From Methanolinea mesophila (GTDB lineage: Archaea > Halobacteriota > Methanomicrobia > Methanomicrobiales > Methanospirillaceae): DNA of 64,000 bases. The position numbers and the translations under genes are program-made. Under the pieces are notes generated by a model. That model was not told the origin of the DNA. It worked only from the letters and a program-made list of their open reading frames with translations, and did no database searches. Below, in pieces: positions 1-64,000 of the stretch. The first letter of the stretch is position 1. The number at the start of each line of letters is the position of its first letter. The stretch is from assembly GCF_017873855.1 (NCBI RefSeq), contig NZ_JAGGKR010000002.1:1-64000 (forward strand), written 5' to 3'.

Positions 1-162
1 GCAGCCGAGGAAACCCCTGCAGCCGAGGAAACCCCTGCAGCCGAGGAAACCCCTGCAGCCGAGGAAACCCCTGCAGCCGAGGAAACCCCTGCAGCTGAGG
101 AAACCCCTGTAGCTGAGGAAACCCCTGCGGCCGAGGAAACCCCTGCAGCCGAGGAAATGCCC
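1..162 (+). repeat. 18-bp tandem repeat (AAEETP codon repeat)
   Basis: Nine consecutive 18-bp units (consensus gcagccgaggaaacccct) start at base 1 and encode Ala-Ala-Glu-Glu-Thr-Pro. Units 1-5 look identical; unit 6 has a silent change, unit 7 begins with Val, unit 8 has a silent change and unit 9 ends Met-Pro. The array runs off the left edge, so its full length is unknown. It is in frame with the long coding sequence that follows and would form an acidic, proline-containing linker. Confidence 0.95.
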
Positions 163-3100
163 TCTATCATTGACAATGAGAACGATCTTCTCTACCTCAA
201 TGACACTCTTCCGGCTGATCTGCAGTTGAATGAGACGGTCGCAGGAAGTCTCGGCGATGTGAACCAGACCGCCGGCCAGTCCGGACAGAGCCTGATATCG
301 GTGAATGAGGAAAATACAACTCTTTCGGATAATTCCACTCCATACGGTCTGCATGATCCCCCGTTGAACGGCACGAATCTCCTTGGAAGCCCGGGGAGCA
401 ATTACTGGAATATCACAGAATCAGGGTATTACCCGGTCGACTGGTTCAACGATCTCGGGAACTTTACCGGAGGGACTCTTACCACTTCCAACCCCTGGGC
501 CATTTTCATAGATGCCTCGAATGTCGTCCTGGATGGGATGGGGCTTATCATTCAGGGTGCAGGTGGTGCAGTCCTGGATCAGGTCGGTATCCTGGTAGCT
601 CCAGGGAGCGAGAATGTCCAGATCAGCAATTTCACCATAACCCAGATGATCTATGGGGTTATCCTCGATACCGTAAGCTATAACGCGACAAATACGAACG
701 GCGGGGATCTTGGAACTGGAGGTTATGCAGCTCCCGTCGATAATATCGTGCACGATGTCGTGTTATTCGGAAACGAGTTCGGAATAAGGGTTCGCAATAG
801 CGACAATGTCACTCTTCGGAATAACCAGGTGAATAATAATACCCGGAGAGGTATCGATGTCGAAGGATCCACAAACATGACCGTTGCGAACAATACCGCG
901 GGTGCATTCAACGGTGGGAGCCAGGATTACGGGATCTGGTTCGATTCTTCCAATAATTCTTTTATTTTCAATAATACGGTTACCGGAAACACCTACTACG
1001 GTATCGTATCGATGAACTCACACAACCTGCAGCTCGAGCAGAATAATGCCAGTATGAACGGGATGCAGGGGATTGGCATCCTCTCGTCCTGGTATTCCTC
1101 ACTTTACAATAATGTCGGTATACAGAATACGCTCGCCGGGATTTATCTTGAGAATTCAAGTTATAACACGCTCACGGGCAATTATGCAATAGAAAATTTA
1201 TTCGACGGAATCAATCTGAATTTTTCGAGTTATAACGATCTTATCGGCAACCATGCTTCGAACGACGGGATATACAACCAGTTGAACGGCATCACGCTAT
1301 TAAATTCGAATTTCAACAACCTGACCGGGAACACGGCCGTGGACAACAACTACAACGGGATCATCCTCACCGGTTCGGACTCGAACAACCTGACCGGGAA
1401 CGAAGTATCGGGGTCCTCGTTCCTGTCATCTGGGTCGGACGCGGGCATCCTGCTGAACGGGTCGGACGGGAACCTGCTTGACGGGAACTACGTGCACGAC
1501 AACTACTTCTCCGGGATCTCGCTGGTGAACTCGACCGGGAACACGTTACAGAACAACGTTGCGGACGCGAACTCGGGCTACGGGTCGGGGGACATCCAGG
1601 CGAACATCATGCTCGCGGGCTCGTCGTACAACGCGCTCGTGAACAACTCCGCGAACGGGAGCCTGACGAGCAACGGGTTTGTGCTGAACAACAGCTGGTA
1701 CAACAACCTGACCGCGAACGCCGCGGACGACAATTATAATGCCGGGATCTGGCTGGTCACGAACTCGAGCTACAACAACCTCACCGGGAACGAGGCGCTG
1801 CGGAACTTCGCGGGGATCGTGCTCGGCGAACCTGTGGCGCCTGCGGGCGGCAACGACTGGAACGAGCTGGTAGGAAACAACGCATCGTTCAGCACGGCCG
1901 GCGCCGGGTTCGTGGTCCAGCTCTCGGACAACAACACGCTCTTCGGGAACACGGCGACCGGGAACGTGGCGAACGGGATGGAGCTGTATGACGCGAACAC
2001 CAACAACCTGACCGGGAACACCGTGGTAGGGAACGACGGCGGTATCTACCTGTCCGGGTCTGTTGGGTCGAACTACAACCTGATCGCGGACAACAACGCG
2101 AGCGGGAACGGGTATCTCGGCGGCAGCGGTTCGAAGAACGGTATCGCGTTGAGCTACTCGACGTTCAACACCATCACCAACAACGTCGCGAACCAGAACG
2201 CCGGGAACGGGTATGACCTGTTCAGCTCGGACAACAACCTGCTTTCAGGCAACCTCGCCCAGGAGAACCAGCAGAACGGGTTCTTCCTCGACCCGTCGAA
2301 CTACAACAACGTCACCGGGAATTTCGCGATCGGGAACATGTACGACGGGTTCAACGTAACGGACTCGATCTTCAACAACCTGACCGACAACTACGCGGCG
2401 ATCAACGGGTGGAACGGGTATGGTCTGTATAATGCATCCAACACGACGCTGGTGAACAACACCGCCGTGGGGAACACGTACAACGGGTTCTACCTGGAGG
2501 GCTCGGGCTACAACAACCTCACCGGGAACTTCGCGATAGAGAACTACTACGACGGGATCAACCTGACCGGGTCGAGCTACAACGAGATCGTGGGGAACAC
2601 GGCCTCGAACGACGGCGTATACAACCAGACGAACGGGATCTCGCTGCTGGGCTCGAATTTCAACAACCTGACCGGGAACACGGCCGTGGACAACAACTAC
2701 AACGGGATCATTCTCACCGGTTCGGACTCGAACAACCTGACCGGGAACGAAGTATCGGGGTCCTCGTTCCTGTCATCTGGGTCGGACGCGGGCATCCTGC
2801 TGAACGGGTCGGACGGGAACCTGCTTGACGGGAACTACGTGCACGACAACTACTTCTCCGGGATCTCGCTGGTGAACTCGACCGGGAACACGTTACAGAA
2901 CAACGTTGCGGACGCGAACTCGGGCTACGGGTCGGGGGACATCCAGGCGAACATCATGCTCGCGGGCTCGTCGTACAACGCGCTCGTGAACAACTCCGCG
3001 AACGGGAGCCTGACGAGCAACGGGTTTGTGCTGAACAACAGCTGGTACAACAACCTGACCGCGAACGCCGCGGACGACAATTATAATGCCGGGATCTGGC

Positions 3101-6100
3101 TGGTCACGAACTCGAGCTACAACAACCTCACCGGGAACGAGGCGCTGCGGAACTTCGCGGGGATCGTGCTCGGCGAACCTGTGGCGCCTGCGGGCGGCAA
3201 CGACTGGAACGAGCTGGTAGGAAACAACGCATCGTTCAGCACGGCCGGCGCCGGGTTCGTGGTCCAGCTCTCGGACAACAACACGCTCTTCGGGAACACG
3301 GCGACCGGGAACGTGGCGAACGGGATGGAGCTGTATGACGCGAACACCAACAACCTGACCGGGAACACCGTGGTAGGGAACGACGGCGGTATCTACCTGT
3401 CCGGGTCTGTTGGGTCGAACTACAACCTGATCGCGGACAACAACGCGAGCGGGAACGGGTATCTCGGCGGCAGCGGTTCGAAGAACGGTATCGCGTTGAG
3501 CTACTCGACGTTCAACACCATCACCAACAACGTCGCGAACCAGAACGCCGGGAACGGGTATGACCTGTTCAGCTCGGACAACAACCTGCTTTCAGGCAAC
3601 CTCGCCCAGGAGAACCAGCAGAACGGGTTCTTCCTCGACCCGTCGAACTACAACAACGTCACCGGGAATTTCGCGATCGGGAACATGTACGACGGGTTCA
3701 ACGTAACGGACTCGATCTTCAACAACCTGACCGACAACTACGCGGCGATCAACGGGTGGAACGGGTATGGTCTGTATAATGCATCCAACACGACGCTGGT
3801 GAACAACACCGCATTCAACAATACCAGGAACGGGTTTTACCTCGAAGGATCGGGTTACAATGATCTGTCCTCAAACCTCGCCCTCATGAATCAGTACGAC
3901 GGGTTCAACCTGACCGGTTCGGATCACAACAACCTGGTCTCGAACAACGCTACCCTGAACCTCTTCGAAGGATTCACGCTCCAGAATTCGAACTATAACA
4001 CCTTAACTGACAATATCGCCCTGAACAACAGCCTTGACGGGTTCACGCTGCTGAACTCCGATTTCAATGTCCTGACAAACAATATGGCCATCAACAACAG
4101 CCAGAACGGGTTCTATCTGGAGAACTCGGATAACAACATCCTGGAAGGAAACATCGCGATCGGGAACCTGTTCGACGGATTCAACCTGACAAATTCGACG
4201 AACAACACCATCATCAACAGCAGCTCGAACGGGAACATGTTCGAAGGGTTCACGCTCAACGGAGCGGACAATGTCACCCTGTTCAACGATACCGCCAATT
4301 TCAACATGCAGGACGGGTTTACCGTCATCAATTCCACCAGCATCAGCCTGATAATGGATACCGCGAACGGGAACCAGGCGAACGGGTTCTACCTGCAGAA
4401 TACGAGCTACAGCATGCTTTCCGGGAACTATGCAGAGGGGAACCAGCAGAACGGGTTCTTCCTCGACCCGTCGAACTACAACAATGTCACCGGGAATTTC
4501 GCGATTGCGAACATGTACGACGGGTTCAACGTGACGGACTCGATCTTCAACAACCTGACGGACAACTATGCGGCGATCAACGGGTGGAATGGGTACGGGT
4601 TGTATAATGCCACCAACACCACGCTGGTAAACAACACCGCGGTGGGTAATACCTACAACGGGATCTACCTGGAAAACTCGAGTTACAACAACCTGACCGC
4701 CAATACCGCGATCGAGAACTACTACGACGGAATTAACCTGACGAACTCGCATTTCAACGAGATCGTGATGAACAACGCATCGAACGTATACGATGCGTCG
4801 GTCTTCAACCAGACGAACGGGATCTCGCTGTCGGGCTCGACGTTCAATAACCTGACCGGGAACACGGTGTACGACAACAATTACAACGGTATTGTCCTCA
4901 CGCTCTCGAGCCAGAACAACCTGACCGGCAACGAGGTTTCCGGCTCGAGCTTCTATTCATCCGGGACAGACGCAGGTATCCTGCTGAACGGCTCGGATCA
5001 GAACACGCTCGATTCCAATTACGTGCACGATAATTACCTCTCGGGAATCTCCCTCCTCAACTCGAACCAGAACAACCTGACTGGGAACGAAGTCACCGGC
5101 AACAGTTTCGGGTCCGTCGGATCGGATGCGGGGATCCTGTTAAACAACTCGAACCAGAACCTGCTTGACGGCAATTACGTGCACGACAACTCGTTCTCCG
5201 GGATCTCGCTGCTGAACTCGAACGGAAATACGCTGGAGAACAACGTCGCGGACGCGAACTCGGGCTACGGGTCGGGAGACATCCAGGCGAACATCCTTCT
5301 TGCGAATTCCTCGTACAACATCCTGATGGACAACTCTGCGAACGGGAGCCTCACCAGCAACGGTATCGCTCTGAACAACTCGTGGTACAACAACCTTACC
5401 GGCAACGCCGCGGACGACAACTACAATATCGGGATCTGGCTGGTCACGAACTCGAGCCATAACAACCTCACCGGGAACGAGGCGTTAAGGAACTTCGCGG
5501 GGATCCAATTAGGAGAACCGTCTGCACCCGCGGGAGATAACCAATGGAACGAACTGGTTGGGAACAATGCTTCCTACAGTTACACGAGCGGCGGATTCGT
5601 GCTCCAGTTATCCGACAACAATACCCTTGTCGACAATAACGCGGTGGGGAACGCAGACAACGGGATAGCGCTGTATGACTCGAACAACAACAATATCGCC
5701 AGGAACTACGTCGTCGCGAACGGCGGCGGCATCCTCCTTGCGGGAGCCACGGGGTCCAATTACAACAACGTCACCGATAACAACGCGAGTGCAAACGGGT
5801 TCGGTGCGTTGTACGGTTCGAGGCAGGGGATCTCTCTCACGAACTCGGCCTGGAACAACATCGTGAACAACACCGCCGTCGGAAACGAGGAGAACGGTAT
5901 CCAGCTCTTCTCCTCCGACAACAACTCAATCCTTGACAATTACGTCGCGTTCAACGGGTTCAACGGTATAAAACTCGACGGCTCGAACGTCAACACCCTC
6001 TTCAACAACACGGTATACAACAACACTGTCCATGGGGTCCACCTGGCAGACTCCAATGAGAACAACCTCAGTAGCAACACGATCACACTTAACCTGGTTG

Positions 6101-9100
6101 ACGGGATCTTCCTCGAGAACTCCAGCCTGAACAACATCACCACAAACAATGTCTCGGTCAACGGACTCCATGGAATTTCGTTGCTGAACTCTACCTTCAA
6201 TTCCATTACCGGGAACGAAGTGACCTTCAATTCCAACACCGGCATCAAGATGTTCGGCTCGGATAACAACACCGCGACTGACAACAACGTAACCTTCAAC
6301 GGAAGGGGCGTATGGCTGAACACCTCCGGCAACAACAACTTCGCAGGGAATAACATCAGCTATAACCAGGAGAACGGGGTGTTCATGGAGGAGAGCACCT
6401 ACAACAACTTCACCGGCAATCTTGCGAACTTCAACGGCCTGAACGGGTTCTCGGTCGTCGCGAGCAACTGGAACAATTTCTACGATAATATCGCCTACAA
6501 CAACACCGTCACGTACGACCCGAACATCTCCAGCGTTGGGTTCCTCCTGATTGAAAGCAACAACAACACCCTGTTTAACAACACGGCGGTCAGGAATGGC
6601 TGGGGCATTTACCTGGACAACTCGAGCTACAACAACCTGACCGCGAACAATGCCAGTGCAAACGTCGTCGTAGACGGGATCGACCTGGTCAACTCCCATA
6701 ACAACCTGCTCGCGGACAATATCGCGAATTTCAACGAACAGGACGGAATCTACCTGTTGTTCTCCGAAAACAACACACTATACGGCAACAATGCCAGTGA
6801 AAACGGCCTGGTCGGGTTCCGTATAGTCGGCTCCGCGAACAACAACATTACGGGCAACAATGCGCTTTCAAATCAGGAAGACGGATTCCTGTTAGTCGGC
6901 TCGGACTACAACAACCTCACCGGGAACATGGCGGGAGGCAACGGAAATGATGGGTTTGCCCTTGACACTTCAGAGTTCAACGACCTCTTTGACAATAATG
7001 CCACGGAGAATGGGTGGAACGGATTCGGGCTCTACGGTGCGGACAACAATACCCTCTATAACAACACCGCGATCAACAACACGTACAATGGCTTTGCATT
7101 GTTCGACTCCGGGAACAACAACCTGACCGCGAACCAGGCATTAAACAACCAGCAGAACGGGTTCTATCTCGATCCTTCCGATTACAACAACATCACCGGG
7201 AACCTCGCGATGGGCAACGCGTTCGACGGGTTCAATGTCACCAATTCGAGTTACAACAACCTGTTCGATAACAATGCAACGGAGAACGGGTGGAACGGCT
7301 TCGGGCTCTACGGTGCAGACAACAACACGCTGTTCAACAACACGGCGCTCAACAACACCCGGAACGGGTTCTACCTGGGCGGGTCCGGCAACAACAACCT
7401 GACCGGCAACTTTGCGCTCATGAACCACTACGACGGGTTCAACCTCACCGGCTCCGATCACAACAGCCTGTTCGGCAACAACGCGACCCTGAACCTTTTC
7501 GAAGGATTCACGCTCCAGAATTCGAACTATAACACGTTATTCGATAATATCGCCCTGGACAACGGCCTTGACGGCTTCACGCTGCTGAATTCCGATTACA
7601 ACAACCTGACAAACAATAGTGCGATCAACAACGGCCTGAACGGGTTCTACCTGGAGAACTCGAGTAATAACATCCTGAATGGTAATACCGCAAGCGGGAA
7701 CCTGCTCGACGGGTTCAACATCACCAATTCAATGAACAACAGCATCTCCGGGAACAATGCGAGCGGGAACATGCTCGAAGGATTTACCATCATCAACACG
7801 AGCTACGGGACGTTCTTCAACAACACGGCCAACAACAACATGCTTGACGGATTCACCGTCATCGATTCTCATTACAACAACTTTACGATGAACACGGCGA
7901 ATGAAAACCAGCAGAGTGGATTCTACCTTCTCAATTCGACCCACAACCTGCTCTCCGGGAATAACGCGAGTTCGAACGTCTTCGACGGGATTCACCTGGA
8001 GAATTCCAGCAGCAATGTCCTGAACGGGAATAACGCCATGTTCAACCAGCAGAACGGGTTCACCGCGATCGACTCCCACTATAACAATTTCACCATGAAC
8101 ACCGCGTTCGCCAACAGCCTGAACGGCTTCTACCTGGTGAATTCAACCCACAACCTGCTCTCCGCAAACAATGCGAGCTCGAACGGTCTCGACGGGATCC
8201 TCCTGATGAACTCCAGCAGCAACACCCTGGCCGGGAACGATGCCCTGTTCAACCGGCTGAACGGAATCGACCTGTTGCAGGGATCCGATTCCAACACGCT
8301 CTCGGGGAACAACGCGAGCTTCAACGACGCCCACGGGATCAACCTGGTATTCTCTGACAACAATGTCCTTTCCGGCAATAATGTCCTCAACAACAACTTT
8401 ACCGGAATCAACAACCAGGGTTCCAACGGGACCCTGATGAGCGGGAACAATGCCCTGTTCAACAACTGGAGCGGCATTCTTGCCCAGAACTCGAATAATC
8501 TGATCCTGTCCGGGAACAACGCATCATTCAACGACCTTGACGGGATCGATGTCGTGAACGGCGTCAATAACACAGTGACCGGAAACCTGGCCTTCTTCAA
8601 CAACCACACCGGGATAAACGTGCTCAATAACAATGACCTCGTGGTGACGGGGAACAATGCGTCCTGGAACAACCAGACCGGGATTTATGTTTCAAACCCT
8701 GACAACGCCACGGTCTCGCAGAATATCGCTCTGAACAATCTGCAGTCGGGGATAGTCGTGGTCAATTCGGCAAATTCAACGATTAACGGAAATAACGCCA
8801 GCAGCAACGGGATGCAAGGGTTGTACATCGTCAATTCCGAGTCTGACACGGTATCAGGAAACAATGCCCTGTTCAACAACTGGAGCGGAATTCAGATCAA
8901 TAATTTCTATAACGGCACCATTTCGGGGAACAACGCGAACTACAACAATATGAGCGGTATGGTTGTCGTGAACATCGGGAACTCCCTTGTTTCGGGTAAT
9001 ACCGCAACCGGGAACGCCCAGAGAGGCATCCAGCTGTTGAACTCAGAAGCAAGTACCGTATCCGGGAACAGTGCTTCGTTCAACAACATGAGCGGCATAG

Positions 9101-10842
9101 AAATTACCAACTTCTATAATGGCACGATTTCAGGGAACAATGCCTGGAACAACACATTGAACGGTATTGCGATAGTGAATCTGGAGAGTTCCGTCGTCTC
9201 CAACAACGCTGCCTGGAATAACAACATTACCGGTATTACCGTGACAAATGCCTACAACAGCACGTTCACCGCGAACAATGGAAGCTACAATGCCCAGGAC
9301 GGAATTTACCTGTTCAATTCGGACTGGAATACGCTGGTCAACAACAGGGCCTTATTCAATAGTGGGAACGGAGTCAGTTTCATCGCGTCTGACCTGAACA
9401 GCATGTCCGGAACAACCGCGAATATGAATGGCGGAAACGGGATCTACCTGCAGTCCTCGGATTACAACACGCTCACCGGGTGCACTGCGAGCAACAACGC
9501 AAACGACGGAGTGCTTCTGGAAGACTCCAATTTCAACACGATCACGACCTCAACCGCGAACGCAAACCTCAATGGATTCTATCTCGACCCGTCGAACAAC
9601 AACACCATCAGTAACAGCGTAGCCAACAACAATATCGAGAACGGGTTCGTGATCAACGAGTCCTATAACAACACCATCACGGGGAGCACCGCCAACAGCA
9701 ACGGGATGAGCGGGGTCCTGCTTTACAACTCATCGAATAACCTGGTGAGCACCAGCACGCTGAATTTCAATACAAACGGGACTTCCCTCGTGAATTCCGA
9801 CAACAACACCGTGATGAGCAGTCATATACAGTTCAGCACGCAGGCAGGAGTGTACCTCGACAATTCGGCAGAGAACCTGTTCTACAACAATTACTTCAAC
9901 AACAACAACAACGTCGTGTTCAACGGGACGCCGCTCCACAACACGTGGAATATCGCGCAGACCCCCGGGACGAATATCATTGGCGGGCCGTACCTCGGAG
10001 GCAATTACTGGGCGACACCTGCCGGAACAGGCTGGTCGCAGACCCAGCCGGGCAATGCAAGCGGGTTCGTAATCTTCCCGTTCGTGATGAACGCGAATAA
10101 TACCGACTTCCTCCCGCTGGGCGGCATATACCACCCGCCGATCCCGCCGATCCCGCCCTACCCGCCTGTCCCGCCGTTCCCGGTACCCCCCGGCCTGTTC
10201 TGGGACGCCCGGATGGTGAATAACACCCTCCCCGACACGATGTGCGCATGCCAGAACTATTCGGTCCAGGTCACCGTCCAGAACACGGGGACGACCGGGT
10301 GGCTGCCCACGGATATCTCGCTTGCGGCGAACAACACCGACGCCATGATGTTCTCTCCCACAAAGATCCCGCTGGGGAGGTATATCGGACCGAATGATAC
10401 CTATACGTTCGACTTCCAGCTGATGGCTCCGTGCACGCCGGGGGTGTATCACCCTGACTGGGGACTCATCAGGAATGACGGGGTGTGGGTCGGACAGCTC
10501 CTTGTAAAGACGATAAATGTACAGAACTGTGGAAATGTCACGATCGTGAATACCACGGTGCAGCCGCAGGTCAATGCCGGTAGCCTGCTCAGCAGCAGGG
10601 CATCGGGGGCCTTCGACGCGTCAGGAATTGGCATGACCGGGATCCGTACCAACAGTCAGCTCAACGCGGCTGAACTGATCGATGCGAGATCAGGGAATTA
10701 TGGAGTATCTCCCACGGCTCCTGCGGATATCCTTAACGCCAGGTTATCCGGATCCGGAACCGAGTTGAAATCCCAGTTACTCCACGAAATCCTTATTTCC
10801 CGCGGACTTTCGGCCCTGGTCGCAATTGCGCTTTCCTGGTAA
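1..10842 (+). CDS. Giant secreted right-handed beta-helix (NosD/PbH1-type) protein, 5' end outside window
   Basis: The frame is open from base 1 through the stop at 10840-10842, so at least 3,600 residues are present and the ATG at 157 is internal. After the AAEETP linker come hundreds of short Asn-rich coils of the form N-x-L-T-G-N-x-A, with turns such as NGF.L or DGI.L, typical of PbH1/NosD parallel beta-helix proteins. Many coils carry N-x-S/T sequons (NNLT, NNT, NAS), suggesting dense N-glycosylation. Near 10135-10197 a proline-rich linker (PPIPPIPPYPPVPP) leads to an Ig-like domain (about 10200-10540) with TGTTGW and PDW motifs like the NBR1-type Ig domain. No transmembrane anchor or sorting signal is visible at the C-terminus. 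The role is probably cell-surface or adhesive; the substrate is unknown. Confidence 0.9.
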   Translation, partial: AAEETPAAEETPAAEETPAAEETPAAEETPAAEETPVAEETPAAEETPAAEEMPSIIDNENDLLYLNDTLPADLQLNETVAGSLGDVNQTAGQSGQSLISVNEENTTLSDNSTPYGLHDPPLNGTNLLGSPGSNYWNITESGYYPVDWFNDLGNFTGGTLTTSNPWAIFIDASNVVLDGMGLIIQGAGGAVLDQVGILVAPGSENVQISNFTITQMIYGVILDTVSYNATNTNGGDLGTGGYAAPVDNIVHDVVLFGNEFGIRVRNSDNVTLRNNQVNNNTRRGIDVEGSTNMTVANNTAGAFNGGSQDYGIWFDSSNNSFIFNNTVTGNTYYGIVSMNSHNLQLEQNNASMNGMQGIGILSSWYSSLYNNVGIQNTLAGIYLENSSYNTLTGNYAIENLFDGINLNFSSYNDLIGNHASNDGIYNQLNGITLLNSNFNNLTGNTAVDNNYNGIILTGSDSNNLTGNEVSGSSFLSSGSDAGILLNGSDGNLLDGNYVHDNYFSGISLVNSTGNTLQNNVADANSGYGSGDIQANIMLAGSSYNALVNNSANGSLTSNGFVLNNSWYNNLTANAADDNYNAGIWLVTNSSYNNLTGNEALRNFAGIVLGEPVAPAGGNDWNELVGNNASFSTAGAGFVVQLSDNNTLFGNTATGNVANGMELYDANTNNLTGNTVVGNDGGIYLSGSVGSNYNLIADNNASGNGYLGGSGSKNGIALSYSTFNTITNNVANQNAGNGYDLFSSDNNLLSGNLAQENQQNGFFLDPSNYNNVTGNFAIGNMYDGFNVTDSIFNNLTDNYAAINGWNGYGLYNASNTTLVNNTAVGNTYNGFYLEGSGYNNLTGNFAIENYYDGINLTGSSYNEIVGNTASNDGVYNQTNGISLLGSNFNNLTGNTAVDNNYNGIILTGSDSNNLTGNEVSGSSFLSSGSDAGILLNGSDGNLLDGNYVHDNYFSGISLVNSTGNTLQNNVADANSGYGSGDIQANIMLAGSSYNALVNNSANGSLTSNGFVLNNSWYNNLTANAADDNYNAGIWLVTNSSYNNLTGNEALRNFAGIVLGEPVAPAGGNDWNELVGNNASFSTAGAGFVVQLSDNNTLFGNTATGNVANGMELYDANTNNLTGNTVVGNDGGIYLSGSVGSNYNLIADNNASGNGYLGGSGSKNGIALSYSTFNTITNNVANQNAGNGYDLFSSDNNLLSGNLAQENQQNGFFLDPSNYNNVTGNFAIGNMYDGFNVTDSIFNNLTDNYAAINGWNGYGLYNASNTTLVNNTAFNNTRNGFYLEGSGYNDLSSNLALMNQYDGFNLTGSDHNNLVSNNATLNLFEGFTLQNSNYNTLTDNIALNNSLDGFTLLNSDFNVLTNNMAINNSQNGFYLENSDNNILEGNIAIGNLFDGFNLTNSTNNTIINSSSNGNMFEGFTLNGADNVTLFNDTANFNMQDGFTVINSTSISLIMDTANGNQANGFYLQNTSYSMLSGNYAEGNQQNGFFLDPSNYNNVTGNFAIANMYDGFNVTDSIFNNLTDNYAAINGWNGYGLYNATNTTLVNNTAVGNTYNGIYLENSSYNNLTANTAIENYYDGINLTNSHFNEIVMNNASNVYDASVFNQTNGISLSGSTFNNLTGNTVYDNNYNGIVLTLSSQNNLTGNEVSGSSFYSSGTDAGILLNGSDQNTLDSNYVHDNYLSGISLLNSNQNNLTGNEVTGNSFGSVGSDAGILLNNSNQNLLDGNYVHDNSFSGISLLNSNGNTLENNVADANSGYGSGDIQANILLANSSYNILMDNSANGSLTSNGIALNNSWYNNLTGNAADDNYNIGIWLVTNSSHNNLTGNEALRNFAGIQLGEPSAPAGDNQWNELVGNNASYSYTSGGFVLQLSDNNTLVDNNAVGNADNGIALYDSNNNNIARNYVVANGGGILLAGATGSNYNNVTDNNASANGFGALYGSRQGISLTNSAWNNIVNNTAVGNEENGIQLFSSDNNSILDNYVAFNGFNGIKLDGSNVNTLFNNTVYNNTVHGVHLADSNENNLSSNTITLNLVDGIFLENSSLNNITTNNVSVNGLHGISLLNSTFNSITGNEVTFNSNTGIKMFGSDNNTATDNNVTFNGRGVWLNTSGNNNFAGNNISYNQENGVFMEESTYNNFTGNLANFNGLNGFSVVASNWNNFYDNIAYNNTVTYDPNISSVGFLLIESNNNTLFNNTAVRNGWGIYLDNSSYNNLTANNASANVVVDGIDLVNSHNNLLADNIANFNEQDGIYLLFSENNTLYGNNASENGLVGFRIVGSANNNITGNNALSNQEDGFLLVGSDYNNLTGNMAGGNGNDGFALDTSEFNDLFDNNATENGWNGFGLYGADNNTLYNNTAINNTYNGFALFDSGNNNLTANQALNNQQNGFYLDPSDYNNITGNLAMGNAFDGFNVTNSSYNNLFDNNATENGWNGFGLYGADNNTLFNNTALNNTRNGFYLGGSGNNNLTGNFALMNHYDGFNLTGSDHNSLFGNNATLNLFEGFTLQNSNYNTLFDNIALDNGLDGFTLLNSDYNNLTNNSAINNGLNGFYLENSSNNILNGNTASGNLLDGFNITNSMNNSISGNNASGNMLEGFTIINTSYGTFFNNTANNNMLDGFTVIDSHYNNFTMNTANENQQSGFYLLNSTHNLLSGNNASSNVFDGIHLENSSSNVLNGNNAMFNQQNGFTAIDSHYNNFTMNTAFANSLNGFYLVNSTHNLLSANNASSNGLDGILLMNSSSNTLAGNDALFNRLNGIDLLQGSDSNTLSGNNASFNDAHGINLVFSDNNVLSGNNVLNNNFTGINNQGSNGTLMSGNNALFNNWSGILAQNSNNLILSGNNASFNDLDGIDVVNGVNNTVTGNLAFFNNHTGINVLNNNDLVVTGNNASWNNQTGIYVSNPDNATVSQNIALNNLQSGIVVVNSANSTINGNNASSNGMQGLYIVNSESDTVSGNNALFNNWSGIQINNFYNGTISGNNANYNNMSGMVVVNIGNSLVSGNTATGNAQRGIQLLNSEASTVSGNSASFNNMSGIEITNFYNGTISGNNAWNNTLNGIAIVNLESSVVSNNAAWNNNITGITVTNAYNSTFTANNGSYNAQDGIYLFNSDWNTLVNNRALFNSGNGVSFIASDLNSMSGTTANMNGGNGIYLQSSDYNTLTGCTASNNANDGVLLEDSNFNTITTSTANANLNGFYLDPSNNNTISNSVANNNIENGFVINESYNNTITGSTANSNGMSGVLLYNSSNNLVSTSTLNFNTNGTSLVNSDNNTVMSSHIQFSTQAGVYLDNSAENLFYNNYFNNNNNVVFNGTPLHNTWNIAQTPGTNIIGGPYLGGNYWATPAGTGWSQTQPGNASGFVIFPFVMNANNTDFLPLGGIYHPPIPPIPPYPPVPPFPVPPGLFWDARMVNNTLPDTMCACQNYSVQVTVQNTGTTGWLPTDISLAANNTDAMMFSPTKIPLGRYIGPNDTYTFDFQLMAPCTPGVYHPDWGLIRNDGVWVGQLLVKTINVQNCGNVTIVNTTVQPQVNAGSLLSSRASGAFDASGIGMTGIRTNSQLNAAELIDARSGNYGVSPTAPADILNARLSGSGTELKSQLLHEILISRGLSALVAIALSW
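1306..2465 (+). repeat. Long direct repeat, copy 1 (inside giant beta-helix gene)
   Basis: This 1,160-bp segment recurs at an offset of exactly 1,347 bp (449 codons), so the frame is kept. Reading both copies side by side I noticed one mismatch (c at 1365, t at 2712). Identity begins at 1306 and breaks just after base 2465. The encoded coils are therefore identical in both copies. Confidence 0.9.
2653..3812 (+). repeat. Long direct repeat, copy 2 (inside giant beta-helix gene)
   Basis: Second copy of the 1,160-bp repeat. A third, clearly diverged relative of part of the unit lies at about 4440-5950, where the same coil order is seen (coils ending in NGFFLDPSNYNN, then VHDNY.SGISL, then SGYGSGDIQANI). 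The near-identity of copies 1 and 2 points to a recent duplication or gene conversion. Confidence 0.9.
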
Positions 10843-10845
10843 CCC

Positions 10846-10851
10846 TTTTTT
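10846..10851 (+). terminator. T-tract terminator of the giant gene
   Basis: A run of six T directly follows the TAA stop of the beta-helix gene. Archaeal RNA polymerase can terminate at such U-tracts without a hairpin. Confidence 0.5.
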
Positions 10852-11032
10852 ACTGGCGATTCTCCGGCCGCACCAGTCCCCCGATCACCCTCGGTCACAT
10901 CGCCCGGAAATTGAGTTCCCCTGACTTAAAACAGGGACGATTCATGAAAAATCAACCGGTGGTTCGTATAAGGGTGCCCGGTGAAATCCGTGCATTTTTT
11001 CCGGCGGTTTGTGGACAACAAGGGGAAAGAAT

Positions 11033-11345
11033 ATGGCATTATATGAATTATCAGACGATTCCTCGTGGGGTACTTATATTCGTATCAGGGGTGCAGCGCT
11101 TCGAACGGGATCACCTCCCGGGAACGGTCTATGAAGACGATGCCCGGGGTGTATGGGGCGCGGGTATTCACCGGAGGGGAGGCGACGAAGGGGACGGCAT
11201 ACTATATCCACTCCCGGATATCTCAGGAAGATCGGGCCCATCCGCTGGCCGCCCGGAGATTTCGAGGTCATCACGCTTCCGGAGGTGATGACCATAGAGT
11301 CTCTGGTCCTGAAAGCACCTGATATCGAGGAGGAAAGAACAGGGG
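11033..11345 (+). pseudogene. Possible frameshifted remnant gene, unidentified
   Basis: No intact frame dominates 10852-11405. Protein-like, GC3-rich stretches switch frame. One frame from about 11131 to 11220 reads MKTMPGVYGARVFTGG and continues to about YYIHSRI. Another from about 11222 to 11345 reads GPIRWPPGDFEVITLPEV and continues. A single-base frameshift near 11220 would join them. An overlapping 114-codon frame (ATG at 10944) has weaker codon bias. I recognise no family; this could be a decayed gene or chance. Confidence 0.3.
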
Positions 11346-11405
11346 ACCCGAAACCTCCTTTGTTCCCGGGAGTGACGCGAAGTGTGTCCGGACTCCTTCA
11401 AGAGA

Positions 11406-11954
11406 TTAAATTTTTAGTTTTTGCAGGAAATAGACTCCGATACATATCGCCGCTATCGAGAGTGCCATGTAGAGCATGTCGATCCCGGTAACCAGTTTAA
11501 TGGCGAGCACCCGCTGGAAGAAACTCACGATGAGCACCATGATGATGACCTTGATGATCTTGTTCTTCAGGTCGTCGAGATTGGTGATCTCGAGGATTGT
11601 ATGGAACGCTCCGGTGGCCCTTGCGATATCTATCTTCGAAATGAACAGTTCGTAGATGCCGAAACTGAAGATGAGGAGGACCATCCCGATCAGGTAGAAG
11701 TCCACCGCTCCGATTATCCCGATCAGGATCTCGGTATGATCGACCTCCATGTGGGAAATGGATATGGAAGCGATAAGGGTGTTAATCACTTCCAGGGAGC
11801 CGGAAACGAACAGGATTATCGAGCTGAACGTGCCGAAGATCACGGCGAGGAGAACGATGAGGCGCGAACTCCAGAGCGCCCGCTCGAAATAGTGCTCTGT
11901 TATGTCCTGTTCCTCGCGGGTCTTTAAGGGGTCGGAACTCTTCTCTGAAACCAT
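11406..11954 (-). CDS. UPF0114/YqhA family membrane protein
   Basis: A 182-residue protein with an N-terminal RALWSSRLIVLLAVIFG segment and four predicted membrane helices, matching the UPF0114 (YqhA) family in pattern and length. The function of the family is not established. I start at the ATG at 11954 rather than the TTG two codons upstream. It stands alone, facing away from the LysE-like gene. Confidence 0.8.
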   Translation of the reverse strand: MVSEKSSDPLKTREEQDITEHYFERALWSSRLIVLLAVIFGTFSSIILFVSGSLEVINTLIASISISHMEVDHTEILIGIIGAVDFYLIGMVLLIFSFGIYELFISKIDIARATGAFHTILEITNLDDLKNKIIKVIIMVLIVSFFQRVLAIKLVTGIDMLYMALSIAAICIGVYFLQKLKI

Positions 11955-12150
11955 CCTCAAGTATTGGAAGTGACAGGCAAAATAGTCAGTGATTCGGACT
12001 CACTTCCCTGATCCGGGATGTTCGCAAATCATCATGTCCAGGCCTCCGGACATTCTTCCAGGGGTCAGAATCGCAGGAAAAACCAGTGGGAGGGATTATC
12101 CGGGAGCCCTGCGGGGATTCGGTTCCCTGCCGGAATATATTTATCGGGAG

Positions 12151-12160
12151 AATATTTAAC
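12151..12160 (+). promoter_or_regulatory. TATA-like element before LysE-family gene
   Basis: AT-rich aatatttaac within a generally AT-rich stretch (12133-12175), about 57-66 nt upstream of the start codon at 12217. It would give a leader of roughly 35 nt. Confidence 0.4.
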
Positions 12161-12216
12161 CCGAAAAAAATCGATAACTGGATAAAGATGATTCTTTTTC
12201 AACCGGACGGCCCGCC

Positions 12217-12843
12217 ATGATAGATCTCTTCGGGTTGTTCATCCTCGGCCTGATGATCGGGTTCACCGGTGCGATAGCACCCGGTCCGACACTGATCGCG
12301 ACCATTCACGGGGCCGTGAAAGGAGGGTGGGTGGTTGGCCCCGGGGTTACCTTCGGACACGTACTCGTTGAGATATTGATGGTGCTCCTGGTCATCGGGG
12401 GCCTTTCAGTATTCATCGGCCAGTATTCCTGGATAATTGCAATTGTGGGGGGCGGAGCGTTGCTGGTGTTCGGGATTCTCACCCTCCTCGAAAGCCGCCA
12501 TGCGGAAGTGCCGGAGACGGAATCACCGAAAAGATCCGGGAGTCCGGTACTCGCAGGAGTGGTTACGAGTATTTCGAATCCCTATTTCTGGATATGGTGG
12601 CTTACCGTCGGGAGCGCACTTCTTATCGGAGCGCTCGCCGGAGGTATCGCGAGTGTCCTTGCGTTCATTGCCGGTCATTGGGCCGCGGACCTCATCTGGT
12701 ACACTGTCGTTGCCGCAAGCATGCATAAAGGGAAATTTCTCCTGGGAAAAAGAGGCTACAGGGCGATACTCGGCATTTGCGGCATATTCCTGATAGGCTT
12801 CGGAGTTTTTTACCTTATTTCGTTCCGGGCACTCACCGGCTGA
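12217..12843 (+). CDS. LysE/RhtB family amino-acid exporter
   Basis: A 208-residue integral membrane protein with about six hydrophobic segments. The N-terminal GFTGAIAPGPTLIATI segment is the characteristic LysE/RhtB start (GxxPGP), and an SNPYFWIWW segment occurs in the middle as in the family. It probably exports amino acids or related small molecules across the cytoplasmic membrane; the substrate cannot be told from sequence. Length is typical. No partner gene is adjacent. Confidence 0.85.
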   Translation: MIDLFGLFILGLMIGFTGAIAPGPTLIATIHGAVKGGWVVGPGVTFGHVLVEILMVLLVIGGLSVFIGQYSWIIAIVGGGALLVFGILTLLESRHAEVPETESPKRSGSPVLAGVVTSISNPYFWIWWLTVGSALLIGALAGGIASVLAFIAGHWAADLIWYTVVAASMHKGKFLLGKRGYRAILGICGIFLIGFGVFYLISFRALTG

Positions 12844-13110
12844 TATCCGGAAAACAGGTGTTGCCGGAAGCCGCGGCCCCGGGGAACTCGCCCGGAATCC
12901 CGGGAGTATCAGGATTTGTCGGAATCCACCAGATCCGGAACGGCAGAATTTCATCCGATAAAAAATTCCGGCCTTTTTCCCTGGACAAGGCCGGACCGTA
13001 GACACGAACCGACCGCCTGAATTTTCCGGACGCGGTATGACAGGCCTTCAGGGTCATTTCCGCAACCATTAAGGGCCGGGCAGGGGATTTGGACTGGTGG
13101 AGATGGGTTC

Positions 13111-13491
13111 ATGGCCGGGAATGACTTTGAGCCGGTAAGAGATCTCATGCCGGAAAAGATCCGTGGCCGGGGAAGAAGATGCATCACCCGGGCGTTGCCT
13201 CCCGGGGAGTTCGCGGTGCGTCTTGAATACTCCCTGATTGAAGATCTGGAGCGATATCTCGATTCCAAAGACGTGGGTAATTTCGTTGATATGCTCGAGC
13301 GGATCAAGGTCCTCGCCGCGATCCGCGGTGTCTCGTGGGAAGCCCTCGAAGAAATGAGGGCTAAAAAAGCAGAGGAAGAAGGAAGTTTCAATGAAAATCT
13401 CCTGTTGATATGGGAGGGGGATCGGGATCCACCCCGCAGGAGACTGCTCTGCACGTGCGAGCGGGGCGACCATGTCTTCGAGGAGGATTAG
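13111..13491 (+). CDS. All-alpha NTP pyrophosphohydrolase (MazG-superfamily)-like protein
   Basis: A 126-residue protein that aligns by eye with predicted house-cleaning NTP pyrophosphatases. PVRDLMPEKIRGRGRR corresponds to the family's LVRDKIPEII start, followed by an acidic helix (LIEDLERYLDS), a second helix (NFVDMLERI) and VSWEALEEMRAKKAEE. Canonical members carry E-E-x-x-E and E-x-x-D metal ligands; here the first reads E-D-x-x-R and the second N-x-x-D, so part of the metal site may be lost. The last 25 residues are Arg/Cys-rich and outside the usual domain. Confidence 0.6.
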   Translation: MAGNDFEPVRDLMPEKIRGRGRRCITRALPPGEFAVRLEYSLIEDLERYLDSKDVGNFVDMLERIKVLAAIRGVSWEALEEMRAKKAEEEGSFNENLLLIWEGDRDPPRRRLLCTCERGDHVFEED

Positions 13492-13750
13492 GGAAGGATC
13501 ATATTCAGGTGACTATGCGGTAAAGACACTGGCAGGGACATCGGGAAGGCTTTCCAAATTGGGCCGTATCGCCATGACAGATGATACGATCTCTCAATGC
13601 CGCAGAACTCGCTTCGTCTCGTTATACAGCATCCGCCGGGAATCGGTTCAGGGAACAACCAGGTCACTTCGTTGTATCGTCGCACTCCCCGGAGGATGGA
13701 TTTTCCCGGGAGATTTTTTTTGAAAAAGGGAGGTTTTCCACTATTTGTTT
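13492..13750. other. Intergenic stretch without a convincing gene
   Basis: Short overlapping frames here have no codon bias or recognisable motif. A T-run at about 13715-13722 after a GC-rich CCCGGGA could terminate the upstream transcript. Confidence 0.5.
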
Positions 13751-13760
13751 CTTTTTATGT
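13751..13760 (+). promoter_or_regulatory. TATA box for Met/His-rich mini-protein transcript
   Basis: ctttttatgt lies about 25-30 nt upstream of the structured leader that starts near 13780. Confidence 0.5.
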
Positions 13761-13779
13761 AACGGAAACCATTAATAGG

Positions 13780-13819
13780 GTCCGGGTTATAGGGGCAGAC
13801 TGCCCGGTTCGAATCGGAC
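13780..13819 (+). promoter_or_regulatory. Compound hairpin in the 5' leader
   Basis: Two nested perfect stems: GTCCG (13780-13784) pairs with CGGAC (13815-13819), and GGGCA (13793-13797) pairs with TGCCC (13801-13805) around a GAC loop. The segment between them contains the tRNA-T-arm-like ggttcgaatc. Predicted transcription would start at the outer stem. Confidence 0.4.
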
Positions 13820-13825
13820 AGGACA

Positions 13826-13840
13826 ATGATGAAAAAATGA
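13826..13840 (+). CDS. Four-codon upstream mini-ORF (MMKK)
   Basis: ATG ATG AAA AAA TGA; the TGA overlaps the ATG of the next gene at 13837 (ATGA). It could couple translation or be chance. Confidence 0.25.
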   Translation: MMKK

Positions 13841-14073
13841 TGGGACACGGAGCCGGAATGATGGGGCATATGGGCGGCGGGCCTATAATGCATCAACAGG
13901 GACCTGTACTCAAGGAACTGGTATGGGACCACCTCACCGAGGAACAGAAGAAGAAGATCGTTCTCCGCATGATGGACGAGAAGATCAAAATGAAGGAAGC
14001 TTTTATCCAGCATATGCAGTTCAAGGTCGAGACCTACAAGATGATCCGGCAGATGCTGGAACAGGGAAAGTGA
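13837..14073 (+). CDS. Small Met/His-rich protein, possibly metal-binding
   Basis: A 78-residue protein. The first 20 residues are Met/His/Gly-rich (MMGHGAGMMGHMGGGP), a composition seen in copper- or other metal-binding segments. The rest is a charged amphipathic helical region (LTEEQKKKIVLRMMDEKIK). There is no signal peptide. The frame is open further upstream (to 13597), but the TATA box, leader hairpin and composition favour the start at 13837. No family is recognised; metal binding is inferred from composition only. Confidence 0.6.
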   Translation: MMGHGAGMMGHMGGGPIMHQQGPVLKELVWDHLTEEQKKKIVLRMMDEKIKMKEAFIQHMQFKVETYKMIRQMLEQGK

Positions 14074-14230
14074 GGGTGCAGCACTTCAGGGAGAAACGAT
14101 CCTTCAAAACCGGATCACCGCAAAGGCCATATCAGGGAGTCCGGGCCCATGGAAACCGACACAGGTTCATTTATTTCCCGGGGCTCATGCGAAGGATCTC
14201 ACTGAGGATGGGAGCCCCGATCCATGAAAG

Positions 14231-14240
14231 GATTTATATG
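14231..14240 (+). promoter_or_regulatory. TATA box for candidate ncRNA
   Basis: gatttatatg, preceded by purines (gaaag). It predicts transcription starting near 14260-14265, just before three consecutive hairpins. Confidence 0.5.
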
Positions 14241-14262
14241 TATTGAATGAATGTAAGGTTCA

Positions 14263-14400
14263 GTAAGTAGGTCCGGAAGTGATCGGACCACTTCAACGAC
14301 GATTGAGTACCAACACCCTCTCAAATGAACACGGGTATGGTGTGCGAACCCCCCCCTGCGTTATTTCTGCACACCCTCCCGTGTTTCGATGAATGTTTTT
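14263..14400 (+). ncRNA. Candidate structured RNA with three hairpins
   Basis: No coding frame covers 14074-14510. Downstream of the TATA box lie three stems. Stem 1 is GTCCG (14271-14275) with CGGAC (14284-14288). Stem 2 is TTGAG (14303-14307) with CTCAA (14320-14324). Stem 3 is AACACGGG (14328-14335) with CCCGTGTT (14378-14385), continued by GGTGTGC (14339-14345) with GCACACC (14369-14375), 15 pairs in all with a small internal loop. The 23-nt apical loop of stem 3 holds a run of C. A T-run at 14396-14400 could terminate it. It may be a small RNA or a leader of the flavin reductase gene at 14511. No known RNA family is recognised. Confidence 0.45.
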
Positions 14401-14510
14401 CTGTTCTCCTGCCCCCACATAACCCCGGGCGGGAGTGAGTGTTTCCATATCCGGCCTTATGGTGATAACCTTAATGCCGGTTGGAAATTACTTTAATCCG
14501 GAGTTCTCTC

Positions 14511-15074
14511 ATGGAAAAAAAAGCCCTCGATACTACCATGTCCCACGCGTTTATGTTCCCCATGCCCACCGTGCTGGTGGGAACCGTCGTTGAGGGAAGG
14601 CCGAATTACATGACCGCGGCCTGGTGCAGCCCGGCCTGCGCTTCCCCGCCTATGATTGCGGTCGCTATCAACCATATCCGTCATACGACGCTCGGAATAA
14701 AGGAACAGAATGCGTTCTCGATCAACGTACCGGCAACCCGGCAGGTGGTGGAGACAGATTTCTGCGGAATTGCATCGGGGAATAAGACCGATAAATCCGG
14801 GGTGTTCACGCCGTTCTATGGCAGGCTTAAAGTGCCTATGGCAAGGGAATGCCCCTTCAACGTGGAATGCGGGCTCCATACGACGGTTGACCTGGGCAGC
14901 CACGTGCTCTACATCGGAAAGGTGGAGGGAGTATTCGCGGACCAGGATTGTGCGCCCGATAACAATCCCGATCCGGTGAGGATAGACCCGATCGTGTACA
15001 TCAGGGGTAAATATTACCGTGTGGGCGATGCGTATGCGGATGCCTTCACTACCGGAAAACAGTATAAAGAATAG
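14511..15074 (+). CDS. Flavin reductase (FMN-binding split-barrel) family protein
   Basis: A 187-residue flavoredoxin/flavin reductase-like protein. It shows the split-barrel signature of this family: an N-terminal PMPTVLVGTVVEGRPNYMT segment, a WCSPACASPPMIAVAI stretch, and NAFSINVP followed by DFCGIASG. The family binds FMN and carries out flavin or electron-transfer reactions in the cytoplasm; the partner is unknown. I chose the ATG at 14511, preceded by GGAG at 14500-14503, over the TTG at 14481. Confidence 0.85.
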   Translation: MEKKALDTTMSHAFMFPMPTVLVGTVVEGRPNYMTAAWCSPACASPPMIAVAINHIRHTTLGIKEQNAFSINVPATRQVVETDFCGIASGNKTDKSGVFTPFYGRLKVPMARECPFNVECGLHTTVDLGSHVLYIGKVEGVFADQDCAPDNNPDPVRIDPIVYIRGKYYRVGDAYADAFTTGKQYKE

Positions 15075-15264
15075 ACAGGAATAGAAGATCCCCTGACCCG
15101 TCCGGGTATCCGGGTCACAGGAAAGATTCGGCAAGTCCCGGCCGAAAAAGAGCCGGGTTCATGCCCGGGCTTCCGGACACCGGTCTTCTCGTTCCCTCTT
15201 CTTTTTGTCTGGTGACCGCCGCGTTTGGCAGTCCGGTCCATTTGAAAAAATCGATGAGTCTCCG

Positions 15265-15687
15265 TTACTGCTCGATATCCACGGAATGAGCCATTCGCGA
15301 TATCTCGATCCCGTCATGAAGGAGGGTGACATTAAACTCGTAGGGTCCGGGATCCAGTCCCGCGCAGTGGGAACACGGAGGGAGCTGGTAATCGTACGTC
15401 AGGACGGCGGGGCCCGGCGAGAGCGGCACTGCCATCTCGTGAGAAAGCCGGTTGTTGCCGTGTGAGTCCACGATACCAGAGATACTCATGGTCGTGTTCT
15501 CCAGGTTCCCTGCAGCGTTTACCCCGATCATGATATGCATCACCTCGTTCGAGTGATAGAGGTCGCGGTCCGTGGAGACCGATGTGATCTCTGCGCTGGC
15601 AGGTCCGAAGAGAAGCGGAACTACCACCAGTACCGCTGCGGCAATGATCACCACGACAACGATGAGAATGAGGATATCTCTTCGCAT
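15265..15687 (-). CDS. Membrane-anchored extracellular protein of unknown function
   Basis: A 140-residue protein with an N-terminal hydrophobic helix (ILILIVVVVIIAAAVLVVV) acting as anchor or signal, followed by a beta-rich domain of Ig-like pattern (STDRDLYHSNEVMHIMIGV and later YEFNVTLLHDGIEISR). It contains a PCSHC pair of cysteines. I recognise no specific family; it is most likely exposed on the cell surface. Confidence 0.65.
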   Translation of the reverse strand: MRRDILILIVVVVIIAAAVLVVVPLLFGPASAEITSVSTDRDLYHSNEVMHIMIGVNAAGNLENTTMSISGIVDSHGNNRLSHEMAVPLSPGPAVLTYDYQLPPCSHCAGLDPGPYEFNVTLLHDGIEISRMAHSVDIEQ

Positions 15688-15824
15688 GAGAAGAATTTGG
15701 AAGTTATTTTATTATGAGGTTTTGGGAGGGTGCAGCCTTCTATTTATGCCTCCAGCCTCTTAATCATCGATCAGTATCCACCTTATCTTCAGTGCAGCCA
15801 TCGTACGGAACGCGGTGATTGTCA

Positions 15825-16385
15825 ATGAATCGACACGATCTTTCCACGGATTTGAAACCTGTAAGGGTATCGTTCAGGACCGTCGCACATTTTTACGATC
15901 CGGATGATCCCTCCCCGGAGAACTGCAGGGAACTCACCGATCGGGCGGAAGAACTGATATTCCATGAAGTAGCGACCGGGCCCGACCCGGATCATGCGAG
16001 CCGTGATGCAATGCTGGAGATTACCATCCCTGCGCCGGAGCTCACTCCTGATCGTGGGAAGAACATCCCCGATGCGGTCAGGGCACATTTTGCATCCCGT
16101 GCCCTTGAGATAGAAAGGGACAAAAAGCTGGTCCAGAGGGTGGGATTACGGGAGATATGGCTCACCGTCGGGGTGACGATCCCGGCGCTTATGATAATCG
16201 GTCTTACTTCTCACTTCACCCGGGAGCCACTCATCCTGATCGTGCAGAATATCATGGTGATCTTTACATGGGTAGTGATATGGCAGCCCTTCCAGTCGCT
16301 GGTGTTCGATCGATGGTCCAAATCCAAGGAAGCCGGAGTATACCGCGAGATTTCCAGGATGAAGATTGAGGTACGCCCGGGGTAA
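15825..16385 (+). CDS. Two-helix membrane protein of unknown function
   Basis: A 186-residue protein: a soluble N-terminal part of about 110 residues, two hydrophobic segments (IWLTVGVTIPALMIIGL and LIVQNIMVIFTWVVIW) and a basic cytoplasmic tail. I start at the ATG at 15825, with GGTGA 6 nt upstream; a TTG two codons earlier is the alternative. No recognised family. Confidence 0.65.
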   Translation: MNRHDLSTDLKPVRVSFRTVAHFYDPDDPSPENCRELTDRAEELIFHEVATGPDPDHASRDAMLEITIPAPELTPDRGKNIPDAVRAHFASRALEIERDKKLVQRVGLREIWLTVGVTIPALMIIGLTSHFTREPLILIVQNIMVIFTWVVIWQPFQSLVFDRWSKSKEAGVYREISRMKIEVRPG

Positions 16386-16589
16386 AGGTCCGGCAGGAAA
16401 TAAGCACTGTGTTCCAGAATCCCGAACCGTATGAGCCGTATGAAGAAATTCCATCTCGTACACTCCGTCCTCCGATAAAAACCGCGTATGGGTCCATGAA
16501 GGACCGTCGCCAATATCTCCCGAACCGTCGGTCTCCGCGTTTACCGGGAAAGGGAAGACCTCTGAGAGTACGGAAAAATAAAAAGTTAA

Positions 16590-18038
16590 TTAAAATGCGG
16601 TGACCGGCTCCCCCTCGGTGCTGTAGCCGGTATCCGTCTCTTTTACAATGAGCATGAGCACGATTCCGATGATCTCCAGCACCATAAGGAACAGGAACGC
16701 CGCATCGAACGCGATCGCGAGTTCTTCCATGGGAATTGTATGGGCCGATACCTCCGCGAGTTTCGGGCCGAGCGCTGCAGTGGCCACCAGCATCACGAGC
16801 GCCACACCAAGCGAGGATCCGAGGTTGGTCATCATCTTGATAAGCCCGGAGGCGGCCCCACGGTCTTTCGGAGGAGTCTGCCCCATTATCGCGCTGTTCA
16901 GGGGTGCATAGGCGATCCCTGTCCCCGCCCCGAGAATGAAGAGGTATATGGCGGAATGTCCGACGTTGCTGTGGGGAGAGAGTGTGGAGAGAAGCAGCAG
17001 ACCAAGTACGGCGATAATAAATCCTGCGATTATTGGTTTTTTAGTTCCTATGACGTCCGATATTCTCCCGGCGAGGGGGGAGGTGAGGATCATCCCGATG
17101 GGAAGTGCGAGCAGTACCGTTCCGGCGTTATCCGTGGGGAGGTGTTTCACCAGTTCCAGGTAGAACGGCATGAGGATCATGACTCCCGCCATCCCCATCT
17201 GGATTATCATCACATCGAAGTTTTGAATGGTAAACGATCGATTTGCGAATAATCTCATGTTCACAAGCGGCATTTTTGAGCGCTTCTCCCGGAGGATAAA
17301 CAATGGCCAGAATATCACCGCGATGATGAGAGAAATTATCCCTGCGAACATTCCAGGCCCGCTGATTGTGGTCAGCCCGTAGATCAGCGTGGAAAGGGCG
17401 ATGATTATCAGCACCACACCCGGGATATCGAGGTTTGAGTCCGGCGCTACAGGCGCGGTGCGGGGCAGGACCCGAAGGCCAAGGAGGACTGCTATTATTC
17501 CCACCGGAACGTTGACAAAAAAGATAAACTGCCAGGAAAGGGCGCTGGTGAGGAATCCACCGATCACCGGCCCCATCGCCGCACCCAGCATGGTGAACAT
17601 GGCAACTATCCCGAGCGCCTGGCCACGCAGGGCCGCGGGGAGGTACGAAGTCACCATAACCGCCCCGAGTGCCGATATGATTGCTCCTCCCACCGCCTGA
17701 AGAATCCGCGCGAGAATGAGGAGGTCTATCGAGGGGGAAAAGCCGCATAGTGCCGATCCTACGGTGAATACGGCGAAACCCGAGAGGAATACCCGGCGGT
17801 ATCCCTTCATGTCCCCCAGCCGTGCCGAAACAAGAAGCAGACTCACGAGGACGATGAGGTAGGCGTTAAGCACCCATGAACTGGTCACGGTGGTGATCCG
17901 GAATGCTTTCGCGATAGTGGGCAGGGCGATATTCACAATGGTGGCATCGAGCCCTGCCATAAATGAACCGAGCGATATCACGAGCACGATTAAAAGCTCA
18001 GCAGGCGACATTTTATTCCGTGAAGCGGATTCCACCAT
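16590..18038 (-). CDS. DHA2-family (EmrB/QacA-type) MFS efflux transporter
   Basis: A 482-residue protein with about 14 hydrophobic segments. The GSFMAGLDATIVNIALPTIA motif near residue 21-40 is characteristic of drug:H+ antiporters, and LGDMKGYRR is the loop 2-3 MFS motif. It probably expels hydrophobic or cationic compounds by proton antiport. The start ATG at 18038 lies about 30 nt from a TATA box (18066-18072), so the mRNA may be nearly leaderless. No regulator is adjacent. Confidence 0.9.
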   Translation of the reverse strand: MVESASRNKMSPAELLIVLVISLGSFMAGLDATIVNIALPTIAKAFRITTVTSSWVLNAYLIVLVSLLLVSARLGDMKGYRRVFLSGFAVFTVGSALCGFSPSIDLLILARILQAVGGAIISALGAVMVTSYLPAALRGQALGIVAMFTMLGAAMGPVIGGFLTSALSWQFIFFVNVPVGIIAVLLGLRVLPRTAPVAPDSNLDIPGVVLIIIALSTLIYGLTTISGPGMFAGIISLIIAVIFWPLFILREKRSKMPLVNMRLFANRSFTIQNFDVMIIQMGMAGVMILMPFYLELVKHLPTDNAGTVLLALPIGMILTSPLAGRISDVIGTKKPIIAGFIIAVLGLLLLSTLSPHSNVGHSAIYLFILGAGTGIAYAPLNSAIMGQTPPKDRGAASGLIKMMTNLGSSLGVALVMLVATAALGPKLAEVSAHTIPMEELAIAFDAAFLFLMVLEIIGIVLMLIVKETDTGYSTEGEPVTAF

Positions 18039-18065
18039 AATATCAATTAGCCTTTCAGCCGGTCG

Positions 18066-18072
18066 TATATAA
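18066..18072 (-). promoter_or_regulatory. TATA box for DHA2 transporter
   Basis: On the minus strand this reads ttatata, about 30 nt before the start codon. Confidence 0.5.
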
Positions 18073-18225
18073 CCTATTCCAAATTATCCGGATTTTTTCT
18101 CCTTACGATATCGGGCTTTCCGACATGAGAGAATACAATGAGGCGATTCGTTTCGCCGAACGTCCCGTAAAAAATTCCCGGGGTGAGGTTTACCCTGCAC
18201 CGCACGGGGATTGAAAATAAACGGA

Positions 18226-20367
18226 TTATTCGATTTTCAGGACCATCAGGGTGATATCGTCGAATTGCGGTCGGTTGCCTGCAAAAGCCCGTACATCCTG
18301 CACGACCGCGTCGATGATCCCCCTCGATGAGAGGTGTCGGGATAGCTCGACGATCTTCTCGAGCCGGGCGACTCCGTACTCCTCGTCCTGTTCATTCGCG
18401 GCCTCGGTCACCCCGTCGGTATAGAGCACCGCAATATCCCCTGGTTTAAGATTTACCTCGACAGATTCGAGTTCTATCTCATCGAGAACTCCCAGTGCGA
18501 TTCCTTTTGCCTTGAGGAGGGTTATCCTTTCATTCCCGGTCCCGAACAGGAGCGGGGGATTATGCCCCGCATTCACGAATGTGAGGCTTTTTTCGCGGGG
18601 GTCGAGGATCGCGTAAAAGAGCGTGACGAACATGCTGGTCTTTGAATCGAGGTAGATATTCCTGTTCGCCTCCCGGATCGATTCCGCAGGGTCCGGATTA
18701 TGGGCGGCACTGGCCCTGATAAGCGTCCTGGAGAGCGCCATGAAGAGCGCGGCAGGCACTCCCTTTCCGGATACATCCGCGATCACCAATCCCCAGTGCT
18801 CCTCTCCCACAGGGATGAAGTCATAGAAGTCACCCCCGACCTCGGCGGCCGGGAGATTGAACCCCTGCAGATCGATCCCGGGGAGTACCGGGGCGGCATC
18901 CGGCAGGAAACTCTGCTGGATGCCCTTCGCAATCTCCAGCTCTTTTAATATACGCTCTTTCTCCGCAGTTGTCCTGCGGAGGGTGGCCACGTGTTCCCTT
19001 AAATCCGCCGCCATGTGGTTGAAAGAGTCGGCAAGGTCCTCGAACTCGTCACCGGTATGTACTTCCACCGTATATTCGAGATCGCCCCGCCCGATCGCCT
19101 CGGAACCTCTTTTGAGGTCTTCGAGAGGGCGGGTGAGATACCGGCTGAAAATGAGGGTGAGGACCCCCACGACTGCGAGGAGGACGAGGAACATGGCGGA
19201 AAATATGGTACGCATCATCTCCTGCTGGCTGCCGATATGGGATGCGGTATCTTCCGATGCAGCGAGGATGCTCTCCCTGGTGGAGAGTGCCGGGGCGATA
19301 ACCTCTTCTACCGGCATCACCACCGCCACCGACCAGTTGACGCTCTCCACCGGGGCGTAGGCGATGAACCGCTCCCCGTCCTCGAACATCACCCTCGCAA
19401 TTCCGGTCCTGCCATTTATCATCTCCCGGGTTACCGCCACCAATCCGGGATTTGCGGAATCGAGGAGGTTTTCGGTGACAAAGGACTCGTCCCACCTCAT
19501 GTCCCCGGACGAAAGCCCCGGGCGGGTGATCACGTTGCCGTGCTGGTCGATGAGCATCGCATAGCCCCTGTTTCCGACCTGGGTGCCGATGATATTCTGG
19601 TTGATGGTCTCGATGGTGACATCGGCCCCGATCACCCAGAACCATCCGGATTCGGGATCGTTCACAGGTTTCGAACAGGTGACCATCAGCCCGTGCCCGA
19701 GGAGGTCGACGTACGGCTCGGACCAGGTGACCGAACCCGATTCTTTTGCCTGCGTGAACCACCCTCTCATCCTGGGGTCGAACGATGCGTTTAGTCCTGT
19801 CACCCAGGGATAGATCATGGACATCCCGCTCTCCGTTCCTACGTACACCCCGGCGAGATGCGGGTCGGCATGATAGACCGGGATGAAGATATCGTCCATC
19901 ATGCCCGCCGCATTGCGTTCGGCTAACGGGATGTCCGCTTCTGCGCCCGGAGCGAGGAAGAGCACTGTCGTGCTGTAGATATCGTCCGGGGGCTCGTCCT
20001 GGAGGTAGAAGTGTCGCTCCCTGACCATCGAGGGGTCGGTCTGAAGCTCCCCTGCGTAGTACGCCATGGTGTCGATCTCTCCGTTCACCTGTTCGAAGAC
20101 GATATTGCTGATGTATGCCTGGTCTTTCGCGAGCCTGAGGAGTGAGTCCCTCGCATCCTGTTCGAGGGCCGCGGTGCTGTCGTTCATTGCCCGTGAGCCG
20201 AGTTCGTCGCTCCGGTCCATGGCGAAACGGCTTACGTCTCCCATCTGCACGAATGCGAGTAACCCGGTGACCAGGAGCGCAGAAACGGAGAGTGCGAGGA
20301 AGACCAGCAGGATCTTGGTCCTGACTGATATGCGGACTGCATTCCCGGCGGTCTTCCCGGATCTCAT
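18226..20367 (-). CDS. Membrane sensor with SpoIIE-type PP2C phosphatase output
   Basis: A 713-residue receptor. An N-terminal helix (about residues 17-41) and a second helix near 390-410 flank an extracellular sensor of Cache type (segments YPWVTGLNASFDPRMRGWF and NRGYAMLIDQHGNVITRPG). A HAMP domain follows (RYLTRPLEDLKRGSEAIGRG), then a coiled coil ending in KGIQQSFLPD, then the RsbU/SpoIIE phosphatase domain with GGDFYDF, DVSGKGVPAAL, YTDGVTEA and FDDITLMVL. Such proteins dephosphorylate Ser/Thr-phosphorylated anti-sigma-antagonist-like partners in bacteria; the archaeal target is unknown and none is adjacent. Confidence 0.9.
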   Translation of the reverse strand: MRSGKTAGNAVRISVRTKILLVFLALSVSALLVTGLLAFVQMGDVSRFAMDRSDELGSRAMNDSTAALEQDARDSLLRLAKDQAYISNIVFEQVNGEIDTMAYYAGELQTDPSMVRERHFYLQDEPPDDIYSTTVLFLAPGAEADIPLAERNAAGMMDDIFIPVYHADPHLAGVYVGTESGMSMIYPWVTGLNASFDPRMRGWFTQAKESGSVTWSEPYVDLLGHGLMVTCSKPVNDPESGWFWVIGADVTIETINQNIIGTQVGNRGYAMLIDQHGNVITRPGLSSGDMRWDESFVTENLLDSANPGLVAVTREMINGRTGIARVMFEDGERFIAYAPVESVNWSVAVVMPVEEVIAPALSTRESILAASEDTASHIGSQQEMMRTIFSAMFLVLLAVVGVLTLIFSRYLTRPLEDLKRGSEAIGRGDLEYTVEVHTGDEFEDLADSFNHMAADLREHVATLRRTTAEKERILKELEIAKGIQQSFLPDAAPVLPGIDLQGFNLPAAEVGGDFYDFIPVGEEHWGLVIADVSGKGVPAALFMALSRTLIRASAAHNPDPAESIREANRNIYLDSKTSMFVTLFYAILDPREKSLTFVNAGHNPPLLFGTGNERITLLKAKGIALGVLDEIELESVEVNLKPGDIAVLYTDGVTEAANEQDEEYGVARLEKIVELSRHLSSRGIIDAVVQDVRAFAGNRPQFDDITLMVLKIE

Positions 20368-20474
20368 GGTAGTATATCCTCTCCCGGAAGGAATTAAACT
20401 ATCAGAACCGTCTCTCCTGAAAAGGCCGGACCCGATCTGTCATCTCTTTCTCTCAAGGGCTCCCAGTGTGATCC

Positions 20475-21065
20475 ATGATACTGCCCCGGGACTTCTACGG
20501 GAGGGACACTGTCGAGGTCGCGCAGGATCTTCTCGGGTGCTGCCTGGTTCACCCGGAGGGCAGAAAGACTACTGCGGGGATTATCGTTGAGACCGAGGCC
20601 TACCTTTCCGGTGATCCCGCCGCTCATTCGTATATCGGCAGGACAAACAGGAATGAAGTACTCTTCGGTCCGGTAGGACATGCATACGTTTACCTCATCT
20701 ACGGAATGCACTATTGCATCAATGTTGTGACAGGGGAGGAAGGTTCGGGAGAAGCCGTGCTCGTCAGGGCCCTTGAGCCGGTGATTGGGATCCCTGTCAT
20801 GATCGGGCGGCGGGGAACCCCTACGCTGTCCCGTCTCTGCAGCGGCCCGGGAAAACTCACTCGTGCGATGGGGATCACCCGCGAGTGCAACGGGGTTTCC
20901 TTTGTGAACGGACCTCTCCAGATCCGCACCCGGGAAAATACTACCGGGCCAAATCCCGCGTTGAAGCCCGAGATCGTGCGGACCACCCGGATCGGGATCG
21001 TGAAGGCCGCCGATAAGCCGCTTCGTTTTTACCTGAAGGGAAATCCGAATATCTCACGGAAGTAG
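20475..21065 (+). CDS. DNA-3-methyladenine glycosylase (AAG/MPG family)
   Basis: A 196-residue base-excision repair enzyme that removes alkylated purines such as 3-methyladenine. The start LPRDFYGRDTVEVAQDLLG is family-typical. The VETEAYL segment carries the catalytic Glu, and GRTNRNEVLFGPVGHAYVYL and YGMHYCINVV follow in the usual order. Length is as expected. The start ATG at 20475 lies in a 107-bp divergent gap from the phosphatase gene. Confidence 0.93.
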   Translation: MILPRDFYGRDTVEVAQDLLGCCLVHPEGRKTTAGIIVETEAYLSGDPAAHSYIGRTNRNEVLFGPVGHAYVYLIYGMHYCINVVTGEEGSGEAVLVRALEPVIGIPVMIGRRGTPTLSRLCSGPGKLTRAMGITRECNGVSFVNGPLQIRTRENTTGPNPALKPEIVRTTRIGIVKAADKPLRFYLKGNPNISRK

Positions 21066-21368
21066 GAGATGCGAGATGCGGATGATTTTCCGGGTACCGA
21101 CTTAAAAGACGGACGATGAAAGATAATATCCGAATACCTCGGAACGTAAGAGTCATTTGGGATAACCGTTTCCCTGGATAACATTCCCGTGTCCCGGCGA
21201 GAGGTCAACCCCGGTGCTGCCGGAATTCACCGCTGATACGGGAGGAGGTATGATCGGTCCGTACCCGGCTCGCCCGGGGGAGATGCCGATGAAGAGAACG
21301 GGTCCCGGGAGATCGATTTCCCTGCATAAGACATATATATTTGAATATCGAGCAACTGGATGGTAATT
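21066..21368. other. Intergenic, promoter-bearing, no gene seen
   Basis: Only very short frames occur. A TATA-like cttaaaag at 21101-21108 precedes a 21-codon frame at 21116, but the spacing is too short for a start. The right end holds the promoter of the DUF308 gene. Confidence 0.5.
21331..21340 (+). promoter_or_regulatory. TATA box for DUF308 protein
   Basis: acatatatat, about 27-35 nt from the ATG codons at 21360 and 21369, implying a near-leaderless message. Confidence 0.55.
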
Positions 21369-21932
21369 ATGGCTGAAATGATGCATGAAGAACGGCTATG
21401 CGATGTGAAGTGGGGGACCCTTGCGCTTCTCGGGGTTCTCTCTCTTATCTTCGGCATAATCCTGTTGTTGTATCCCGGAATTACCGCGGCCGTCGTGGTC
21501 GTGCTCTTCGGGATCATTGTGTTGATTCTCGCGTTCCTGGCATTAATTCTCGCACTGATGAGTACGGGCGGCAGGGCGACGCTCCTCCTCCTGGGAGCTA
21601 TAGTAGGATTTATAGTGGGAATAATTGCAGTTCTTGCCCCGATCGTGATAGGAGCACTTCTGGTCATTATTATTGGGATCGTCCTCTTTATGATCGGAAT
21701 CGTCGATATCGCAATCGCCGTCGGCGAAAAAGCATATCCTCACCGGTGGCTTCTCTTTATCCTTGGTATCCTTTCCATCATCGTGGCCGTCCTCTTCTGG
21801 GTTTATCCTGCCGCGGGAGCGGTTGCCCTGTTCGGGGTCATCGTGGGAATATATTTCGTCATCTATGGGATCCTGGGAATTATTGCCGGGTTTGCTCTTC
21901 GCAGCGTTAAAAAACAGTATTGTATGGCCTGA
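21369..21932 (+). CDS. HdeD/DUF308 family membrane protein
   Basis: A 187-residue protein with about six hydrophobic segments arranged as repeated pairs (LLGVLSLIFGIILLLYPG; LFILGILSIIVAVLFWVYP), the internal-repeat pattern of DUF308/HdeD. HdeD is linked to acid resistance in enterobacteria; the archaeal role is unknown. I chose the second ATG (21369) because the TATA box predicts transcription starting near 21363; the ATG at 21360 is possible. Confidence 0.8.
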   Translation: MAEMMHEERLCDVKWGTLALLGVLSLIFGIILLLYPGITAAVVVVLFGIIVLILAFLALILALMSTGGRATLLLLGAIVGFIVGIIAVLAPIVIGALLVIIIGIVLFMIGIVDIAIAVGEKAYPHRWLLFILGILSIIVAVLFWVYPAAGAVALFGVIVGIYFVIYGILGIIAGFALRSVKKQYCMA

Positions 21933-21943
21933 AAACCCTCACC

Positions 21944-21949
21944 TTTTTT
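21944..21949 (+). terminator. T-tract terminator after DUF308 gene
   Basis: Six T residues begin 12 nt after the stop codon. Confidence 0.4.
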
Positions 21950-22070
21950 AAGATTCAGGGATATGAATGTTCCTTTTACCCTGTTTTACGAATATCATGT
22001 AAATTATATCTTTTAATCCCTGGAACAGCTCCCGGCCCTAAAAAAATGGACCTTCATTTCATATCGGGAC

Positions 22071-22080
22071 ACTTATATGT
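22071..22080 (+). promoter_or_regulatory. TATA box for kinase transcript
   Basis: acttatatgt; predicted transcription start near 22100, upstream of a 29-codon frame at 22117. Confidence 0.45.
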
Positions 22081-22116
22081 ATTTATGCCAAGATCACGAC
22101 CTGGAATGGTTGGATA

Positions 22117-22206
22117 ATGGACACGAGTCATGGGTACCGGTCGGCAGAAAACCGCGGGATGAGAGGAGACGCACAAGGTCCGGGCAAGGGCGGTGATCTC
22201 TCTTGA
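22117..22206 (+). CDS. Possible 29-residue upstream ORF coupled to the kinase gene
   Basis: ATG at 22117 to TGA at 22204-22206 encodes a peptide beginning MDTSHGYRSAENRG. The TGA overlaps the TTG start of the kinase (TTGA at 22203-22206), the arrangement expected for translational coupling. The Shine-Dalgarno sequence of the kinase lies inside this frame. There is no independent evidence of expression. Confidence 0.3.
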   Translation: MDTSHGYRSAENRGMRGDAQGPGKGGDLS

Positions 22207-23672
22207 AGATCTCGTCCCTCTTTCGCGGAGAAACAGGAATCTGGAATGCGGCCATCAGCATCAGCACGGTCGCGGTCCTCCTGGTGAACAGTTACGGTCT
22301 CTTCCAGGGGATTACGGCGGTATTTCCGCACCTTCTCTACCTTCCGGTGGTACTCGCGGCCTACCGGTACCCCCGCAGGGGACTCATTTTCTCACTAGGG
22401 ATCGCGATGGTGTATATCCTGATGGTGGGGGTCATCATCGGGCCGGTCCCGGGGGTCATCGTGGAAGCGGTGATCCGGGGAATTATGCTGGTCGTGATAG
22501 GCGGGCTTATTGCGTTTATTACCAGACGGCTTTACGAACAGGAAAACCTCTACCGTGGGTTGTTCGATCATTCGGCCGCCGGCAGCATTCTCGTCCGGGA
22601 AACCGGTGAGGGCTGGAGGATTGTCGAGGCAAACGAGAACGCACTTGCCCTCCTCCGCCGTGAGAGGGATGAACTCCGGGACAAACCGCTCACGGTCTTC
22701 TGGAACGCGGAAGAAATGAACGTGTTATTTTCCCGGCTGGCCGGGGAAGGCAAGGTCTACTCGTCCGAGAACACATTCTCCACACCGGACGGGAGTACGG
22801 AGATCGTCCTCCTCTCGCTCGCAAAAGTTCCCGACCGGCAGGCGGTTCTCACATTCGTAGAGATTACGCGGAGGGTGAATGCGGAAGAATCTCTGCAGCG
22901 TGCGAATGATAAACTCAACCTCCTCTCCCGCATCTCCACGGATCATCTCCACCGGACGGCGAACGAGATCATCGAGACCGTGGACGAGGCAAGGATAAAG
23001 AGCACCGATTCCGTGGCGGGAGCCTTCCTGAACCGGGTACGGGTCCTGGCCCTGAACCTCGCCCGTCAGATATTCCTTTCGGAGACCTACAAGGACCTTG
23101 GAGCCCGGCCCCCGGACTGGATCGCGGTCCAGCGGGTGCTCGAAGGATTCGCCCGGACGAATCCGGATCCTGGGATCTCAATGAGGTTCTGGACCGAGCG
23201 CCTGGAGGTGTATGCCGACCCGCTCTTCCGGGACGTGCTCCTCCATATCCTTGAGAACTCGGTACGCCACGGAGTGACCTTGAAAAACCTGGTGGTGACC
23301 TATCACCGTACCGGGGATGGGCTTGACCTGATCATCCAGGACGACGGGGCAGGGATTCCCGCAGGGATGAAAGAAAAGATCTTCGAGTACGATTCGGGGG
23401 GCCATGCGGGCCTGGGGCTGTTCATCTGTCGCCAGATCCTGGATATTACCGGGATATCGATCACCGAAGAGGGGAAAGAAGGGAAGGGAGCGAAGTTCGT
23501 ACTTCATATCCCGGCGGAGAATTACCGGGTCGAGGGGTCCTCCGACGACGCCCCGCCGTTCCCGCTCTCTTCCGATCCCGCTCCTGCGGTAAACCGGGGT
23601 GCACTCCACAAATCCGGGACCAGGGTCCGGGAGTTAACCTCCGCCGAGTTCGCTCTTGCCGAGGAACTCTAG
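22203..23672 (+). CDS. Membrane PAS sensor histidine kinase, interrupted by TAG before a GNAT domain
   Basis: 489 codons from a TTG start with GGTGAT at 22191-22196. Three or four membrane helices occupy residues 13-105. A PAS domain follows (about 115-225; GLFDHSAAGSILVRE), then a helical region (NLLSRISTDHLHRTANEII) and an HATPase with N box HILENSVRHG, DDGAGIP and GHAGLGLFIC. Related methanogen kinases usually have RHD at the phosphoacceptor; here it aligns as TDH, so the His is shifted by one. The C-terminal 20 residues (RVRELTSAEFALAEEL) are the start of a GNAT domain, and the frame ends in TAG although that domain continues in the same frame downstream. See the next entry. Confidence 0.85.
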   Translation: MKISSLFRGETGIWNAAISISTVAVLLVNSYGLFQGITAVFPHLLYLPVVLAAYRYPRRGLIFSLGIAMVYILMVGVIIGPVPGVIVEAVIRGIMLVVIGGLIAFITRRLYEQENLYRGLFDHSAAGSILVRETGEGWRIVEANENALALLRRERDELRDKPLTVFWNAEEMNVLFSRLAGEGKVYSSENTFSTPDGSTEIVLLSLAKVPDRQAVLTFVEITRRVNAEESLQRANDKLNLLSRISTDHLHRTANEIIETVDEARIKSTDSVAGAFLNRVRVLALNLARQIFLSETYKDLGARPPDWIAVQRVLEGFARTNPDPGISMRFWTERLEVYADPLFRDVLLHILENSVRHGVTLKNLVVTYHRTGDGLDLIIQDDGAGIPAGMKEKIFEYDSGGHAGLGLFICRQILDITGISITEEGKEGKGAKFVLHIPAENYRVEGSSDDAPPFPLSSDPAPAVNRGALHKSGTRVRELTSAEFALAEEL

Positions 23673-24053
23673 ATCGACTACCACCAGACCAAAGGAAACC
23701 CCGCCACGGACCGCATATTTGCGGCATTTTCGGACAACCGGGTGGTTTCGGTCGCCCGCTGCAAGCGTCATACGGATGGTATGGAGCTCGACGGGGTGTT
23801 CACGCCCGATGAACTCAGGGGGCACGGATATGCCAATGCGGCGGTATGGGGGCTCGTGGAGGCCTGCGGGCACGACACGATGTACATGCATTCCGTGGCT
23901 ACTCTCACGGGTTTTTACGGGCATTATGGCTTTTTACTCATACCCGAGTACGAACTCCCCGATACCATCCGGGAACGGTATGCCTGGGCCCAGGGTGAGA
24001 TGGAAGGGGCAAACGTCGCCCCCATGAAGCGGCCGCCCGCGGATCCGATATGA
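23673..24053 (+). pseudogene. GNAT acetyltransferase portion continuing in frame past the TAG
   Basis: From the codon after the TAG (23670-23672), the same frame stays open for 126 codons to a TGA. It reads IDYHQTKGNPATDRIFAAF and continues with VSVARCKRH, then the acetyl-CoA-binding motif VFTPDELRGHGYANAAV, then FYGHYGFLLIPEYELP. The N-terminal beta strand of this domain lies before the TAG, so the ATG at 23763 or other internal starts would give an incomplete domain. A Tyr codon at the TAG would give a natural ELYIDYH sequence. Either a nonsense mutation, readthrough or a sequencing error is possible. Confidence 0.7.
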
Positions 24054-24220
24054 CGAACAGTTTCCCCCGTCCGGCAGGGAATTCGCGGTAATAAGGGAAG
24101 AATATCAGGAGGGCATCGCCCCCCCCGGCCTTCCCCGATTTTCCCGCCACCTTATGGTAATATCCCGTGACCCTTCCCGAAATTATTAATTTTCTGACAT
24201 CCATCTGACCATGATCAGAT

Positions 24221-24718
24221 ATGTCGGTGCCGTTCGAGCTTGTCCTGAAGCAGATCGAGAACCCGGAATCGCTGAACTTTATCCTGGGACATTCCCACTT
24301 CATAAAGACGGTGGAAGACCTCTACGAGGTGATGGCGGGAGCCGTACCGAAGGCGAAATTCGGGTTGGCATTCTGCGAGGCATCGGGGGACTGCCTGGTC
24401 CGCCTGGAGGGAAACGACGAAGGCCTGGTGGAACTGGCAAAAATAAATGCGATGGCACTCGGCGCCGGACACTCGTTCATTCTCTTCATGCGGGACTGCT
24501 ATCCGATCAATGTGCTCAATGCCATAAAGGGCCTCCAGGAAGTGTGTTCCATTTATTGTGCCACTTCCAACCCTGTCCAGGTTATTCTCGCTCAATCTTT
24601 TCAGGGAAGGGGGATCCTCGGAGTAATCGACGGGGCCTGCCCGAAGGGGATCGAAGGTCCGGAAGAGATCTCCGAACGTACCGCGCTGCTGAGAACATTC
24701 GGGTACAAACGGGGTTGA
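24221..24718 (+). CDS. Adenosine-specific kinase (DUF355 family)
   Basis: A 165-residue protein matching the adenosine-specific kinase family almost throughout: LGHSHFIKTVEDLYEVM, KFGLAFCEASGDCLVRLEG, INAMALGAGHSFILFM, YPINVLNAIK and GRGILGVIDG. The structural prototype is from Pyrobaculum; the physiological reaction in methanogens is not settled. Length is typical, and the gene stands alone. Confidence 0.85.
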   Translation: MSVPFELVLKQIENPESLNFILGHSHFIKTVEDLYEVMAGAVPKAKFGLAFCEASGDCLVRLEGNDEGLVELAKINAMALGAGHSFILFMRDCYPINVLNAIKGLQEVCSIYCATSNPVQVILAQSFQGRGILGVIDGACPKGIEGPEEISERTALLRTFGYKRG

Positions 24719-24903
24719 AGCGCGATACGGCCAGGACCTCCAGGGAGTTCCCCCATGGGGTCTCAGCACGCCGGGATCCCCTTCACGTGCCTGCGTCCCG
24801 TGCCGGGGCACTGCCAATACAGCATTGCCGGTGAGAAACACCCCGATTGTAAGGTCTGAAGTGATAGTATGAAACCGGGCAGTCGGGGAACCACCGCAAC
24901 GAT

Positions 24904-24912
24904 GAAAAAAAA
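24904..24912 (-). terminator. T-tract terminator of PEBP gene
   Basis: On the minus strand a run of eight T lies directly after the TAA stop of the PEBP gene. Confidence 0.45.
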
Positions 24913-25494
24913 TTATTGTCCGTATATCACGATGACCTCGGCCTCACCGATCGTGTGCCCCGTGATATCTGCGAGGATCGCCGATCGGTTGGGGTTGGGA
25001 TTTTCGATCGCGGTATCGAGAGCATAGATCGAAAACACGTAATGGTGGGGGGCGCTCCCCTCCGGCGGGCATGGGGGGATATATCCGCTGCTCCCCCTGC
25101 TGTTCTGGCCCTGAAATCCTCCTCCGGGTAATTCACGGGCGGATGTAACATTTCCTGGAATTCCCGGCGAATCGGGAGGGATATTGTAGACTATCCAGTG
25201 GGTGAAACCACCCGCCAGCGGAGCGTCCGGGTCATGCAGGATAAGGACAAGCGACCTTGTGCCGGGAGGGACCCCCGTCCAGGATATCGCGGGTGAGATG
25301 CCGGCTCCGGCACAGGTATACTCAACAGGTAGGGCGGATCCCGGGTGGAGGGAGCCCACCTGTATCTCAAGAGATCCCGAGTTGCCCCCGGATGCGCCCG
25401 GCGGTGAATGCAAAGCCGGACTACTGCATCCCGCGATAAGCACCCCCATAACCAGAAGAACAAAGGCCGTTACAAGGAGTACGGTTCGTATCAT
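24913..25494 (-). CDS. YbhB/YbcL-type PEBP (Raf kinase inhibitor-like) lipoprotein
   Basis: A 193-residue protein. The N-terminus has a hydrophobic segment ending in VLIAGCSSP, a lipobox-like signal, so it is probably lipid-anchored outside the membrane. The PEBP fold is indicated by LVLILHDPDAPLAGGFTHW, VYNIPPDSPGIPGNV and GSAPHHYVFSIYALD. Prokaryotic PEBPs have no firmly known ligand; phospholipid or small anion binding is suggested for the family. Confidence 0.88.
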   Translation of the reverse strand: MIRTVLLVTAFVLLVMGVLIAGCSSPALHSPPGASGGNSGSLEIQVGSLHPGSALPVEYTCAGAGISPAISWTGVPPGTRSLVLILHDPDAPLAGGFTHWIVYNIPPDSPGIPGNVTSARELPGGGFQGQNSRGSSGYIPPCPPEGSAPHHYVFSIYALDTAIENPNPNRSAILADITGHTIGEAEVIVIYGQ

Positions 25495-25690
25495 AAGCCG
25501 ATAGTGGGATCGTGATCAGATAATAGTAACGAGAGACGAATTTCCGGAGAACTCGTTTTGATAACAGAGCGAACGGTTTCCAGTTCACTTTCCGGCAACA
25601 TGGGACAAAGGTGCACCCGAATCGAAGAATTCGTGTGAAATGTTACGCTCTGTAGATCTTAAATGACCATAAAATCGAGGAAAATAGGAT

Positions 25691-26176
25691 TTATCCTGCA
25701 TTTCCAACCGTTCGAACGGCTTCGATCAGTGCCTTCACCTTCGTGTCATCACTGAGATCCTTCCGGTCGAACACGAACTCCCGCATCACGTCAACACCCT
25801 TTTCTGTAAGTGCCCGTTTCAGGATGGCAGTCGTGTCACCCGCCTTCCCCCCGCAGGTTGCAAAAATAATTCCCTTTTTGCCGTCGCAGTGTTCGAGGGC
25901 ATTGATGGCCCCATTGACCGCCGGGGTAGACTTGAACGCCCAGACCGGGGTTCCGATTACCAGGAGATCGTACCCCGCCACATCGATATATGCGGGCTCG
26001 ATCGGTTCGGCCTCTTCGTTCCTGGCGCGGAGACATCCGACGGTATACGCGGTAAGGGTGCTGTACTTCTGTCTGGGCTTCACTTCGATCATATCGCCCC
26101 CGCAGGCAGCCTGAACTTGTTCCGCGACCCCCCGGGTTATCCCCGTATACGAGTGAAAAATAATGCAGGTCTTCAT
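25691..26176 (-). CDS. Flavodoxin family protein
   Basis: A 161-residue flavodoxin. The phosphate-binding loop HSYTGITRGVAEQV is at the N-terminus (FMN phosphate site S/T-x-T-G-x-T), followed by YDLLVIGTPVWAFKSTPAV and GIIFATCGGKAGDT. It probably carries electrons through FMN in the cytoplasm. I use the start MKTCIIF at 26176; the frame is open 20 codons upstream but that part lacks family character. Confidence 0.88.
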   Translation of the reverse strand: MKTCIIFHSYTGITRGVAEQVQAACGGDMIEVKPRQKYSTLTAYTVGCLRARNEEAEPIEPAYIDVAGYDLLVIGTPVWAFKSTPAVNGAINALEHCDGKKGIIFATCGGKAGDTTAILKRALTEKGVDVMREFVFDRKDLSDDTKVKALIEAVRTVGNAG

Positions 26177-26391
26177 TAATAGAGCATGTATTGCCAGGAT
26201 ATGAAACTTCTCCGGAGCGTGTCCGTACGAGAGCACCCTTTTCCAGCGGTCAGCTGCCCGGGCCTTGAACTCTTTTTACCGTTTCGGTACGCCCCCGCTG
26301 TTATTCATTCCGGGTTCATATTTCCCGCAACCCCCGCCTGCCCTGACGTTGAAGAGCGTCATTCCTGGAATATGACCTGGAAATCGACCGT

Positions 26392-26667
26392 TCAACGGCG
26401 AATACCAAACCCGGCAAATTCACCGGTCGCATCCGACCATTCGATCTCAATGCCCTCGACCCTGATGACCGAATCATCCTTCGCTGACAGTGTGCCGGCG
26501 AATTCCCGGAGTCGCGATTCGGTCCCCTCGGCAACGACCTCCACCGAACCGTCGGCCAGGTTTTTTGCATACCCCTTCACCCCGATCTCGCAGGCACGAT
26601 CGGTGACGAAATACCGGTATCCTACTCCCTGGACCCTGCCGGATACGTTCGCGGTTATCCGTTTCAT
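26392..26667 (-). CDS. Acylphosphatase
   Basis: A 91-residue enzyme that hydrolyses carboxyl-phosphate bonds. The signature SGRVQGVGYRYFV holds the catalytic Arg, and GYAKNLADGSVEVVAEG the catalytic Asn. Length is normal. ATG at 26667 is preferred to the TTG two codons upstream. Confidence 0.93.
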   Translation of the reverse strand: MKRITANVSGRVQGVGYRYFVTDRACEIGVKGYAKNLADGSVEVVAEGTESRLREFAGTLSAKDDSVIRVEGIEIEWSDATGEFAGFGIRR

Positions 26668-26809
26668 GTTCAATGAATTGAAATAGGGAGCATTAATGGT
26701 ATCCGGAAAAATCTACGCATCATGCTCAATCCGGAAAAACGCCAGGCATCCCGCGCCGTTCACCAGGAGTAGTTGGGAGAGTAAGATGTCGAAAAGAAAA
26801 GGGTTGAAT

Positions 26810-28639
26810 TCAGATATACCGCGCTTTCCTGGAGAGTTTCATCGGGGTGTACAGCGGGCGGAACGGCATTCCTTCGAGTTCCCCCTTAACCGTGCCGATG
26901 AGTTCAGGAAGTTCCATGGTCTCTTTGTGGGGCTTGTTCGGCTGGGATTTTCCCCGGATGGTCACGGTAAGCTTGCCGGTATCGACCTCGGCATCGCCGA
27001 CCACCACCACGAAGGGCACCCAGTCCATCCCTGCTTCCCTGACTTTTTTACCGACGCTCTCGTCCCGGTCGTCGAGGTCGGTCCTGATCTGCTCGGTATT
27101 CAGCCTGCGGGCGAGTTGCTCGGCGTACTCGAGGTGTCTTTCGGTGACAGGGATTACCCTGACCTGAGTGGGGGAGAGCCAGGTGGGGAAGGATGGAACC
27201 GGCATGTTCCCGGTATTTTCAAGGATGGCACATATGACACGTTCCACACTCCCGGTCGGGGAGCAGTGGAGGATCGGCGGGTGCACCTCCTGCCCGTCCA
27301 TGTGGTACTTGATATCGAAACGGGTGGAGGATTCAACGTCAATCTGAACCGTGGGGTTCTCGATGGGCCTTCCCTGTCCATCGATGGCGGCGAGGTCCAC
27401 CTTGGCGATCCAGTAGTGAACCCGGTCGGAGAGAACCTCTATCAAAAGGGGAACTCCGGAATCGGCCACGATCTTTTTGATCCAGTCCTGGTACTGGTCG
27501 TAGAACTCCTGGGTGCAGCGGAAGACCCCGACAAGACGGGTGCCGAAGTCCCTCCCGGTCTCCCATCCCATCTGCAGCTGCTCCTCGAAGCACCCGAGCG
27601 CCTCGTCCATGTCCCTGCACAGGCTGTGCATGTCCGGCATGGTGAACGCCCGAAGGCGCTTCAGCCCGATGACCTCACCTTTCTGCTCGTGACGGAAGGA
27701 GTAGGTGGAGAGTTCATACATTTTCATGGGCAGGGTGTTCGGCGAGATGTGCATGTCCCGCATGATGGAGAACATCCCGAAACAGGCGGCGAACCGGAGC
27801 ATCATGTTCCTGTTTCCGCTCTTGAACCGGTACTGCCGTTCCCCGAACTTGTCGGCATGTTCGTAGATTGCCTGGTCCGCGAGGTCGTACATCACCGGGG
27901 TCTCCACCGGGGTGGCCCCGTAAGGGAGCACCTTGCAGAGCACGTAATCCGCGAGGAGGTCCCGGACCAGCTTCCCCCGGGGCATCCACCGCAGGTGGCC
28001 CACGTCGCTCACCGGCTCGTAATCGACGAGCTCCTTTGACCGCATGAGTTCCACGTGGAGGGGCTCTCCGCCCGCGCCTTCAGCGACGCCGAGCTCTTTC
28101 TTCAGGAGGCACCCGAACGGCGAGTCGTCGATGAACCCGTCCACCTCGTGCCGGGCGCCGTCCGGGGTGAGTACGAAGAACGTATGGGTAACCTCTTTCT
28201 TCTCCTTCTTGGCCGCCTCCTCGGACGGGACGATGGTCTTTGAGAGCTCCGAGAGCGGGTGACCCTTGCAGGAGATACGGAAGGACTTGTACCACCCGAA
28301 CGGGGCACGTTTCACGTTGTAGCCTACGTCCTGCAGCGCGGTCTCCATCAGTTTCAGGGCCGCAACCGCGGCATCGGGCCGGGCGAGGTCGCTCGAGAGG
28401 TGGGCGTAGGGATAGATAACGATGTTCTCCACAGAGAGCTGGTCGGCCGTGCGGGAGATCTCCTCCACCGCCTGGGACACCACGCCCTCGATGTCATCCT
28501 CGTCCACGGATTCCACAGCGGAAAAGACGGTGAGGGCTTCTTCCTGGGAGTCCTTCAGTATCCTGGCATCTTCTGCCATCCCGGTCTTTTTCTTGGCCTC
28601 ATATTCGATAAAATCAGAATGTATCAGCAGAAGTCGCAT
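26810..28639 (-). CDS. thrS: Threonyl-tRNA synthetase, archaeal type
   Basis: A 609-residue class II synthetase. Residues 1-140 form the archaea-specific editing domain that removes Ser from tRNA-Thr ([20 protein letters not shown] start; [32 protein letters not shown]). The catalytic core includes [22 protein letters not shown], and PRLRAF-like [15 protein letters not shown]. The C-terminus has the anticodon-binding domain ([23 protein letters not shown]). Length fits archaeal ThrRS. GGAG precedes the ATG closely. Confidence 0.96.
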
Positions 28640-28705
28640 GATTCATCTCCGGTTAAAAAGCATTCTTCCTTATAAAATGGGATGTATGGGTATATACCCA
28701 TACCG

Positions 28706-29260
28706 CTACTCCCGGGGGTTCTTGTGGTACCGGGAGAGGGTGGCCTGCCGCTGATCCATATATTTCGCATCACATTTTTTGTTGTAGGGGGTCACGGCCC
28801 GCTCGGTGGTGTAAAAGACCAGCTGCCCGATAGGCATCCCGGCATAAATCCTCACGGGCCGCTGGTTCACATTGCACATCTCGAGGGTGATCGAACCGCG
28901 GAAGCCCGCGTCGATCCATCCCCCGGTCTGGTGGAGCTCCACCCCGAGTCGGGCGATACTGCTCTTTCCTTCGATGCTCGCCACGATATTGTCGGGGAGT
29001 TCGATCACCTCCATGGTCTCCGCGAGCAGGAATTTTCCCGGGTGGAGTACGATGGAATCTGCGGTGCACTGCCCGGTCTTTTCATGGATCGTTTCGCTGT
29101 TATAGGGATCGATGACCTCGGGTCCCGGCTCGTACCACGCAAAGTGGTCCCCCAGCCGGATATCGAGGGAGTTTGGCTGGACGAGAACGGGATCAAAGGG
29201 GTCGATGCGGATAAAGCCCCGGGCCACCCGGTCCAGGATCTGCCAGTCGACAAGGATCAT
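28706..29260 (-). CDS. dcd: dCTP deaminase
   Basis: A 184-residue enzyme of the dUTPase fold, making dUTP (or dUMP if bifunctional) from dCTP for thymidylate synthesis. Family features are [31 protein letters not shown], the active-site segment [25 protein letters not shown], and C-terminal [14 protein letters not shown]. Whether it also has dUTPase activity cannot be told by eye. Confidence 0.93.
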
Positions 29261-29572
29261 TGGATCATCTATGGGGTGCGAAAGGGCATTAAGATCACAT
29301 CGGAGGATTGGGTTTTATCTCCGTCGATCGCCGGATGCAATAATTATTCAGGAAAATGGAACAATCATCCTCAAATCCTGAATTGCCTGGTCCGCAGCTA
29401 TGATAATTTTCATTGAGACCGGGGGGACTGTCCCGACTGCCGCCGGGAATACACCCCGTGGCAACGGTACTTGTCGCGTAAATGCGGGACCGGGGGCTCA
29501 TGCACCGGATAAAAAACACCGGAATATATCGGATTCTTTATCCGCGGCCTTTCCAGTGCCACGGTTCGGGAA
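29261..29572. other. Intergenic, promoter region of dcd
   Basis: Holds a minus-strand TATA-like element (gataaaa, about 29309-29315) 50 nt before dcd and no coding frame with codon bias. No strong repeat or RNA structure was seen. Confidence 0.5.
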
Positions 29573-30277
29573 CTATTCCTCTTCGTGCTCCCGGATGTGC
29601 CACTCCGAGCGTCGCATCAGGCCGTGCAGGGTGCTCGCCTCCCGGGCGGTGAGCTGTGCCCTGCCCAGGATGCGTCGCATCATCAGGAGGGTGTTTGCCC
29701 GTTTGAACCGGGGGTGTTCTATCCGGTCGAGGTACCGGTCCATGTGTGCATAGAGGTGCTCCATTTCAAGGGGGGACGCGAGCAGGTATTCGCCGCGCGG
29801 GAGGCCCGCAAGTTCGTAGCAGATCACCCCCACTGCGTGGGACAGGTTGAGGATGGGGTATTCCGGGGAAGTGGGGATGGAACATATGATATCGCTCCTC
29901 CCGATCTCCTCGTTGTTCAGTCCCCAGTTCTCCCTTCCGAAAAGGATCGAGATCCTCCCCTTTACCTTGGGGAGCAGTCCCGCGAGTTCGCGCGGAGAAA
30001 AATAGGGCATCCGCATCGGGTTGCAGATGGACTTGGAAACCTCTCCGGTCGTCGCAACCGTGAGGTGGCTCCGGGAGAAGACCTGCTCAATGGTGCACAC
30101 TTCCGCGCTCTTCAGTACGTCCTGTGCGTGGGAGGCGCGGGCCTTCGCCTCGTCCCCGAGCGGGCAGGGATCGACCAGCACGAGCCGGGAAAAACCGAAG
30201 TTCTTCATCACCCGGGCGGTGAACCCTACATTCCCCTCGTAGATAGGGCTTATGAGTACGATATCGATCTGGGGCAT
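29573..30277 (-). CDS. SPOUT-class RNA 2'-O-methyltransferase (TrmJ-like)
   Basis: A 234-residue methyltransferase. IDIVLISPIYEGNVGFTARV at the N-terminus and FGRENWGLNNEEI and LNLSHAVGVICYELAG near the middle are the SpoU/TrmH knotted motifs, in the group I pattern of TrmJ. It should methylate a tRNA or rRNA ribose using SAM; archaeal TrmJ acts at position 32 of tRNA. It starts 15 nt after GGGP synthase, so the two are probably cotranscribed. ATG at 30277 follows a GTG. Confidence 0.85.
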   Translation of the reverse strand: MPQIDIVLISPIYEGNVGFTARVMKNFGFSRLVLVDPCPLGDEAKARASHAQDVLKSAEVCTIEQVFSRSHLTVATTGEVSKSICNPMRMPYFSPRELAGLLPKVKGRISILFGRENWGLNNEEIGRSDIICSIPTSPEYPILNLSHAVGVICYELAGLPRGEYLLASPLEMEHLYAHMDRYLDRIEHPRFKRANTLLMMRRILGRAQLTAREASTLHGLMRRSEWHIREHEEE

Positions 30278-30291
30278 CACATTCCGGAAGA

Positions 30292-30987
30292 TTACTGGAC
30301 CGCCTTGACCGTCGCCCTGAGCACGGCGACTCCTGCATCGTAGACCGCATTGCCGACCACGATGGTATCAGCGAAACGTGCCATCTCGGCTGCGCGTTCC
30401 GGAGAGTCGATCCCTCCCCCGTAGAAGAGCGAGGCATGTTCCACGGATTCGGACGCGGCCTTCACAATCTTCGGATCCCCGTACATACCGCTGTACTCGA
30501 TGTACACGATGGGGAACCTGAAGTAACGGTCCGCCACGCTGGCGAGCGCCGAAACCTCCTTCTCGCCGAGGCTGCATACGGCTTTGGTGACCCTTCCTAC
30601 TGCGCTGTCGGGGTTCAGCACGATATAGGCCTCGGGGACGACCTTTTCCCATTCTACCCGCTGGTGCATGACCCAGTCCCGGTGCTTTCCCACCAGCCAC
30701 TGCACATCGGTAGTGTTCATCACCGAAGGCACGAAGAGGTAATCGATCCCGTCGAAGATCACCGCTTCGGGCCCTGCCGGTTCGACCACCAGGGGAAGCC
30801 CATAGGATGCAACCTGCTCCCGGAGCCGGCCCATGTTGTCTTTCGTCACGTTCAGGGTTCCCGAGAGCATCAGGGCATCGGTACCGCTGGTCGCCACCTC
30901 CTCCACCGCCTGGGGGGTGATGAATTTATCCGGGTCCAGTTTTGTCACGTGAACCCAGTTCCGCCATTTCGCCTGCATTATCGCCAT
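30292..30987 (-). CDS. Geranylgeranylglyceryl phosphate synthase (GGGPS)
   Basis: A 231-residue TIM-barrel prenyltransferase that joins geranylgeranyl diphosphate to sn-glycerol-1-phosphate, the first committed ether-lipid step in archaea. Motifs: HVTKLDPDKFI, DALMLSGTLNVT, DYLFVPSVMNTTD, YIEYSGMYGDP and ASLFYGGGIDSPE with VVGNAVYD. Length fits group I enzymes. It lies 33 nt downstream of topA on the same strand. Confidence 0.95.
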   Translation of the reverse strand: MAIMQAKWRNWVHVTKLDPDKFITPQAVEEVATSGTDALMLSGTLNVTKDNMGRLREQVASYGLPLVVEPAGPEAVIFDGIDYLFVPSVMNTTDVQWLVGKHRDWVMHQRVEWEKVVPEAYIVLNPDSAVGRVTKAVCSLGEKEVSALASVADRYFRFPIVYIEYSGMYGDPKIVKAASESVEHASLFYGGGIDSPERAAEMARFADTIVVGNAVYDAGVAVLRATVKAVQ

Positions 30988-31020
30988 CCGAAAAATAACT
31001 GCCAGAGAGGAGTTTTGTCT

Positions 31021-33837
31021 TTAGGATCTCTCTTTCGGTGCCCTTATCATTTTTTGCAGCTCCCGGACCTTTTCCTCCGGGATGCCGGATTTCTTTGCGA
31101 TATCCCGGGGGTCCATCTCCCCGAGTCGTTTCACGTCAAATACCCCCGCCCGGTAGAGTTTCTCGAGGGTGGACTCCCCTACACCCGGTACCGCGAGGAG
31201 CTCTTCGCGCCCCCGCTCGACCTGGGCTTTCGGGACCTTCTTCGGGACGGTCTTTCCCCGCGCGGATGCGACCAGCTCGATATGTTTGAACACGGTGTCC
31301 GGGCTGATTCCGGTCCGGTATGCGACATACACGGGGTTGTATTCCAGGAGATCATCGGCCGAAAGGAACCCTGCGGCGAGATATTTCTTCAGGCTCACCG
31401 GGGGGATCCCCAGCCCGCGAAGCTCCCGTTCCCCGGCGACCTTCCTCGCTTCGCCCTGGAGCATCTCCGTTTCTTTCTCGCCGATTCCCGCATTCCTGAG
31501 CACGGCAGGTTCGACAGTGCCCAGTGCCTCGATGTCGTCGACCCCGAGCTCGTGCAGCTTCTTCATGATGGTTGCATGGCTGCGGCCTCTTCGTGGAGGG
31601 AGGTGTTTCCTGACGAATTTACGGCAGTCCGATCGTTTCCGGATAAGCTCGAACACCTCCCTGGCCTCATCCGTGATCCTGACCGCACGCTCTTTTCCGA
31701 TTCCCAGTGTCTCCTCCAGGTCTGCAGGGGTGAGGGTGGTGAGGTCATACACCGAGTAGATATGCGCCTTGAGCATGCGTTCATAGAGATCGGAGGTCAT
31801 GGAGGGGAGGAGATCCATGGTCTCCTTGTTCGTGGCGATATGGTGGCAGAGGGGGCACCCTATTTCCCATGGCCTTGCTCCTTTCTTGATCAGCCGGACA
31901 AAGTGCAGCCCGTGCCGTGCACAGACCTCGTCGGTCCGCACCGCGTACCCCCACATCGCCATCGGGAGGCTGATATTGAAGCTGCATTCCGGGTATCCTG
32001 TGCAGCCGATAAACTGGGTCTGGCTCCGGAGATGGCGGATCCGGAGATCGCTGCCGCAGACCGGACAAGGGCCGAGCCTGAGCTCTTCGGCGGTCTGGTC
32101 CATGATCTCCTCCCCGATCTGCTGCTCATTCGCCTCGAGCTGGTTGAACACCTGATGCAACATCTGCCGGGACTCTTTCACTACGTCCTCACGAGGGCGC
32201 TTTCGTTCCTTGATCTGCTGCATGTGTTCTTCCAGGGTCTGGGTCATGTCCGGGCGGGTGATGGTATCGGCGTGCCCCTCGAGGGACTGGATGACCGCCC
32301 TTCCGACCAGGGTGGGACGGAGCGGGTTTCCCTCGATGTATTTCCGGGTGATCAGCTTCTGGATGACCTCGTGCCGCGTGCTCTTCGTCCCGAGGCCGAG
32401 CTCCTCCATGCTCTGGATGAGTTTGCTCTGGGAGTAGCGGGGTGGTGGCTGGGTCTCCTTCTCTTCCATCCTGACCTCGAGGAGGGGAAGGGTCTCGCCT
32501 TCACTGAGATGCGGGAGTTCGTACTCGGTGGCGCTGCTGTAGGGGTAGACCGTCCGCCACCCTCTTTCCGTGAGCTGTCCCCCTGTCGCCGCGTACTCCT
32601 CCCCTCCCGCCCTGAAGGTGACCTTCATGGTCCGCCATCGGGCATCGGGGGAGAGCGTCGCCAGGAACCTCCGGACTACCAGTGCATAGACCTTCCACCG
32701 GTCTTCCCCGAGTTGTTCGCGGGTTGCCGCGGACGAGGGGTGGATGGGAGGGTGATCGGTCGACGATTTCTTCCCGCTGGTGGGTACGGCCCTCCGGTGG
32801 GCCATTACCCATTCCACGTCCTTTCCAAACTCGGTGGGATGAACGGCCTTCAGCACGCCGTTCAGGTCCAGGGAGGGTGGGTAGACCGTATTGTCAGTCC
32901 TCGGGTACGAGATGAATCCGTTCATATAGAGGTCTTCCGCGAGCCGCATCGCGTTCGCCGCCGAAAAGCCGAGCCGTGCCGCGGCGACGATGAACGAGGT
33001 GGTGTCGAACGGGGTGGGGGCACGTTCCACCCTGGTCCCTTCTTTCACCTCCGCAACACGCAGGGGCTCCCGCGTGCGCTCCTTCGCCTGGACCGCCTGA
33101 TCCCTGTCGCAGAAACGGGCAGTGGTGTGACGGGCCTCGATGACCTCGCCGTTCTTCCTGGTATCGAGTGCGAGCTGCCAGTATTTCTGAGCGACGAATG
33201 CCTCGATCTCTTTCTCCCGGTCGACGATCATCGCAAGCGTAGGGCTCTGCACCCTTCCGACAGAGAGGATATTATTGCCCCCTCTCCGGGCTGCGAGGCT
33301 GATGAAGCGGGTCAGGGAAGCGCCCCACATGAGATCGATCACCTGGCGGGCTTCACCCGCGGCCGCAAGGGCAAAATCGATGGAGGTAGGATGCGCAAAC
33401 GCCTGCCCGATCTCCTCGGGCGTGATGGCGGAGAACCGGGCCCGGTCAACGTTAACGTCCTTGTTAACCTGCCGGACCAGTTCGTAGGCTTCTTTCCCGA
33501 TCAACTCACCCTCGGTATCGAAGTCGGTGGCGATCGTGACCCGTTCGGATTTCCTGGCCAGCTTCTGGACGAGGTTCACGATTTTCTTCTCGGTCGGGAC
33601 TTTCACGGTCTCCGCATCGATAAGGCTCCTAGGCGTCCGTTCGGCGCTTCTCCAGTTCGAGTAGCCCTCTACGAAGTCTACCTCGACCACATGGCCACGG
33701 AGCCCGATCAGGGCGGTATTGTCGAACCGGTAGACCGAAACACCGCCCTCCTTATCTTCTTTGAGTTTGGCGCTGCCGGCGAGGATCTGGGCTATCCTCC
33801 GTGCGGAGATGTTCTTTTCGGCAACAATAAGGTGCAT
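31021..33837 (-). CDS. topA: DNA topoisomerase I, archaeal type IA
   Basis: A 938-residue type IA topoisomerase relaxing negative supercoils. The TOPRIM metal site DFDTEGEL is near residue 105, and the catalytic Tyr lies in NGFISYPRTDNT near 311. The C-terminus has a four-Cys zinc element (CPVCGSDL ... CTGYPEC), another Cys/His pair region (CARHGLHF ... CPLCHH) and helix-hairpin-helix repeats. I start at ATG 33837 (MHLIVAEKN); a GTG at 33846 overlapping the gatB stop (GTGA) is the alternative. It is the fourth gene of the gat operon. Confidence 0.95.
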   Translation of the reverse strand: MHLIVAEKNISARRIAQILAGSAKLKEDKEGGVSVYRFDNTALIGLRGHVVEVDFVEGYSNWRSAERTPRSLIDAETVKVPTEKKIVNLVQKLARKSERVTIATDFDTEGELIGKEAYELVRQVNKDVNVDRARFSAITPEEIGQAFAHPTSIDFALAAAGEARQVIDLMWGASLTRFISLAARRGGNNILSVGRVQSPTLAMIVDREKEIEAFVAQKYWQLALDTRKNGEVIEARHTTARFCDRDQAVQAKERTREPLRVAEVKEGTRVERAPTPFDTTSFIVAAARLGFSAANAMRLAEDLYMNGFISYPRTDNTVYPPSLDLNGVLKAVHPTEFGKDVEWVMAHRRAVPTSGKKSSTDHPPIHPSSAATREQLGEDRWKVYALVVRRFLATLSPDARWRTMKVTFRAGGEEYAATGGQLTERGWRTVYPYSSATEYELPHLSEGETLPLLEVRMEEKETQPPPRYSQSKLIQSMEELGLGTKSTRHEVIQKLITRKYIEGNPLRPTLVGRAVIQSLEGHADTITRPDMTQTLEEHMQQIKERKRPREDVVKESRQMLHQVFNQLEANEQQIGEEIMDQTAEELRLGPCPVCGSDLRIRHLRSQTQFIGCTGYPECSFNISLPMAMWGYAVRTDEVCARHGLHFVRLIKKGARPWEIGCPLCHHIATNKETMDLLPSMTSDLYERMLKAHIYSVYDLTTLTPADLEETLGIGKERAVRITDEAREVFELIRKRSDCRKFVRKHLPPRRGRSHATIMKKLHELGVDDIEALGTVEPAVLRNAGIGEKETEMLQGEARKVAGERELRGLGIPPVSLKKYLAAGFLSADDLLEYNPVYVAYRTGISPDTVFKHIELVASARGKTVPKKVPKAQVERGREELLAVPGVGESTLEKLYRAGVFDVKRLGEMDPRDIAKKSGIPEEKVRELQKMIRAPKERS

Positions 33838-33842
33838 CTCTG

Positions 33843-35360
33843 TCACACTCCTTCCAGGCGTTCCCGTAATGCCCTGTTCAGTTCCACCGGGTCGACGCGT
33901 CCCCGCGTTTTACGCATTACCTGGCCGATCAGGAAGTTGAACGCCTCCTTCTTCCCTTCGGCAAAGTCCGCCACCGCCCGGGGGTGCTCGGAGATTACCT
34001 CCTCGATGACCCCGGAAAGTCCCGCACCACCGGCCTTTGTCAGGTTCAGGCGCTTCACGCACTCATCGGGTGTTTCGCAGCACCCGGTATCCTTCAACTG
34101 GTCCAGCAGGTTCCGAAGCACCTCGACGCCGCTCTTGTCGGTGATGACCCGATCGCGGAGCATGGTCAAGAGAGCGATGAACAGGTCGGGGCTCACGGTG
34201 GCGACCGACATGTCCCGGTAGTTCAACTCCCCGAGCAGAGTGTCCGCAACCCAGGTTGCGGCAAGTGCCGCGTCAACGGGGGCCACTCTCTCATAAAATT
34301 CGGCGAGCCTGAGCTCGCCGGTCAGGGTCCTGGCATGATTGAGGGAACACCCGTACTGGGCCATGAACCGGGCCCTCCGGGCATCGGGGAGCTCGGGGAG
34401 TACAATCCTGTCGCACCACGAACGGATCTGCATCGGACGGAGGTCGGGTTCGGGGAAATAGCGATAGTCCTGCTCCATCTCCTTGCTCCGGCTCGCGGTG
34501 GTCACCCCCCGCGCTTCGACGAAGTGCCGGGTCTCGGTCCCGAGTTTCTGGCCGCGGCGGATCATGCTCTTCTGACGGGTGATCTCGAAGGTGAGGGCTT
34601 TTTCCGCTCCTTTATAGGATGAGATATTCTTGATCTCCACACGGCCCCGCTCTTTCATTCCTTTCCCGTGTATTGAGAAATAGCCCTTCGGCTGGATGGA
34701 GACGTTGGCATCGACCCGGAGCGATCCTTCCTTCTCGGAGTCGAAGACTCCCAGGTATTCCAGGGTAGCCCTGAGCTTGTTCAAAAACCTGCGGGCTTCT
34801 TTCGGGGAACGGAGGTCGGGTTCGGTGACCATCTCGATCAGCGGGATCCCCGCCCGGTTGTAATCGACAAGCGTGTACTTCGGCCGGTCGGTGCCTCCTT
34901 TGTGCACCAGCCTTCCCGGGTCTTCTTCCATGTGCACCCGGGTGATCCTCACCAGTTTCTCGCCTCCTTCGTCAGACTCTATCTCCAGCCATCCTCCCAC
35001 GGCGAGCGGCTTGTCATACTGGGTGATCTGGTATCCTTTGTTCAGGTCGGGGTAGAAGTAGTTCTTCCGTGAAAACTCGCTTTCTTCCAGGATTTCGCAG
35101 TTAAGCGCTTTCGCCACCCTGATGGCGTATTCCACCGCGGTCCTGTTCACCCTGGGAAGGGTCCCGGGAAGTCCTAGGCAGATGGGACACACATGGGTGT
35201 TCGGGCCGTCGTCCCGGTAATCCGTTGAACACCCGCAGAAGAGCTTGGTCCTGGTATCGAGCTGGCAGTGGACCTCGAGCCCGATGATCACCTCTTCCTC
35301 TTCGGCAGGACCCCGGACCGTCTCCGTTCCCGTAGTAGAACGGGCACCGACATCGCTCAT
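33843..35360 (-). CDS. gatB: Asp-tRNA(Asn)/Glu-tRNA(Gln) amidotransferase subunit B
   Basis: A 505-residue GatB, which binds the misacylated tRNA and transamidates it. [20 protein letters not shown] is the signature start, then [12 protein letters not shown] (Zn-site cysteines), [29 protein letters not shown] and [10 protein letters not shown]. The tail domain ([30 protein letters not shown]) is present. The start ATG at 35360 overlaps the gatA stop (ATGA); the frame is open further upstream but that part is antiparallel to gatA coding sequence. Confidence 0.96.
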
Positions 35361-36661
35361 TGGTTCCCTCCCTGCTCGTAGGCATACGCAACGTCGACCA
35401 CCCGTTCGTCTTCCATGTGCTGTCCCATGATCTGCAGCCCGACCGGCATGCCATCCACCTTCCCGCAAGGTACAGAGATCGCGGGCACTCCTGCGAGGTT
35501 TGCAGGCACCGTGAGGATATCCGAGAGGTACATTGAGAGCGGGTCGCTCTTTTCGCCGAGCCTGAAGGCGATGGTGGGCATGGTGGGACCCGCCAGGACA
35601 TCCACTTCCCGGAAGAGTCTCGCGAAATCCCGCCTGACATCCTCCCTTGCGGCCTGTGCCTTGGCATAATATTTGCCGTAGTAGCCCGAAGAGAGGGCGA
35701 ACGTCCCGAGCATGATCCGGCGCCGGACCTCTTTGCCAAACCCTTCCTTCCTTCTCTCCTGGAACGCCTCGTGCCATGTCTTCTTCGTATCGGCGGCGGG
35801 GCCGTACCGGACCCCGTCGAAACGGGCAAGGTTCGAGCTCGCTTCGCTGGTGCAGGTCACGTAGTAGGCAGCCAGGGCGTACGCCATGCTGGGCATACGG
35901 CAGGAGATGACCTCGGCACCGAGTTGTTCGAGGAGGGATATCGCATCCCAGACCCGGGTCGCGACCCGGGGGTCGACCCCTTCACCGAAGAATTCCTCGG
36001 GGACGCCGATCTTCAGCCCGCGGATCTCCATATCGGGGGTGTGGCAGTACGGAGCGTCCCGGGAGGTGGAATCGCGTGCGTCGTATCCGGCAATGACCCC
36101 CATGAGGAGCGATACATCGGAGACGGAGGCTGCCATAGGTCCGATCTGTTCGAGAGAGTTGGCGTAGGCGATGAGCCCGTACCGGGAGACCCTGCCGTAG
36201 GTCGGCTTTAGTCCGACGATACCGCAGAACGCGGAAGGGCAGCGGATCGATCCCCCGGTGTCGGTCCCGAGTGCCATCCTGACCATCCCTGAGGCCACGG
36301 CAGCCGCACTTCCTCCGGAGGACCCGCCGGGAACGCGTTCATGGTCGAGGGGGTTCAGGGTTGGGCCGAACGCACTGTTCTCGGTGGTGGTCCCCATCCC
36401 GAACTCGTCCATGTTGGTCTTTCCCACGATTGCTGCGCCCTCCTCCTTTAACCGGGAGACGACGTGGGCGTCGTACGGGGGCACGTATCCCGACAGGATC
36501 TTCGAACCGCAGGTTGTGGGAATGCCGATCGTGGAGATATTGTCTTTTACTGCAACCGCCACCCCGGAGAGCGTTCCCGTGGTATAGGGGGCTTCACGGA
36601 GGGTAGTGAGGAATGCCCTGCAGGTGTCCCCGGGATCGAAATGAACCGAACCGCCCGTCAC
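35357..36661 (-). CDS. gatA: Asp-tRNA(Asn)/Glu-tRNA(Gln) amidotransferase subunit A
   Basis: A 434-residue amidase that releases ammonia from Gln or Asn for GatB. The catalytic Ser-cisSer-Lys triad is visible: VAVAVKDNI (Lys), [15 protein letters not shown] and [22 protein letters not shown] and PVGLQIMGQ at the end match the family. It starts at a GTG that overlaps the gatC stop by one base. Confidence 0.96.
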
Positions 36662-36930
36662 TACATCACCCTCGGCGCCTTGATAAACCCGTCCTCGGAA
36701 TCAGGGGCGATTGCGATCACGTCTTCCCGGGGGAGGGAAGGTTCTACGGTATCGTCCCGGAATACGTTGAACAGTTCCTGTTCCCCCCCGGAAGTCCCTT
36801 CCACCTGGTCGAGGAGGTCGAAATAATCGAGGATCTGATTGACCTGGGGGGTAAATTCCTCCAGTTCTTCCCTGGAGATGGCAATATCGGCCAGTTGTGC
36901 AATGTGTTCGACGTCGCGTTCTGCTATCAT
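36661..36930 (-). CDS. gatC: Amidotransferase subunit C
   Basis: An 89-residue GatC, which stabilises the GatA-GatB complex. [21 protein letters not shown] and [11 protein letters not shown] are typical. First gene of gatCAB-topA, with a TATA box at 36981-36990. Confidence 0.93.
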
Positions 36931-36980
36931 TCTCGTGCCTTCCCATGGCTGCCCATCTAGATTAAGTACCGTTGCACCTG

Positions 36981-36990
36981 TCTTTTATAA
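36981..36990 (-). promoter_or_regulatory. TATA box of the gatCAB-topA operon
   Basis: On the minus strand ttataaaaga, predicting a start of transcription about 28 nt before gatC. Confidence 0.6.
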
Positions 36991-37143
36991 CCGTTCTCAT
37001 TGCACGGAGAATGTTGCCGCCGGGAGAGGAAAAGGGAAAAAGCGTTTCCCCGCCTCCGGAACTACGGTAATTTCCCTATCGGGGATAATTCGTAACTCCC
37101 GGCGGACACACTTATACTATAGGCGGGACCCCCGGGTGCGCGC

Positions 37144-37239
37144 ATGAGGAGACCCCTGGTAGAATTAGTGATGGGCAGCATATTCGCCATCTGGTGCTCA
37201 TTCCACCCGGTTAAGGGGCCCTGTTCCCTATACCGGTAA
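37144..37239 (+). CDS. Possible 31-residue small ORF
   Basis: ATG at 37144 to TAA at 37237-37239, starting MRRPLVELVMGSIFAIWCSF, with a hydrophobic middle. A TATA box (cttatactat, 37111-37120) lies 28 nt before the ATG, as for a leaderless message. There is no homology evidence. Confidence 0.25.
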   Translation: MRRPLVELVMGSIFAIWCSFHPVKGPCSLYR

Positions 37240-37335
37240 GTTTCACTCAGAATCCCGGAACCAGGCGGAATATCTTACCCGGGATTGGCAGCCGTGAGCT
37301 TTGCGAAACAGTAAAGACCCGGCCGGAACAGACCG

Positions 37336-38313
37336 TCAGGAGAGGTTCCGGATGAAATCTCCGGTGTTCCGGAACCCTTTCCTCCGGGCAAGGGCACGAA
37401 TCTCCTTCTCGATGCCGCTTCCGTACTGCATCGCCTTCTTCTCGTACCATGCGATTTCCGGGGGGATGAACCGTGCGGCGAGCTCCCGGAGCGCCCGTTT
37501 CCTGACACCGCCTGTTACTTTCCCCCGATCGGGGAGCATTTTTGCGGCGTTCACCACCCTGAGGTCGAGATAGGGCATGGAGAGAGAAGTCCCGTGCAGG
37601 CCGGCCACCGCCTGGTCACGGGCTCCCTGGAGGGCGAGGCTTCCGAAATCCGCCTCAAGCTGCGACTCGACGTCCTCCACCGTAAGATAGCGGGCATAAC
37701 CGCCGAAAAGCTCGTCGGCTCCCTGCCCGGTCAGGATACGGGAGTGGCCGAGCTCCCTTGCTGCCCGGGCAATGAAGAACTGGGTCACCGCAATTGCCAC
37801 GTCGACCGGTCCATTAACCGGAATTACGGGGAGCACGGAATGTATGGCATCCTCAATCTGGCCGGGCGGAATCACCGCCACGGTAATTTCAAGGCCAAGT
37901 ACGCGGGCCACCGCTCCTGCCCGGACGATATCATGGGATGAAGCGGTCCCTACCACCAGGCAGGGGAGGCCTGCGAGAGCCGCCACCAGGGAAGAATCGA
38001 CACCGCCGGAGAGCGCACAGACCCCTTCGTCCGACCGGAGCGAGACCGCCTTCACGACGGCCTCTTCCAGCGTGAGATCCGGCACGCAGGGCGAGATCCT
38101 GGTCTCCATATTCCCGCAACGGAACGTCCCCGGTGGGATCGGCCCCGGGATGATCCCGAGGTGGTCCCTGCCCTCACACACTCCGGAAGAGAAGAAGAAC
38201 TCCCCGCCGAAACGGGATACCCGGGACGGCTGGTCCGAGAGGATGGCCTCGATCTCCCCTTCGGTAAGTCTCCGACCCTCGTCCTCGACCCATCCGCGGA
38301 TAAAAAGCGACAT
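37336..38313 (-). CDS. Asparagine synthase-related protein (ATP-pyrophosphatase domain)
   Basis: A 325-residue protein. CALSGGVDSSLVAALAG near residue 100 is the PP-loop of asparagine synthetases, with GQGADELFGGYARY downstream. The first 75 residues resemble a decayed end of the glutaminase domain (FGGEFFF ... GRDHLGIIPGP) and have no N-terminal catalytic Cys. So it probably adenylates a substrate and takes ammonia from elsewhere, or does another amidation. Not assignable as AsnB. Confidence 0.8.
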   Translation of the reverse strand: MSLFIRGWVEDEGRRLTEGEIEAILSDQPSRVSRFGGEFFFSSGVCEGRDHLGIIPGPIPPGTFRCGNMETRISPCVPDLTLEEAVVKAVSLRSDEGVCALSGGVDSSLVAALAGLPCLVVGTASSHDIVRAGAVARVLGLEITVAVIPPGQIEDAIHSVLPVIPVNGPVDVAIAVTQFFIARAARELGHSRILTGQGADELFGGYARYLTVEDVESQLEADFGSLALQGARDQAVAGLHGTSLSMPYLDLRVVNAAKMLPDRGKVTGGVRKRALRELAARFIPPEIAWYEKKAMQYGSGIEKEIRALARRKGFRNTGDFIRNLS

Positions 38314-38431
38314 TGTCCCGGCTCTGCTCGTACAGCATAAACTGTGTGTTGATCGGCCATCAGGGTATTGTTGTCCATTCCCCTTGTCCGGTCATTCTAC
38401 GGGGAAAACGAGGTTCCGGTCGTCCTCCTTT

Positions 38432-39274
38432 TCAGGGAAGGGACTGGTTCATCACCATGTCAAGCTGACTATAGGGATAGACCCGCACGTTGTCGATAAG
38501 TGACGGGCCGTAGTCGATATACGACCGGGCACCGATATAGACCGGAAGGGGAACGGCCGAATAGTTCGCGCTAAGAGTTCCCTCAGGCCTGTGGAGGAGC
38601 TCGCCGTCCCGATAAAACTCTACATGGCGGTCGGGAAGGACCACGATGGTGTATCTGTGCCAGGCTCCCACGTCAGCGTCCGCCGGTCCACCGATGACCT
38701 GGAGGTGCTCGTAGGTATCGCTTTCGTTGGTGATGAAGAAGTCGTACACGCCGTGACCGATCTCCTGGGGAGCCTCACCCCAGCATGCGGGGCCGATAGG
38801 CCGAAGCACTATCTGGATGAGCGCGTCCGCACCTTCAGGGTAGCGGGGAATGCGGAAAAATGCATCTACCCAGCATCCTTCGCTCCGGGTATCGTTCGCG
38901 TACATGTCGACCTGGTAAATGATCCCTCCCGAGAGGTTGAAACGCTCGTGCGAAATGGCGAAGCTGTCATAGAGATCGTCGCCCCTGCAGTCGAAGCTGG
39001 GCGGCGGGTTGCCCATGTCTGCCCTGACCTCGGGGAGGGGATAGCCGTATCGTTGCCAGCCTGAAAGACCGTTGTCAAACGTGTCCTCGAAGAGCGGGAC
39101 GGGAGCCCGGGAGGTGCCGGTCATTGAAATATTCTCTCCGGCAGTCTGTGATGCCCCGATGAACGGGAAGAAACCTGATATCGAGATTCCGAGGAACACT
39201 ACCAGGACAATCGACAGGGCAGAGAGGACTACCATCTTTTTTTTCCTCTTCTCCCCTCCTTCGCTGTCGGTCAT
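38432..39274 (-). CDS. Membrane-anchored protein with LamG-like (jelly-roll) domain
   Basis: A 280-residue protein: a short basic cytoplasmic part (EKRKKKM), one membrane helix (VVLSALSIVLVVFLGISISGF), then an extracellular concanavalin-like domain starting FEDTFDNGLSGWQRYGYP, with YTIVVLPDRHVEFYRDGELL and YIGARSYIDYGPSLIDNVRV. The domain family usually binds sugar or protein ligands. Ligand unknown. Confidence 0.75.
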   Translation of the reverse strand: MTDSEGGEKRKKKMVVLSALSIVLVVFLGISISGFFPFIGASQTAGENISMTGTSRAPVPLFEDTFDNGLSGWQRYGYPLPEVRADMGNPPPSFDCRGDDLYDSFAISHERFNLSGGIIYQVDMYANDTRSEGCWVDAFFRIPRYPEGADALIQIVLRPIGPACWGEAPQEIGHGVYDFFITNESDTYEHLQVIGGPADADVGAWHRYTIVVLPDRHVEFYRDGELLHRPEGTLSANYSAVPLPVYIGARSYIDYGPSLIDNVRVYPYSQLDMVMNQSLP

Positions 39275-39396
39275 AGATTCCTACATATAAACCATTTTAG
39301 GGAATAAATGAATTCCGAAGTTTTCCCGGGCGACGGGATATGCGGGACAAGGAGTATAACCTACGTGGTGTAAGACGAAATACAGGCTTAATACGA

Positions 39397-40329
39397 TTAT
39401 TCCGGCTCTCTCGATCGTATAAGGTCTGCGATGCACCGGTTATAAGGGGTCGGGACGGAATGACGTGTCCCGAGGCGGGCGACGTACCCGTTGAGGAGTT
39501 CGATCTCGGTTCGTTTGCCTTCACGGAGGTCGAAGTACATCGAAGTATGCACCGGGGCGAAATCGGGAATCTGCACGGAATAGAGGTAATCCAGGTATTC
39601 CCCGGCGGTCTTCCACGAGAGGTGGACCTCCTCGGCGTCCATGACCGCGAACGTCTCCTCGATCAGGCCGGTGACTATCTCCCTGAGATACGCATTCTCA
39701 ACCGCCCCGACCGGTTCGCCAAGGAGGGCCGTGAGCGGGTTGACCGCAATATTCAGGAGGGCCTTCGTCCATTTACCCGCCCTGATGTCGGGAGATGCGG
39801 CTACGGGCACTCCGGCGGATCCCAGCAACGCGATCAGGCGGTCAAGTACCGCATGTTCCGGTTCACCCGACCAGATCCCGAGCGCCACCGGCCCGCTCTC
39901 CCGAAGGACCCTTACCGACCCGGGCCCTTCGATTGCAAAGTTGGTGGTGATGGTCCCCCCGATAACGAGGGCTGAATAGGAAGAGATGATCTCTTCGTTT
40001 CCGATGCCGTTCTGGAGGCTTACCACCGGCCGGTCCCGGATTACACCGGCATATTCTTCACAAATCTCAAGGGTATCGGTCCCCTTGGCGGTGATGAACA
40101 CATAATCGGGAGAGTCCGGAGCACCTCCCGGCCCCGCGATGCAGGAGATGCCGGCGACCGTTCCCTCGCCCCAAATCCCGCGCATTTCAAGTCCCCGTTG
40201 CCTGATTGCCTCGGCGTGGCGTGGACGGCATGCCGTGTAAACGGTCGCGACACCCGCGAGCTTACCGGCGAGGGAGAGTCCGACCGCGCCTGCGCCGAGG
40301 ATCAGGATAACCGGGCCAGCCTGTGACAT
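39397..40329 (-). CDS. panE: 2-Dehydropantoate 2-reductase
   Basis: A 310-residue NADPH-dependent ketopantoate reductase of coenzyme A synthesis. VILILGAGAVGLSLAGKLAG is the dinucleotide-binding site. RAGKWTKALLNIAVNPLTAL with the catalytic Lys follows, and EVHLSWKTAGEYLDY later. I start at MSQAGPV (40329); the upstream 24 codons are unsupported. Confidence 0.9.
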   Translation of the reverse strand: MSQAGPVILILGAGAVGLSLAGKLAGVATVYTACRPRHAEAIRQRGLEMRGIWGEGTVAGISCIAGPGGAPDSPDYVFITAKGTDTLEICEEYAGVIRDRPVVSLQNGIGNEEIISSYSALVIGGTITTNFAIEGPGSVRVLRESGPVALGIWSGEPEHAVLDRLIALLGSAGVPVAASPDIRAGKWTKALLNIAVNPLTALLGEPVGAVENAYLREIVTGLIEETFAVMDAEEVHLSWKTAGEYLDYLYSVQIPDFAPVHTSMYFDLREGKRTEIELLNGYVARLGTRHSVPTPYNRCIADLIRSREPE

Positions 40330-40535
40330 GGTATGCGAACTGTTACTATGAGGCGGAACAGGATAATCATCTCGGAATGTTTCCGGATGAGTCCGTGCCA
40401 CTGTGGTACTGCACCAGTAGCGACGAATGCCCCGGATTTTCAGGATTCCCCTGAGATGTCACGGGCGTCCTTCCGTTCCTGATCGTCCTCCAGGGAAATC
40501 CGCCAACCGCATTTTCGCCCCGCACCCTCCGCAGG

Positions 40536-40543
40536 ATTTTTAA
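40536..40543 (+). promoter_or_regulatory. TATA box for GyrI-like gene
   Basis: tttttaag about 27 nt before the ATG at 40568, suggesting a leaderless transcript. Confidence 0.5.
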
Positions 40544-40567
40544 GAATCCTTCTCCTCTTGTTCATTC

Positions 40568-41047
40568 ATGTCGGAATCAGGAGAGATCAGCCTGGTGGAA
40601 GTGCCGCCGGTCCTCGTGGCCGGGATACGGCGGAAAGGCTCTTACCAAGAGATCCCCGTCATGATCGGGGAGCTTGCGGAATTCATCGTCAGACGCGAGA
40701 TCGGGCCCTCGGGCCCCCCGATCTACCTGTGGCACGAAAAGTCCGTTGAGGATGCATACCGGGCCGATGCATCGGGGGACGCCGATATCGAGGTCGCGTT
40801 CCCGGTGACCGGCCGGACCAGACCTGAGGGGGATATCGTCACGTACGAGCTCCCGGGAGGATTGATGGCCAGGGTGCTCCACAAGGGGCCATACCAGGAA
40901 TGCACCGGGACCTACGAGAAGCTCTTCGCGTGGCTGGAATCTGAAGGCAGAAAGATCAAAGGGCCGATCCGTGAGATCTACCTCAACGATCCCCGGGAAG
41001 TGCGGCCGGACGAGATCCTCACCGAAATACTGGCTCCGGTGGGATAG
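40568..41047 (+). CDS. GyrI-like small-molecule-binding (AraC effector-binding) domain protein
   Basis: A 159-residue stand-alone SOUL/GyrI-like domain. VEVPPVLVAGIRRKGSYQEI opens it and YELPGGLMARVLHKGPYQE with TYEKLFAWL are the pattern shared with the AraC effector-binding fold. Such domains bind hydrophobic small molecules. There is no DNA-binding domain and no obvious neighbour in a pathway. Confidence 0.85.
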   Translation: MSESGEISLVEVPPVLVAGIRRKGSYQEIPVMIGELAEFIVRREIGPSGPPIYLWHEKSVEDAYRADASGDADIEVAFPVTGRTRPEGDIVTYELPGGLMARVLHKGPYQECTGTYEKLFAWLESEGRKIKGPIREIYLNDPREVRPDEILTEILAPVG

Positions 41048-41183
41048 AACGGAAAAACCAGATCGGTTACTGTCCGAATACCCGCCTTAAGCGGGAGGCG
41101 CCGGGCAGGAACCGTCATCACCGGGAGATACGCACCGGAATGAAATATTCATACCTTCACGCGTCATTCCCTCATTTGATATC

Positions 41184-42104
41184 ATGAGGGACGGGCAGGT
41201 TGCAGTGAGCGAGGTTGTAGGGACCATCCTGATCATCGTGCTGGTGATCGCGGTGGCGATCATTATGGCTTCGCAGTTCCTGGGTTTTTTCAATCTCCTC
41301 GGGAAATCTGCATATATCGCACCTGAGATCAAGGTGGTGAACGTTTCCGGAGTTCAGGCGATCAGCCTCTATAGCAGGGGAGGTGATGTGGCCTCGGTGA
41401 ATGCCTCCGCACAGGCCGCCTACAGGCTGGGCCTCTACGTCGACACGCCGGAACGTTCGGATATGGTGAAATATGATCCATCGCTGACATACTTTGGTCC
41501 GGGCGATACCCTCTACATCTACCGCACCCCGGCAGGATACTATGCAACCGGGGACCTGACCGGAATAACCGGCACGCTTCCGCTTCCCGGGGGGCCGTTA
41601 AGCCTTCGCCTGGTCGACGAGACTGCACATATCCTCATCGCCAACGAGGGGATCGGGGGGACTGGAACGGGAACAGGTACCGTGACCGGAACGACTACGG
41701 CAACGACGACGGTGACCACCACAGCGACGACCATGGTTACCACTTCACCTACGCCTACACAGCCATCAGAATGCGGTTCAGTATCAGGTATGAAATATAA
41801 TGATCTCAATGGGAATGGAGTTAGAGATCCAAATGAGCCTGGATTGAGTGGATGGGAAATAAAATGTTACAACAAACCTGGCGGGTCCTGGGTTTTATCA
41901 CAGACTACTACCACAAACGGAAACGGGGACTTTGTATTTAACGGACTGAAATTCTCTCCGGCCGAACAATACAGGATTGTAGAAACCCAACGAAATGGAT
42001 GGAAGCCAACTAATCCTTCTTCTGGAGAATATGACAATGTCATTTTGAACCCATCCCACTGCTATGCAACCGGGATAAATTTTGGAAATCAAGTGATTGC
42101 ATAA
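41184..42104 (+). CDS. Archaeal type IV pilin-like protein with SdrD-B-like C-terminal domain
   Basis: A 306-residue protein. The N-terminus (QVAVSEVVGTILIIVLVIAV) is the archaeal pilin N-domain, processed by prepilin peptidase. A beta-rich region follows, then a Thr-rich spacer (residues about 160-193), then a domain beginning VSGMKYNDLNGNGVRD, the SdrD-B-like calcium-binding adhesin type. The last ~330 bases (about 41765-42104) are conspicuously AT-richer than the rest, as if that domain was acquired separately. Probably surface filament or adhesin. Confidence 0.88.
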   Translation: MRDGQVAVSEVVGTILIIVLVIAVAIIMASQFLGFFNLLGKSAYIAPEIKVVNVSGVQAISLYSRGGDVASVNASAQAAYRLGLYVDTPERSDMVKYDPSLTYFGPGDTLYIYRTPAGYYATGDLTGITGTLPLPGGPLSLRLVDETAHILIANEGIGGTGTGTGTVTGTTTATTTVTTTATTMVTTSPTPTQPSECGSVSGMKYNDLNGNGVRDPNEPGLSGWEIKCYNKPGGSWVLSQTTTTNGNGDFVFNGLKFSPAEQYRIVETQRNGWKPTNPSSGEYDNVILNPSHCYATGINFGNQVIA

Positions 42105-42126
42105 ATATTCTCAAGGAAAGAATAGC

Positions 42127-42135
42127 TTTTTTTTT
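42127..42135 (+). terminator. T-tract terminator after pilin gene
   Basis: A run of nine T, 23 bases after the pilin stop and before the next start at 42159. Confidence 0.5.
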
Positions 42136-42158
42136 CATGGCGAGCCCTATACTCCGTC

Positions 42159-42866
42159 ATGAAAAATGCCTCTCTCCTTTTTACCGGGCTCCTCTGCCTC
42201 CTCCTCCTTGCGGGGTGTACCACTCCCGCCCCCGGGAATGCCACGTTGACCGCCACCCCCACCCCGTCGACCACTCCCGTTACGGGGACATTTCCTCTTG
42301 AGGTCACCGGGACCGGCACTATGGAAAAGAACATCACCCTCCCGGCGGGCCAGTTGTTCGTGGCACGAATGGACTGCCCCGGCGATGATTTCGTTCCGTT
42401 CTATGCCGATATCACCAGCAGGGACCTCTACCAGATCCTGACGAACAGCCACGGGCCCTACAATTCCAGCCAGGCATTCGGTTCGGTCAACGCGGGGATC
42501 TACACGTTCCGGGTCATCGGGTTCGGCGACTGGACGGTGACGATCGAACGTCCCCTGAAGGATCCGTCCGTGTCCCTTCCCCTGACCATGCACGGGATGG
42601 GGGATACCACCTCGCCCCTGATCCCGTTGCAGCAGGGGAACCACAGCATGAAGTACTCGGTCGTGGCCCCTGAAGGATTCGAGCTGTCGTTCTACAACGA
42701 GAGCGGAGCGCTCGTCTTCGAACCCTCCGGTGAACGTCTCTCAGGGCTGTTCCTCGACAACCCGTGCGCCCAGGGCGAGGGCACGAAAGAGGTGTACATC
42801 CCGGAGAACGGATATTACCTCTTCAATATCCGGACCAACGGGTTCTGGGATATCACGCTGGGATGA
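42159..42866 (+). CDS. Lipoprotein of unknown function
   Basis: A 235-residue protein with a signal and lipobox (LLCLLLLAGCTTP). After a Thr/Pro linker, two beta-rich segments share a pattern ending in aromatic GFGDWTVTI and NGFWDITL, suggesting two related domains. No catalytic motif is seen. Probably a lipid-anchored surface protein. Confidence 0.7.
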   Translation: MKNASLLFTGLLCLLLLAGCTTPAPGNATLTATPTPSTTPVTGTFPLEVTGTGTMEKNITLPAGQLFVARMDCPGDDFVPFYADITSRDLYQILTNSHGPYNSSQAFGSVNAGIYTFRVIGFGDWTVTIERPLKDPSVSLPLTMHGMGDTTSPLIPLQQGNHSMKYSVVAPEGFELSFYNESGALVFEPSGERLSGLFLDNPCAQGEGTKEVYIPENGYYLFNIRTNGFWDITLG

Positions 42867-42934
42867 ATCAGAGCCCCGGCAGACCGGCATTCCCGAACCC
42901 GATTTTTTTCCGGTCATGCACCGGAGAGTCGACC

Positions 42935-42940
42935 AAAAAA
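42935..42940 (-). terminator. T-tract terminator of PEGA gene
   Basis: Minus-strand T-run (aaaaaa on plus) a few bases after the PEGA stop. A plus-strand T-run at 42902-42909 serves the convergent lipoprotein gene. Confidence 0.4.
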
Positions 42941-42946
42941 GATTTT

Positions 42947-43654
42947 TTAGAGGTGTTTCCTTGATGCGAGGAGGGCTACTGCCGCTCCCGCGAGGGCAAT
43001 CACTGCAATCCCGGCTCCGATCGGCGCCTTGGTGGTGGGGGTCGGTGTCGGGTTGAGGGTTGCGTAGAGATCTACTGTCTCGCCCTTGCCCGGGTACTGA
43101 GTGATGGATCCTGTATAGGGCTGGTAGCCTTCCTTGGTCACCGTGAAGGTCCTGTACGGGGTTCCGGTAACATACACCTGGATGGTGAGAGTTCCCTGAT
43201 TGATGGTACCTTCCACAGTGTTGTCGAGCATGACGGTCGCCCCGTCAACATTGCAGTGGACCGTGAACCATCCGACGTCACCGCCGATGAGGGTGGGCAC
43301 TGTCGTCGCGATCGGGTTCAGGGTTGCATACAGGTCGAAGGTCTCACCCTTCCCGGGCGACGGCCCGACGTCACCGGTGTAGGTGGAATACCCTTCTTTG
43401 CTCACGGTATAGGTCGTGTAGGGGGTGCCCGTGGTGTATACCGGCACATAGAGCTGACCGCTGGTGATATCTCCCATATACGTCCCGTCGAAAAATACCT
43501 GGGCGCCTTCCACATTGCAGTGGACAAGGAACCATCCCTGGTCTCCTCCGATCGGGGGCTGGGCGAGTGCCGGAGCGGTGCAGAATACCAAAAGAAGGAC
43601 TGCCAGAATACCTCCGGCAGCGATGGATCCGAATTTCTCTGACTTGCGAGTCAT
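42947..43654 (-). CDS. PEGA-domain surface protein
   Basis: A 235-residue secreted protein. After a signal peptide (ILAVLLLVFCTAPALA) come two PEGA domains, each starting with GWF.VHCNV and containing GTPY.T.TV.KEGY. A Pro/Thr linker leads to a C-terminal membrane helix (GAGIAVIALAGAAVALLA) followed by RKHL, a pattern like sorting/anchoring tails of archaeal surface proteins. PEGA domains are usually found in S-layer-associated proteins. Confidence 0.88.
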   Translation of the reverse strand: MTRKSEKFGSIAAGGILAVLLLVFCTAPALAQPPIGGDQGWFLVHCNVEGAQVFFDGTYMGDITSGQLYVPVYTTGTPYTTYTVSKEGYSTYTGDVGPSPGKGETFDLYATLNPIATTVPTLIGGDVGWFTVHCNVDGATVMLDNTVEGTINQGTLTIQVYVTGTPYRTFTVTKEGYQPYTGSITQYPGKGETVDLYATLNPTPTPTTKAPIGAGIAVIALAGAAVALLASRKHL

Positions 43655-43826
43655 GGAAGAACGTAGCGGGGCTAGCTTTTAAAATGTTTGGAAATTTTTA
43701 TTCCGGAAACAGGCGAATTTGTGAAAAGGTCCGCTACATCACAGCGATTATCCCGGGAGATTGAATAACGTCCAAGCGACGATCTTATGAATCCGGGGGA
43801 AGAGTATTATGGGAACTTTTCCCGGC

Positions 43827-43911
43827 GCGAGGGTAGCTAAGCCAGGCCAAAGGCGGCGGACTTAAGATCCGTTCTCGAAGGAGTCCGTGGGTTCGAATCC
43901 CACCCCTCGCA
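43827..43911 (+). tRNA. tRNA-Leu (anticodon UAA)
   Basis: The acceptor stem GCGAGGG (43827-43833) pairs with CCCTCGC (43904-43910), discriminator A at 43911. The anticodon loop CTTAAGA gives anticodon TAA between GCGGA and TCCGT. A long variable arm (CTCGAAGGAG), and the T loop GTTCGAATCC, fit a class II tRNA. CCA is not encoded. Confidence 0.95.
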
Positions 43912-44010
43912 TTTTATTGCACCCTGCCATTCCGAACCTTCGTTGTCGAATTCTCGTCCGAAATGATGTGGGGGGGGAAAGGTGCGGTCTGAACCTCCAT
44001 GCAGGGCCAT

Positions 44011-44020
44011 ATTTATATAA
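44011..44020 (+). promoter_or_regulatory. TATA box for HTH regulator
   Basis: atttatataa, about 30 nt before the ATG at 44046. Confidence 0.55.
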
Positions 44021-44045
44021 TGTCTCTTCCACCAGATCGCTACAT

Positions 44046-44681
44046 ATGAAGAAAATGACGGTCAGGCTCTCTGCGGATATCTTCGATTACTGCAGATCCT
44101 ACGGCCAGGTCATAGAGAGATTCGAGGTTATCTCACTCTTCAACATGGTTGACGACATGCACAGCGAAGTGTGCAAGTTTACCATCAGGGAAGGGATCCC
44201 CGTCGATCAGATACAATGCAATTATGTGTCGAACCTGATCGTGCTTCAACACAAAGGTCGGGAGTATACCTGTCTTGCAAGGGGAACGTTTTCCGATGAT
44301 ATTACCCGGTTCCTCCGCACCTACGGATCCAAGTTCGAGCACCCGATCGTCTTCCAGGACGATTGCCTGACCTTCAACATGGTCGGGACTCCGGAGGACT
44401 TCCATACGTTCGTGACCGATGCCGCGGAGAAAGGGTGGGGGCTCGAGATCCTTTCGGTCTGCGATTACAATCCCCAGGTGGACGGAATTTTTGGTATCCT
44501 TACCCCCAAGCAGAAAGACATCCTGCTCGAGTCCTACCGCCAGGGGTATTTCGATCACCCCAGGAGGATAAATGCCGGTGAACTTGCGGAAAAAATGGGG
44601 ATGCACAAGAGCACGCTGCTTGAACACATCCATAAAGCGGAGAAACGGTTGATCGGGCACATCCTCGAACAGGTCGCGTGA
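44046..44681 (+). CDS. Bacterio-opsin activator-type HTH (HTH_10) regulator
   Basis: A 211-residue protein. The first ~150 residues form an effector or dimerisation part, with GYLEILSVCDYN-like segment LEILSVCDYNPQVDG. The last 60 have LTPKQKDILLESYRQGYFDHPR followed by AGELAEKMGMHKSTLLEHI, the HTH_10 pattern of archaeal Bat-like regulators. Target genes are unknown; the gene stands alone with its own promoter. Confidence 0.85.
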   Translation: MKKMTVRLSADIFDYCRSYGQVIERFEVISLFNMVDDMHSEVCKFTIREGIPVDQIQCNYVSNLIVLQHKGREYTCLARGTFSDDITRFLRTYGSKFEHPIVFQDDCLTFNMVGTPEDFHTFVTDAAEKGWGLEILSVCDYNPQVDGIFGILTPKQKDILLESYRQGYFDHPRRINAGELAEKMGMHKSTLLEHIHKAEKRLIGHILEQVA

Positions 44682-44871
44682 ACGGTCCGGACGGTCGTCC
44701 TTTATGCATCCTGTTTTTTCTGCAATCCGTTGTGGTCAATCTGCTCCTACTGATCTTGATATACCTCGGGTAAGGATACAGTGGGCCTGAATACCCTGGC
44801 AGCTCCTTTCCGGTGGACGCAATGTAATAAAAAATTGAGAGCCGGTCCCCATTTGCCCGCCGCACCGGCTC

Positions 44872-45432
44872 CTAGATATAGCGTCCCACCCGGTTGCGAT
44901 AATCGGTATATTCCTGGCCATACGCCTTCTGCATATAGTGCTCCTCTGCCCGGACGATGGAATGATGGACCGCAATCACGAATGAACCGAGTATGATCAC
45001 GGCGGGATTCAGCGTGTAGAGTGCGGATGCGCATATTGTCGCATACATGCCGACATACATCGGATTTCTGCTCAATCCGAATAATCCGTCGACCCTGAGA
45101 AGGGTACGTTCCTTGGGAGTCCCCAGCCGGAACGAACTCCCCATTTCGAATCTTCCGACGTATAAAAATGTGAATCCGAAAAACCAGGCGATAAGACCAG
45201 TTACCCGGAGAAAGAGCGGGACTTCGAAGAACGACAGACCGATCCCCCAGCTCTGGAGGACCATGGCCCCCCAAAGGATAATTACCGAGTATTTGCTGGT
45301 ATAAAACAGCGTTCTGTCGATCGGCGTCTCCCCGTCCTGTTCGATATTTTTTCGCAGGAAGGCCGCCCCTCCGCCGAATAAGATAATCAGGAAACCCACG
45401 GGGAGGATTGTAACGAGAACTGCCTCAATCAT
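44872..45432 (-). CDS. Isoprenylcysteine/phospholipid methyltransferase (ICMT/PEMT) family membrane protein
   Basis: A 186-residue integral membrane protein with about five helices. The C-terminal half shows GLFGLSRNPMYVGMY and RAEEHYMQKAYGQEYTDYRNRVGRYI, the SAM-binding signature of the ICMT/PEMT family. Substrate (lipid or prenyl) unknown. Confidence 0.85.
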   Translation of the reverse strand: MIEAVLVTILPVGFLIILFGGGAAFLRKNIEQDGETPIDRTLFYTSKYSVIILWGAMVLQSWGIGLSFFEVPLFLRVTGLIAWFFGFTFLYVGRFEMGSSFRLGTPKERTLLRVDGLFGLSRNPMYVGMYATICASALYTLNPAVIILGSFVIAVHHSIVRAEEHYMQKAYGQEYTDYRNRVGRYI

Positions 45433-45467
45433 GTCATTCCACCGGATTCATACTGATGTCCCCGTCT

Positions 45468-45833
45468 TCAGGAGACGTTGTACAACCCCTTCACGAGGAC
45501 CCAGAAGCCGATAAGTACGAGGAATCCGGCTATTGCATACGGCCAGATTGCAGCCGGCATGAACATAATACCGGTCGCGAGGAAGAGCAGGAAGGCCCCG
45601 ATGAGAACCAGCGACAGGTTCGAGCCTCCCGGATACAGTTTCTTTCTCTCAACGCGGTTCCTTACAAGGGGAACCAGTCCCGAACAGAGAAATCCTCCTC
45701 CAAGCCCGATAAGGAGGCCCAGACCCCCGTTATCCGCGAGCAGCCCCACACCAAGACCGATAAGGGCTCCGGCAGGAATGATGAATCCGTACTGCCGGTG
45801 GTGGTTCTCTTCTTTCTGGTCATCTTCTGCCAT
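45468..45833 (-). CDS. Four-helix membrane protein of unknown function
   Basis: A 121-residue protein: a charged N-terminus (MAEDDQKEENHHRQ) and four hydrophobic helices in two pairs, the first two Gly/Leu-rich (GALIGLGVGLLADNGGLGLL). No family recognised. Its start lies about 35 nt upstream of the methyltransferase gene on the same strand, so the two may be cotranscribed. Confidence 0.65.
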   Translation of the reverse strand: MAEDDQKEENHHRQYGFIIPAGALIGLGVGLLADNGGLGLLIGLGGGFLCSGLVPLVRNRVERKKLYPGGSNLSLVLIGAFLLFLATGIMFMPAAIWPYAIAGFLVLIGFWVLVKGLYNVS

Positions 45834-46000
45834 GGTGGCGGAATAGCATCCCTCATGTTGTATGCATCTCATGATATTCTGATCATGAAAAAGCAGGCAA
45901 ATGTGTTATGAATTGAGCCATACATGTAGGGCCTTATTTATATAGTTCACTTTTAACGAGTGACGCAGGGCAACGAGCGGCCGGGATCGATATTCCGAAA

Positions 46001-46010
46001 TATACTTATA
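46001..46010 (+). promoter_or_regulatory. TATA box for coiled-coil protein
   Basis: tatacttata; transcription would begin close to the ATG at 46033, leaderless. Confidence 0.55.
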
Positions 46011-46032
46011 ATTTTAACAGGTTCTTTCAGCC

Positions 46033-46305
46033 ATGGCTGATGTGGATCCCTCACTCTCCCGGGCAGAGGAAAAAATTGAAGAATTTAATGACGAATTGTT
46101 CAGGCTCAAAAGGGCGGAAGCGAAAGAAAAGAGAGCCGATGCCGGGACCAGGGTCGATGAGGCGGTTTCCGATTATGAACGGAGGCGGGCAGCGCTTGAG
46201 AAGAGCCTGAAAGATCTCCAGTCGGCAGGCGAGCATGCGATGAAAGATGAACAGAAGAAGATTGATAATGCACTCGATGAACTCGATGCGGCATTGGAAC
46301 TATAA
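46033..46305 (+). CDS. Small charged coiled-coil protein
   Basis: A 90-residue, highly charged, heptad-like helical protein (RAEEKIEEFNDELFRLKRAE; ALEKSLKDLQSAGEHAMKDE). No membrane segment or Cys. No named family; likely a structural or DNA/protein-associated coiled coil. Confidence 0.7.
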   Translation: MADVDPSLSRAEEKIEEFNDELFRLKRAEAKEKRADAGTRVDEAVSDYERRRAALEKSLKDLQSAGEHAMKDEQKKIDNALDELDAALEL

Positions 46306-46418
46306 AATCCGATGCGTCAAGCGTAGGGAAGATCCTTCATTTTCGCGAATCAGCGCGGGTTAATGATTTTCACTGAAAGCAGGGTTTTTTCCGGCACTTG
46401 TTTTTCTCCCCGCCCCAA

Positions 46419-47195
46419 TCATTTTTCATCCTGGAAGGCCCCTTCGAAAAGCCACACATGGTCCAGTTCTTCACGGGTCCTCCCCCCGGTCTTTCGTTCC
46501 CGGATAACCCTGGCAGGTACTCCGGCGACGACCGCATTCGGAGGGACATCCTTCGTGACCACCGCACCGCCCGCCACAATGGCCTGCTCCCCAATGGTCA
46601 CGCCAGGGAAGAGCATCGCTCCTGCGTAGACCTTCGCGTAATCGGATATGAGTACCGGGGCGTAGGTGCGTTCCGCGTGATCCGACTCGGAATGCGTATG
46701 GGTGAATATCCGGACGAACTCCCCGATACCCACGGCATCCCCGATGGTAAGACCCCCCTTCGAGTCGATGAATGTGCCTGCGTTGATGAATATGTTATCC
46801 CCCGCGTCGATGTTCTGCCCGAAGTTGAACCGGATGTTCGCCTCGGCGCAGAAGTTCTTCCCGCACCCGGAGAACAATTTCCTGGCGATCATGCGGCGGA
46901 TCGGAATGGCGAGGTTTGCAGCCAGCGAATACGGCGTCCGGTCGAAGGCGTCCCAGAGGAAATGCAGGTACCGTTGTTCCCTGGAAAATGGCATTTCTGC
47001 CGATTTCGGAAGGTATTCGCTGTATAACACCATATTTTCCAGGTAGTGCGCGTCGATACCGGAAATTCCGAGAATTCCGAGAATATCCACCATGTTTTCA
47101 GTGGAAGGCCCGTCTGCCAGAAGGGCACCGATGGTATCGAGCGAACGGGCGAAGGAGTCGGTGCGGGAACCTTGCATACCGGATAGGTAACCCAT
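46419..47195 (-). CDS. Left-handed beta-helix (hexapeptide) acetyltransferase
   Basis: A 258-residue protein. The C-terminal 150 residues carry hexapeptide-repeat signatures (NIRFNFGQNIDAGDNIFINAG; IGDAVGIGEFVRIFTHTHS; GAMLFPGVTIGEQAIVAGGA) with THTHS as the catalytic His region of the maltose/galactoside acetyltransferase group. The N-terminal ~100 residues are an extra helical part. The acceptor substrate is unknown, perhaps a sugar. Confidence 0.88.
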   Translation of the reverse strand: MGYLSGMQGSRTDSFARSLDTIGALLADGPSTENMVDILGILGISGIDAHYLENMVLYSEYLPKSAEMPFSREQRYLHFLWDAFDRTPYSLAANLAIPIRRMIARKLFSGCGKNFCAEANIRFNFGQNIDAGDNIFINAGTFIDSKGGLTIGDAVGIGEFVRIFTHTHSESDHAERTYAPVLISDYAKVYAGAMLFPGVTIGEQAIVAGGAVVTKDVPPNAVVAGVPARVIRERKTGGRTREELDHVWLFEGAFQDEK

Positions 47196-47503
47196 GAATA
47201 CAATAAAACAGATTCCATGGCAGAGAACGATTCTGCCTTCCCGGGGCTTTTCCCGACACCGGACCGGGAAGGATCATCACGTACGGCAACCCAGGGTCCC
47301 GATTGTATAACCGTCCCGGCAGGATTCTCAGTATCCGACGACGAATTCTCCCCGCTGCAAATTTCCGTACCTCTCTTCATCGAAGCGGGAAATGATACTG
47401 GATCGGCGTTGCAACTTTTCAAATATCCGGGAAGGAACCCGTGAATTGCGGTATCATGCACGAATAATGAGTGCTGCAGGCCCCGCACGTTCACGTACCG
47501 CGT
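47196..47503. other. Intergenic stretch without recognised gene
   Basis: A 75-codon frame (47217-47444) is open but has near-neutral third-position GC and no motif. No repeats or stable hairpin were noticed. Confidence 0.5.
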
Positions 47504-48712
47504 TCAGCCCCTCCTGCCATATACCGACACCCCGAAAAATACACAGACTGCCGCGGCGACACCGAAACTCGCCAGGAACCCTGAGGTAAAGCTGCCTGCC
47601 GCGACAAGGATCCCCGTGATCAGGGGGCCTGCCGAATGTCCGATATCCATGATGGAGGAGAGAGCCCCCATCGAGGCTCCCAGTTCTTCTTTCTCTGCAA
47701 TATCCGCGACATACGCTGTAGTGGCGACCGTGGAGAGCGACATGCCGAGGCCGAGTACGGAACTGACGAGCAGGAACCACCCGAACGAGGATCCGAACGG
47801 GAGGGCGGCGACAGAACCGCCGAGGACGAGGAGACCGATGACAATCTGGACTCTTTTATCTATACGGTCGGCGATCCTTCCGAAGAACGGTTTGGTCAGG
47901 GCGATGACCAGCACCTGGACGGTAAAGATGATCCCCGTCTGATACGCGTCGATTCCGCGGGACAGGAGCAGGAGCGGAAGGAAGGTCTCGAACGCACCGA
48001 ATGCAAAGTAGGTCGCCATGTCCACGAACGCCGTCGCCCGGAGCTTCCAGTTGGTGAAAAAGGTGACAAAACTTGTTTTGAATGTTGAAAAAGGCAGGAC
48101 AGTCAGTTTTCCATGGCCTTCCTCCCGGTACGTGAGGGTTAGGATGAGGACCGGGATTGCCGCGATCGCCGCCGCCAGGTACACCATCTTGTAGGGGATG
48201 AGCCCGGGATAAAAGATGAAGAACGAGATGAGGACCCCGCCGACGAGTGGTGCGAGCGTCCGACCGATCAGTGTTGCGGAAGAGTACTGGCCGAGCATCT
48301 CCCCCTTTCTTTCCGGGAACCTTTCGGCGATCATCGCCGAGACGACCGGACCCAGGATCGCGGTCGCCATCCCGTGGAAGAAGCGGACCGGGATCAGCCA
48401 GAACGGATCGTAGATGAGGAGATACAGCAGGGGCGCGGAGAGGAATATCGCCCCGGATGCAATAAGGAGTCTTCTCCTCCCCATGTGATCGGAGAGTACC
48501 CCCACGGGGAACGAGAACAGGATTCCCGCCAGGGGGGAGACCGCGGCGATCAGCCCGATGACCGCATCGCCGGCGCCGAGGGCCTGGGAGAACAGGGGCA
48601 GCACCGGGTTCTTCGAGATCGTCGTCGAGAAGATGGCGAAAAACCCGAGCAGGAATATGGAATACACCATCCGGCGGTCTGAAACGGAAGAGACCCGGGG
48701 TACATCCGGCAT
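47504..48712 (-). CDS. MFS transporter, 12-helix drug-efflux type
   Basis: A 402-residue carrier with about 12 membrane segments. GVLSDHMGRRRLL is the loop 2-3 MFS motif and the region is followed by a PVVSAMIAERFPERKGE loop. A second copy, GRIADRIDKRVQI, lies in the C-terminal half. It likely exports a drug or metabolite. I start at MPDVPRV (48712); the open frame extends 67 codons upstream without homology character. Confidence 0.88.
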   Translation of the reverse strand: MPDVPRVSSVSDRRMVYSIFLLGFFAIFSTTISKNPVLPLFSQALGAGDAVIGLIAAVSPLAGILFSFPVGVLSDHMGRRRLLIASGAIFLSAPLLYLLIYDPFWLIPVRFFHGMATAILGPVVSAMIAERFPERKGEMLGQYSSATLIGRTLAPLVGGVLISFFIFYPGLIPYKMVYLAAAIAAIPVLILTLTYREEGHGKLTVLPFSTFKTSFVTFFTNWKLRATAFVDMATYFAFGAFETFLPLLLLSRGIDAYQTGIIFTVQVLVIALTKPFFGRIADRIDKRVQIVIGLLVLGGSVAALPFGSSFGWFLLVSSVLGLGMSLSTVATTAYVADIAEKEELGASMGALSSIMDIGHSAGPLITGILVAAGSFTSGFLASFGVAAAVCVFFGVSVYGRRG

Positions 48713-48866
48713 ATAAGAGATTAGGATTTGAGGGCTGGAACAAAAAGGTGCCGTTTTTTCCTGGGCACGGCCCCACTCATGACGATCCCGCCCGGATGGT
48801 CTTTGCGAACGATGCCAGGCTGCGAACCCTGGTGAAGCATATATCCCCGCCGGGCCAGAAGTAGTG

Positions 48867-49595
48867 ATGATGCATATCACCCGGCTTCGCATTCTCCACG
48901 GGGATTTTCCCACACATGATTATTACCCCTTCAATCTGGAACTGTTCAGGGCCACCGACCAGATTGAATTTTCACAACCGGTTACCTTCATCATCGGAGA
49001 GAACGGGTCCGGCAAGTCCACGCTGCTCAAGGCGATAGCCCGCAACTGCGGGATTGCACTCTGGGAGGAGACGGAAAGAATGAGGTTTTGCCATAACCCG
49101 TACGAAAACGAGCTCTACCGGTACATCACCGTTGAGTGGAAGGGCGAAAAAGTTCCCGGTGCATTCTTCGCGTCCGAGATTTTCCGGCATTTTGCAGAGA
49201 TACTTGACGAATGGGCAAGAGCAGACCCCGATATGCTGAAATACTTCGGGGATTCTTCCCTGGTGAACAAGTCGCACGGGCAGTCCCACATGGCATATTT
49301 TGCGAACAGGTTCAGGCTCCCGGGTCTCTACCTCCTCGATGAACCGGAGACTGCGCTCTCGCCAAAGATGCAGCTCGAACTCCTAAAACTGCTTGGAACG
49401 TTCGTCTCCATGGGGCATGCCCAGTTCATCATCGCAACGCACTCCCCTATCCTGCTCGCCTATCCCAAAGCGGATATCTTCTCGTTTGATGGGATCCCCA
49501 TCCGGAAGATCGCCTACGAAGATACCGATTATTATCGCATCTACCGGGATTTTCTCAATAGCAGGGAAAAATACCTCGGTCCGGAGGTCGGGTGA
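48867..49595 (+). CDS. AAA/ABC-type ATPase (RecF/SMC-like, stand-alone)
   Basis: A 242-residue soluble ATPase. The P-loop GENGSGKSTLL sits near residue 45, the Walker B motif LYLLDEPETALSP near 160, and the switch His in IIATHSPILLAY near 188. The signature region (NKSHGQSHMAYF) is a variant of the usual SxGE/Q. There is no transmembrane partner adjacent, so it is not obviously a transporter. Starts by ATG 48867 (GTG at 48864 and ATG at 48870 are alternatives). Confidence 0.85.
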   Translation: MMHITRLRILHGDFPTHDYYPFNLELFRATDQIEFSQPVTFIIGENGSGKSTLLKAIARNCGIALWEETERMRFCHNPYENELYRYITVEWKGEKVPGAFFASEIFRHFAEILDEWARADPDMLKYFGDSSLVNKSHGQSHMAYFANRFRLPGLYLLDEPETALSPKMQLELLKLLGTFVSMGHAQFIIATHSPILLAYPKADIFSFDGIPIRKIAYEDTDYYRIYRDFLNSREKYLGPEVG

Positions 49596-49708
49596 GAAGG
49601 GTTAACCGCAGTTCACCTGGATTGCCGAAGCAGGTTTTCTCATTTACGACGCTGTTCGGTTGAGCAATGCGAAGTATAATCGAGAGGGGTGGGGGTCCCG
49701 GGCTCTGT

Positions 49709-50590
49709 TCACCTGCAGTCGCGGCAGTAGGCGAGTTCTTCGGAACGGATCCGGTCGAGCCCGACAAGTCCTCCGAACTCGTCGAAAGAGAGCATCCTCT
49801 CTTCCAGTCCCGCGAGTGTTCCCGTTGCACGGAGGTCCCGAAGCACTCCCATCACCGATTTCGCAATGGTATGGGTGCAGACCGTGGGAAACGCTACGGC
49901 GGCAAAACCGATCTCCTGAAGCTCCGGGGCGGTGAGGAGCGGGGTCTTCCCCCCGGGAAGCATGTTCGCCAGGTTCGGAGCATCGATCTCCCTGGTGATA
50001 CGCCGCATCTGGGGCACGTTCTCGGGTGCCTCTATGAAGATGAAATCAGCACCCGCATCGAGGTAGCTGCCGGCCCTTGCGATGGCATCGTCGATGCCGT
50101 TGACCGCGATAGCATCGGTACGGGCCATTATGAGAAGATCGGGGTCCTTCCGGGCATCGAGTGCGGCCTCGATCTTCGCTTCCATTTCGCGGGGCGGGAT
50201 CACCTCTTTGCCGGCCATGTGCCCGCACCGCTTGGGAGAGACCTGGTCCTCGATGAAGAGCGACGCCGCTCCTGCCTGTTCGAACAGTTCCACTGTCCTT
50301 TTCACGTTGTTCACGTTCCCATGCCCGGTATCTCCGTCCGCGAACACGGGAATATTCACGGCATTTACCGTCCTCCGTACGACGTCCGCCATCTCGGTCA
50401 GGGTAAGGAGGTTGATGTCGGGTTTTGCCAGCATCGAGGCGCTCGAGGCATACCCGCCCACCGAGACGGCTGCGAATCCGGAAAGTTCTGCGATCTTTGC
50501 ACAGAGCGGGTCGTGCGAGACGGGGAATGCGAGGATCTCCTCTGCATACAGCAGTTCCTTAAATCGAGTGGTCATCTTCAACGGTATCAT
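49709..50590 (-). CDS. Isocitrate lyase/PEP mutase family enzyme
   Basis: A 293-residue TIM-barrel protein. PVFADGDTGHGNVNNV and SLFIEDQVSPKRCGHMAG carry the family metal site and the K-R-C-G-H loop with the catalytic Cys. MARTDAIAVNG and IFIEAPENVPQM follow. Members include 2-methylisocitrate lyase, oxaloacetate decarboxylase and carboxy-PEP mutases; the substrate cannot be fixed. Start ATG at 50590. Confidence 0.88.
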   Translation of the reverse strand: MIPLKMTTRFKELLYAEEILAFPVSHDPLCAKIAELSGFAAVSVGGYASSASMLAKPDINLLTLTEMADVVRRTVNAVNIPVFADGDTGHGNVNNVKRTVELFEQAGAASLFIEDQVSPKRCGHMAGKEVIPPREMEAKIEAALDARKDPDLLIMARTDAIAVNGIDDAIARAGSYLDAGADFIFIEAPENVPQMRRITREIDAPNLANMLPGGKTPLLTAPELQEIGFAAVAFPTVCTHTIAKSVMGVLRDLRATGTLAGLEERMLSFDEFGGLVGLDRIRSEELAYCRDCR

Positions 50591-50947
50591 CACCTGTGGG
50601 TCTCCGGGACTGGGAGCGAAGGGTTTTCTCAGGTATCCACACCGTATAAGACCTCCTCCCTGAGAATGATAACTCTTCGGTGCAGATATGGCCGAAATCG
50701 CTACGTGATAATCGCCCGGCGCAACACAGCAAAATCGCCTGTCCGCCGGGAATACAGAGGGATTCGCATGTCCCCGTGTCCCGAAGGCGCAATGCGGAAG
50801 ATTAACCGGTCTGTGTGCGGTTTTACGGAATGATGTGGAAGATGCCGCACGACGTCAGGTTCCCCCGGAAAAAAGGTATAATTCTCTCGATTTCGTAACG
50901 CCGAAGAACCCCCGGATATCGGAAAACGGGGATGGTATCCAGTTACC
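50591..50947. other. Intergenic, minus-strand promoter of PEP-mutase-like gene
   Basis: A minus-strand TATA-like cttatacgg (about 50642-50650) lies ~55 nt before the start of the lyase. No coding frame with codon bias or stable repeat was seen in the rest. Confidence 0.5.
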
Positions 50948-51220
50948 TTATTCCTTCTCTTCCCATTCCCCGGGATGCGATCTCCAGGCGAGCCAGGCGA
51001 ACAGCACGATGAAGATGAGGATGATGACCGCGAGCAGGATGGCGCTGAAAATGTTCTCCGCGATATCCATGGACAGGGTAAGGTTCGTTCCCATAGAGTC
51101 GTTAAAGACGCCCAGGATAAGCGATATTCCAAAGAATACAAAGAATCCGACGAAGATCCCGAGGATGACAGCACCTGCTATCCGAAGGCCGGTATTGGAA
51201 GTGGCAGTAGGTTCGTCCAT
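50948..51220 (-). CDS. Two-helix membrane protein of unknown function
   Basis: A 90-residue protein with two hydrophobic helices (IAGAVILGIFVGFFVFFGIS and IFSAILLAVIILIFIVLF) flanking a short loop, and a charged C-terminus. No recognised family. Confidence 0.65.
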   Translation of the reverse strand: MDEPTATSNTGLRIAGAVILGIFVGFFVFFGISLILGVFNDSMGTNLTLSMDIAENIFSAILLAVIILIFIVLFAWLAWRSHPGEWEEKE

Positions 51221-51285
51221 GGAATCTAATTCAACTCTTTGATATATAGCGATTGGGTTTCAATGTCCAGAAGTTCCCAGAATTT

Positions 51286-52290
51286 TTATTTGCTGCCCCC
51301 GGGACCCCCCTCTTTGTCGTGTTGATACGTGCAGAACGACCCGCACCGGTTGCAACCGTTGCACCCTTCGTGGCAGGGTTCAACATGGATGGTCACCGTG
51401 GACCTGGGATATTCGACCTTAAGGTCCGTCTCAAGGTGATCCGTGAGGTCGTGAGATTGTTCCACCGAGACGTCGCCGGGCATGACAAGGTGGAGATCGA
51501 TAAAGATCTCCGGGCCGGACCTCCGGGTTTTCAGCCCGTGGAACCCGGCATAATCTCCTGCATGTTCGCACAGTATCTCCTTGATCCTCTGCTCGTCCTT
51601 GTCGGGCAGGCTCTGGTCGATAAGGTCTGACACGGACCGGCGGGTGAGATCGTAGGCCGCTTTGATGATCACGACCGCGACTCCGATCGCAAAAAGCGAA
51701 TCCAGCATGGCTATCCCGGTTACCCGGATAAGGACAAGCCCTATGAGCACCCCCACCGAGGTATAGACATCAGTCCTGAGGTGCCAGGCGTCGCTCTCGA
51801 GTGCGATGGACTCGGATTGTTTCGCCACCTTCATCAGTCGCCGGGATACGAACCAGTTCAGCAGGGCCGAAACTGCCATGACACCCATCCCGATAAAAAG
51901 AAGGTTCATGGAGATCTCGTCCCCCTCCCCCTCGCCGAGGAGTTTACGCACCGCCTCCCAAATGATCAGCGCTGCGGCGACGAATATGAGGAGCGCCTCG
52001 ATTAACCCTGAAAAATCTTCGAACTTTCCGTGTCCGAATTCATGGGCCTCATCGGGTGGTTCAGACGACTTCTTCACGGAAAAGAATGCGATCACCGCGG
52101 CCAGGAGGTCCATTGCAGAATGGATGGCCTCGGAGATGATGCTCACTGAACCGACTGCGAATCCCACGATGAGTTTTAAGATTACCAGCACGGTGTTGGA
52201 AGCAACCGAGAGGCGGGCGGTCTTTTGTTTCAGGGAATTCAGCTCGTCTAGCGAGAGTGCCGTCGGTTCCATTGTGGTAATCTTCATCAT
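51286..52290 (-). CDS. Cation diffusion facilitator (CDF) metal exporter
   Basis: A 334-residue transporter with about six helices. Two HxxxD metal sites are visible: EAIHSAMDLL in helix 2 and DAWHLRTDVYTS in helix 5, a Zn/Cd-type arrangement. A cytoplasmic domain follows (GLKTRRSGPEIFIDLHLVMP). The extreme C-terminus is Cys-rich (CHEGCNGCNRCGSFC), unusual for the family and probably an extra metal-binding tail. It exports divalent cations by proton antiport. Confidence 0.92.
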   Translation of the reverse strand: MMKITTMEPTALSLDELNSLKQKTARLSVASNTVLVILKLIVGFAVGSVSIISEAIHSAMDLLAAVIAFFSVKKSSEPPDEAHEFGHGKFEDFSGLIEALLIFVAAALIIWEAVRKLLGEGEGDEISMNLLFIGMGVMAVSALLNWFVSRRLMKVAKQSESIALESDAWHLRTDVYTSVGVLIGLVLIRVTGIAMLDSLFAIGVAVVIIKAAYDLTRRSVSDLIDQSLPDKDEQRIKEILCEHAGDYAGFHGLKTRRSGPEIFIDLHLVMPGDVSVEQSHDLTDHLETDLKVEYPRSTVTIHVEPCHEGCNGCNRCGSFCTYQHDKEGGPGGSK

Positions 52291-52548
52291 TTCATTCCGG
52301 GAATAATCAAGATTCCTGCTCCGGACCTGTGCTCGCCCGAACGGATCGGGCGGGTGAATTCGCGGGAGGTCGGACATCTCGGAAAAGAGGAAAATTTACC
52401 GCAAGAATTCCGTGGGATGAGACCTTAAAGAAGTCCTTTGCATTCCCGCAGCACCGCGATGCCGCCTCGCCGCCGGATATCTCCCGTCAGGGAAGATTTT
52501 TTCATCTTTTACGTTGCGTATGGGTGTAATTAACAGGAAGCTGATGGA

Positions 52549-53550
52549 GTGGCCCTGACAGATCGACTCCCGGACGCGGAGAAGAGACTTATAAAGAAGA
52601 GTCCGTTCCCCGACTGGATGGACCCGATGCTCGCGACCCTTACCGCGGACTATTTTTCTCACCCGGATTGGATATTCGAGCGGAAATTTGACGGGGAACG
52701 ATGCATCTCGTTTCGTGACGGCAACCGGACCCGGCTCCGGACGAGGAATAACAAGCCCCTTGACTCGACCTATCCGGAGATCTTCGATGCCCTGGGGGCC
52801 CTCGCGGCGGACAACTTCGTGCTCGATGGTGAGATCGTGGCGTTCGAAGGGACCGCCACCAGCTTTTCGCGCCTGCAGGAGAGGCTCCAGATCAGGGATC
52901 GGGAAGAAGCGGAGAGGAGCCCGGTGCGGGTCTATTACTACATTTTCGACCTGATGTACCTGGAAGGATACGATATCTGCAGCCTGCCGCTCCGCACGAG
53001 GAAATCGTTGTTAGAGGATGTCGTCGTGTTCGAAGATCCTCTCAGGCGCTCCGCACACCGGGATGGCGCCGGGCTGGAATGTTACCGTGAGGCATGCAGG
53101 AAAGGGTGGGAAGGGGTCATCGCCAAGCGGGCGGGATCCCGTTACCTCCACAAGAGATCGCAGGACTGGCTGAAGTTCAAATGCACGAACGAGCAGGAGT
53201 TCGTGATCGGCGGATATTCGGAGCCGCAGGGTTCCAGGACCGGTTTCGGAGCCCTCCTCCTCGGCTACTACGAGGAGGGGAGACTGCGGTATGCAGGGAA
53301 AGTAGGCACCGGGTTCGATGATCGCACCCTCGACGCGCTTTACCGTGAACTCACCCGGAGGGAGCGGAGCGACCCGCCGTTCGGTGACGATACCGGGAGC
53401 ATGAAAGGGGTACATTTCGTGGACCCCGACCTGGTATGCGAGGTGGGATTCACCGAGTGGACCGGGGACGGGAAGCTCCGCCACCCCAGGTTTCTCGGGT
53501 TGCGGACCGATAAGGATGCACACGAGGTTGTCCGGGAGAGGCCTGCCTGA
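52549..53550 (+). CDS. ATP-dependent DNA ligase, LigD-type
   Basis: A 333-residue ligase. The nucleotidyl Lys is in ERKFDGERC (Lys about 46), followed by LDGEIVAFEG, YIFDLMYLEG, EGVIAKRAGS and WLKFKC as motifs III-V; the C-terminal OB-fold reads FVIGGYSEPQGSRTGFGALL. It has the layout of the ligase domain of bacterial LigD, used in non-homologous end joining. Starts at GTG 52549 because a stop lies in frame at 52531-52533. Ligase and polymerase are 2 bases apart. Confidence 0.92.
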   Translation: MALTDRLPDAEKRLIKKSPFPDWMDPMLATLTADYFSHPDWIFERKFDGERCISFRDGNRTRLRTRNNKPLDSTYPEIFDALGALAADNFVLDGEIVAFEGTATSFSRLQERLQIRDREEAERSPVRVYYYIFDLMYLEGYDICSLPLRTRKSLLEDVVVFEDPLRRSAHRDGAGLECYREACRKGWEGVIAKRAGSRYLHKRSQDWLKFKCTNEQEFVIGGYSEPQGSRTGFGALLLGYYEEGRLRYAGKVGTGFDDRTLDALYRELTRRERSDPPFGDDTGSMKGVHFVDPDLVCEVGFTEWTGDGKLRHPRFLGLRTDKDAHEVVRERPA

Positions 53551-53552
53551 TC

Positions 53553-54473
53553 ATGACCACGAGAACGTTCGGCCCGAACACGGTGAACACGTCCCACGAA
53601 GAGAAGGTATTCTTCCCGGGTGGAATCACCAAGGGGGATCTCATCGATTATTATGTAAAGATCGGAGAGGCTATTCTCCCCCATCTCCGTGACAGGCCCA
53701 TCTCCATGCAACGGTTCCCGGACGGGATCGGGAAGGAAGGGTTCTACCAGAAAGAGGTCCCCGATTACTTCCCCGACTGGATCCCGCGTGCCGAGGTATC
53801 GTTGAAAGACGGCACGACACAGCCTCAGGTGGTAGTCGGGAATATCGCCACGCTCGCGTTTCTCGCTGATCAGGGGTGTATCACCCCTCACACCTGGCTT
53901 TCACGGACAGACCGGCTCAACCGGCCGGACAAGATGATCTTTGACCTCGATCCCCCCGGCGAGGACTTCGAACCCGTGAGAACGGCGGCATTCGCCATGA
54001 AGGAGGTGCTCGACGAACTGCGGATCCGCTCGTTCGTAATGACCACGGGGTCGCGGGGGCTTCACGTGGTCGTGCCGCTGGACCAGGGGATGGAGTTCGA
54101 CCCGGTGCGGGAGATCGCGAAGGAGATCGCCATGGTGGCGGTGATGCGGCACCCGTCCCGCCTGACCATGGAAATCCGGAAGGAAAAAAGGAAGGGCAGG
54201 CTCTTCCTCGATACCTTGCGGAATGCCTATGCCCAGACGTCGGTTCCTCCGTATGCGGTGAGGGCGAGGCCGGGAGCTCCTGTAGCGGCCCCGCTCGACT
54301 GGGACGAACTGAATGACCCTGATATCACCTCCGGTTCCTACACCATCCGGAACATTTTCATCCGGCTTGACCGGAAAAAAGACCCGATGGCCGGCATGCC
54401 GGAGTACGGGATCTCCCTGGAGAACCGACGGGATGACATCAGGGCGCTCACCGGCCAGAAGACCCTGGGGTGA
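53553..54473 (+). CDS. LigD-type polymerase/primase domain protein
   Basis: A 306-residue archaeo-eukaryotic primase-like polymerase as in LigD PolDom. MIFDLDPPGEDF holds the catalytic Asp pair, with TTGSRGLHVVVPL, RKGRLFLDTLRNAYAQT and VRARPGAPVAAPL following. It probably adds nucleotides at broken DNA ends with the ligase just upstream. No Ku gene is near, and no phosphoesterase domain is fused. Confidence 0.92.
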   Translation: MTTRTFGPNTVNTSHEEKVFFPGGITKGDLIDYYVKIGEAILPHLRDRPISMQRFPDGIGKEGFYQKEVPDYFPDWIPRAEVSLKDGTTQPQVVVGNIATLAFLADQGCITPHTWLSRTDRLNRPDKMIFDLDPPGEDFEPVRTAAFAMKEVLDELRIRSFVMTTGSRGLHVVVPLDQGMEFDPVREIAKEIAMVAVMRHPSRLTMEIRKEKRKGRLFLDTLRNAYAQTSVPPYAVRARPGAPVAAPLDWDELNDPDITSGSYTIRNIFIRLDRKKDPMAGMPEYGISLENRRDDIRALTGQKTLG

Positions 54474-54551
54474 GCGAGCGCAGAATATTCGCGCTTCAGG
54501 CTCTTCTATCACGGCTGAACGTGATATTGCGGAATATCGTCCGGAATCCCG

Positions 54552-55640
54552 TCACTCCAGGGTCCTCCTGTAGGTCATGATGCCGAGCATAATGGCACCC
54601 AGGGAGAAAATAAGCAGCGCGATCAGGTCGGGAGCGATCACGGCGATCCCCTGGCCCCGGAGGATGATCGACCGGAGGGCGTGGACCGCGTAGGCCTCGG
54701 GATTGACGTAGGTGATCCATTTCAGCCAGGGAGGCATCCCTATCACCGGGTAAAATGCGCCGCTGGTCATGAAGAGGATGAGCGAGAAGAACGCGATAGT
54801 GGAGGCATACTCCTGCTGGTTGGAGAACCGGGATGAGATGGCGACTACCAGGCTGGTCACCCCGATACTGGTCATGAACAGGACCAGCAGGACGAGCAGG
54901 AAACTCTCAACCCCCCGGACCATGACCCCCGCGATCACGATGTCCACCACGAAGATGATGAACCCAGCCAGGAATGCCCTCACGGTCCCGCTCCCGATCG
55001 TCCCCAGGATGATGCTCGATCGTTTCACCGGGGTGACCAGGTAGCCCTCGATAATCCCCAGCTCCCGGTCACGTATCAGGGCGATCCCCCCTCCCATCAT
55101 GGTGGTCATGAAGATGGCGAGCACGATCACGCCCACCCCGAAGAACTGGATATAGTGGATCGTCCCGTAAATGTCGTCCACGTAAAGAGGGTTCGGGGCG
55201 TTGAGCGCAACAAGGACCGTAGCAACCCCTGACTCGATGAGTGCCGGTATGGTATACTCGGAACTGTCCACGTACAGGCGCACAGGGCGATTAGGGGCTA
55301 TATCGGAGGGAAACACCACATACGCCATGATCTGGCCCGTATCCAGCGCATGCCGGGCGATGTCCTCGCTCGAATAGACCGTCACCACGAAAAGGGATGC
55401 GTATCCCGGCTGGTGATAGGCCTGCAGGGCGGTGACACCTTCTGCGAACAGCGGGGTGTAGTTCACATACGGCTCTTCCTGGACCGCACCGATGGGGATC
55501 CCGGTTATCGTCCCCCCGATGGCGTTGCCAAAGACCACCAGGTACATGATGGGCATGACCAGGGTCATGAACATCACGAGGGGGTTGCTGAGGAATTTCT
55601 TGAAATCCCTCCGGAATATGGCGATGGCCCCGCGAAGCAT
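54552..55640 (-). CDS. ABC-2 type transporter permease
   Basis: A 362-residue permease: a cytoplasmic helix and first membrane segment (PLVMFMTLVMPIMYLVVFGN), a large extracellular loop, and about five further helices. ELGIIEGYLVTPVKRSSIILG is typical of ABC-2 permeases of daunorubicin-type exporters. The start overlaps the ATPase stop (ATGA). Together they form an exporter of drug, lipid or surface material. Confidence 0.92.
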   Translation of the reverse strand: MLRGAIAIFRRDFKKFLSNPLVMFMTLVMPIMYLVVFGNAIGGTITGIPIGAVQEEPYVNYTPLFAEGVTALQAYHQPGYASLFVVTVYSSEDIARHALDTGQIMAYVVFPSDIAPNRPVRLYVDSSEYTIPALIESGVATVLVALNAPNPLYVDDIYGTIHYIQFFGVGVIVLAIFMTTMMGGGIALIRDRELGIIEGYLVTPVKRSSIILGTIGSGTVRAFLAGFIIFVVDIVIAGVMVRGVESFLLVLLVLFMTSIGVTSLVVAISSRFSNQQEYASTIAFFSLILFMTSGAFYPVIGMPPWLKWITYVNPEAYAVHALRSIILRGQGIAVIAPDLIALLIFSLGAIMLGIMTYRRTLE

Positions 55641-56713
55641 CAGGGTACCCCCGGCCTGCCTTCGGTCGTCCTGTTCCCGGGCTGCTCCAGGTTCTTCCCG
55701 GTGAGATAAATGAACACATCCTCGAGAGAAGGGGACCGGATGGTAATCGAGGTCACTCCGACGGAGGAACGTTCGAAGTCGCTGAGGATTGCCGGGAGCA
55801 GGCTGCTTCCCTGATGTGCAGAGATGAGGACTTTTCCGTCCTGGACCTCGACCGCCGTGACCTCCGGGTGCGCTCTCACCCGGGCGAGCACCTCGTCGGT
55901 GAGGGTCTCGTACCCGATCTCGATCAGGTCCCCCCGGGGCATGGCGTGCTTAAGGTTCTCCGGGGTGTCCAGGGCGATGAGCGCACCCCCCTCCATAAAC
56001 GCCAGCCGGTCGCAGAGTTTCTCGGCCTCGTCCATATAGTGCGTGGTCAGGATTATGGTGGTCTGCTCGGTGTTCAGGAGCGAGATCTGCTTCCATACCT
56101 CCCGGCGCGACTCGGGGTCGAGACCGATCGTAGGCTCGTCGAGGAAGAGGATCAGGGGGTGGTGGATGAACGCCCGGACGATCTCGAGTTTCCTCCGCAT
56201 CCCCCCCGAAAAAGTCCCCGCCTTGGCATCAGCCCTCCCTGAAAGTCCTGCCATCTCGAGGAGTTCCCGGATCCGGGGCTCGAGGGCATTCTCGGGGATG
56301 TCCTGGAGTCTCCCGTAGAAATCGAGGTTGTCGTACGCGGTCAGTTCCAGGTCGAGCGTGCTGTTCTGTGGGCAGACCCCTATGATGCTCCTTACTTTCT
56401 CGGGCTCCCGGGTGATCTCGTAGGTGTCCACGAACGCAGTGCCGGAGGTGGGTGTCATCAGTGTGGTGAGAATCCGGATCAGGGTACTTTTTCCGGCCCC
56501 GTTAGGCCCGAGGAGCCCGAAAATCTCCCCTTTTCGAACCGAAAAGGATACATCGTCCACTGCAACGACCTTCTGGTGATTGGAGAATATCTTGGAGATG
56601 TGTTCGATCCGGATGATCTCGTCTTTCAGATGCTCCGCGTGCCCATAGCCAGGGCTCTCCGGCGGGGATTTCTCCGGGAGTCCGGTTCTTTTCGGAGGGT
56701 CGGTGGGCACCAT
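55640..56713 (-). CDS. ABC transporter ATP-binding protein (DrrA-type)
   Basis: A 357-residue ATPase. Walker A GLLGPNGAGKSTLIRIL, signature GTFSGGMRRKLEIVRAF, Walker B LILFLDEPTIGLDPESRREV and H-loop IILTTHYMDEAEKLCDRLA are all intact. The C-terminal extension (about 80 residues) is typical for DrrA-like subunits. It overlaps the permease and follows MarR by 7 nt. Confidence 0.94.
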   Translation of the reverse strand: MVPTDPPKRTGLPEKSPPESPGYGHAEHLKDEIIRIEHISKIFSNHQKVVAVDDVSFSVRKGEIFGLLGPNGAGKSTLIRILTTLMTPTSGTAFVDTYEITREPEKVRSIIGVCPQNSTLDLELTAYDNLDFYGRLQDIPENALEPRIRELLEMAGLSGRADAKAGTFSGGMRRKLEIVRAFIHHPLILFLDEPTIGLDPESRREVWKQISLLNTEQTTIILTTHYMDEAEKLCDRLAFMEGGALIALDTPENLKHAMPRGDLIEIGYETLTDEVLARVRAHPEVTAVEVQDGKVLISAHQGSSLLPAILSDFERSSVGVTSITIRSPSLEDVFIYLTGKNLEQPGNRTTEGRPGVP

Positions 56714-56720
56714 AATGGAA

Positions 56721-57158
56721 TTACTGTTTCACGAGAATTCTGTTCACGCACTTCAGGCACTCGTTCAGTTCAGCGAGTTCCTCCTCATCCAGACCCTTGA
56801 GGAACTCGACGACATCGTCGTGGAAGATCGTGCCCATGTTCTTCAGCCTTCGTATCCCTTCCGCGGTGATGCGGATCCTGGTGATCCGCCGGTCCTTTTC
56901 ATCCGGCATCCGTTCTACCAGATGGTCGGTGATCAGGCTGTCCACGAGGCGGGTGATATAGGGGCGGGATATGTAGAGTTTCCGGGCGAGTTCGGAGGCG
57001 GGCAACGGGCCGCATTTCGTGAGTGTGCCGAGTGCGCGATACCCCGCAAGCTGCATCCCCGAGATCTCCGGATACCGGCGGAAGATCTTTCCATGGAAAA
57101 GGGGGAAAAGGGAGAGGAGGTTCTCCGCAAGGGTATCTATAGGGACGTTACCGGTCAT
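56721..57158 (-). CDS. MarR family transcriptional regulator
   Basis: A 145-residue winged-helix repressor. KCGPLPASELARKLYISRPY and ITRLVDSLITDHLVERMPDEKDRRITRIRIT are the recognition helix and wing (DxRxxx). It probably represses its own exporter operon and responds to a ligand; GAGGTGA before the ATG is a strong ribosome site. Confidence 0.92.
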   Translation of the reverse strand: MTGNVPIDTLAENLLSLFPLFHGKIFRRYPEISGMQLAGYRALGTLTKCGPLPASELARKLYISRPYITRLVDSLITDHLVERMPDEKDRRITRIRITAEGIRRLKNMGTIFHDDVVEFLKGLDEEELAELNECLKCVNRILVKQ

Positions 57159-57262
57159 CTTTCACCTCGTTCTTCTGCCAGGGTCGGACCGCCGCGGGAA
57201 AGAGACGCGAGATCGCCCATACGGTTTATGGATTGCATATCAGGCTCTTCCGCGAAAGGAAC

Positions 57263-58585
57263 TCACCCTTTTCGCTGTTTTCTCATCCTCCGGATAAGAA
57301 CCGCGAGTACGATGATCACCACTGCGAGGAGGACGATAAAGTAGGGGTTATAGAGCAGCGCCATGACCCCGGTCCTGGCGATTACATCCACCGGGACAGG
57401 GATACGGTCGGAGACCTGGTCGTTGTCGAGCGCATCGCGGTACCTGACCTCGGAATCCAGGGCGTACTCCTTGACCGTGGCTTTCTGGTCGACAGTCACC
57501 TCGAACCTGGCGACTTTCGTCTCCCCGACGGCCATATCGCCGAGGTATGAGACGTCATCGAGGGTGGTGAACGGATCCTGCGTATAAATCCGTGCCTGGG
57601 CCGAGTTAACCGGAGCGGACCCGGTGTTCTCGAAGGTCACCTCCAGGATATCCTGGGTCCCCGGATACACCTGGTTCGGGGGCGACACCACGCTGAACCG
57701 GATCTTCCCCTTCACCGGGATTCCGACCACGGCAGGTGCGGAGGTCACGAAGATCCCGTCCTGGTTCTTGTAATTCACGCTGACATTGACCGGGTAAGTC
57801 CCCGGCTCTGCGCTGCCCGAGACCGAGACCTTGTACCGGAGGTCGATATCCGACTTCATGGGGAAATCCCCAACGTACACGCTGCCGGCCACGGGCTGGA
57901 CAGGACTGTTTCCTACCGGCGAGAGCACTACCACCGCCTCCGTCCCGTCTTCGTTCCCGATGTTTTCAAGGACCAGGTGTACGAACCCCTCCGTCCCTAC
58001 GTTCACCTCCTCCGGCTCGGCCGAGACGACCTGGAGAATGATCTCCGGCTTGATCTTCAGCGGGAACTCCAGTGTGACATTCCTGGTCTCGTAGAAGTAC
58101 TGCAACGTGTCCTGCCCGTACTGGTCGGCGTGGGCCAGGTAAGTATACTGTACGGCCATCGGAAGGATGTAGGTCCCGGCCGGAGCGTCCGGATTTGTCC
58201 GGACTTTGAAATTGACCAGGAGGGTGTCCCCGCCCATAAGGTCGCCCACCATCTGGGGGTCGGAGAGGACGGTAAGGGGTGCACCGCCGGCGAAGAGCTG
58301 CACCGTCATGAGCTTGGCGGTGTTCGGAAGGTCCGCAGGGGTGAGCAGGTTCGGCTGGCTGATCACGTACTGGATCAGCCCGCTGTTCTGGATATTGACC
58401 GGTACATTGACCTCGGTGGCCGGATAAAACTCGTTCGCCCCGCGGATCGTTGCCGAAAGGTCGGGACTTCCGGATATGAACCGCTCGCCTCCCGTCGCCG
58501 GGAACACTACGATCCCGGCACAACAGAGGACAATCAGAATGAGGGATATTCCGGACCTCGATAACCGGAATCCCGTGTGTTTCAT
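57263..58585 (-). CDS. CARDB/COG1361 S-layer-related exported protein
   Basis: A 440-residue protein with signal peptide (ISLILIVLCCAGIVVFPATG), a series of Ig-like CARDB repeats (VNVPVNIQNSGLIQYVIS; GFVHLVLENIGNEDGTEAVV; DILEVTFENTGSAPVNSAQA) and a C-terminal membrane helix (PYFIVLLAVVIIVLAVLI) with basic tail. The first gene of the operon with MarR and ABC exporter; it may act as an external adaptor of the exporter. The start ATG is at 58585; the upstream 99 codons of open frame are not included. Confidence 0.88.
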   Translation of the reverse strand: MKHTGFRLSRSGISLILIVLCCAGIVVFPATGGERFISGSPDLSATIRGANEFYPATEVNVPVNIQNSGLIQYVISQPNLLTPADLPNTAKLMTVQLFAGGAPLTVLSDPQMVGDLMGGDTLLVNFKVRTNPDAPAGTYILPMAVQYTYLAHADQYGQDTLQYFYETRNVTLEFPLKIKPEIILQVVSAEPEEVNVGTEGFVHLVLENIGNEDGTEAVVVLSPVGNSPVQPVAGSVYVGDFPMKSDIDLRYKVSVSGSAEPGTYPVNVSVNYKNQDGIFVTSAPAVVGIPVKGKIRFSVVSPPNQVYPGTQDILEVTFENTGSAPVNSAQARIYTQDPFTTLDDVSYLGDMAVGETKVARFEVTVDQKATVKEYALDSEVRYRDALDNDQVSDRIPVPVDVIARTGVMALLYNPYFIVLLAVVIIVLAVLIRRMRKQRKG

Positions 58586-58724
58586 GGTAGTATCACGTCC
58601 TGCGCTCCTCCTTCCTTCACGATGATTATCTTCCCGGTTGAGGGGTCTCGCACCGGGGTCGCCGGACATCCGGGGAAATTCGGGTGAGAATGAAGGGCAT
58701 CTCAAGCCCTCCCGGAGTATCAGG

Positions 58725-58747
58725 AATAGTTCACTGTGTAAACTATT
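58725..58747. promoter_or_regulatory. Palindromic operator candidate (MarR site)
   Basis: Left arm aatagttcac (58725-58734) and right arm gtaaactatt (58738-58747) are inverted repeats with 9 of 10 matching positions around a 3-base centre. A minus-strand TATA (58751-58759) predicts transcription starting near 58728, so the palindrome would overlap the start site, as a repressor operator does. The MarR gene of the same operon is the likely binder. Confidence 0.55.
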
Positions 58748-58750
58748 CAC

Positions 58751-58759
58751 ACATAAAAT
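58751..58759 (-). promoter_or_regulatory. TATA box of the CARDB-MarR-ABC operon
   Basis: On the minus strand attttatgt, adjacent to the palindrome. Confidence 0.45.
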
Positions 58760-58834
58760 TATCTGGAGGTCGCGATCTCCCCCATGAACCCGGGGTTCGT
58801 GTGTGCCTGAAGCAGCCTTACCGGGATGGGATAG

Positions 58835-58850
58835 AAATAAATGTATATTT
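58835..58850 (+). promoter_or_regulatory. TATA region for arginine deiminase
   Basis: aaataaatgtatattt lies about 24-39 nt upstream of a short frame at 58874 and about 62-77 nt before the deiminase start. Confidence 0.45.
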
Positions 58851-58873
58851 ACCGATTTCATCCCAGGAGCGGT

Positions 58874-58915
58874 ATGAAGCACGACGACCGGGCTTTGGGA
58901 AGGAAAGACGGATGA
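58874..58915 (+). CDS. Possible 13-codon leader peptide before arginine deiminase
   Basis: ATG to TGA encodes MKHDDRALGRKDG. AGGAG at 58864-58868 is a good ribosome site before it. Its TGA overlaps the deiminase ATG (ATGA at 58912-58915), as in translational coupling. It contains two Arg codons. No further evidence of expression. Confidence 0.35.
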   Translation: MKHDDRALGRKDG

Positions 58916-60216
58916 CGGCGAAGATCAGGGCGGAGTGGGATCCGCTTCGAAAAGTAGTTATCCACCGCCCGGGAATCGAGATGTTCTTCGGCCTGCTTGA
59001 GCCCTATGCTTCGCTCTACGAGCGGGCGTTCTCCCGTTTCGGAGCCCGCAGGGAGCACGAACGCCTGGAGTACATTCTCCGGTACGAGTTCGGCGTCGAG
59101 GTGCTCCACTTAAAGCAGGCCATCCTTGACCAGGCTGACAGGAACAGCCGGGTCCGGGACCGTCTTGTCGAACGTGCGGAACAGTCGATATGTTTCGGAG
59201 GCGATACGGAAGGCGCCGCCCTGGCGAGAAAGGACCTGGAGCGGAACATTCCCCTCCTGGACAGCGGGCACTTCTTCAACATCCTCCTTCTAGCCCCGGG
59301 TATCGAGATCCGGGCCGGTGAAGGAACGCGGGCCATACACCTCAACATCACCGAGCGGGAGCCCCTCTCCAACCTCTATTTTATGCGGGACCAGCAGGCG
59401 GTAACCGACAGGGGTATCGTGCTCGGGTCCATGTCCAAGCCGCAACGTCGGAGGGAGCCCGAGCTCACAGGACTCCTCTGGGAGATTCTCGGGCTGCCGG
59501 TGGTGCACGAGGTTCAGGCGCCGGGGACGTTCGAGGGAGGCGATTTCATCCCCATGGGGGAGTTCGCGTTGCTCGGGACAGGGGACCGCACGAACGAAGA
59601 GGGAGTTTCACAGGTCCTCGCACATGGTGTCGGTTTCGACGAGGTCGGGGTGGTCAGCCGGCCCCGGCACCCTCTGATCTCCGGGGATCGTGATGATCCC
59701 ATGATCGACATGCACCTCGATACCTACTTCAACGTGGCATCCCCGGGGGTGGCGGTGGGATCGGAAACCCTGCTCAGGCAGGCCGAAGTGCGGGTTTACT
59801 ACCGTGAGGGCGAGGGCCGATACACGAACGATCCCGGCAGAACGACGACCCTGCACGATTATATAAGGGAGAAAGGGTTTGAGATCATCGATATCACCAC
59901 CCTCGAGCAGATGGCGTACGCGTCCAACTTCCTCTGCATCAGGGAGGGGCAGATTCTTGCCGTCGAGGTGGACCGGACCGTCCCCGATGTTATCGGGAAC
60001 CTGAAAGCAAAGGCCGGACGCGACCCCGGACGGTACGGCAAGCTCCTCTCGCAGGTTGAGCAGGACTACCGTTATCTCAGGAACGAGGGCCAGTTTTTCC
60101 CCCACAAAAAAGAGATTTACCAGCACGATATAGACGCGTATCCCTTTACCCTTGAGAATCTCACCGGTGGGTACGGCGGGGCGCATTGTATGACCTGCGC
60201 ATTGAAACGTGGATAA
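58912..60216 (+). CDS. arcA: Arginine deiminase
   Basis: A 434-residue enzyme that converts arginine to citrulline and ammonia. The guanidino-group fold signature is present: LSNLYFMRDQQA, GTFEGGDFIPMGEF (Asp), HLDTYFNVASPGVAV (His) and C-terminal GGYGGAHCMTCAL (nucleophilic Cys). Length is normal for ArcA. Start at ATG 58912; no ornithine carbamoyltransferase or carbamate kinase is nearby. Confidence 0.94.
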   Translation: MTAKIRAEWDPLRKVVIHRPGIEMFFGLLEPYASLYERAFSRFGARREHERLEYILRYEFGVEVLHLKQAILDQADRNSRVRDRLVERAEQSICFGGDTEGAALARKDLERNIPLLDSGHFFNILLLAPGIEIRAGEGTRAIHLNITEREPLSNLYFMRDQQAVTDRGIVLGSMSKPQRRREPELTGLLWEILGLPVVHEVQAPGTFEGGDFIPMGEFALLGTGDRTNEEGVSQVLAHGVGFDEVGVVSRPRHPLISGDRDDPMIDMHLDTYFNVASPGVAVGSETLLRQAEVRVYYREGEGRYTNDPGRTTTLHDYIREKGFEIIDITTLEQMAYASNFLCIREGQILAVEVDRTVPDVIGNLKAKAGRDPGRYGKLLSQVEQDYRYLRNEGQFFPHKKEIYQHDIDAYPFTLENLTGGYGGAHCMTCALKRG

Positions 60217-60371
60217 ACGGATGGAAATAAGGGGGTTTCCCGCCAACGGAGTGCAGACCGGAACCTGATCCGGGAACACCTCCACTTTTTCAAACCTGGT
60301 ACTGATGCACGGGTTATCCGGAGGGTTATATTTCTTCATCGCACGGAACTCATCTCGTAGGGAGGGAACCG

Positions 60372-60716
60372 ATGTTCGGAAAAAATTCACAGTCAGGGTA
60401 CCACGAATCACTGCCGGGAATCCGGCAAAAAACTCTTGTCTGGGGAGAAAAGACACTCATGACCGAGTTTATCCTAAAAGAAGGATCGACACTCCCCCCG
60501 CATTCGCACCCCCACGAGCAGACAGGGTACCTCGTCGAAGGGCACCTTACCCTCATCGTCGCGGGCGAGGCGAGGGAGGTGTTTCCCGGCGACAGCTGGG
60601 CCATACCGGGGAATGTCGTGCATTTGGCCGAAGTTCACCGGGATTCAACGGCGATCGAGATCTTCTCCCCGGTAAGGACCGAGTATCTCCCCACGGAGCA
60701 GTTATCAGATCTTTAA
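60372..60716 (+). CDS. Cupin-domain protein
   Basis: A 114-residue single cupin. The metal site PHSHPHEQTGYLVEGHLTL and the second motif GDSWAIPGNVVHLAEV are intact. Function is unknown; metal-binding oxygenase, isomerase or sensor are options. Confidence 0.9.
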   Translation: MFGKNSQSGYHESLPGIRQKTLVWGEKTLMTEFILKEGSTLPPHSHPHEQTGYLVEGHLTLIVAGEAREVFPGDSWAIPGNVVHLAEVHRDSTAIEIFSPVRTEYLPTEQLSDL

Positions 60717-60758
60717 AAAGTTCGGAAGGTGGAGATCCCGGCACTACACCGGGCTTCG

Positions 60759-60766
60759 GATAAATT
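60759..60766 (+). promoter_or_regulatory. TATA-like element before structured RNA
   Basis: gataaatt, predicting transcription starting close to the outer helix of the RNA at 60785. Confidence 0.4.
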
Positions 60767-60784
60767 TGTCATCAGCTCCGCGAT

Positions 60785-60939
60785 GGGCGGATGTTGGAGA
60801 GGATTCCCCTGCAGCCCGGGGTGAACGACGGGCCGGCGGTGGGCGGTCCCCGGTGCGATTCCCACGGTGAGTGCAGGAACCGTTTCAAACGACAGGAAAT
60901 TAGAAACTATCTACTTCGGTTCCGGTCTGCCGTCCGCCC
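60785..60939 (+). ncRNA. Structured RNA candidate, possibly leader of cardiolipin synthase
   Basis: A 155-nt segment with nested stems. Outer P1 is GGGCGGA (60785-60791) with TCCGCCC (60933-60939). P2 is CCTGCA (60808-60813) with TGCAGG (60872-60877); it encloses GCCCG/CGGGC (60814-60818, 60829-60833) and GTGGG/CCCAC (60839-60843, 60861-60865). After P2, GGAACC (60876-60881) pairs with GGTTCC (60918-60923), extended by GTTTC (60882-60886) with GAAAC (60903-60907). The two bases G60876-60877 are shared between alternatives. A TATA-like element precedes it. It starts 212 nt before cls. Some bases (ggtgaa, ccggcggt, ggtgcgattcc) recall the FMN riboswitch but the fold does not match it. Family unknown. 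Confidence 0.45.
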
Positions 60940-60996
60940 GCAGGATTTCTGCATAAAGTATTTTCACCCCCGCGGCGAAAGACCCGTGTATCGTCT

Positions 60997-62427
60997 ATGG
61001 CCGTCATATTCCAGATCGACATCGTCGATGCCTTCCTGATCCTCCAGTACCTCCTGGCCCTGGGTGTGATCTTTTACGAGCGAAGAAACCCGAACTCTGC
61101 GCTGGGATGGGTCCTGGTCCTGGTGGCGATCCCCGTCGCGGGGCTGTTCCTCTACCTGTTTTTCGGACAGGACTTCACCAGGAAGAAACTCTTCTCCCTC
61201 AAGGAAGCGGACGACATGGACCTGCAGGATACCATCCGGGCGCAGAAGAAAGAACTGGAGAACCTTGACCTCAAGGGGCTGGATCCCAGGATCGGCACCT
61301 TCCTCCCCATGGTCAGGATGTTCCTCGAGGACAACCGGGCGTTCCTCACCAACGACAATTCTGTAAATGTCTTTACCGACGGGACCGCAACATTCGAGGC
61401 GCTCTTCGAGGATATCAGGAATGCCCGCCATCATATCCACCTTGAATACTATATCATCAGAGACGACCCCCTTGGAAGAGAACTCGTACAGCTCCTCACC
61501 ACGAAGGCCGGGGAAGGCGTGGAGGTGCGGCTCCTCTACGACGCCATGGGGATGAAGATAAAAAAGAAAGGTCTTGCGAAGTTCGAAGCCGCAGGAGGCA
61601 TGCACGCCGCATTTTTTCCCAGGATCTTCACACTCAATTACCGCAACCACCGGAAGATCGTGGTGATCGACGGGAAGGTCGGTTTCATCGGCGGGTACAA
61701 CGTAGGCGACGAGTACCTTGGAAAGGGGCCTCTCGGGTACTGGCGGGATGCGGCCCTCAGGATGGAGGGGACGGGAGTGCTCGGGCTCCAGACCCGTTTT
61801 TTCATGGACTGGAACTACGCCGCGGGAGAAGATCTCTCCTATACCCGGGACTATTTCCCCGAGGTGGAGTATCCCGGTCATTGCCACATGCAGGTAGTCT
61901 CAAGCGGTCCAGACAACCGATACAACCCCGTCAAGGAGGGCTACCTGAAGCTGGTGGCGAGCGCGAAAGAAACGCTCTACATCCAGACCCCGTACTTCAT
62001 CCCGGATGAGAGCGTCTCAGATGCGCTCCGGATCGCGGCACTCTCCGGTGTGGACGTCAGGATCATGATCCCCTGCAAGCCCGACCATCCGTTCGTGTAC
62101 TGGGCTACCTATTCGTTCATCGGGGATCTCCTCGATGCGGGGATCAAGGCGTATACCTACGACAACGGGTTCATTCATGCCAAGACCATAGTGGTGGACG
62201 GGATCGCCGCTTCGGTAGGCAGCGCCAACTGGGACGTGCGAAGTTTCAAGCTGAACTTCGAGGCGAACTCGTTCCTCTACGACGAGGATATCGCGGGAAC
62301 ACTGAAACGGGCCTTCGAGGAAGATCTCCCGAAGTGCACCGAGATCACCATGGACCTCTACCGGAAACGTTCGAGGAGGATAAAGTTCAAGGAGTCCATA
62401 TCGCGCCTGGCCTCGCCGCTGGGATAA
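60997..62427 (+). CDS. cls: Cardiolipin synthase (phospholipase D family)
   Basis: A 476-residue membrane enzyme. Two N-terminal helices precede a PLD-domain pair: HRKIVVIDGKVGFIGGYN (first HKD) near residue 210 and IHAKTIVVDGIAASVGSANWD (second HKD) near 395. Related archaeal Cls enzymes make archaeal cardiolipins from archaetidylglycerol-type lipids. The gene has a T-tract terminator at 62443. Confidence 0.94.
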   Translation: MAVIFQIDIVDAFLILQYLLALGVIFYERRNPNSALGWVLVLVAIPVAGLFLYLFFGQDFTRKKLFSLKEADDMDLQDTIRAQKKELENLDLKGLDPRIGTFLPMVRMFLEDNRAFLTNDNSVNVFTDGTATFEALFEDIRNARHHIHLEYYIIRDDPLGRELVQLLTTKAGEGVEVRLLYDAMGMKIKKKGLAKFEAAGGMHAAFFPRIFTLNYRNHRKIVVIDGKVGFIGGYNVGDEYLGKGPLGYWRDAALRMEGTGVLGLQTRFFMDWNYAAGEDLSYTRDYFPEVEYPGHCHMQVVSSGPDNRYNPVKEGYLKLVASAKETLYIQTPYFIPDESVSDALRIAALSGVDVRIMIPCKPDHPFVYWATYSFIGDLLDAGIKAYTYDNGFIHAKTIVVDGIAASVGSANWDVRSFKLNFEANSFLYDEDIAGTLKRAFEEDLPKCTEITMDLYRKRSRRIKFKESISRLASPLG

Positions 62428-62442
62428 TCCGAAGAATCTTAA

Positions 62443-62448
62443 TTTTTT
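62443..62448 (+). terminator. T-tract terminator after cls
   Basis: Six T residues about 16 nt after the cls stop. Confidence 0.4.
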
Positions 62449-62600
62449 ACCAGCCGGACACCGCTTCTTCTGCGGCAATCCGTATCGGGAATATCCCATC
62501 CGGCAGGGAAGGGCCTGTAGTCGTAGCTGCCTTTCCGAAACGGTGAAATTCGGGCCGGGGACCTGGACAGGGATTGGGTGGAGACCGGAGTGCAGGAGAA

Positions 62601-62610
62601 ATATTTATCC
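62601..62610 (+). promoter_or_regulatory. TATA box for RNase HII gene
   Basis: atatttatcc, about 27 nt before the GTG at 62631, supporting a leaderless GTG start. Confidence 0.5.
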
Positions 62611-62630
62611 CCGGCGCTCCTGTGAAGTGT

Positions 62631-63338
62631 GTGGCAAACGGTAAGGTCCGGAGGGTCCTCGGGATCGATGAAGCCGGCAGGGGAGCCGTAATCGGCCCGC
62701 TGGTTATCTGCGGTATAGTGTGCCGGGAGGACAGGACGGATGACCTGGTCGCATCCGGGATAAGGGACTCGAAATGCCTGAAGCCCGACGAACGGACCCG
62801 TGTATGCCTGGCTGCGAGGTGCCATATCGATGACATGCTCTATATTGTCCTTACCCCGCAGGAAATTGACGCGAGTGTCCGGAAGCACCAGTTGAATGTG
62901 CTGGAAGCGAAGGGGATGGCGGCCATCATCAATACTCTCGAGCCCGACCTGGCGATCATAGATTCGGTGGAACGTGTCCGCCCGGGCGTTGTGGAGGCGG
63001 GTCTTGGGATCCGGAACTTCCGCCACCTTATCGAGGCGCTGGTACAGAAAGAGGTGCCTATTGTCGCAGAAAACCACGCCGACAGGAACTATCCCGTGGT
63101 TGCCGCGGCATCGGTCTATGCAAAAGTGAAAAGGGACGAACTGGTCGCATCGCTCTATGAGAAGTACGGTGAGGACTTCGGGTCCGGCTATCCCACCAGG
63201 AGGACGTTCCAGTTTCTCTCGGAGTATTTCCGGGAACATCACCATTTTCCCGAAGATATGCGCACGAACTGGAAGACCCGGAAAAAGATCGAGGAGTACC
63301 TTACCCAGCACGATCTCGGGGAGTTCATCCCCCGGTGA
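62631..63338 (+). CDS. rnhB: Ribonuclease HII
   Basis: A 235-residue enzyme that cuts RNA in RNA-DNA hybrids and at embedded ribonucleotides. LGIDEAGRGAVIGPLVICG carries the first catalytic Asp/Glu pair, AIIDSVERVRPG and VAENHADRNYPVVAAASVYAK the rest. GSGYPTRRTFQF is typical near the C-terminus. I start at GTG 62631 because it fits the family length and the TATA spacing; earlier codons in frame (62574) lack family sequence. Confidence 0.93.
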   Translation: MANGKVRRVLGIDEAGRGAVIGPLVICGIVCREDRTDDLVASGIRDSKCLKPDERTRVCLAARCHIDDMLYIVLTPQEIDASVRKHQLNVLEAKGMAAIINTLEPDLAIIDSVERVRPGVVEAGLGIRNFRHLIEALVQKEVPIVAENHADRNYPVVAAASVYAKVKRDELVASLYEKYGEDFGSGYPTRRTFQFLSEYFREHHHFPEDMRTNWKTRKKIEEYLTQHDLGEFIPR

Positions 63339-63520
63339 ATTTCCCGATAATGGTTCGCAGGGGAATCAAGACCCATAATGCGGGATGGAATCGATATTCT
63401 CCCGGGAAGTTCTTCCTCAATCCTCTGCCGGCAGTCTTATGGGGAAGAGTGTGCGGGCAACGAGAGTGAAATCCGTGAACGCCGGGAAAGTCTACTTTAT
63501 CGGGGTCTGAACCACCCTAC

Positions 63521-63530
63521 GATTTATTAA
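63521..63530 (+). promoter_or_regulatory. TATA box for antiporter gene
   Basis: gatttattaa, about 27-36 nt before the ATG at 63557. Confidence 0.5.
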
Positions 63531-63556
63531 GGACATCTCCTTACAAAGAACAACAT

Positions 63557-64000
63557 ATGGCCTCCGAGATCTTTTCCACGGTGGAGTTCCAGATGGTGCT
63601 CCTCCTCTTCATCGCCCTCGCCGGGTACATCCTGGCAACCCGGGTCAACCAGTCGGCGGTGGTTGGAGAGATACTTGTAGGCTTGATCATCGGGCCCAGC
63701 GTGCTCGGATGGATCACCTACACCGATATCGTCCAGACGCTGGCGGGGATCGGGGCAATCATCCTTCTCTTCGTGATCGGGTTTGAGTTCGAGTTCAAAG
63801 ACCTGTTGAACGCAAAGTACGTCGTTATCGGGGCGGTAGGGATTGTCATTCCCTGGATCGGGGGTTACGCGACGGCCCTCGCATTTGGGTTCGATATGGC
63901 GAGCGCCATCTTTGTAGGTACCGCGCTCACCGCCACCAGCATCGCCATTACCGCGAATGTGCTCAAGGAGATGGGTGTTCTGGACACCGAGGTCGCGAAA
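63557..64000 (+). CDS. Kef/CPA2-type cation:proton antiporter, 3' end outside window
   Basis: 148 codons from the ATG are in the window and the frame is open at the right edge. The sequence shows at least four hydrophobic segments. SAVVGEILVGLIIGPSVLG and LLFVIGFEFEFKDL are the CPA2 antiporter signatures, and VGTALTATSIAITANVL is the helix 5 region. It exchanges K+ or Na+ for protons. Any C-terminal regulatory domain would lie outside. Confidence 0.88.
   Translation, partial: MASEIFSTVEFQMVLLLFIALAGYILATRVNQSAVVGEILVGLIIGPSVLGWITYTDIVQTLAGIGAIILLFVIGFEFEFKDLLNAKYVVIGAVGIVIPWIGGYATALAFGFDMASAIFVGTALTATSIAITANVLKEMGVLDTEVAK

Follow-up and report, generated by a model that had tools for sequence, protein, structure and literature searches.

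GNAT acetyltransferases that are regulated by a sensor are already known; for instance, the cAMP-binding Pat of mycobacteria is a ligand-regulated GNAT lysine acetyltransferase with a fused sensory domain. Sensor proteins with a kinase fold but lacking an H-box are known from Methanosarcina, where ATP binding and hydrolysis have been found for the MA_type 2 kinases and no autokinase activity was seen for the member tested (PMC11784639). Acetyltransferases or GNAT proteins are absent from the main text of a census of archaeal two-component systems (PMC5847659). Moreover, we found no description of archaeal kinase-GNAT fusions in the literature searched, which is weak evidence that the fusion family analysed here, which joins the sensor-regulated GNATs, is novel.

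The window, a stretch of 64,000 nucleotides, opens contig C2 in an archaeal genome of 2.66 Mb that is 99% complete. A frame opened by a TTG codon runs for 489 codons up to a TAG, beyond which it remains open for another 126 codons until it reaches a TGA (Table 1). The TTG is immediately preceded by a GGTGATC-like Shine-Dalgarno sequence, and in alignments it lines up with the start codons of relatives. These analyses confirmed the proposal of an earlier note on this DNA that the kinase frame ends at the TAG and that the codons following it complete a GNAT acetyltransferase whose first strand is located upstream of the TAG; the first helix of the domain is located upstream as well. The continuity of the frame past the TAG is not due to chance, because the intact fusion is kept in relatives and because the amino-acid identity to L042, the closest named relative, is 79% after the TAG versus 59% in the kinase part.

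Table 1. Features of the interrupted sensor-GNAT locus, in positions of the window.
Feature	Coordinates	Strand	Remarks
Truncated product: membrane sensor/kinase-fold protein, 489 aa	22203..23672	+	TTG start, TAG end
N-terminal hydrophobic (membrane) region with about four candidate helices	22245..22541	+	Read from the sequence; conserved in the fusions
PAS domain	22599..22859	+	PF13426 PAS_9, residues 133-219, 32.8 bits
Degenerate H-box (LLSRISTDHLHR)	22920..22955	+	Asp at 22941-22943, likely in the phosphoacceptor His position
HATPase_c ATP-binding domain	23226..23519	+	PF02518, residues 342-439, 57.5 bits; retains the N, G1 and G2 boxes
GNAT acetyltransferase domain, interrupted by the TAG	23610..24050	+	
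In-frame TAG	23670..23672	+	Invariant-Trp (TGG) column of relatives; last residue of GNAT alpha-1
Acetyl-CoA-binding motif A (RGHGYA), kept 3' of the TAG	23817..23834	+	Alignment A1
TGA closing the read-through frame	24051..24053	+	

We searched 61 genomes with the GNAT part and obtained matches in 51 of them; the family is kept in 44 of the 51 good genomes of the search (the window genome included). The window genome contained exactly one match, which is the interrupted copy. The named relatives of the gene belong to Methanolinea and other Methanoregulaceae. An intact sensor-GNAT fusion, encoded by a single open frame of about 620-670 codons, is present in 14 genomes of the same family, and a separate collection contributed five further distinct intact fusions. 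Alignment with intact homologues, which the earlier note had recommended, thus revealed that the fusion exists without the TAG (19 intact orthologues). The alternative that the two domains are always separate genes, with the GNAT in another frame, does not hold, as intact single-frame fusions are common. The same note had called the fusion unusual; it is indeed lineage-specific, but it is also recurrent and, as judged from the sequences compared, it is a conserved architecture of the Methanoregulaceae that is not peculiar to the window genome. Several relatives have a SpoIIE-type phosphatase gene, a PF04008 gene and a flavodoxin-like gene as common neighbours, which supports orthology. In the window, genes encoding a Cache-HAMP-SpoIIE phosphatase (18226-20367) and a PF04008 protein (24221-24718) are located near the fusion, and in several relatives they adjoin it or are close to it; a functional link of the phosphatase or the PF04008 gene with the fusion is possible.

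At the column occupied by the TAG, the codon is TGG in 19 out of 19 intact sensor-GNAT orthologues. The encoded Trp is invariant in an alignment of 26 GNATs, which comprises 25 relatives, with Usp-GNAT fusions and one solo protein among them, and the window copy read through at its TAG. It is likewise invariant in solo GNATs that are about 48-59% identical. Distant copies flagged for internal stops conserve the Trp wherever the TAG column is present, and none of the relatives, including these flagged copies, has a stop at this column. Therefore, the TAG is private to the window genome. Conversion of TGG into TAG takes one G>A transition. The suggestion that a Tyr would fit at the interrupted site (ELYIDYH) was wrong, given the invariant Trp of the relatives.

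The same GNAT family also occurs in other contexts. In other Methanomicrobiales its members are joined to universal stress protein domains (L022-L029 and L032-L034, e.g. L028:490-1932); the presence of these domains (PF00582) was checked with Pfam for L023, L028 and L033. The family is also found as solo proteins. In two cases, L101 and L102 (contigs G015:C356 and G033:C16), several tandem or broken copies of the solo GNAT are clustered, and some of them carry frameshifts or stops, which points to local duplication and decay within this family.

A weak DUF4118 match of the relative L042 supports the N-terminal membrane region. Nearly all fusions keep the ATP-binding boxes. The H-box of canonical kinases in the same genome reads LSSITRHDILN, and that of the fusions is LSRISADHLHR or a close variant thereof. 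In ungapped alignments, the column of the phosphoacceptor His contains Asp or Glu in all 20 fusions analysed, and no His column is invariant. Pairwise alignments of the H-box contained a gap in two out of six cases (L003 and L007). With the gap in L003, the phosphoacceptor position would fall on the neighbouring His instead, but L016 has Arg and L043 has Tyr in place of that His. It is likely, not certain, from these alignments that the Asp/Glu corresponds to the canonical H-box His. Hence, of the features by which sensor histidine kinases are recognized, the HATPase_c domain with its N and G boxes is present, but the phosphoacceptor His of the H-box is likely not. The ATPase N-box of L020, a fusion of intact length, is degenerate (LVRNPFRFA versus LVENSLRHG), a hint that some members may do without ATP binding. 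The kinase-like L005 (G000:C1:1600448-1601512), located in the same genome, has FTDIQN in place of the H-box His, and so loss of the H-box is not confined to the GNAT fusion; the L005 match runs across an internal TGA.

The part downstream of the TAG matches GNAT families of Pfam, with a score of 22.8 bits for Acetyltransf_1 (cut-off 20.7). In alignment A1, residues R70, G73 and Y74 of motif A are invariant, and G71 and A75 are nearly so. The GNAT segment, which includes the stretch RYAWAQGEMEGANVAPMK, was modelled by AlphaFold with its relatives, the TAG being read through as Trp (pLDDT 87.8, pTM 0.81). In this model, strand beta-1 precedes the TAG, and the TAG corresponds to residue 21, the last one of alpha-1. 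Foldseek returned many matches to general GNATs, of which ElaA was the best, in agreement with the sequence profiles. The modelled fold, the RGHGYA motif and the Acetyltransf_1 match above its cut-off place the domain in the GNAT superfamily. The in-frame TAG at 23670 predicts that the GNAT domain is incomplete in the translated product.

Constraint on the region past the TAG was analysed by pairwise relative-rate measures. The mean dN of this region relative to that of the kinase part is 0.58 for the window genome, and values of 0.51-0.62 were obtained for other taxa. Compared with L042, the nearest relative, the window copy has a scaled post-TAG excess of 0.015 (bootstrap 95%, -0.038 to 0.066), which is not significant. 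Forty-two post-TAG columns are invariant in all others; the window copy differs at two of them, and both changes are conservative (V>L and L>M). Neither an indel nor a second lesion was detected downstream of the TAG. This normal constraint indicates that the downstream part was under normal selection until recently, which fits a young mutation and, equally, a sequencing error or suppression. The stop is thus very young, erroneous or somehow suppressed. Because synonymous sites are near saturation between the compared genomes, it can be dated no finer than recent on this branch.

We favour a real and recent nonsense mutation of TGG (Trp) into TAG, i.e. an ordinary and not a recoded stop, as the probable explanation. 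Among the three options raised by the earlier note (nonsense mutation, programmed readthrough and pyrrolysine) it is the best supported, by the uniform TGG of the intact fusions and by the one transition required, and the existence of intact orthologues without the stop is what is expected of a unitary pseudogene. Against it count that no member of the GNAT family other than the interrupted copy was found in this genome, so that its loss would remove a function kept by most of the good genomes searched, and that the downstream part is without detectable decay, although the latter is also expected of an error or of full suppression. A sequencing or assembly error would mean that the true codon is TGG and that the fusion is intact in the organism. 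We consider this rather unlikely, but it is a possibility to be reckoned with: it would explain why a lesion-free region under normal constraint follows the TAG, why the sole copy of a widely kept family is affected, and why the affected column is that of an invariant Trp. However, the stretch is present once in the assembly, with the TAG, and a second copy with TGG was not found there. Moreover, the window is not visibly error-ridden, as none of five in-frame ORF pairs tested elsewhere in it consists of two halves of one family, that is, of a gene split by an in-frame stop, and isolated substitutions are uncommon in good assemblies. The comparison covered one genome per species. That the kinase and the GNAT are two separate genes, the latter with its own start, is scarcely credible. 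Although an ORF of 103 aa begins at GTG 23742, its product would be devoid of beta-1, alpha-1 and beta-2 of the fold, and the fused relatives encode the kinase and the GNAT in one uninterrupted frame. This candidate was ruled out on the basis of the missing first structural elements.

A TAG codon in a methanogen brings the insertion of pyrrolysine to mind. Its probability is practically nil, since profile searches of the nearly complete genome revealed no PylS (best score 29.1 bits versus a cut-off of 178) and no match for PylD, and since the relatives carry Trp at a column where the TAG is private to the window genome. The PylS and PylD searches each exceeded the cut-off in one of 14 control genomes, showing that the models work. 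Within the completeness of the assembly, pyrrolysine is therefore refuted. In line with the earlier note, TAG was found to end other genes normally, as it terminates three clear ones (the glycosylase gene 20475-21065, and 28706-29260 and 29573-30280). A real TAG might also be partly read through without pyrrolysine, by a near-cognate tRNA or by a suppressor that escaped detection. The cell would then make the kinase-only form for the most part, and in addition some acetyltransferase of full length. Such a tolerated UAG would account for the still-normal constraint of the lesion-free downstream codons, but we regard it as very improbable. A stop that is subject to programmed readthrough is expected to be conserved at the same position, whereas all relatives compared have TGG (Trp) there and none has a stop in common with the window copy. 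In addition, the RNA 3' of the TAG folds weakly better than shuffled sequences (z -0.75 to -1.8), which is unremarkable for a readthrough element, and a tRNA with a CUA anticodon is absent among the recovered tRNAs, a set that is incomplete (tRNA-Trp is among those missing). Programmed readthrough thus received no positive support.

Under the favoured nonsense mutation, the locus would be an orthologue of the Methanoregulaceae fusion, composed of a membrane sensor, a PAS domain, a kinase core without a canonical H-box and a GNAT acetyltransferase, in which the G>A transition hit the codon for the last residue of GNAT helix alpha-1. Translation would stop at the resulting TAG to yield a 489-residue sensor/ATPase without the acetyltransferase, and the 126 codons past it would constitute an untranslated remnant that has yet to decay. 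In the intact protein, the ATPase core lacking the canonical phosphoacceptor His may gate the attached GNAT by serving as a conformational switch, and the mutation would then uncouple sensing from output. We infer that this protein, when intact, is probably not a phosphotransfer kinase but a sensor driven by ATP that gates its own acetyltransferase. The fusion of this GNAT to Usp domains elsewhere in the order fits a GNAT output operating under different inputs.

By itself, the interrupted codon would be an ordinary event, in which a single-copy gene acquired a nonsense mutation. The truncation would leave the sensor/ATPase with no obvious output of its own, and it would remove the only detected copy of the GNAT family in this genome. 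The useful part is the family revealed by it, in which a kinase-like ATPase core without the phosphate-accepting His is combined with an acetyltransferase in methanogens. If the ATPase does gate acetylation in cis, signalling output would be achieved without passing through response regulators, and the natural truncation in the window would provide a ready-made comparison.

The MA_type 2 proteins RdmS and MsmS of Methanosarcina acetivorans (PMC11784639) have, like the fusion, a kinase-fold ATPase core without a classical H-box. The fusion differs from them by an additional C-terminal GNAT and N-terminal membrane region, and by keeping the H-box stretch with Asp/Glu in the His column. ElaA is the closest solved fold of the GNAT part, and ElaA and PA0115-type GNATs (5z6n and 1xeb) are both among the best sequence-profile matches; however, their identity to the window GNAT is about 15-19% and they are without a fused sensor. 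Pat-type GNATs resemble the fusion in having a signal-input domain and a GNAT output in one chain, whereas the input of the fusion is made up of membrane, PAS and HATPase modules. The Usp-GNAT fusions of the Methanomicrobiales (L023, L028 and L033) have the same GNAT output family with the same invariant Trp, but their input consists of universal stress protein domains instead of a kinase core. Most similar to the window copy are the intact fusions of the Methanoregulaceae (e.g. L042 of Methanolinea sp. UBA473, L047 and L048). They share its domain order, are 55-64% identical to it where the sequences match and likewise have a degenerate H-box, and several of them have neighbour genes in common with it; where these fusions have TGG (Trp), the window copy has TAG.
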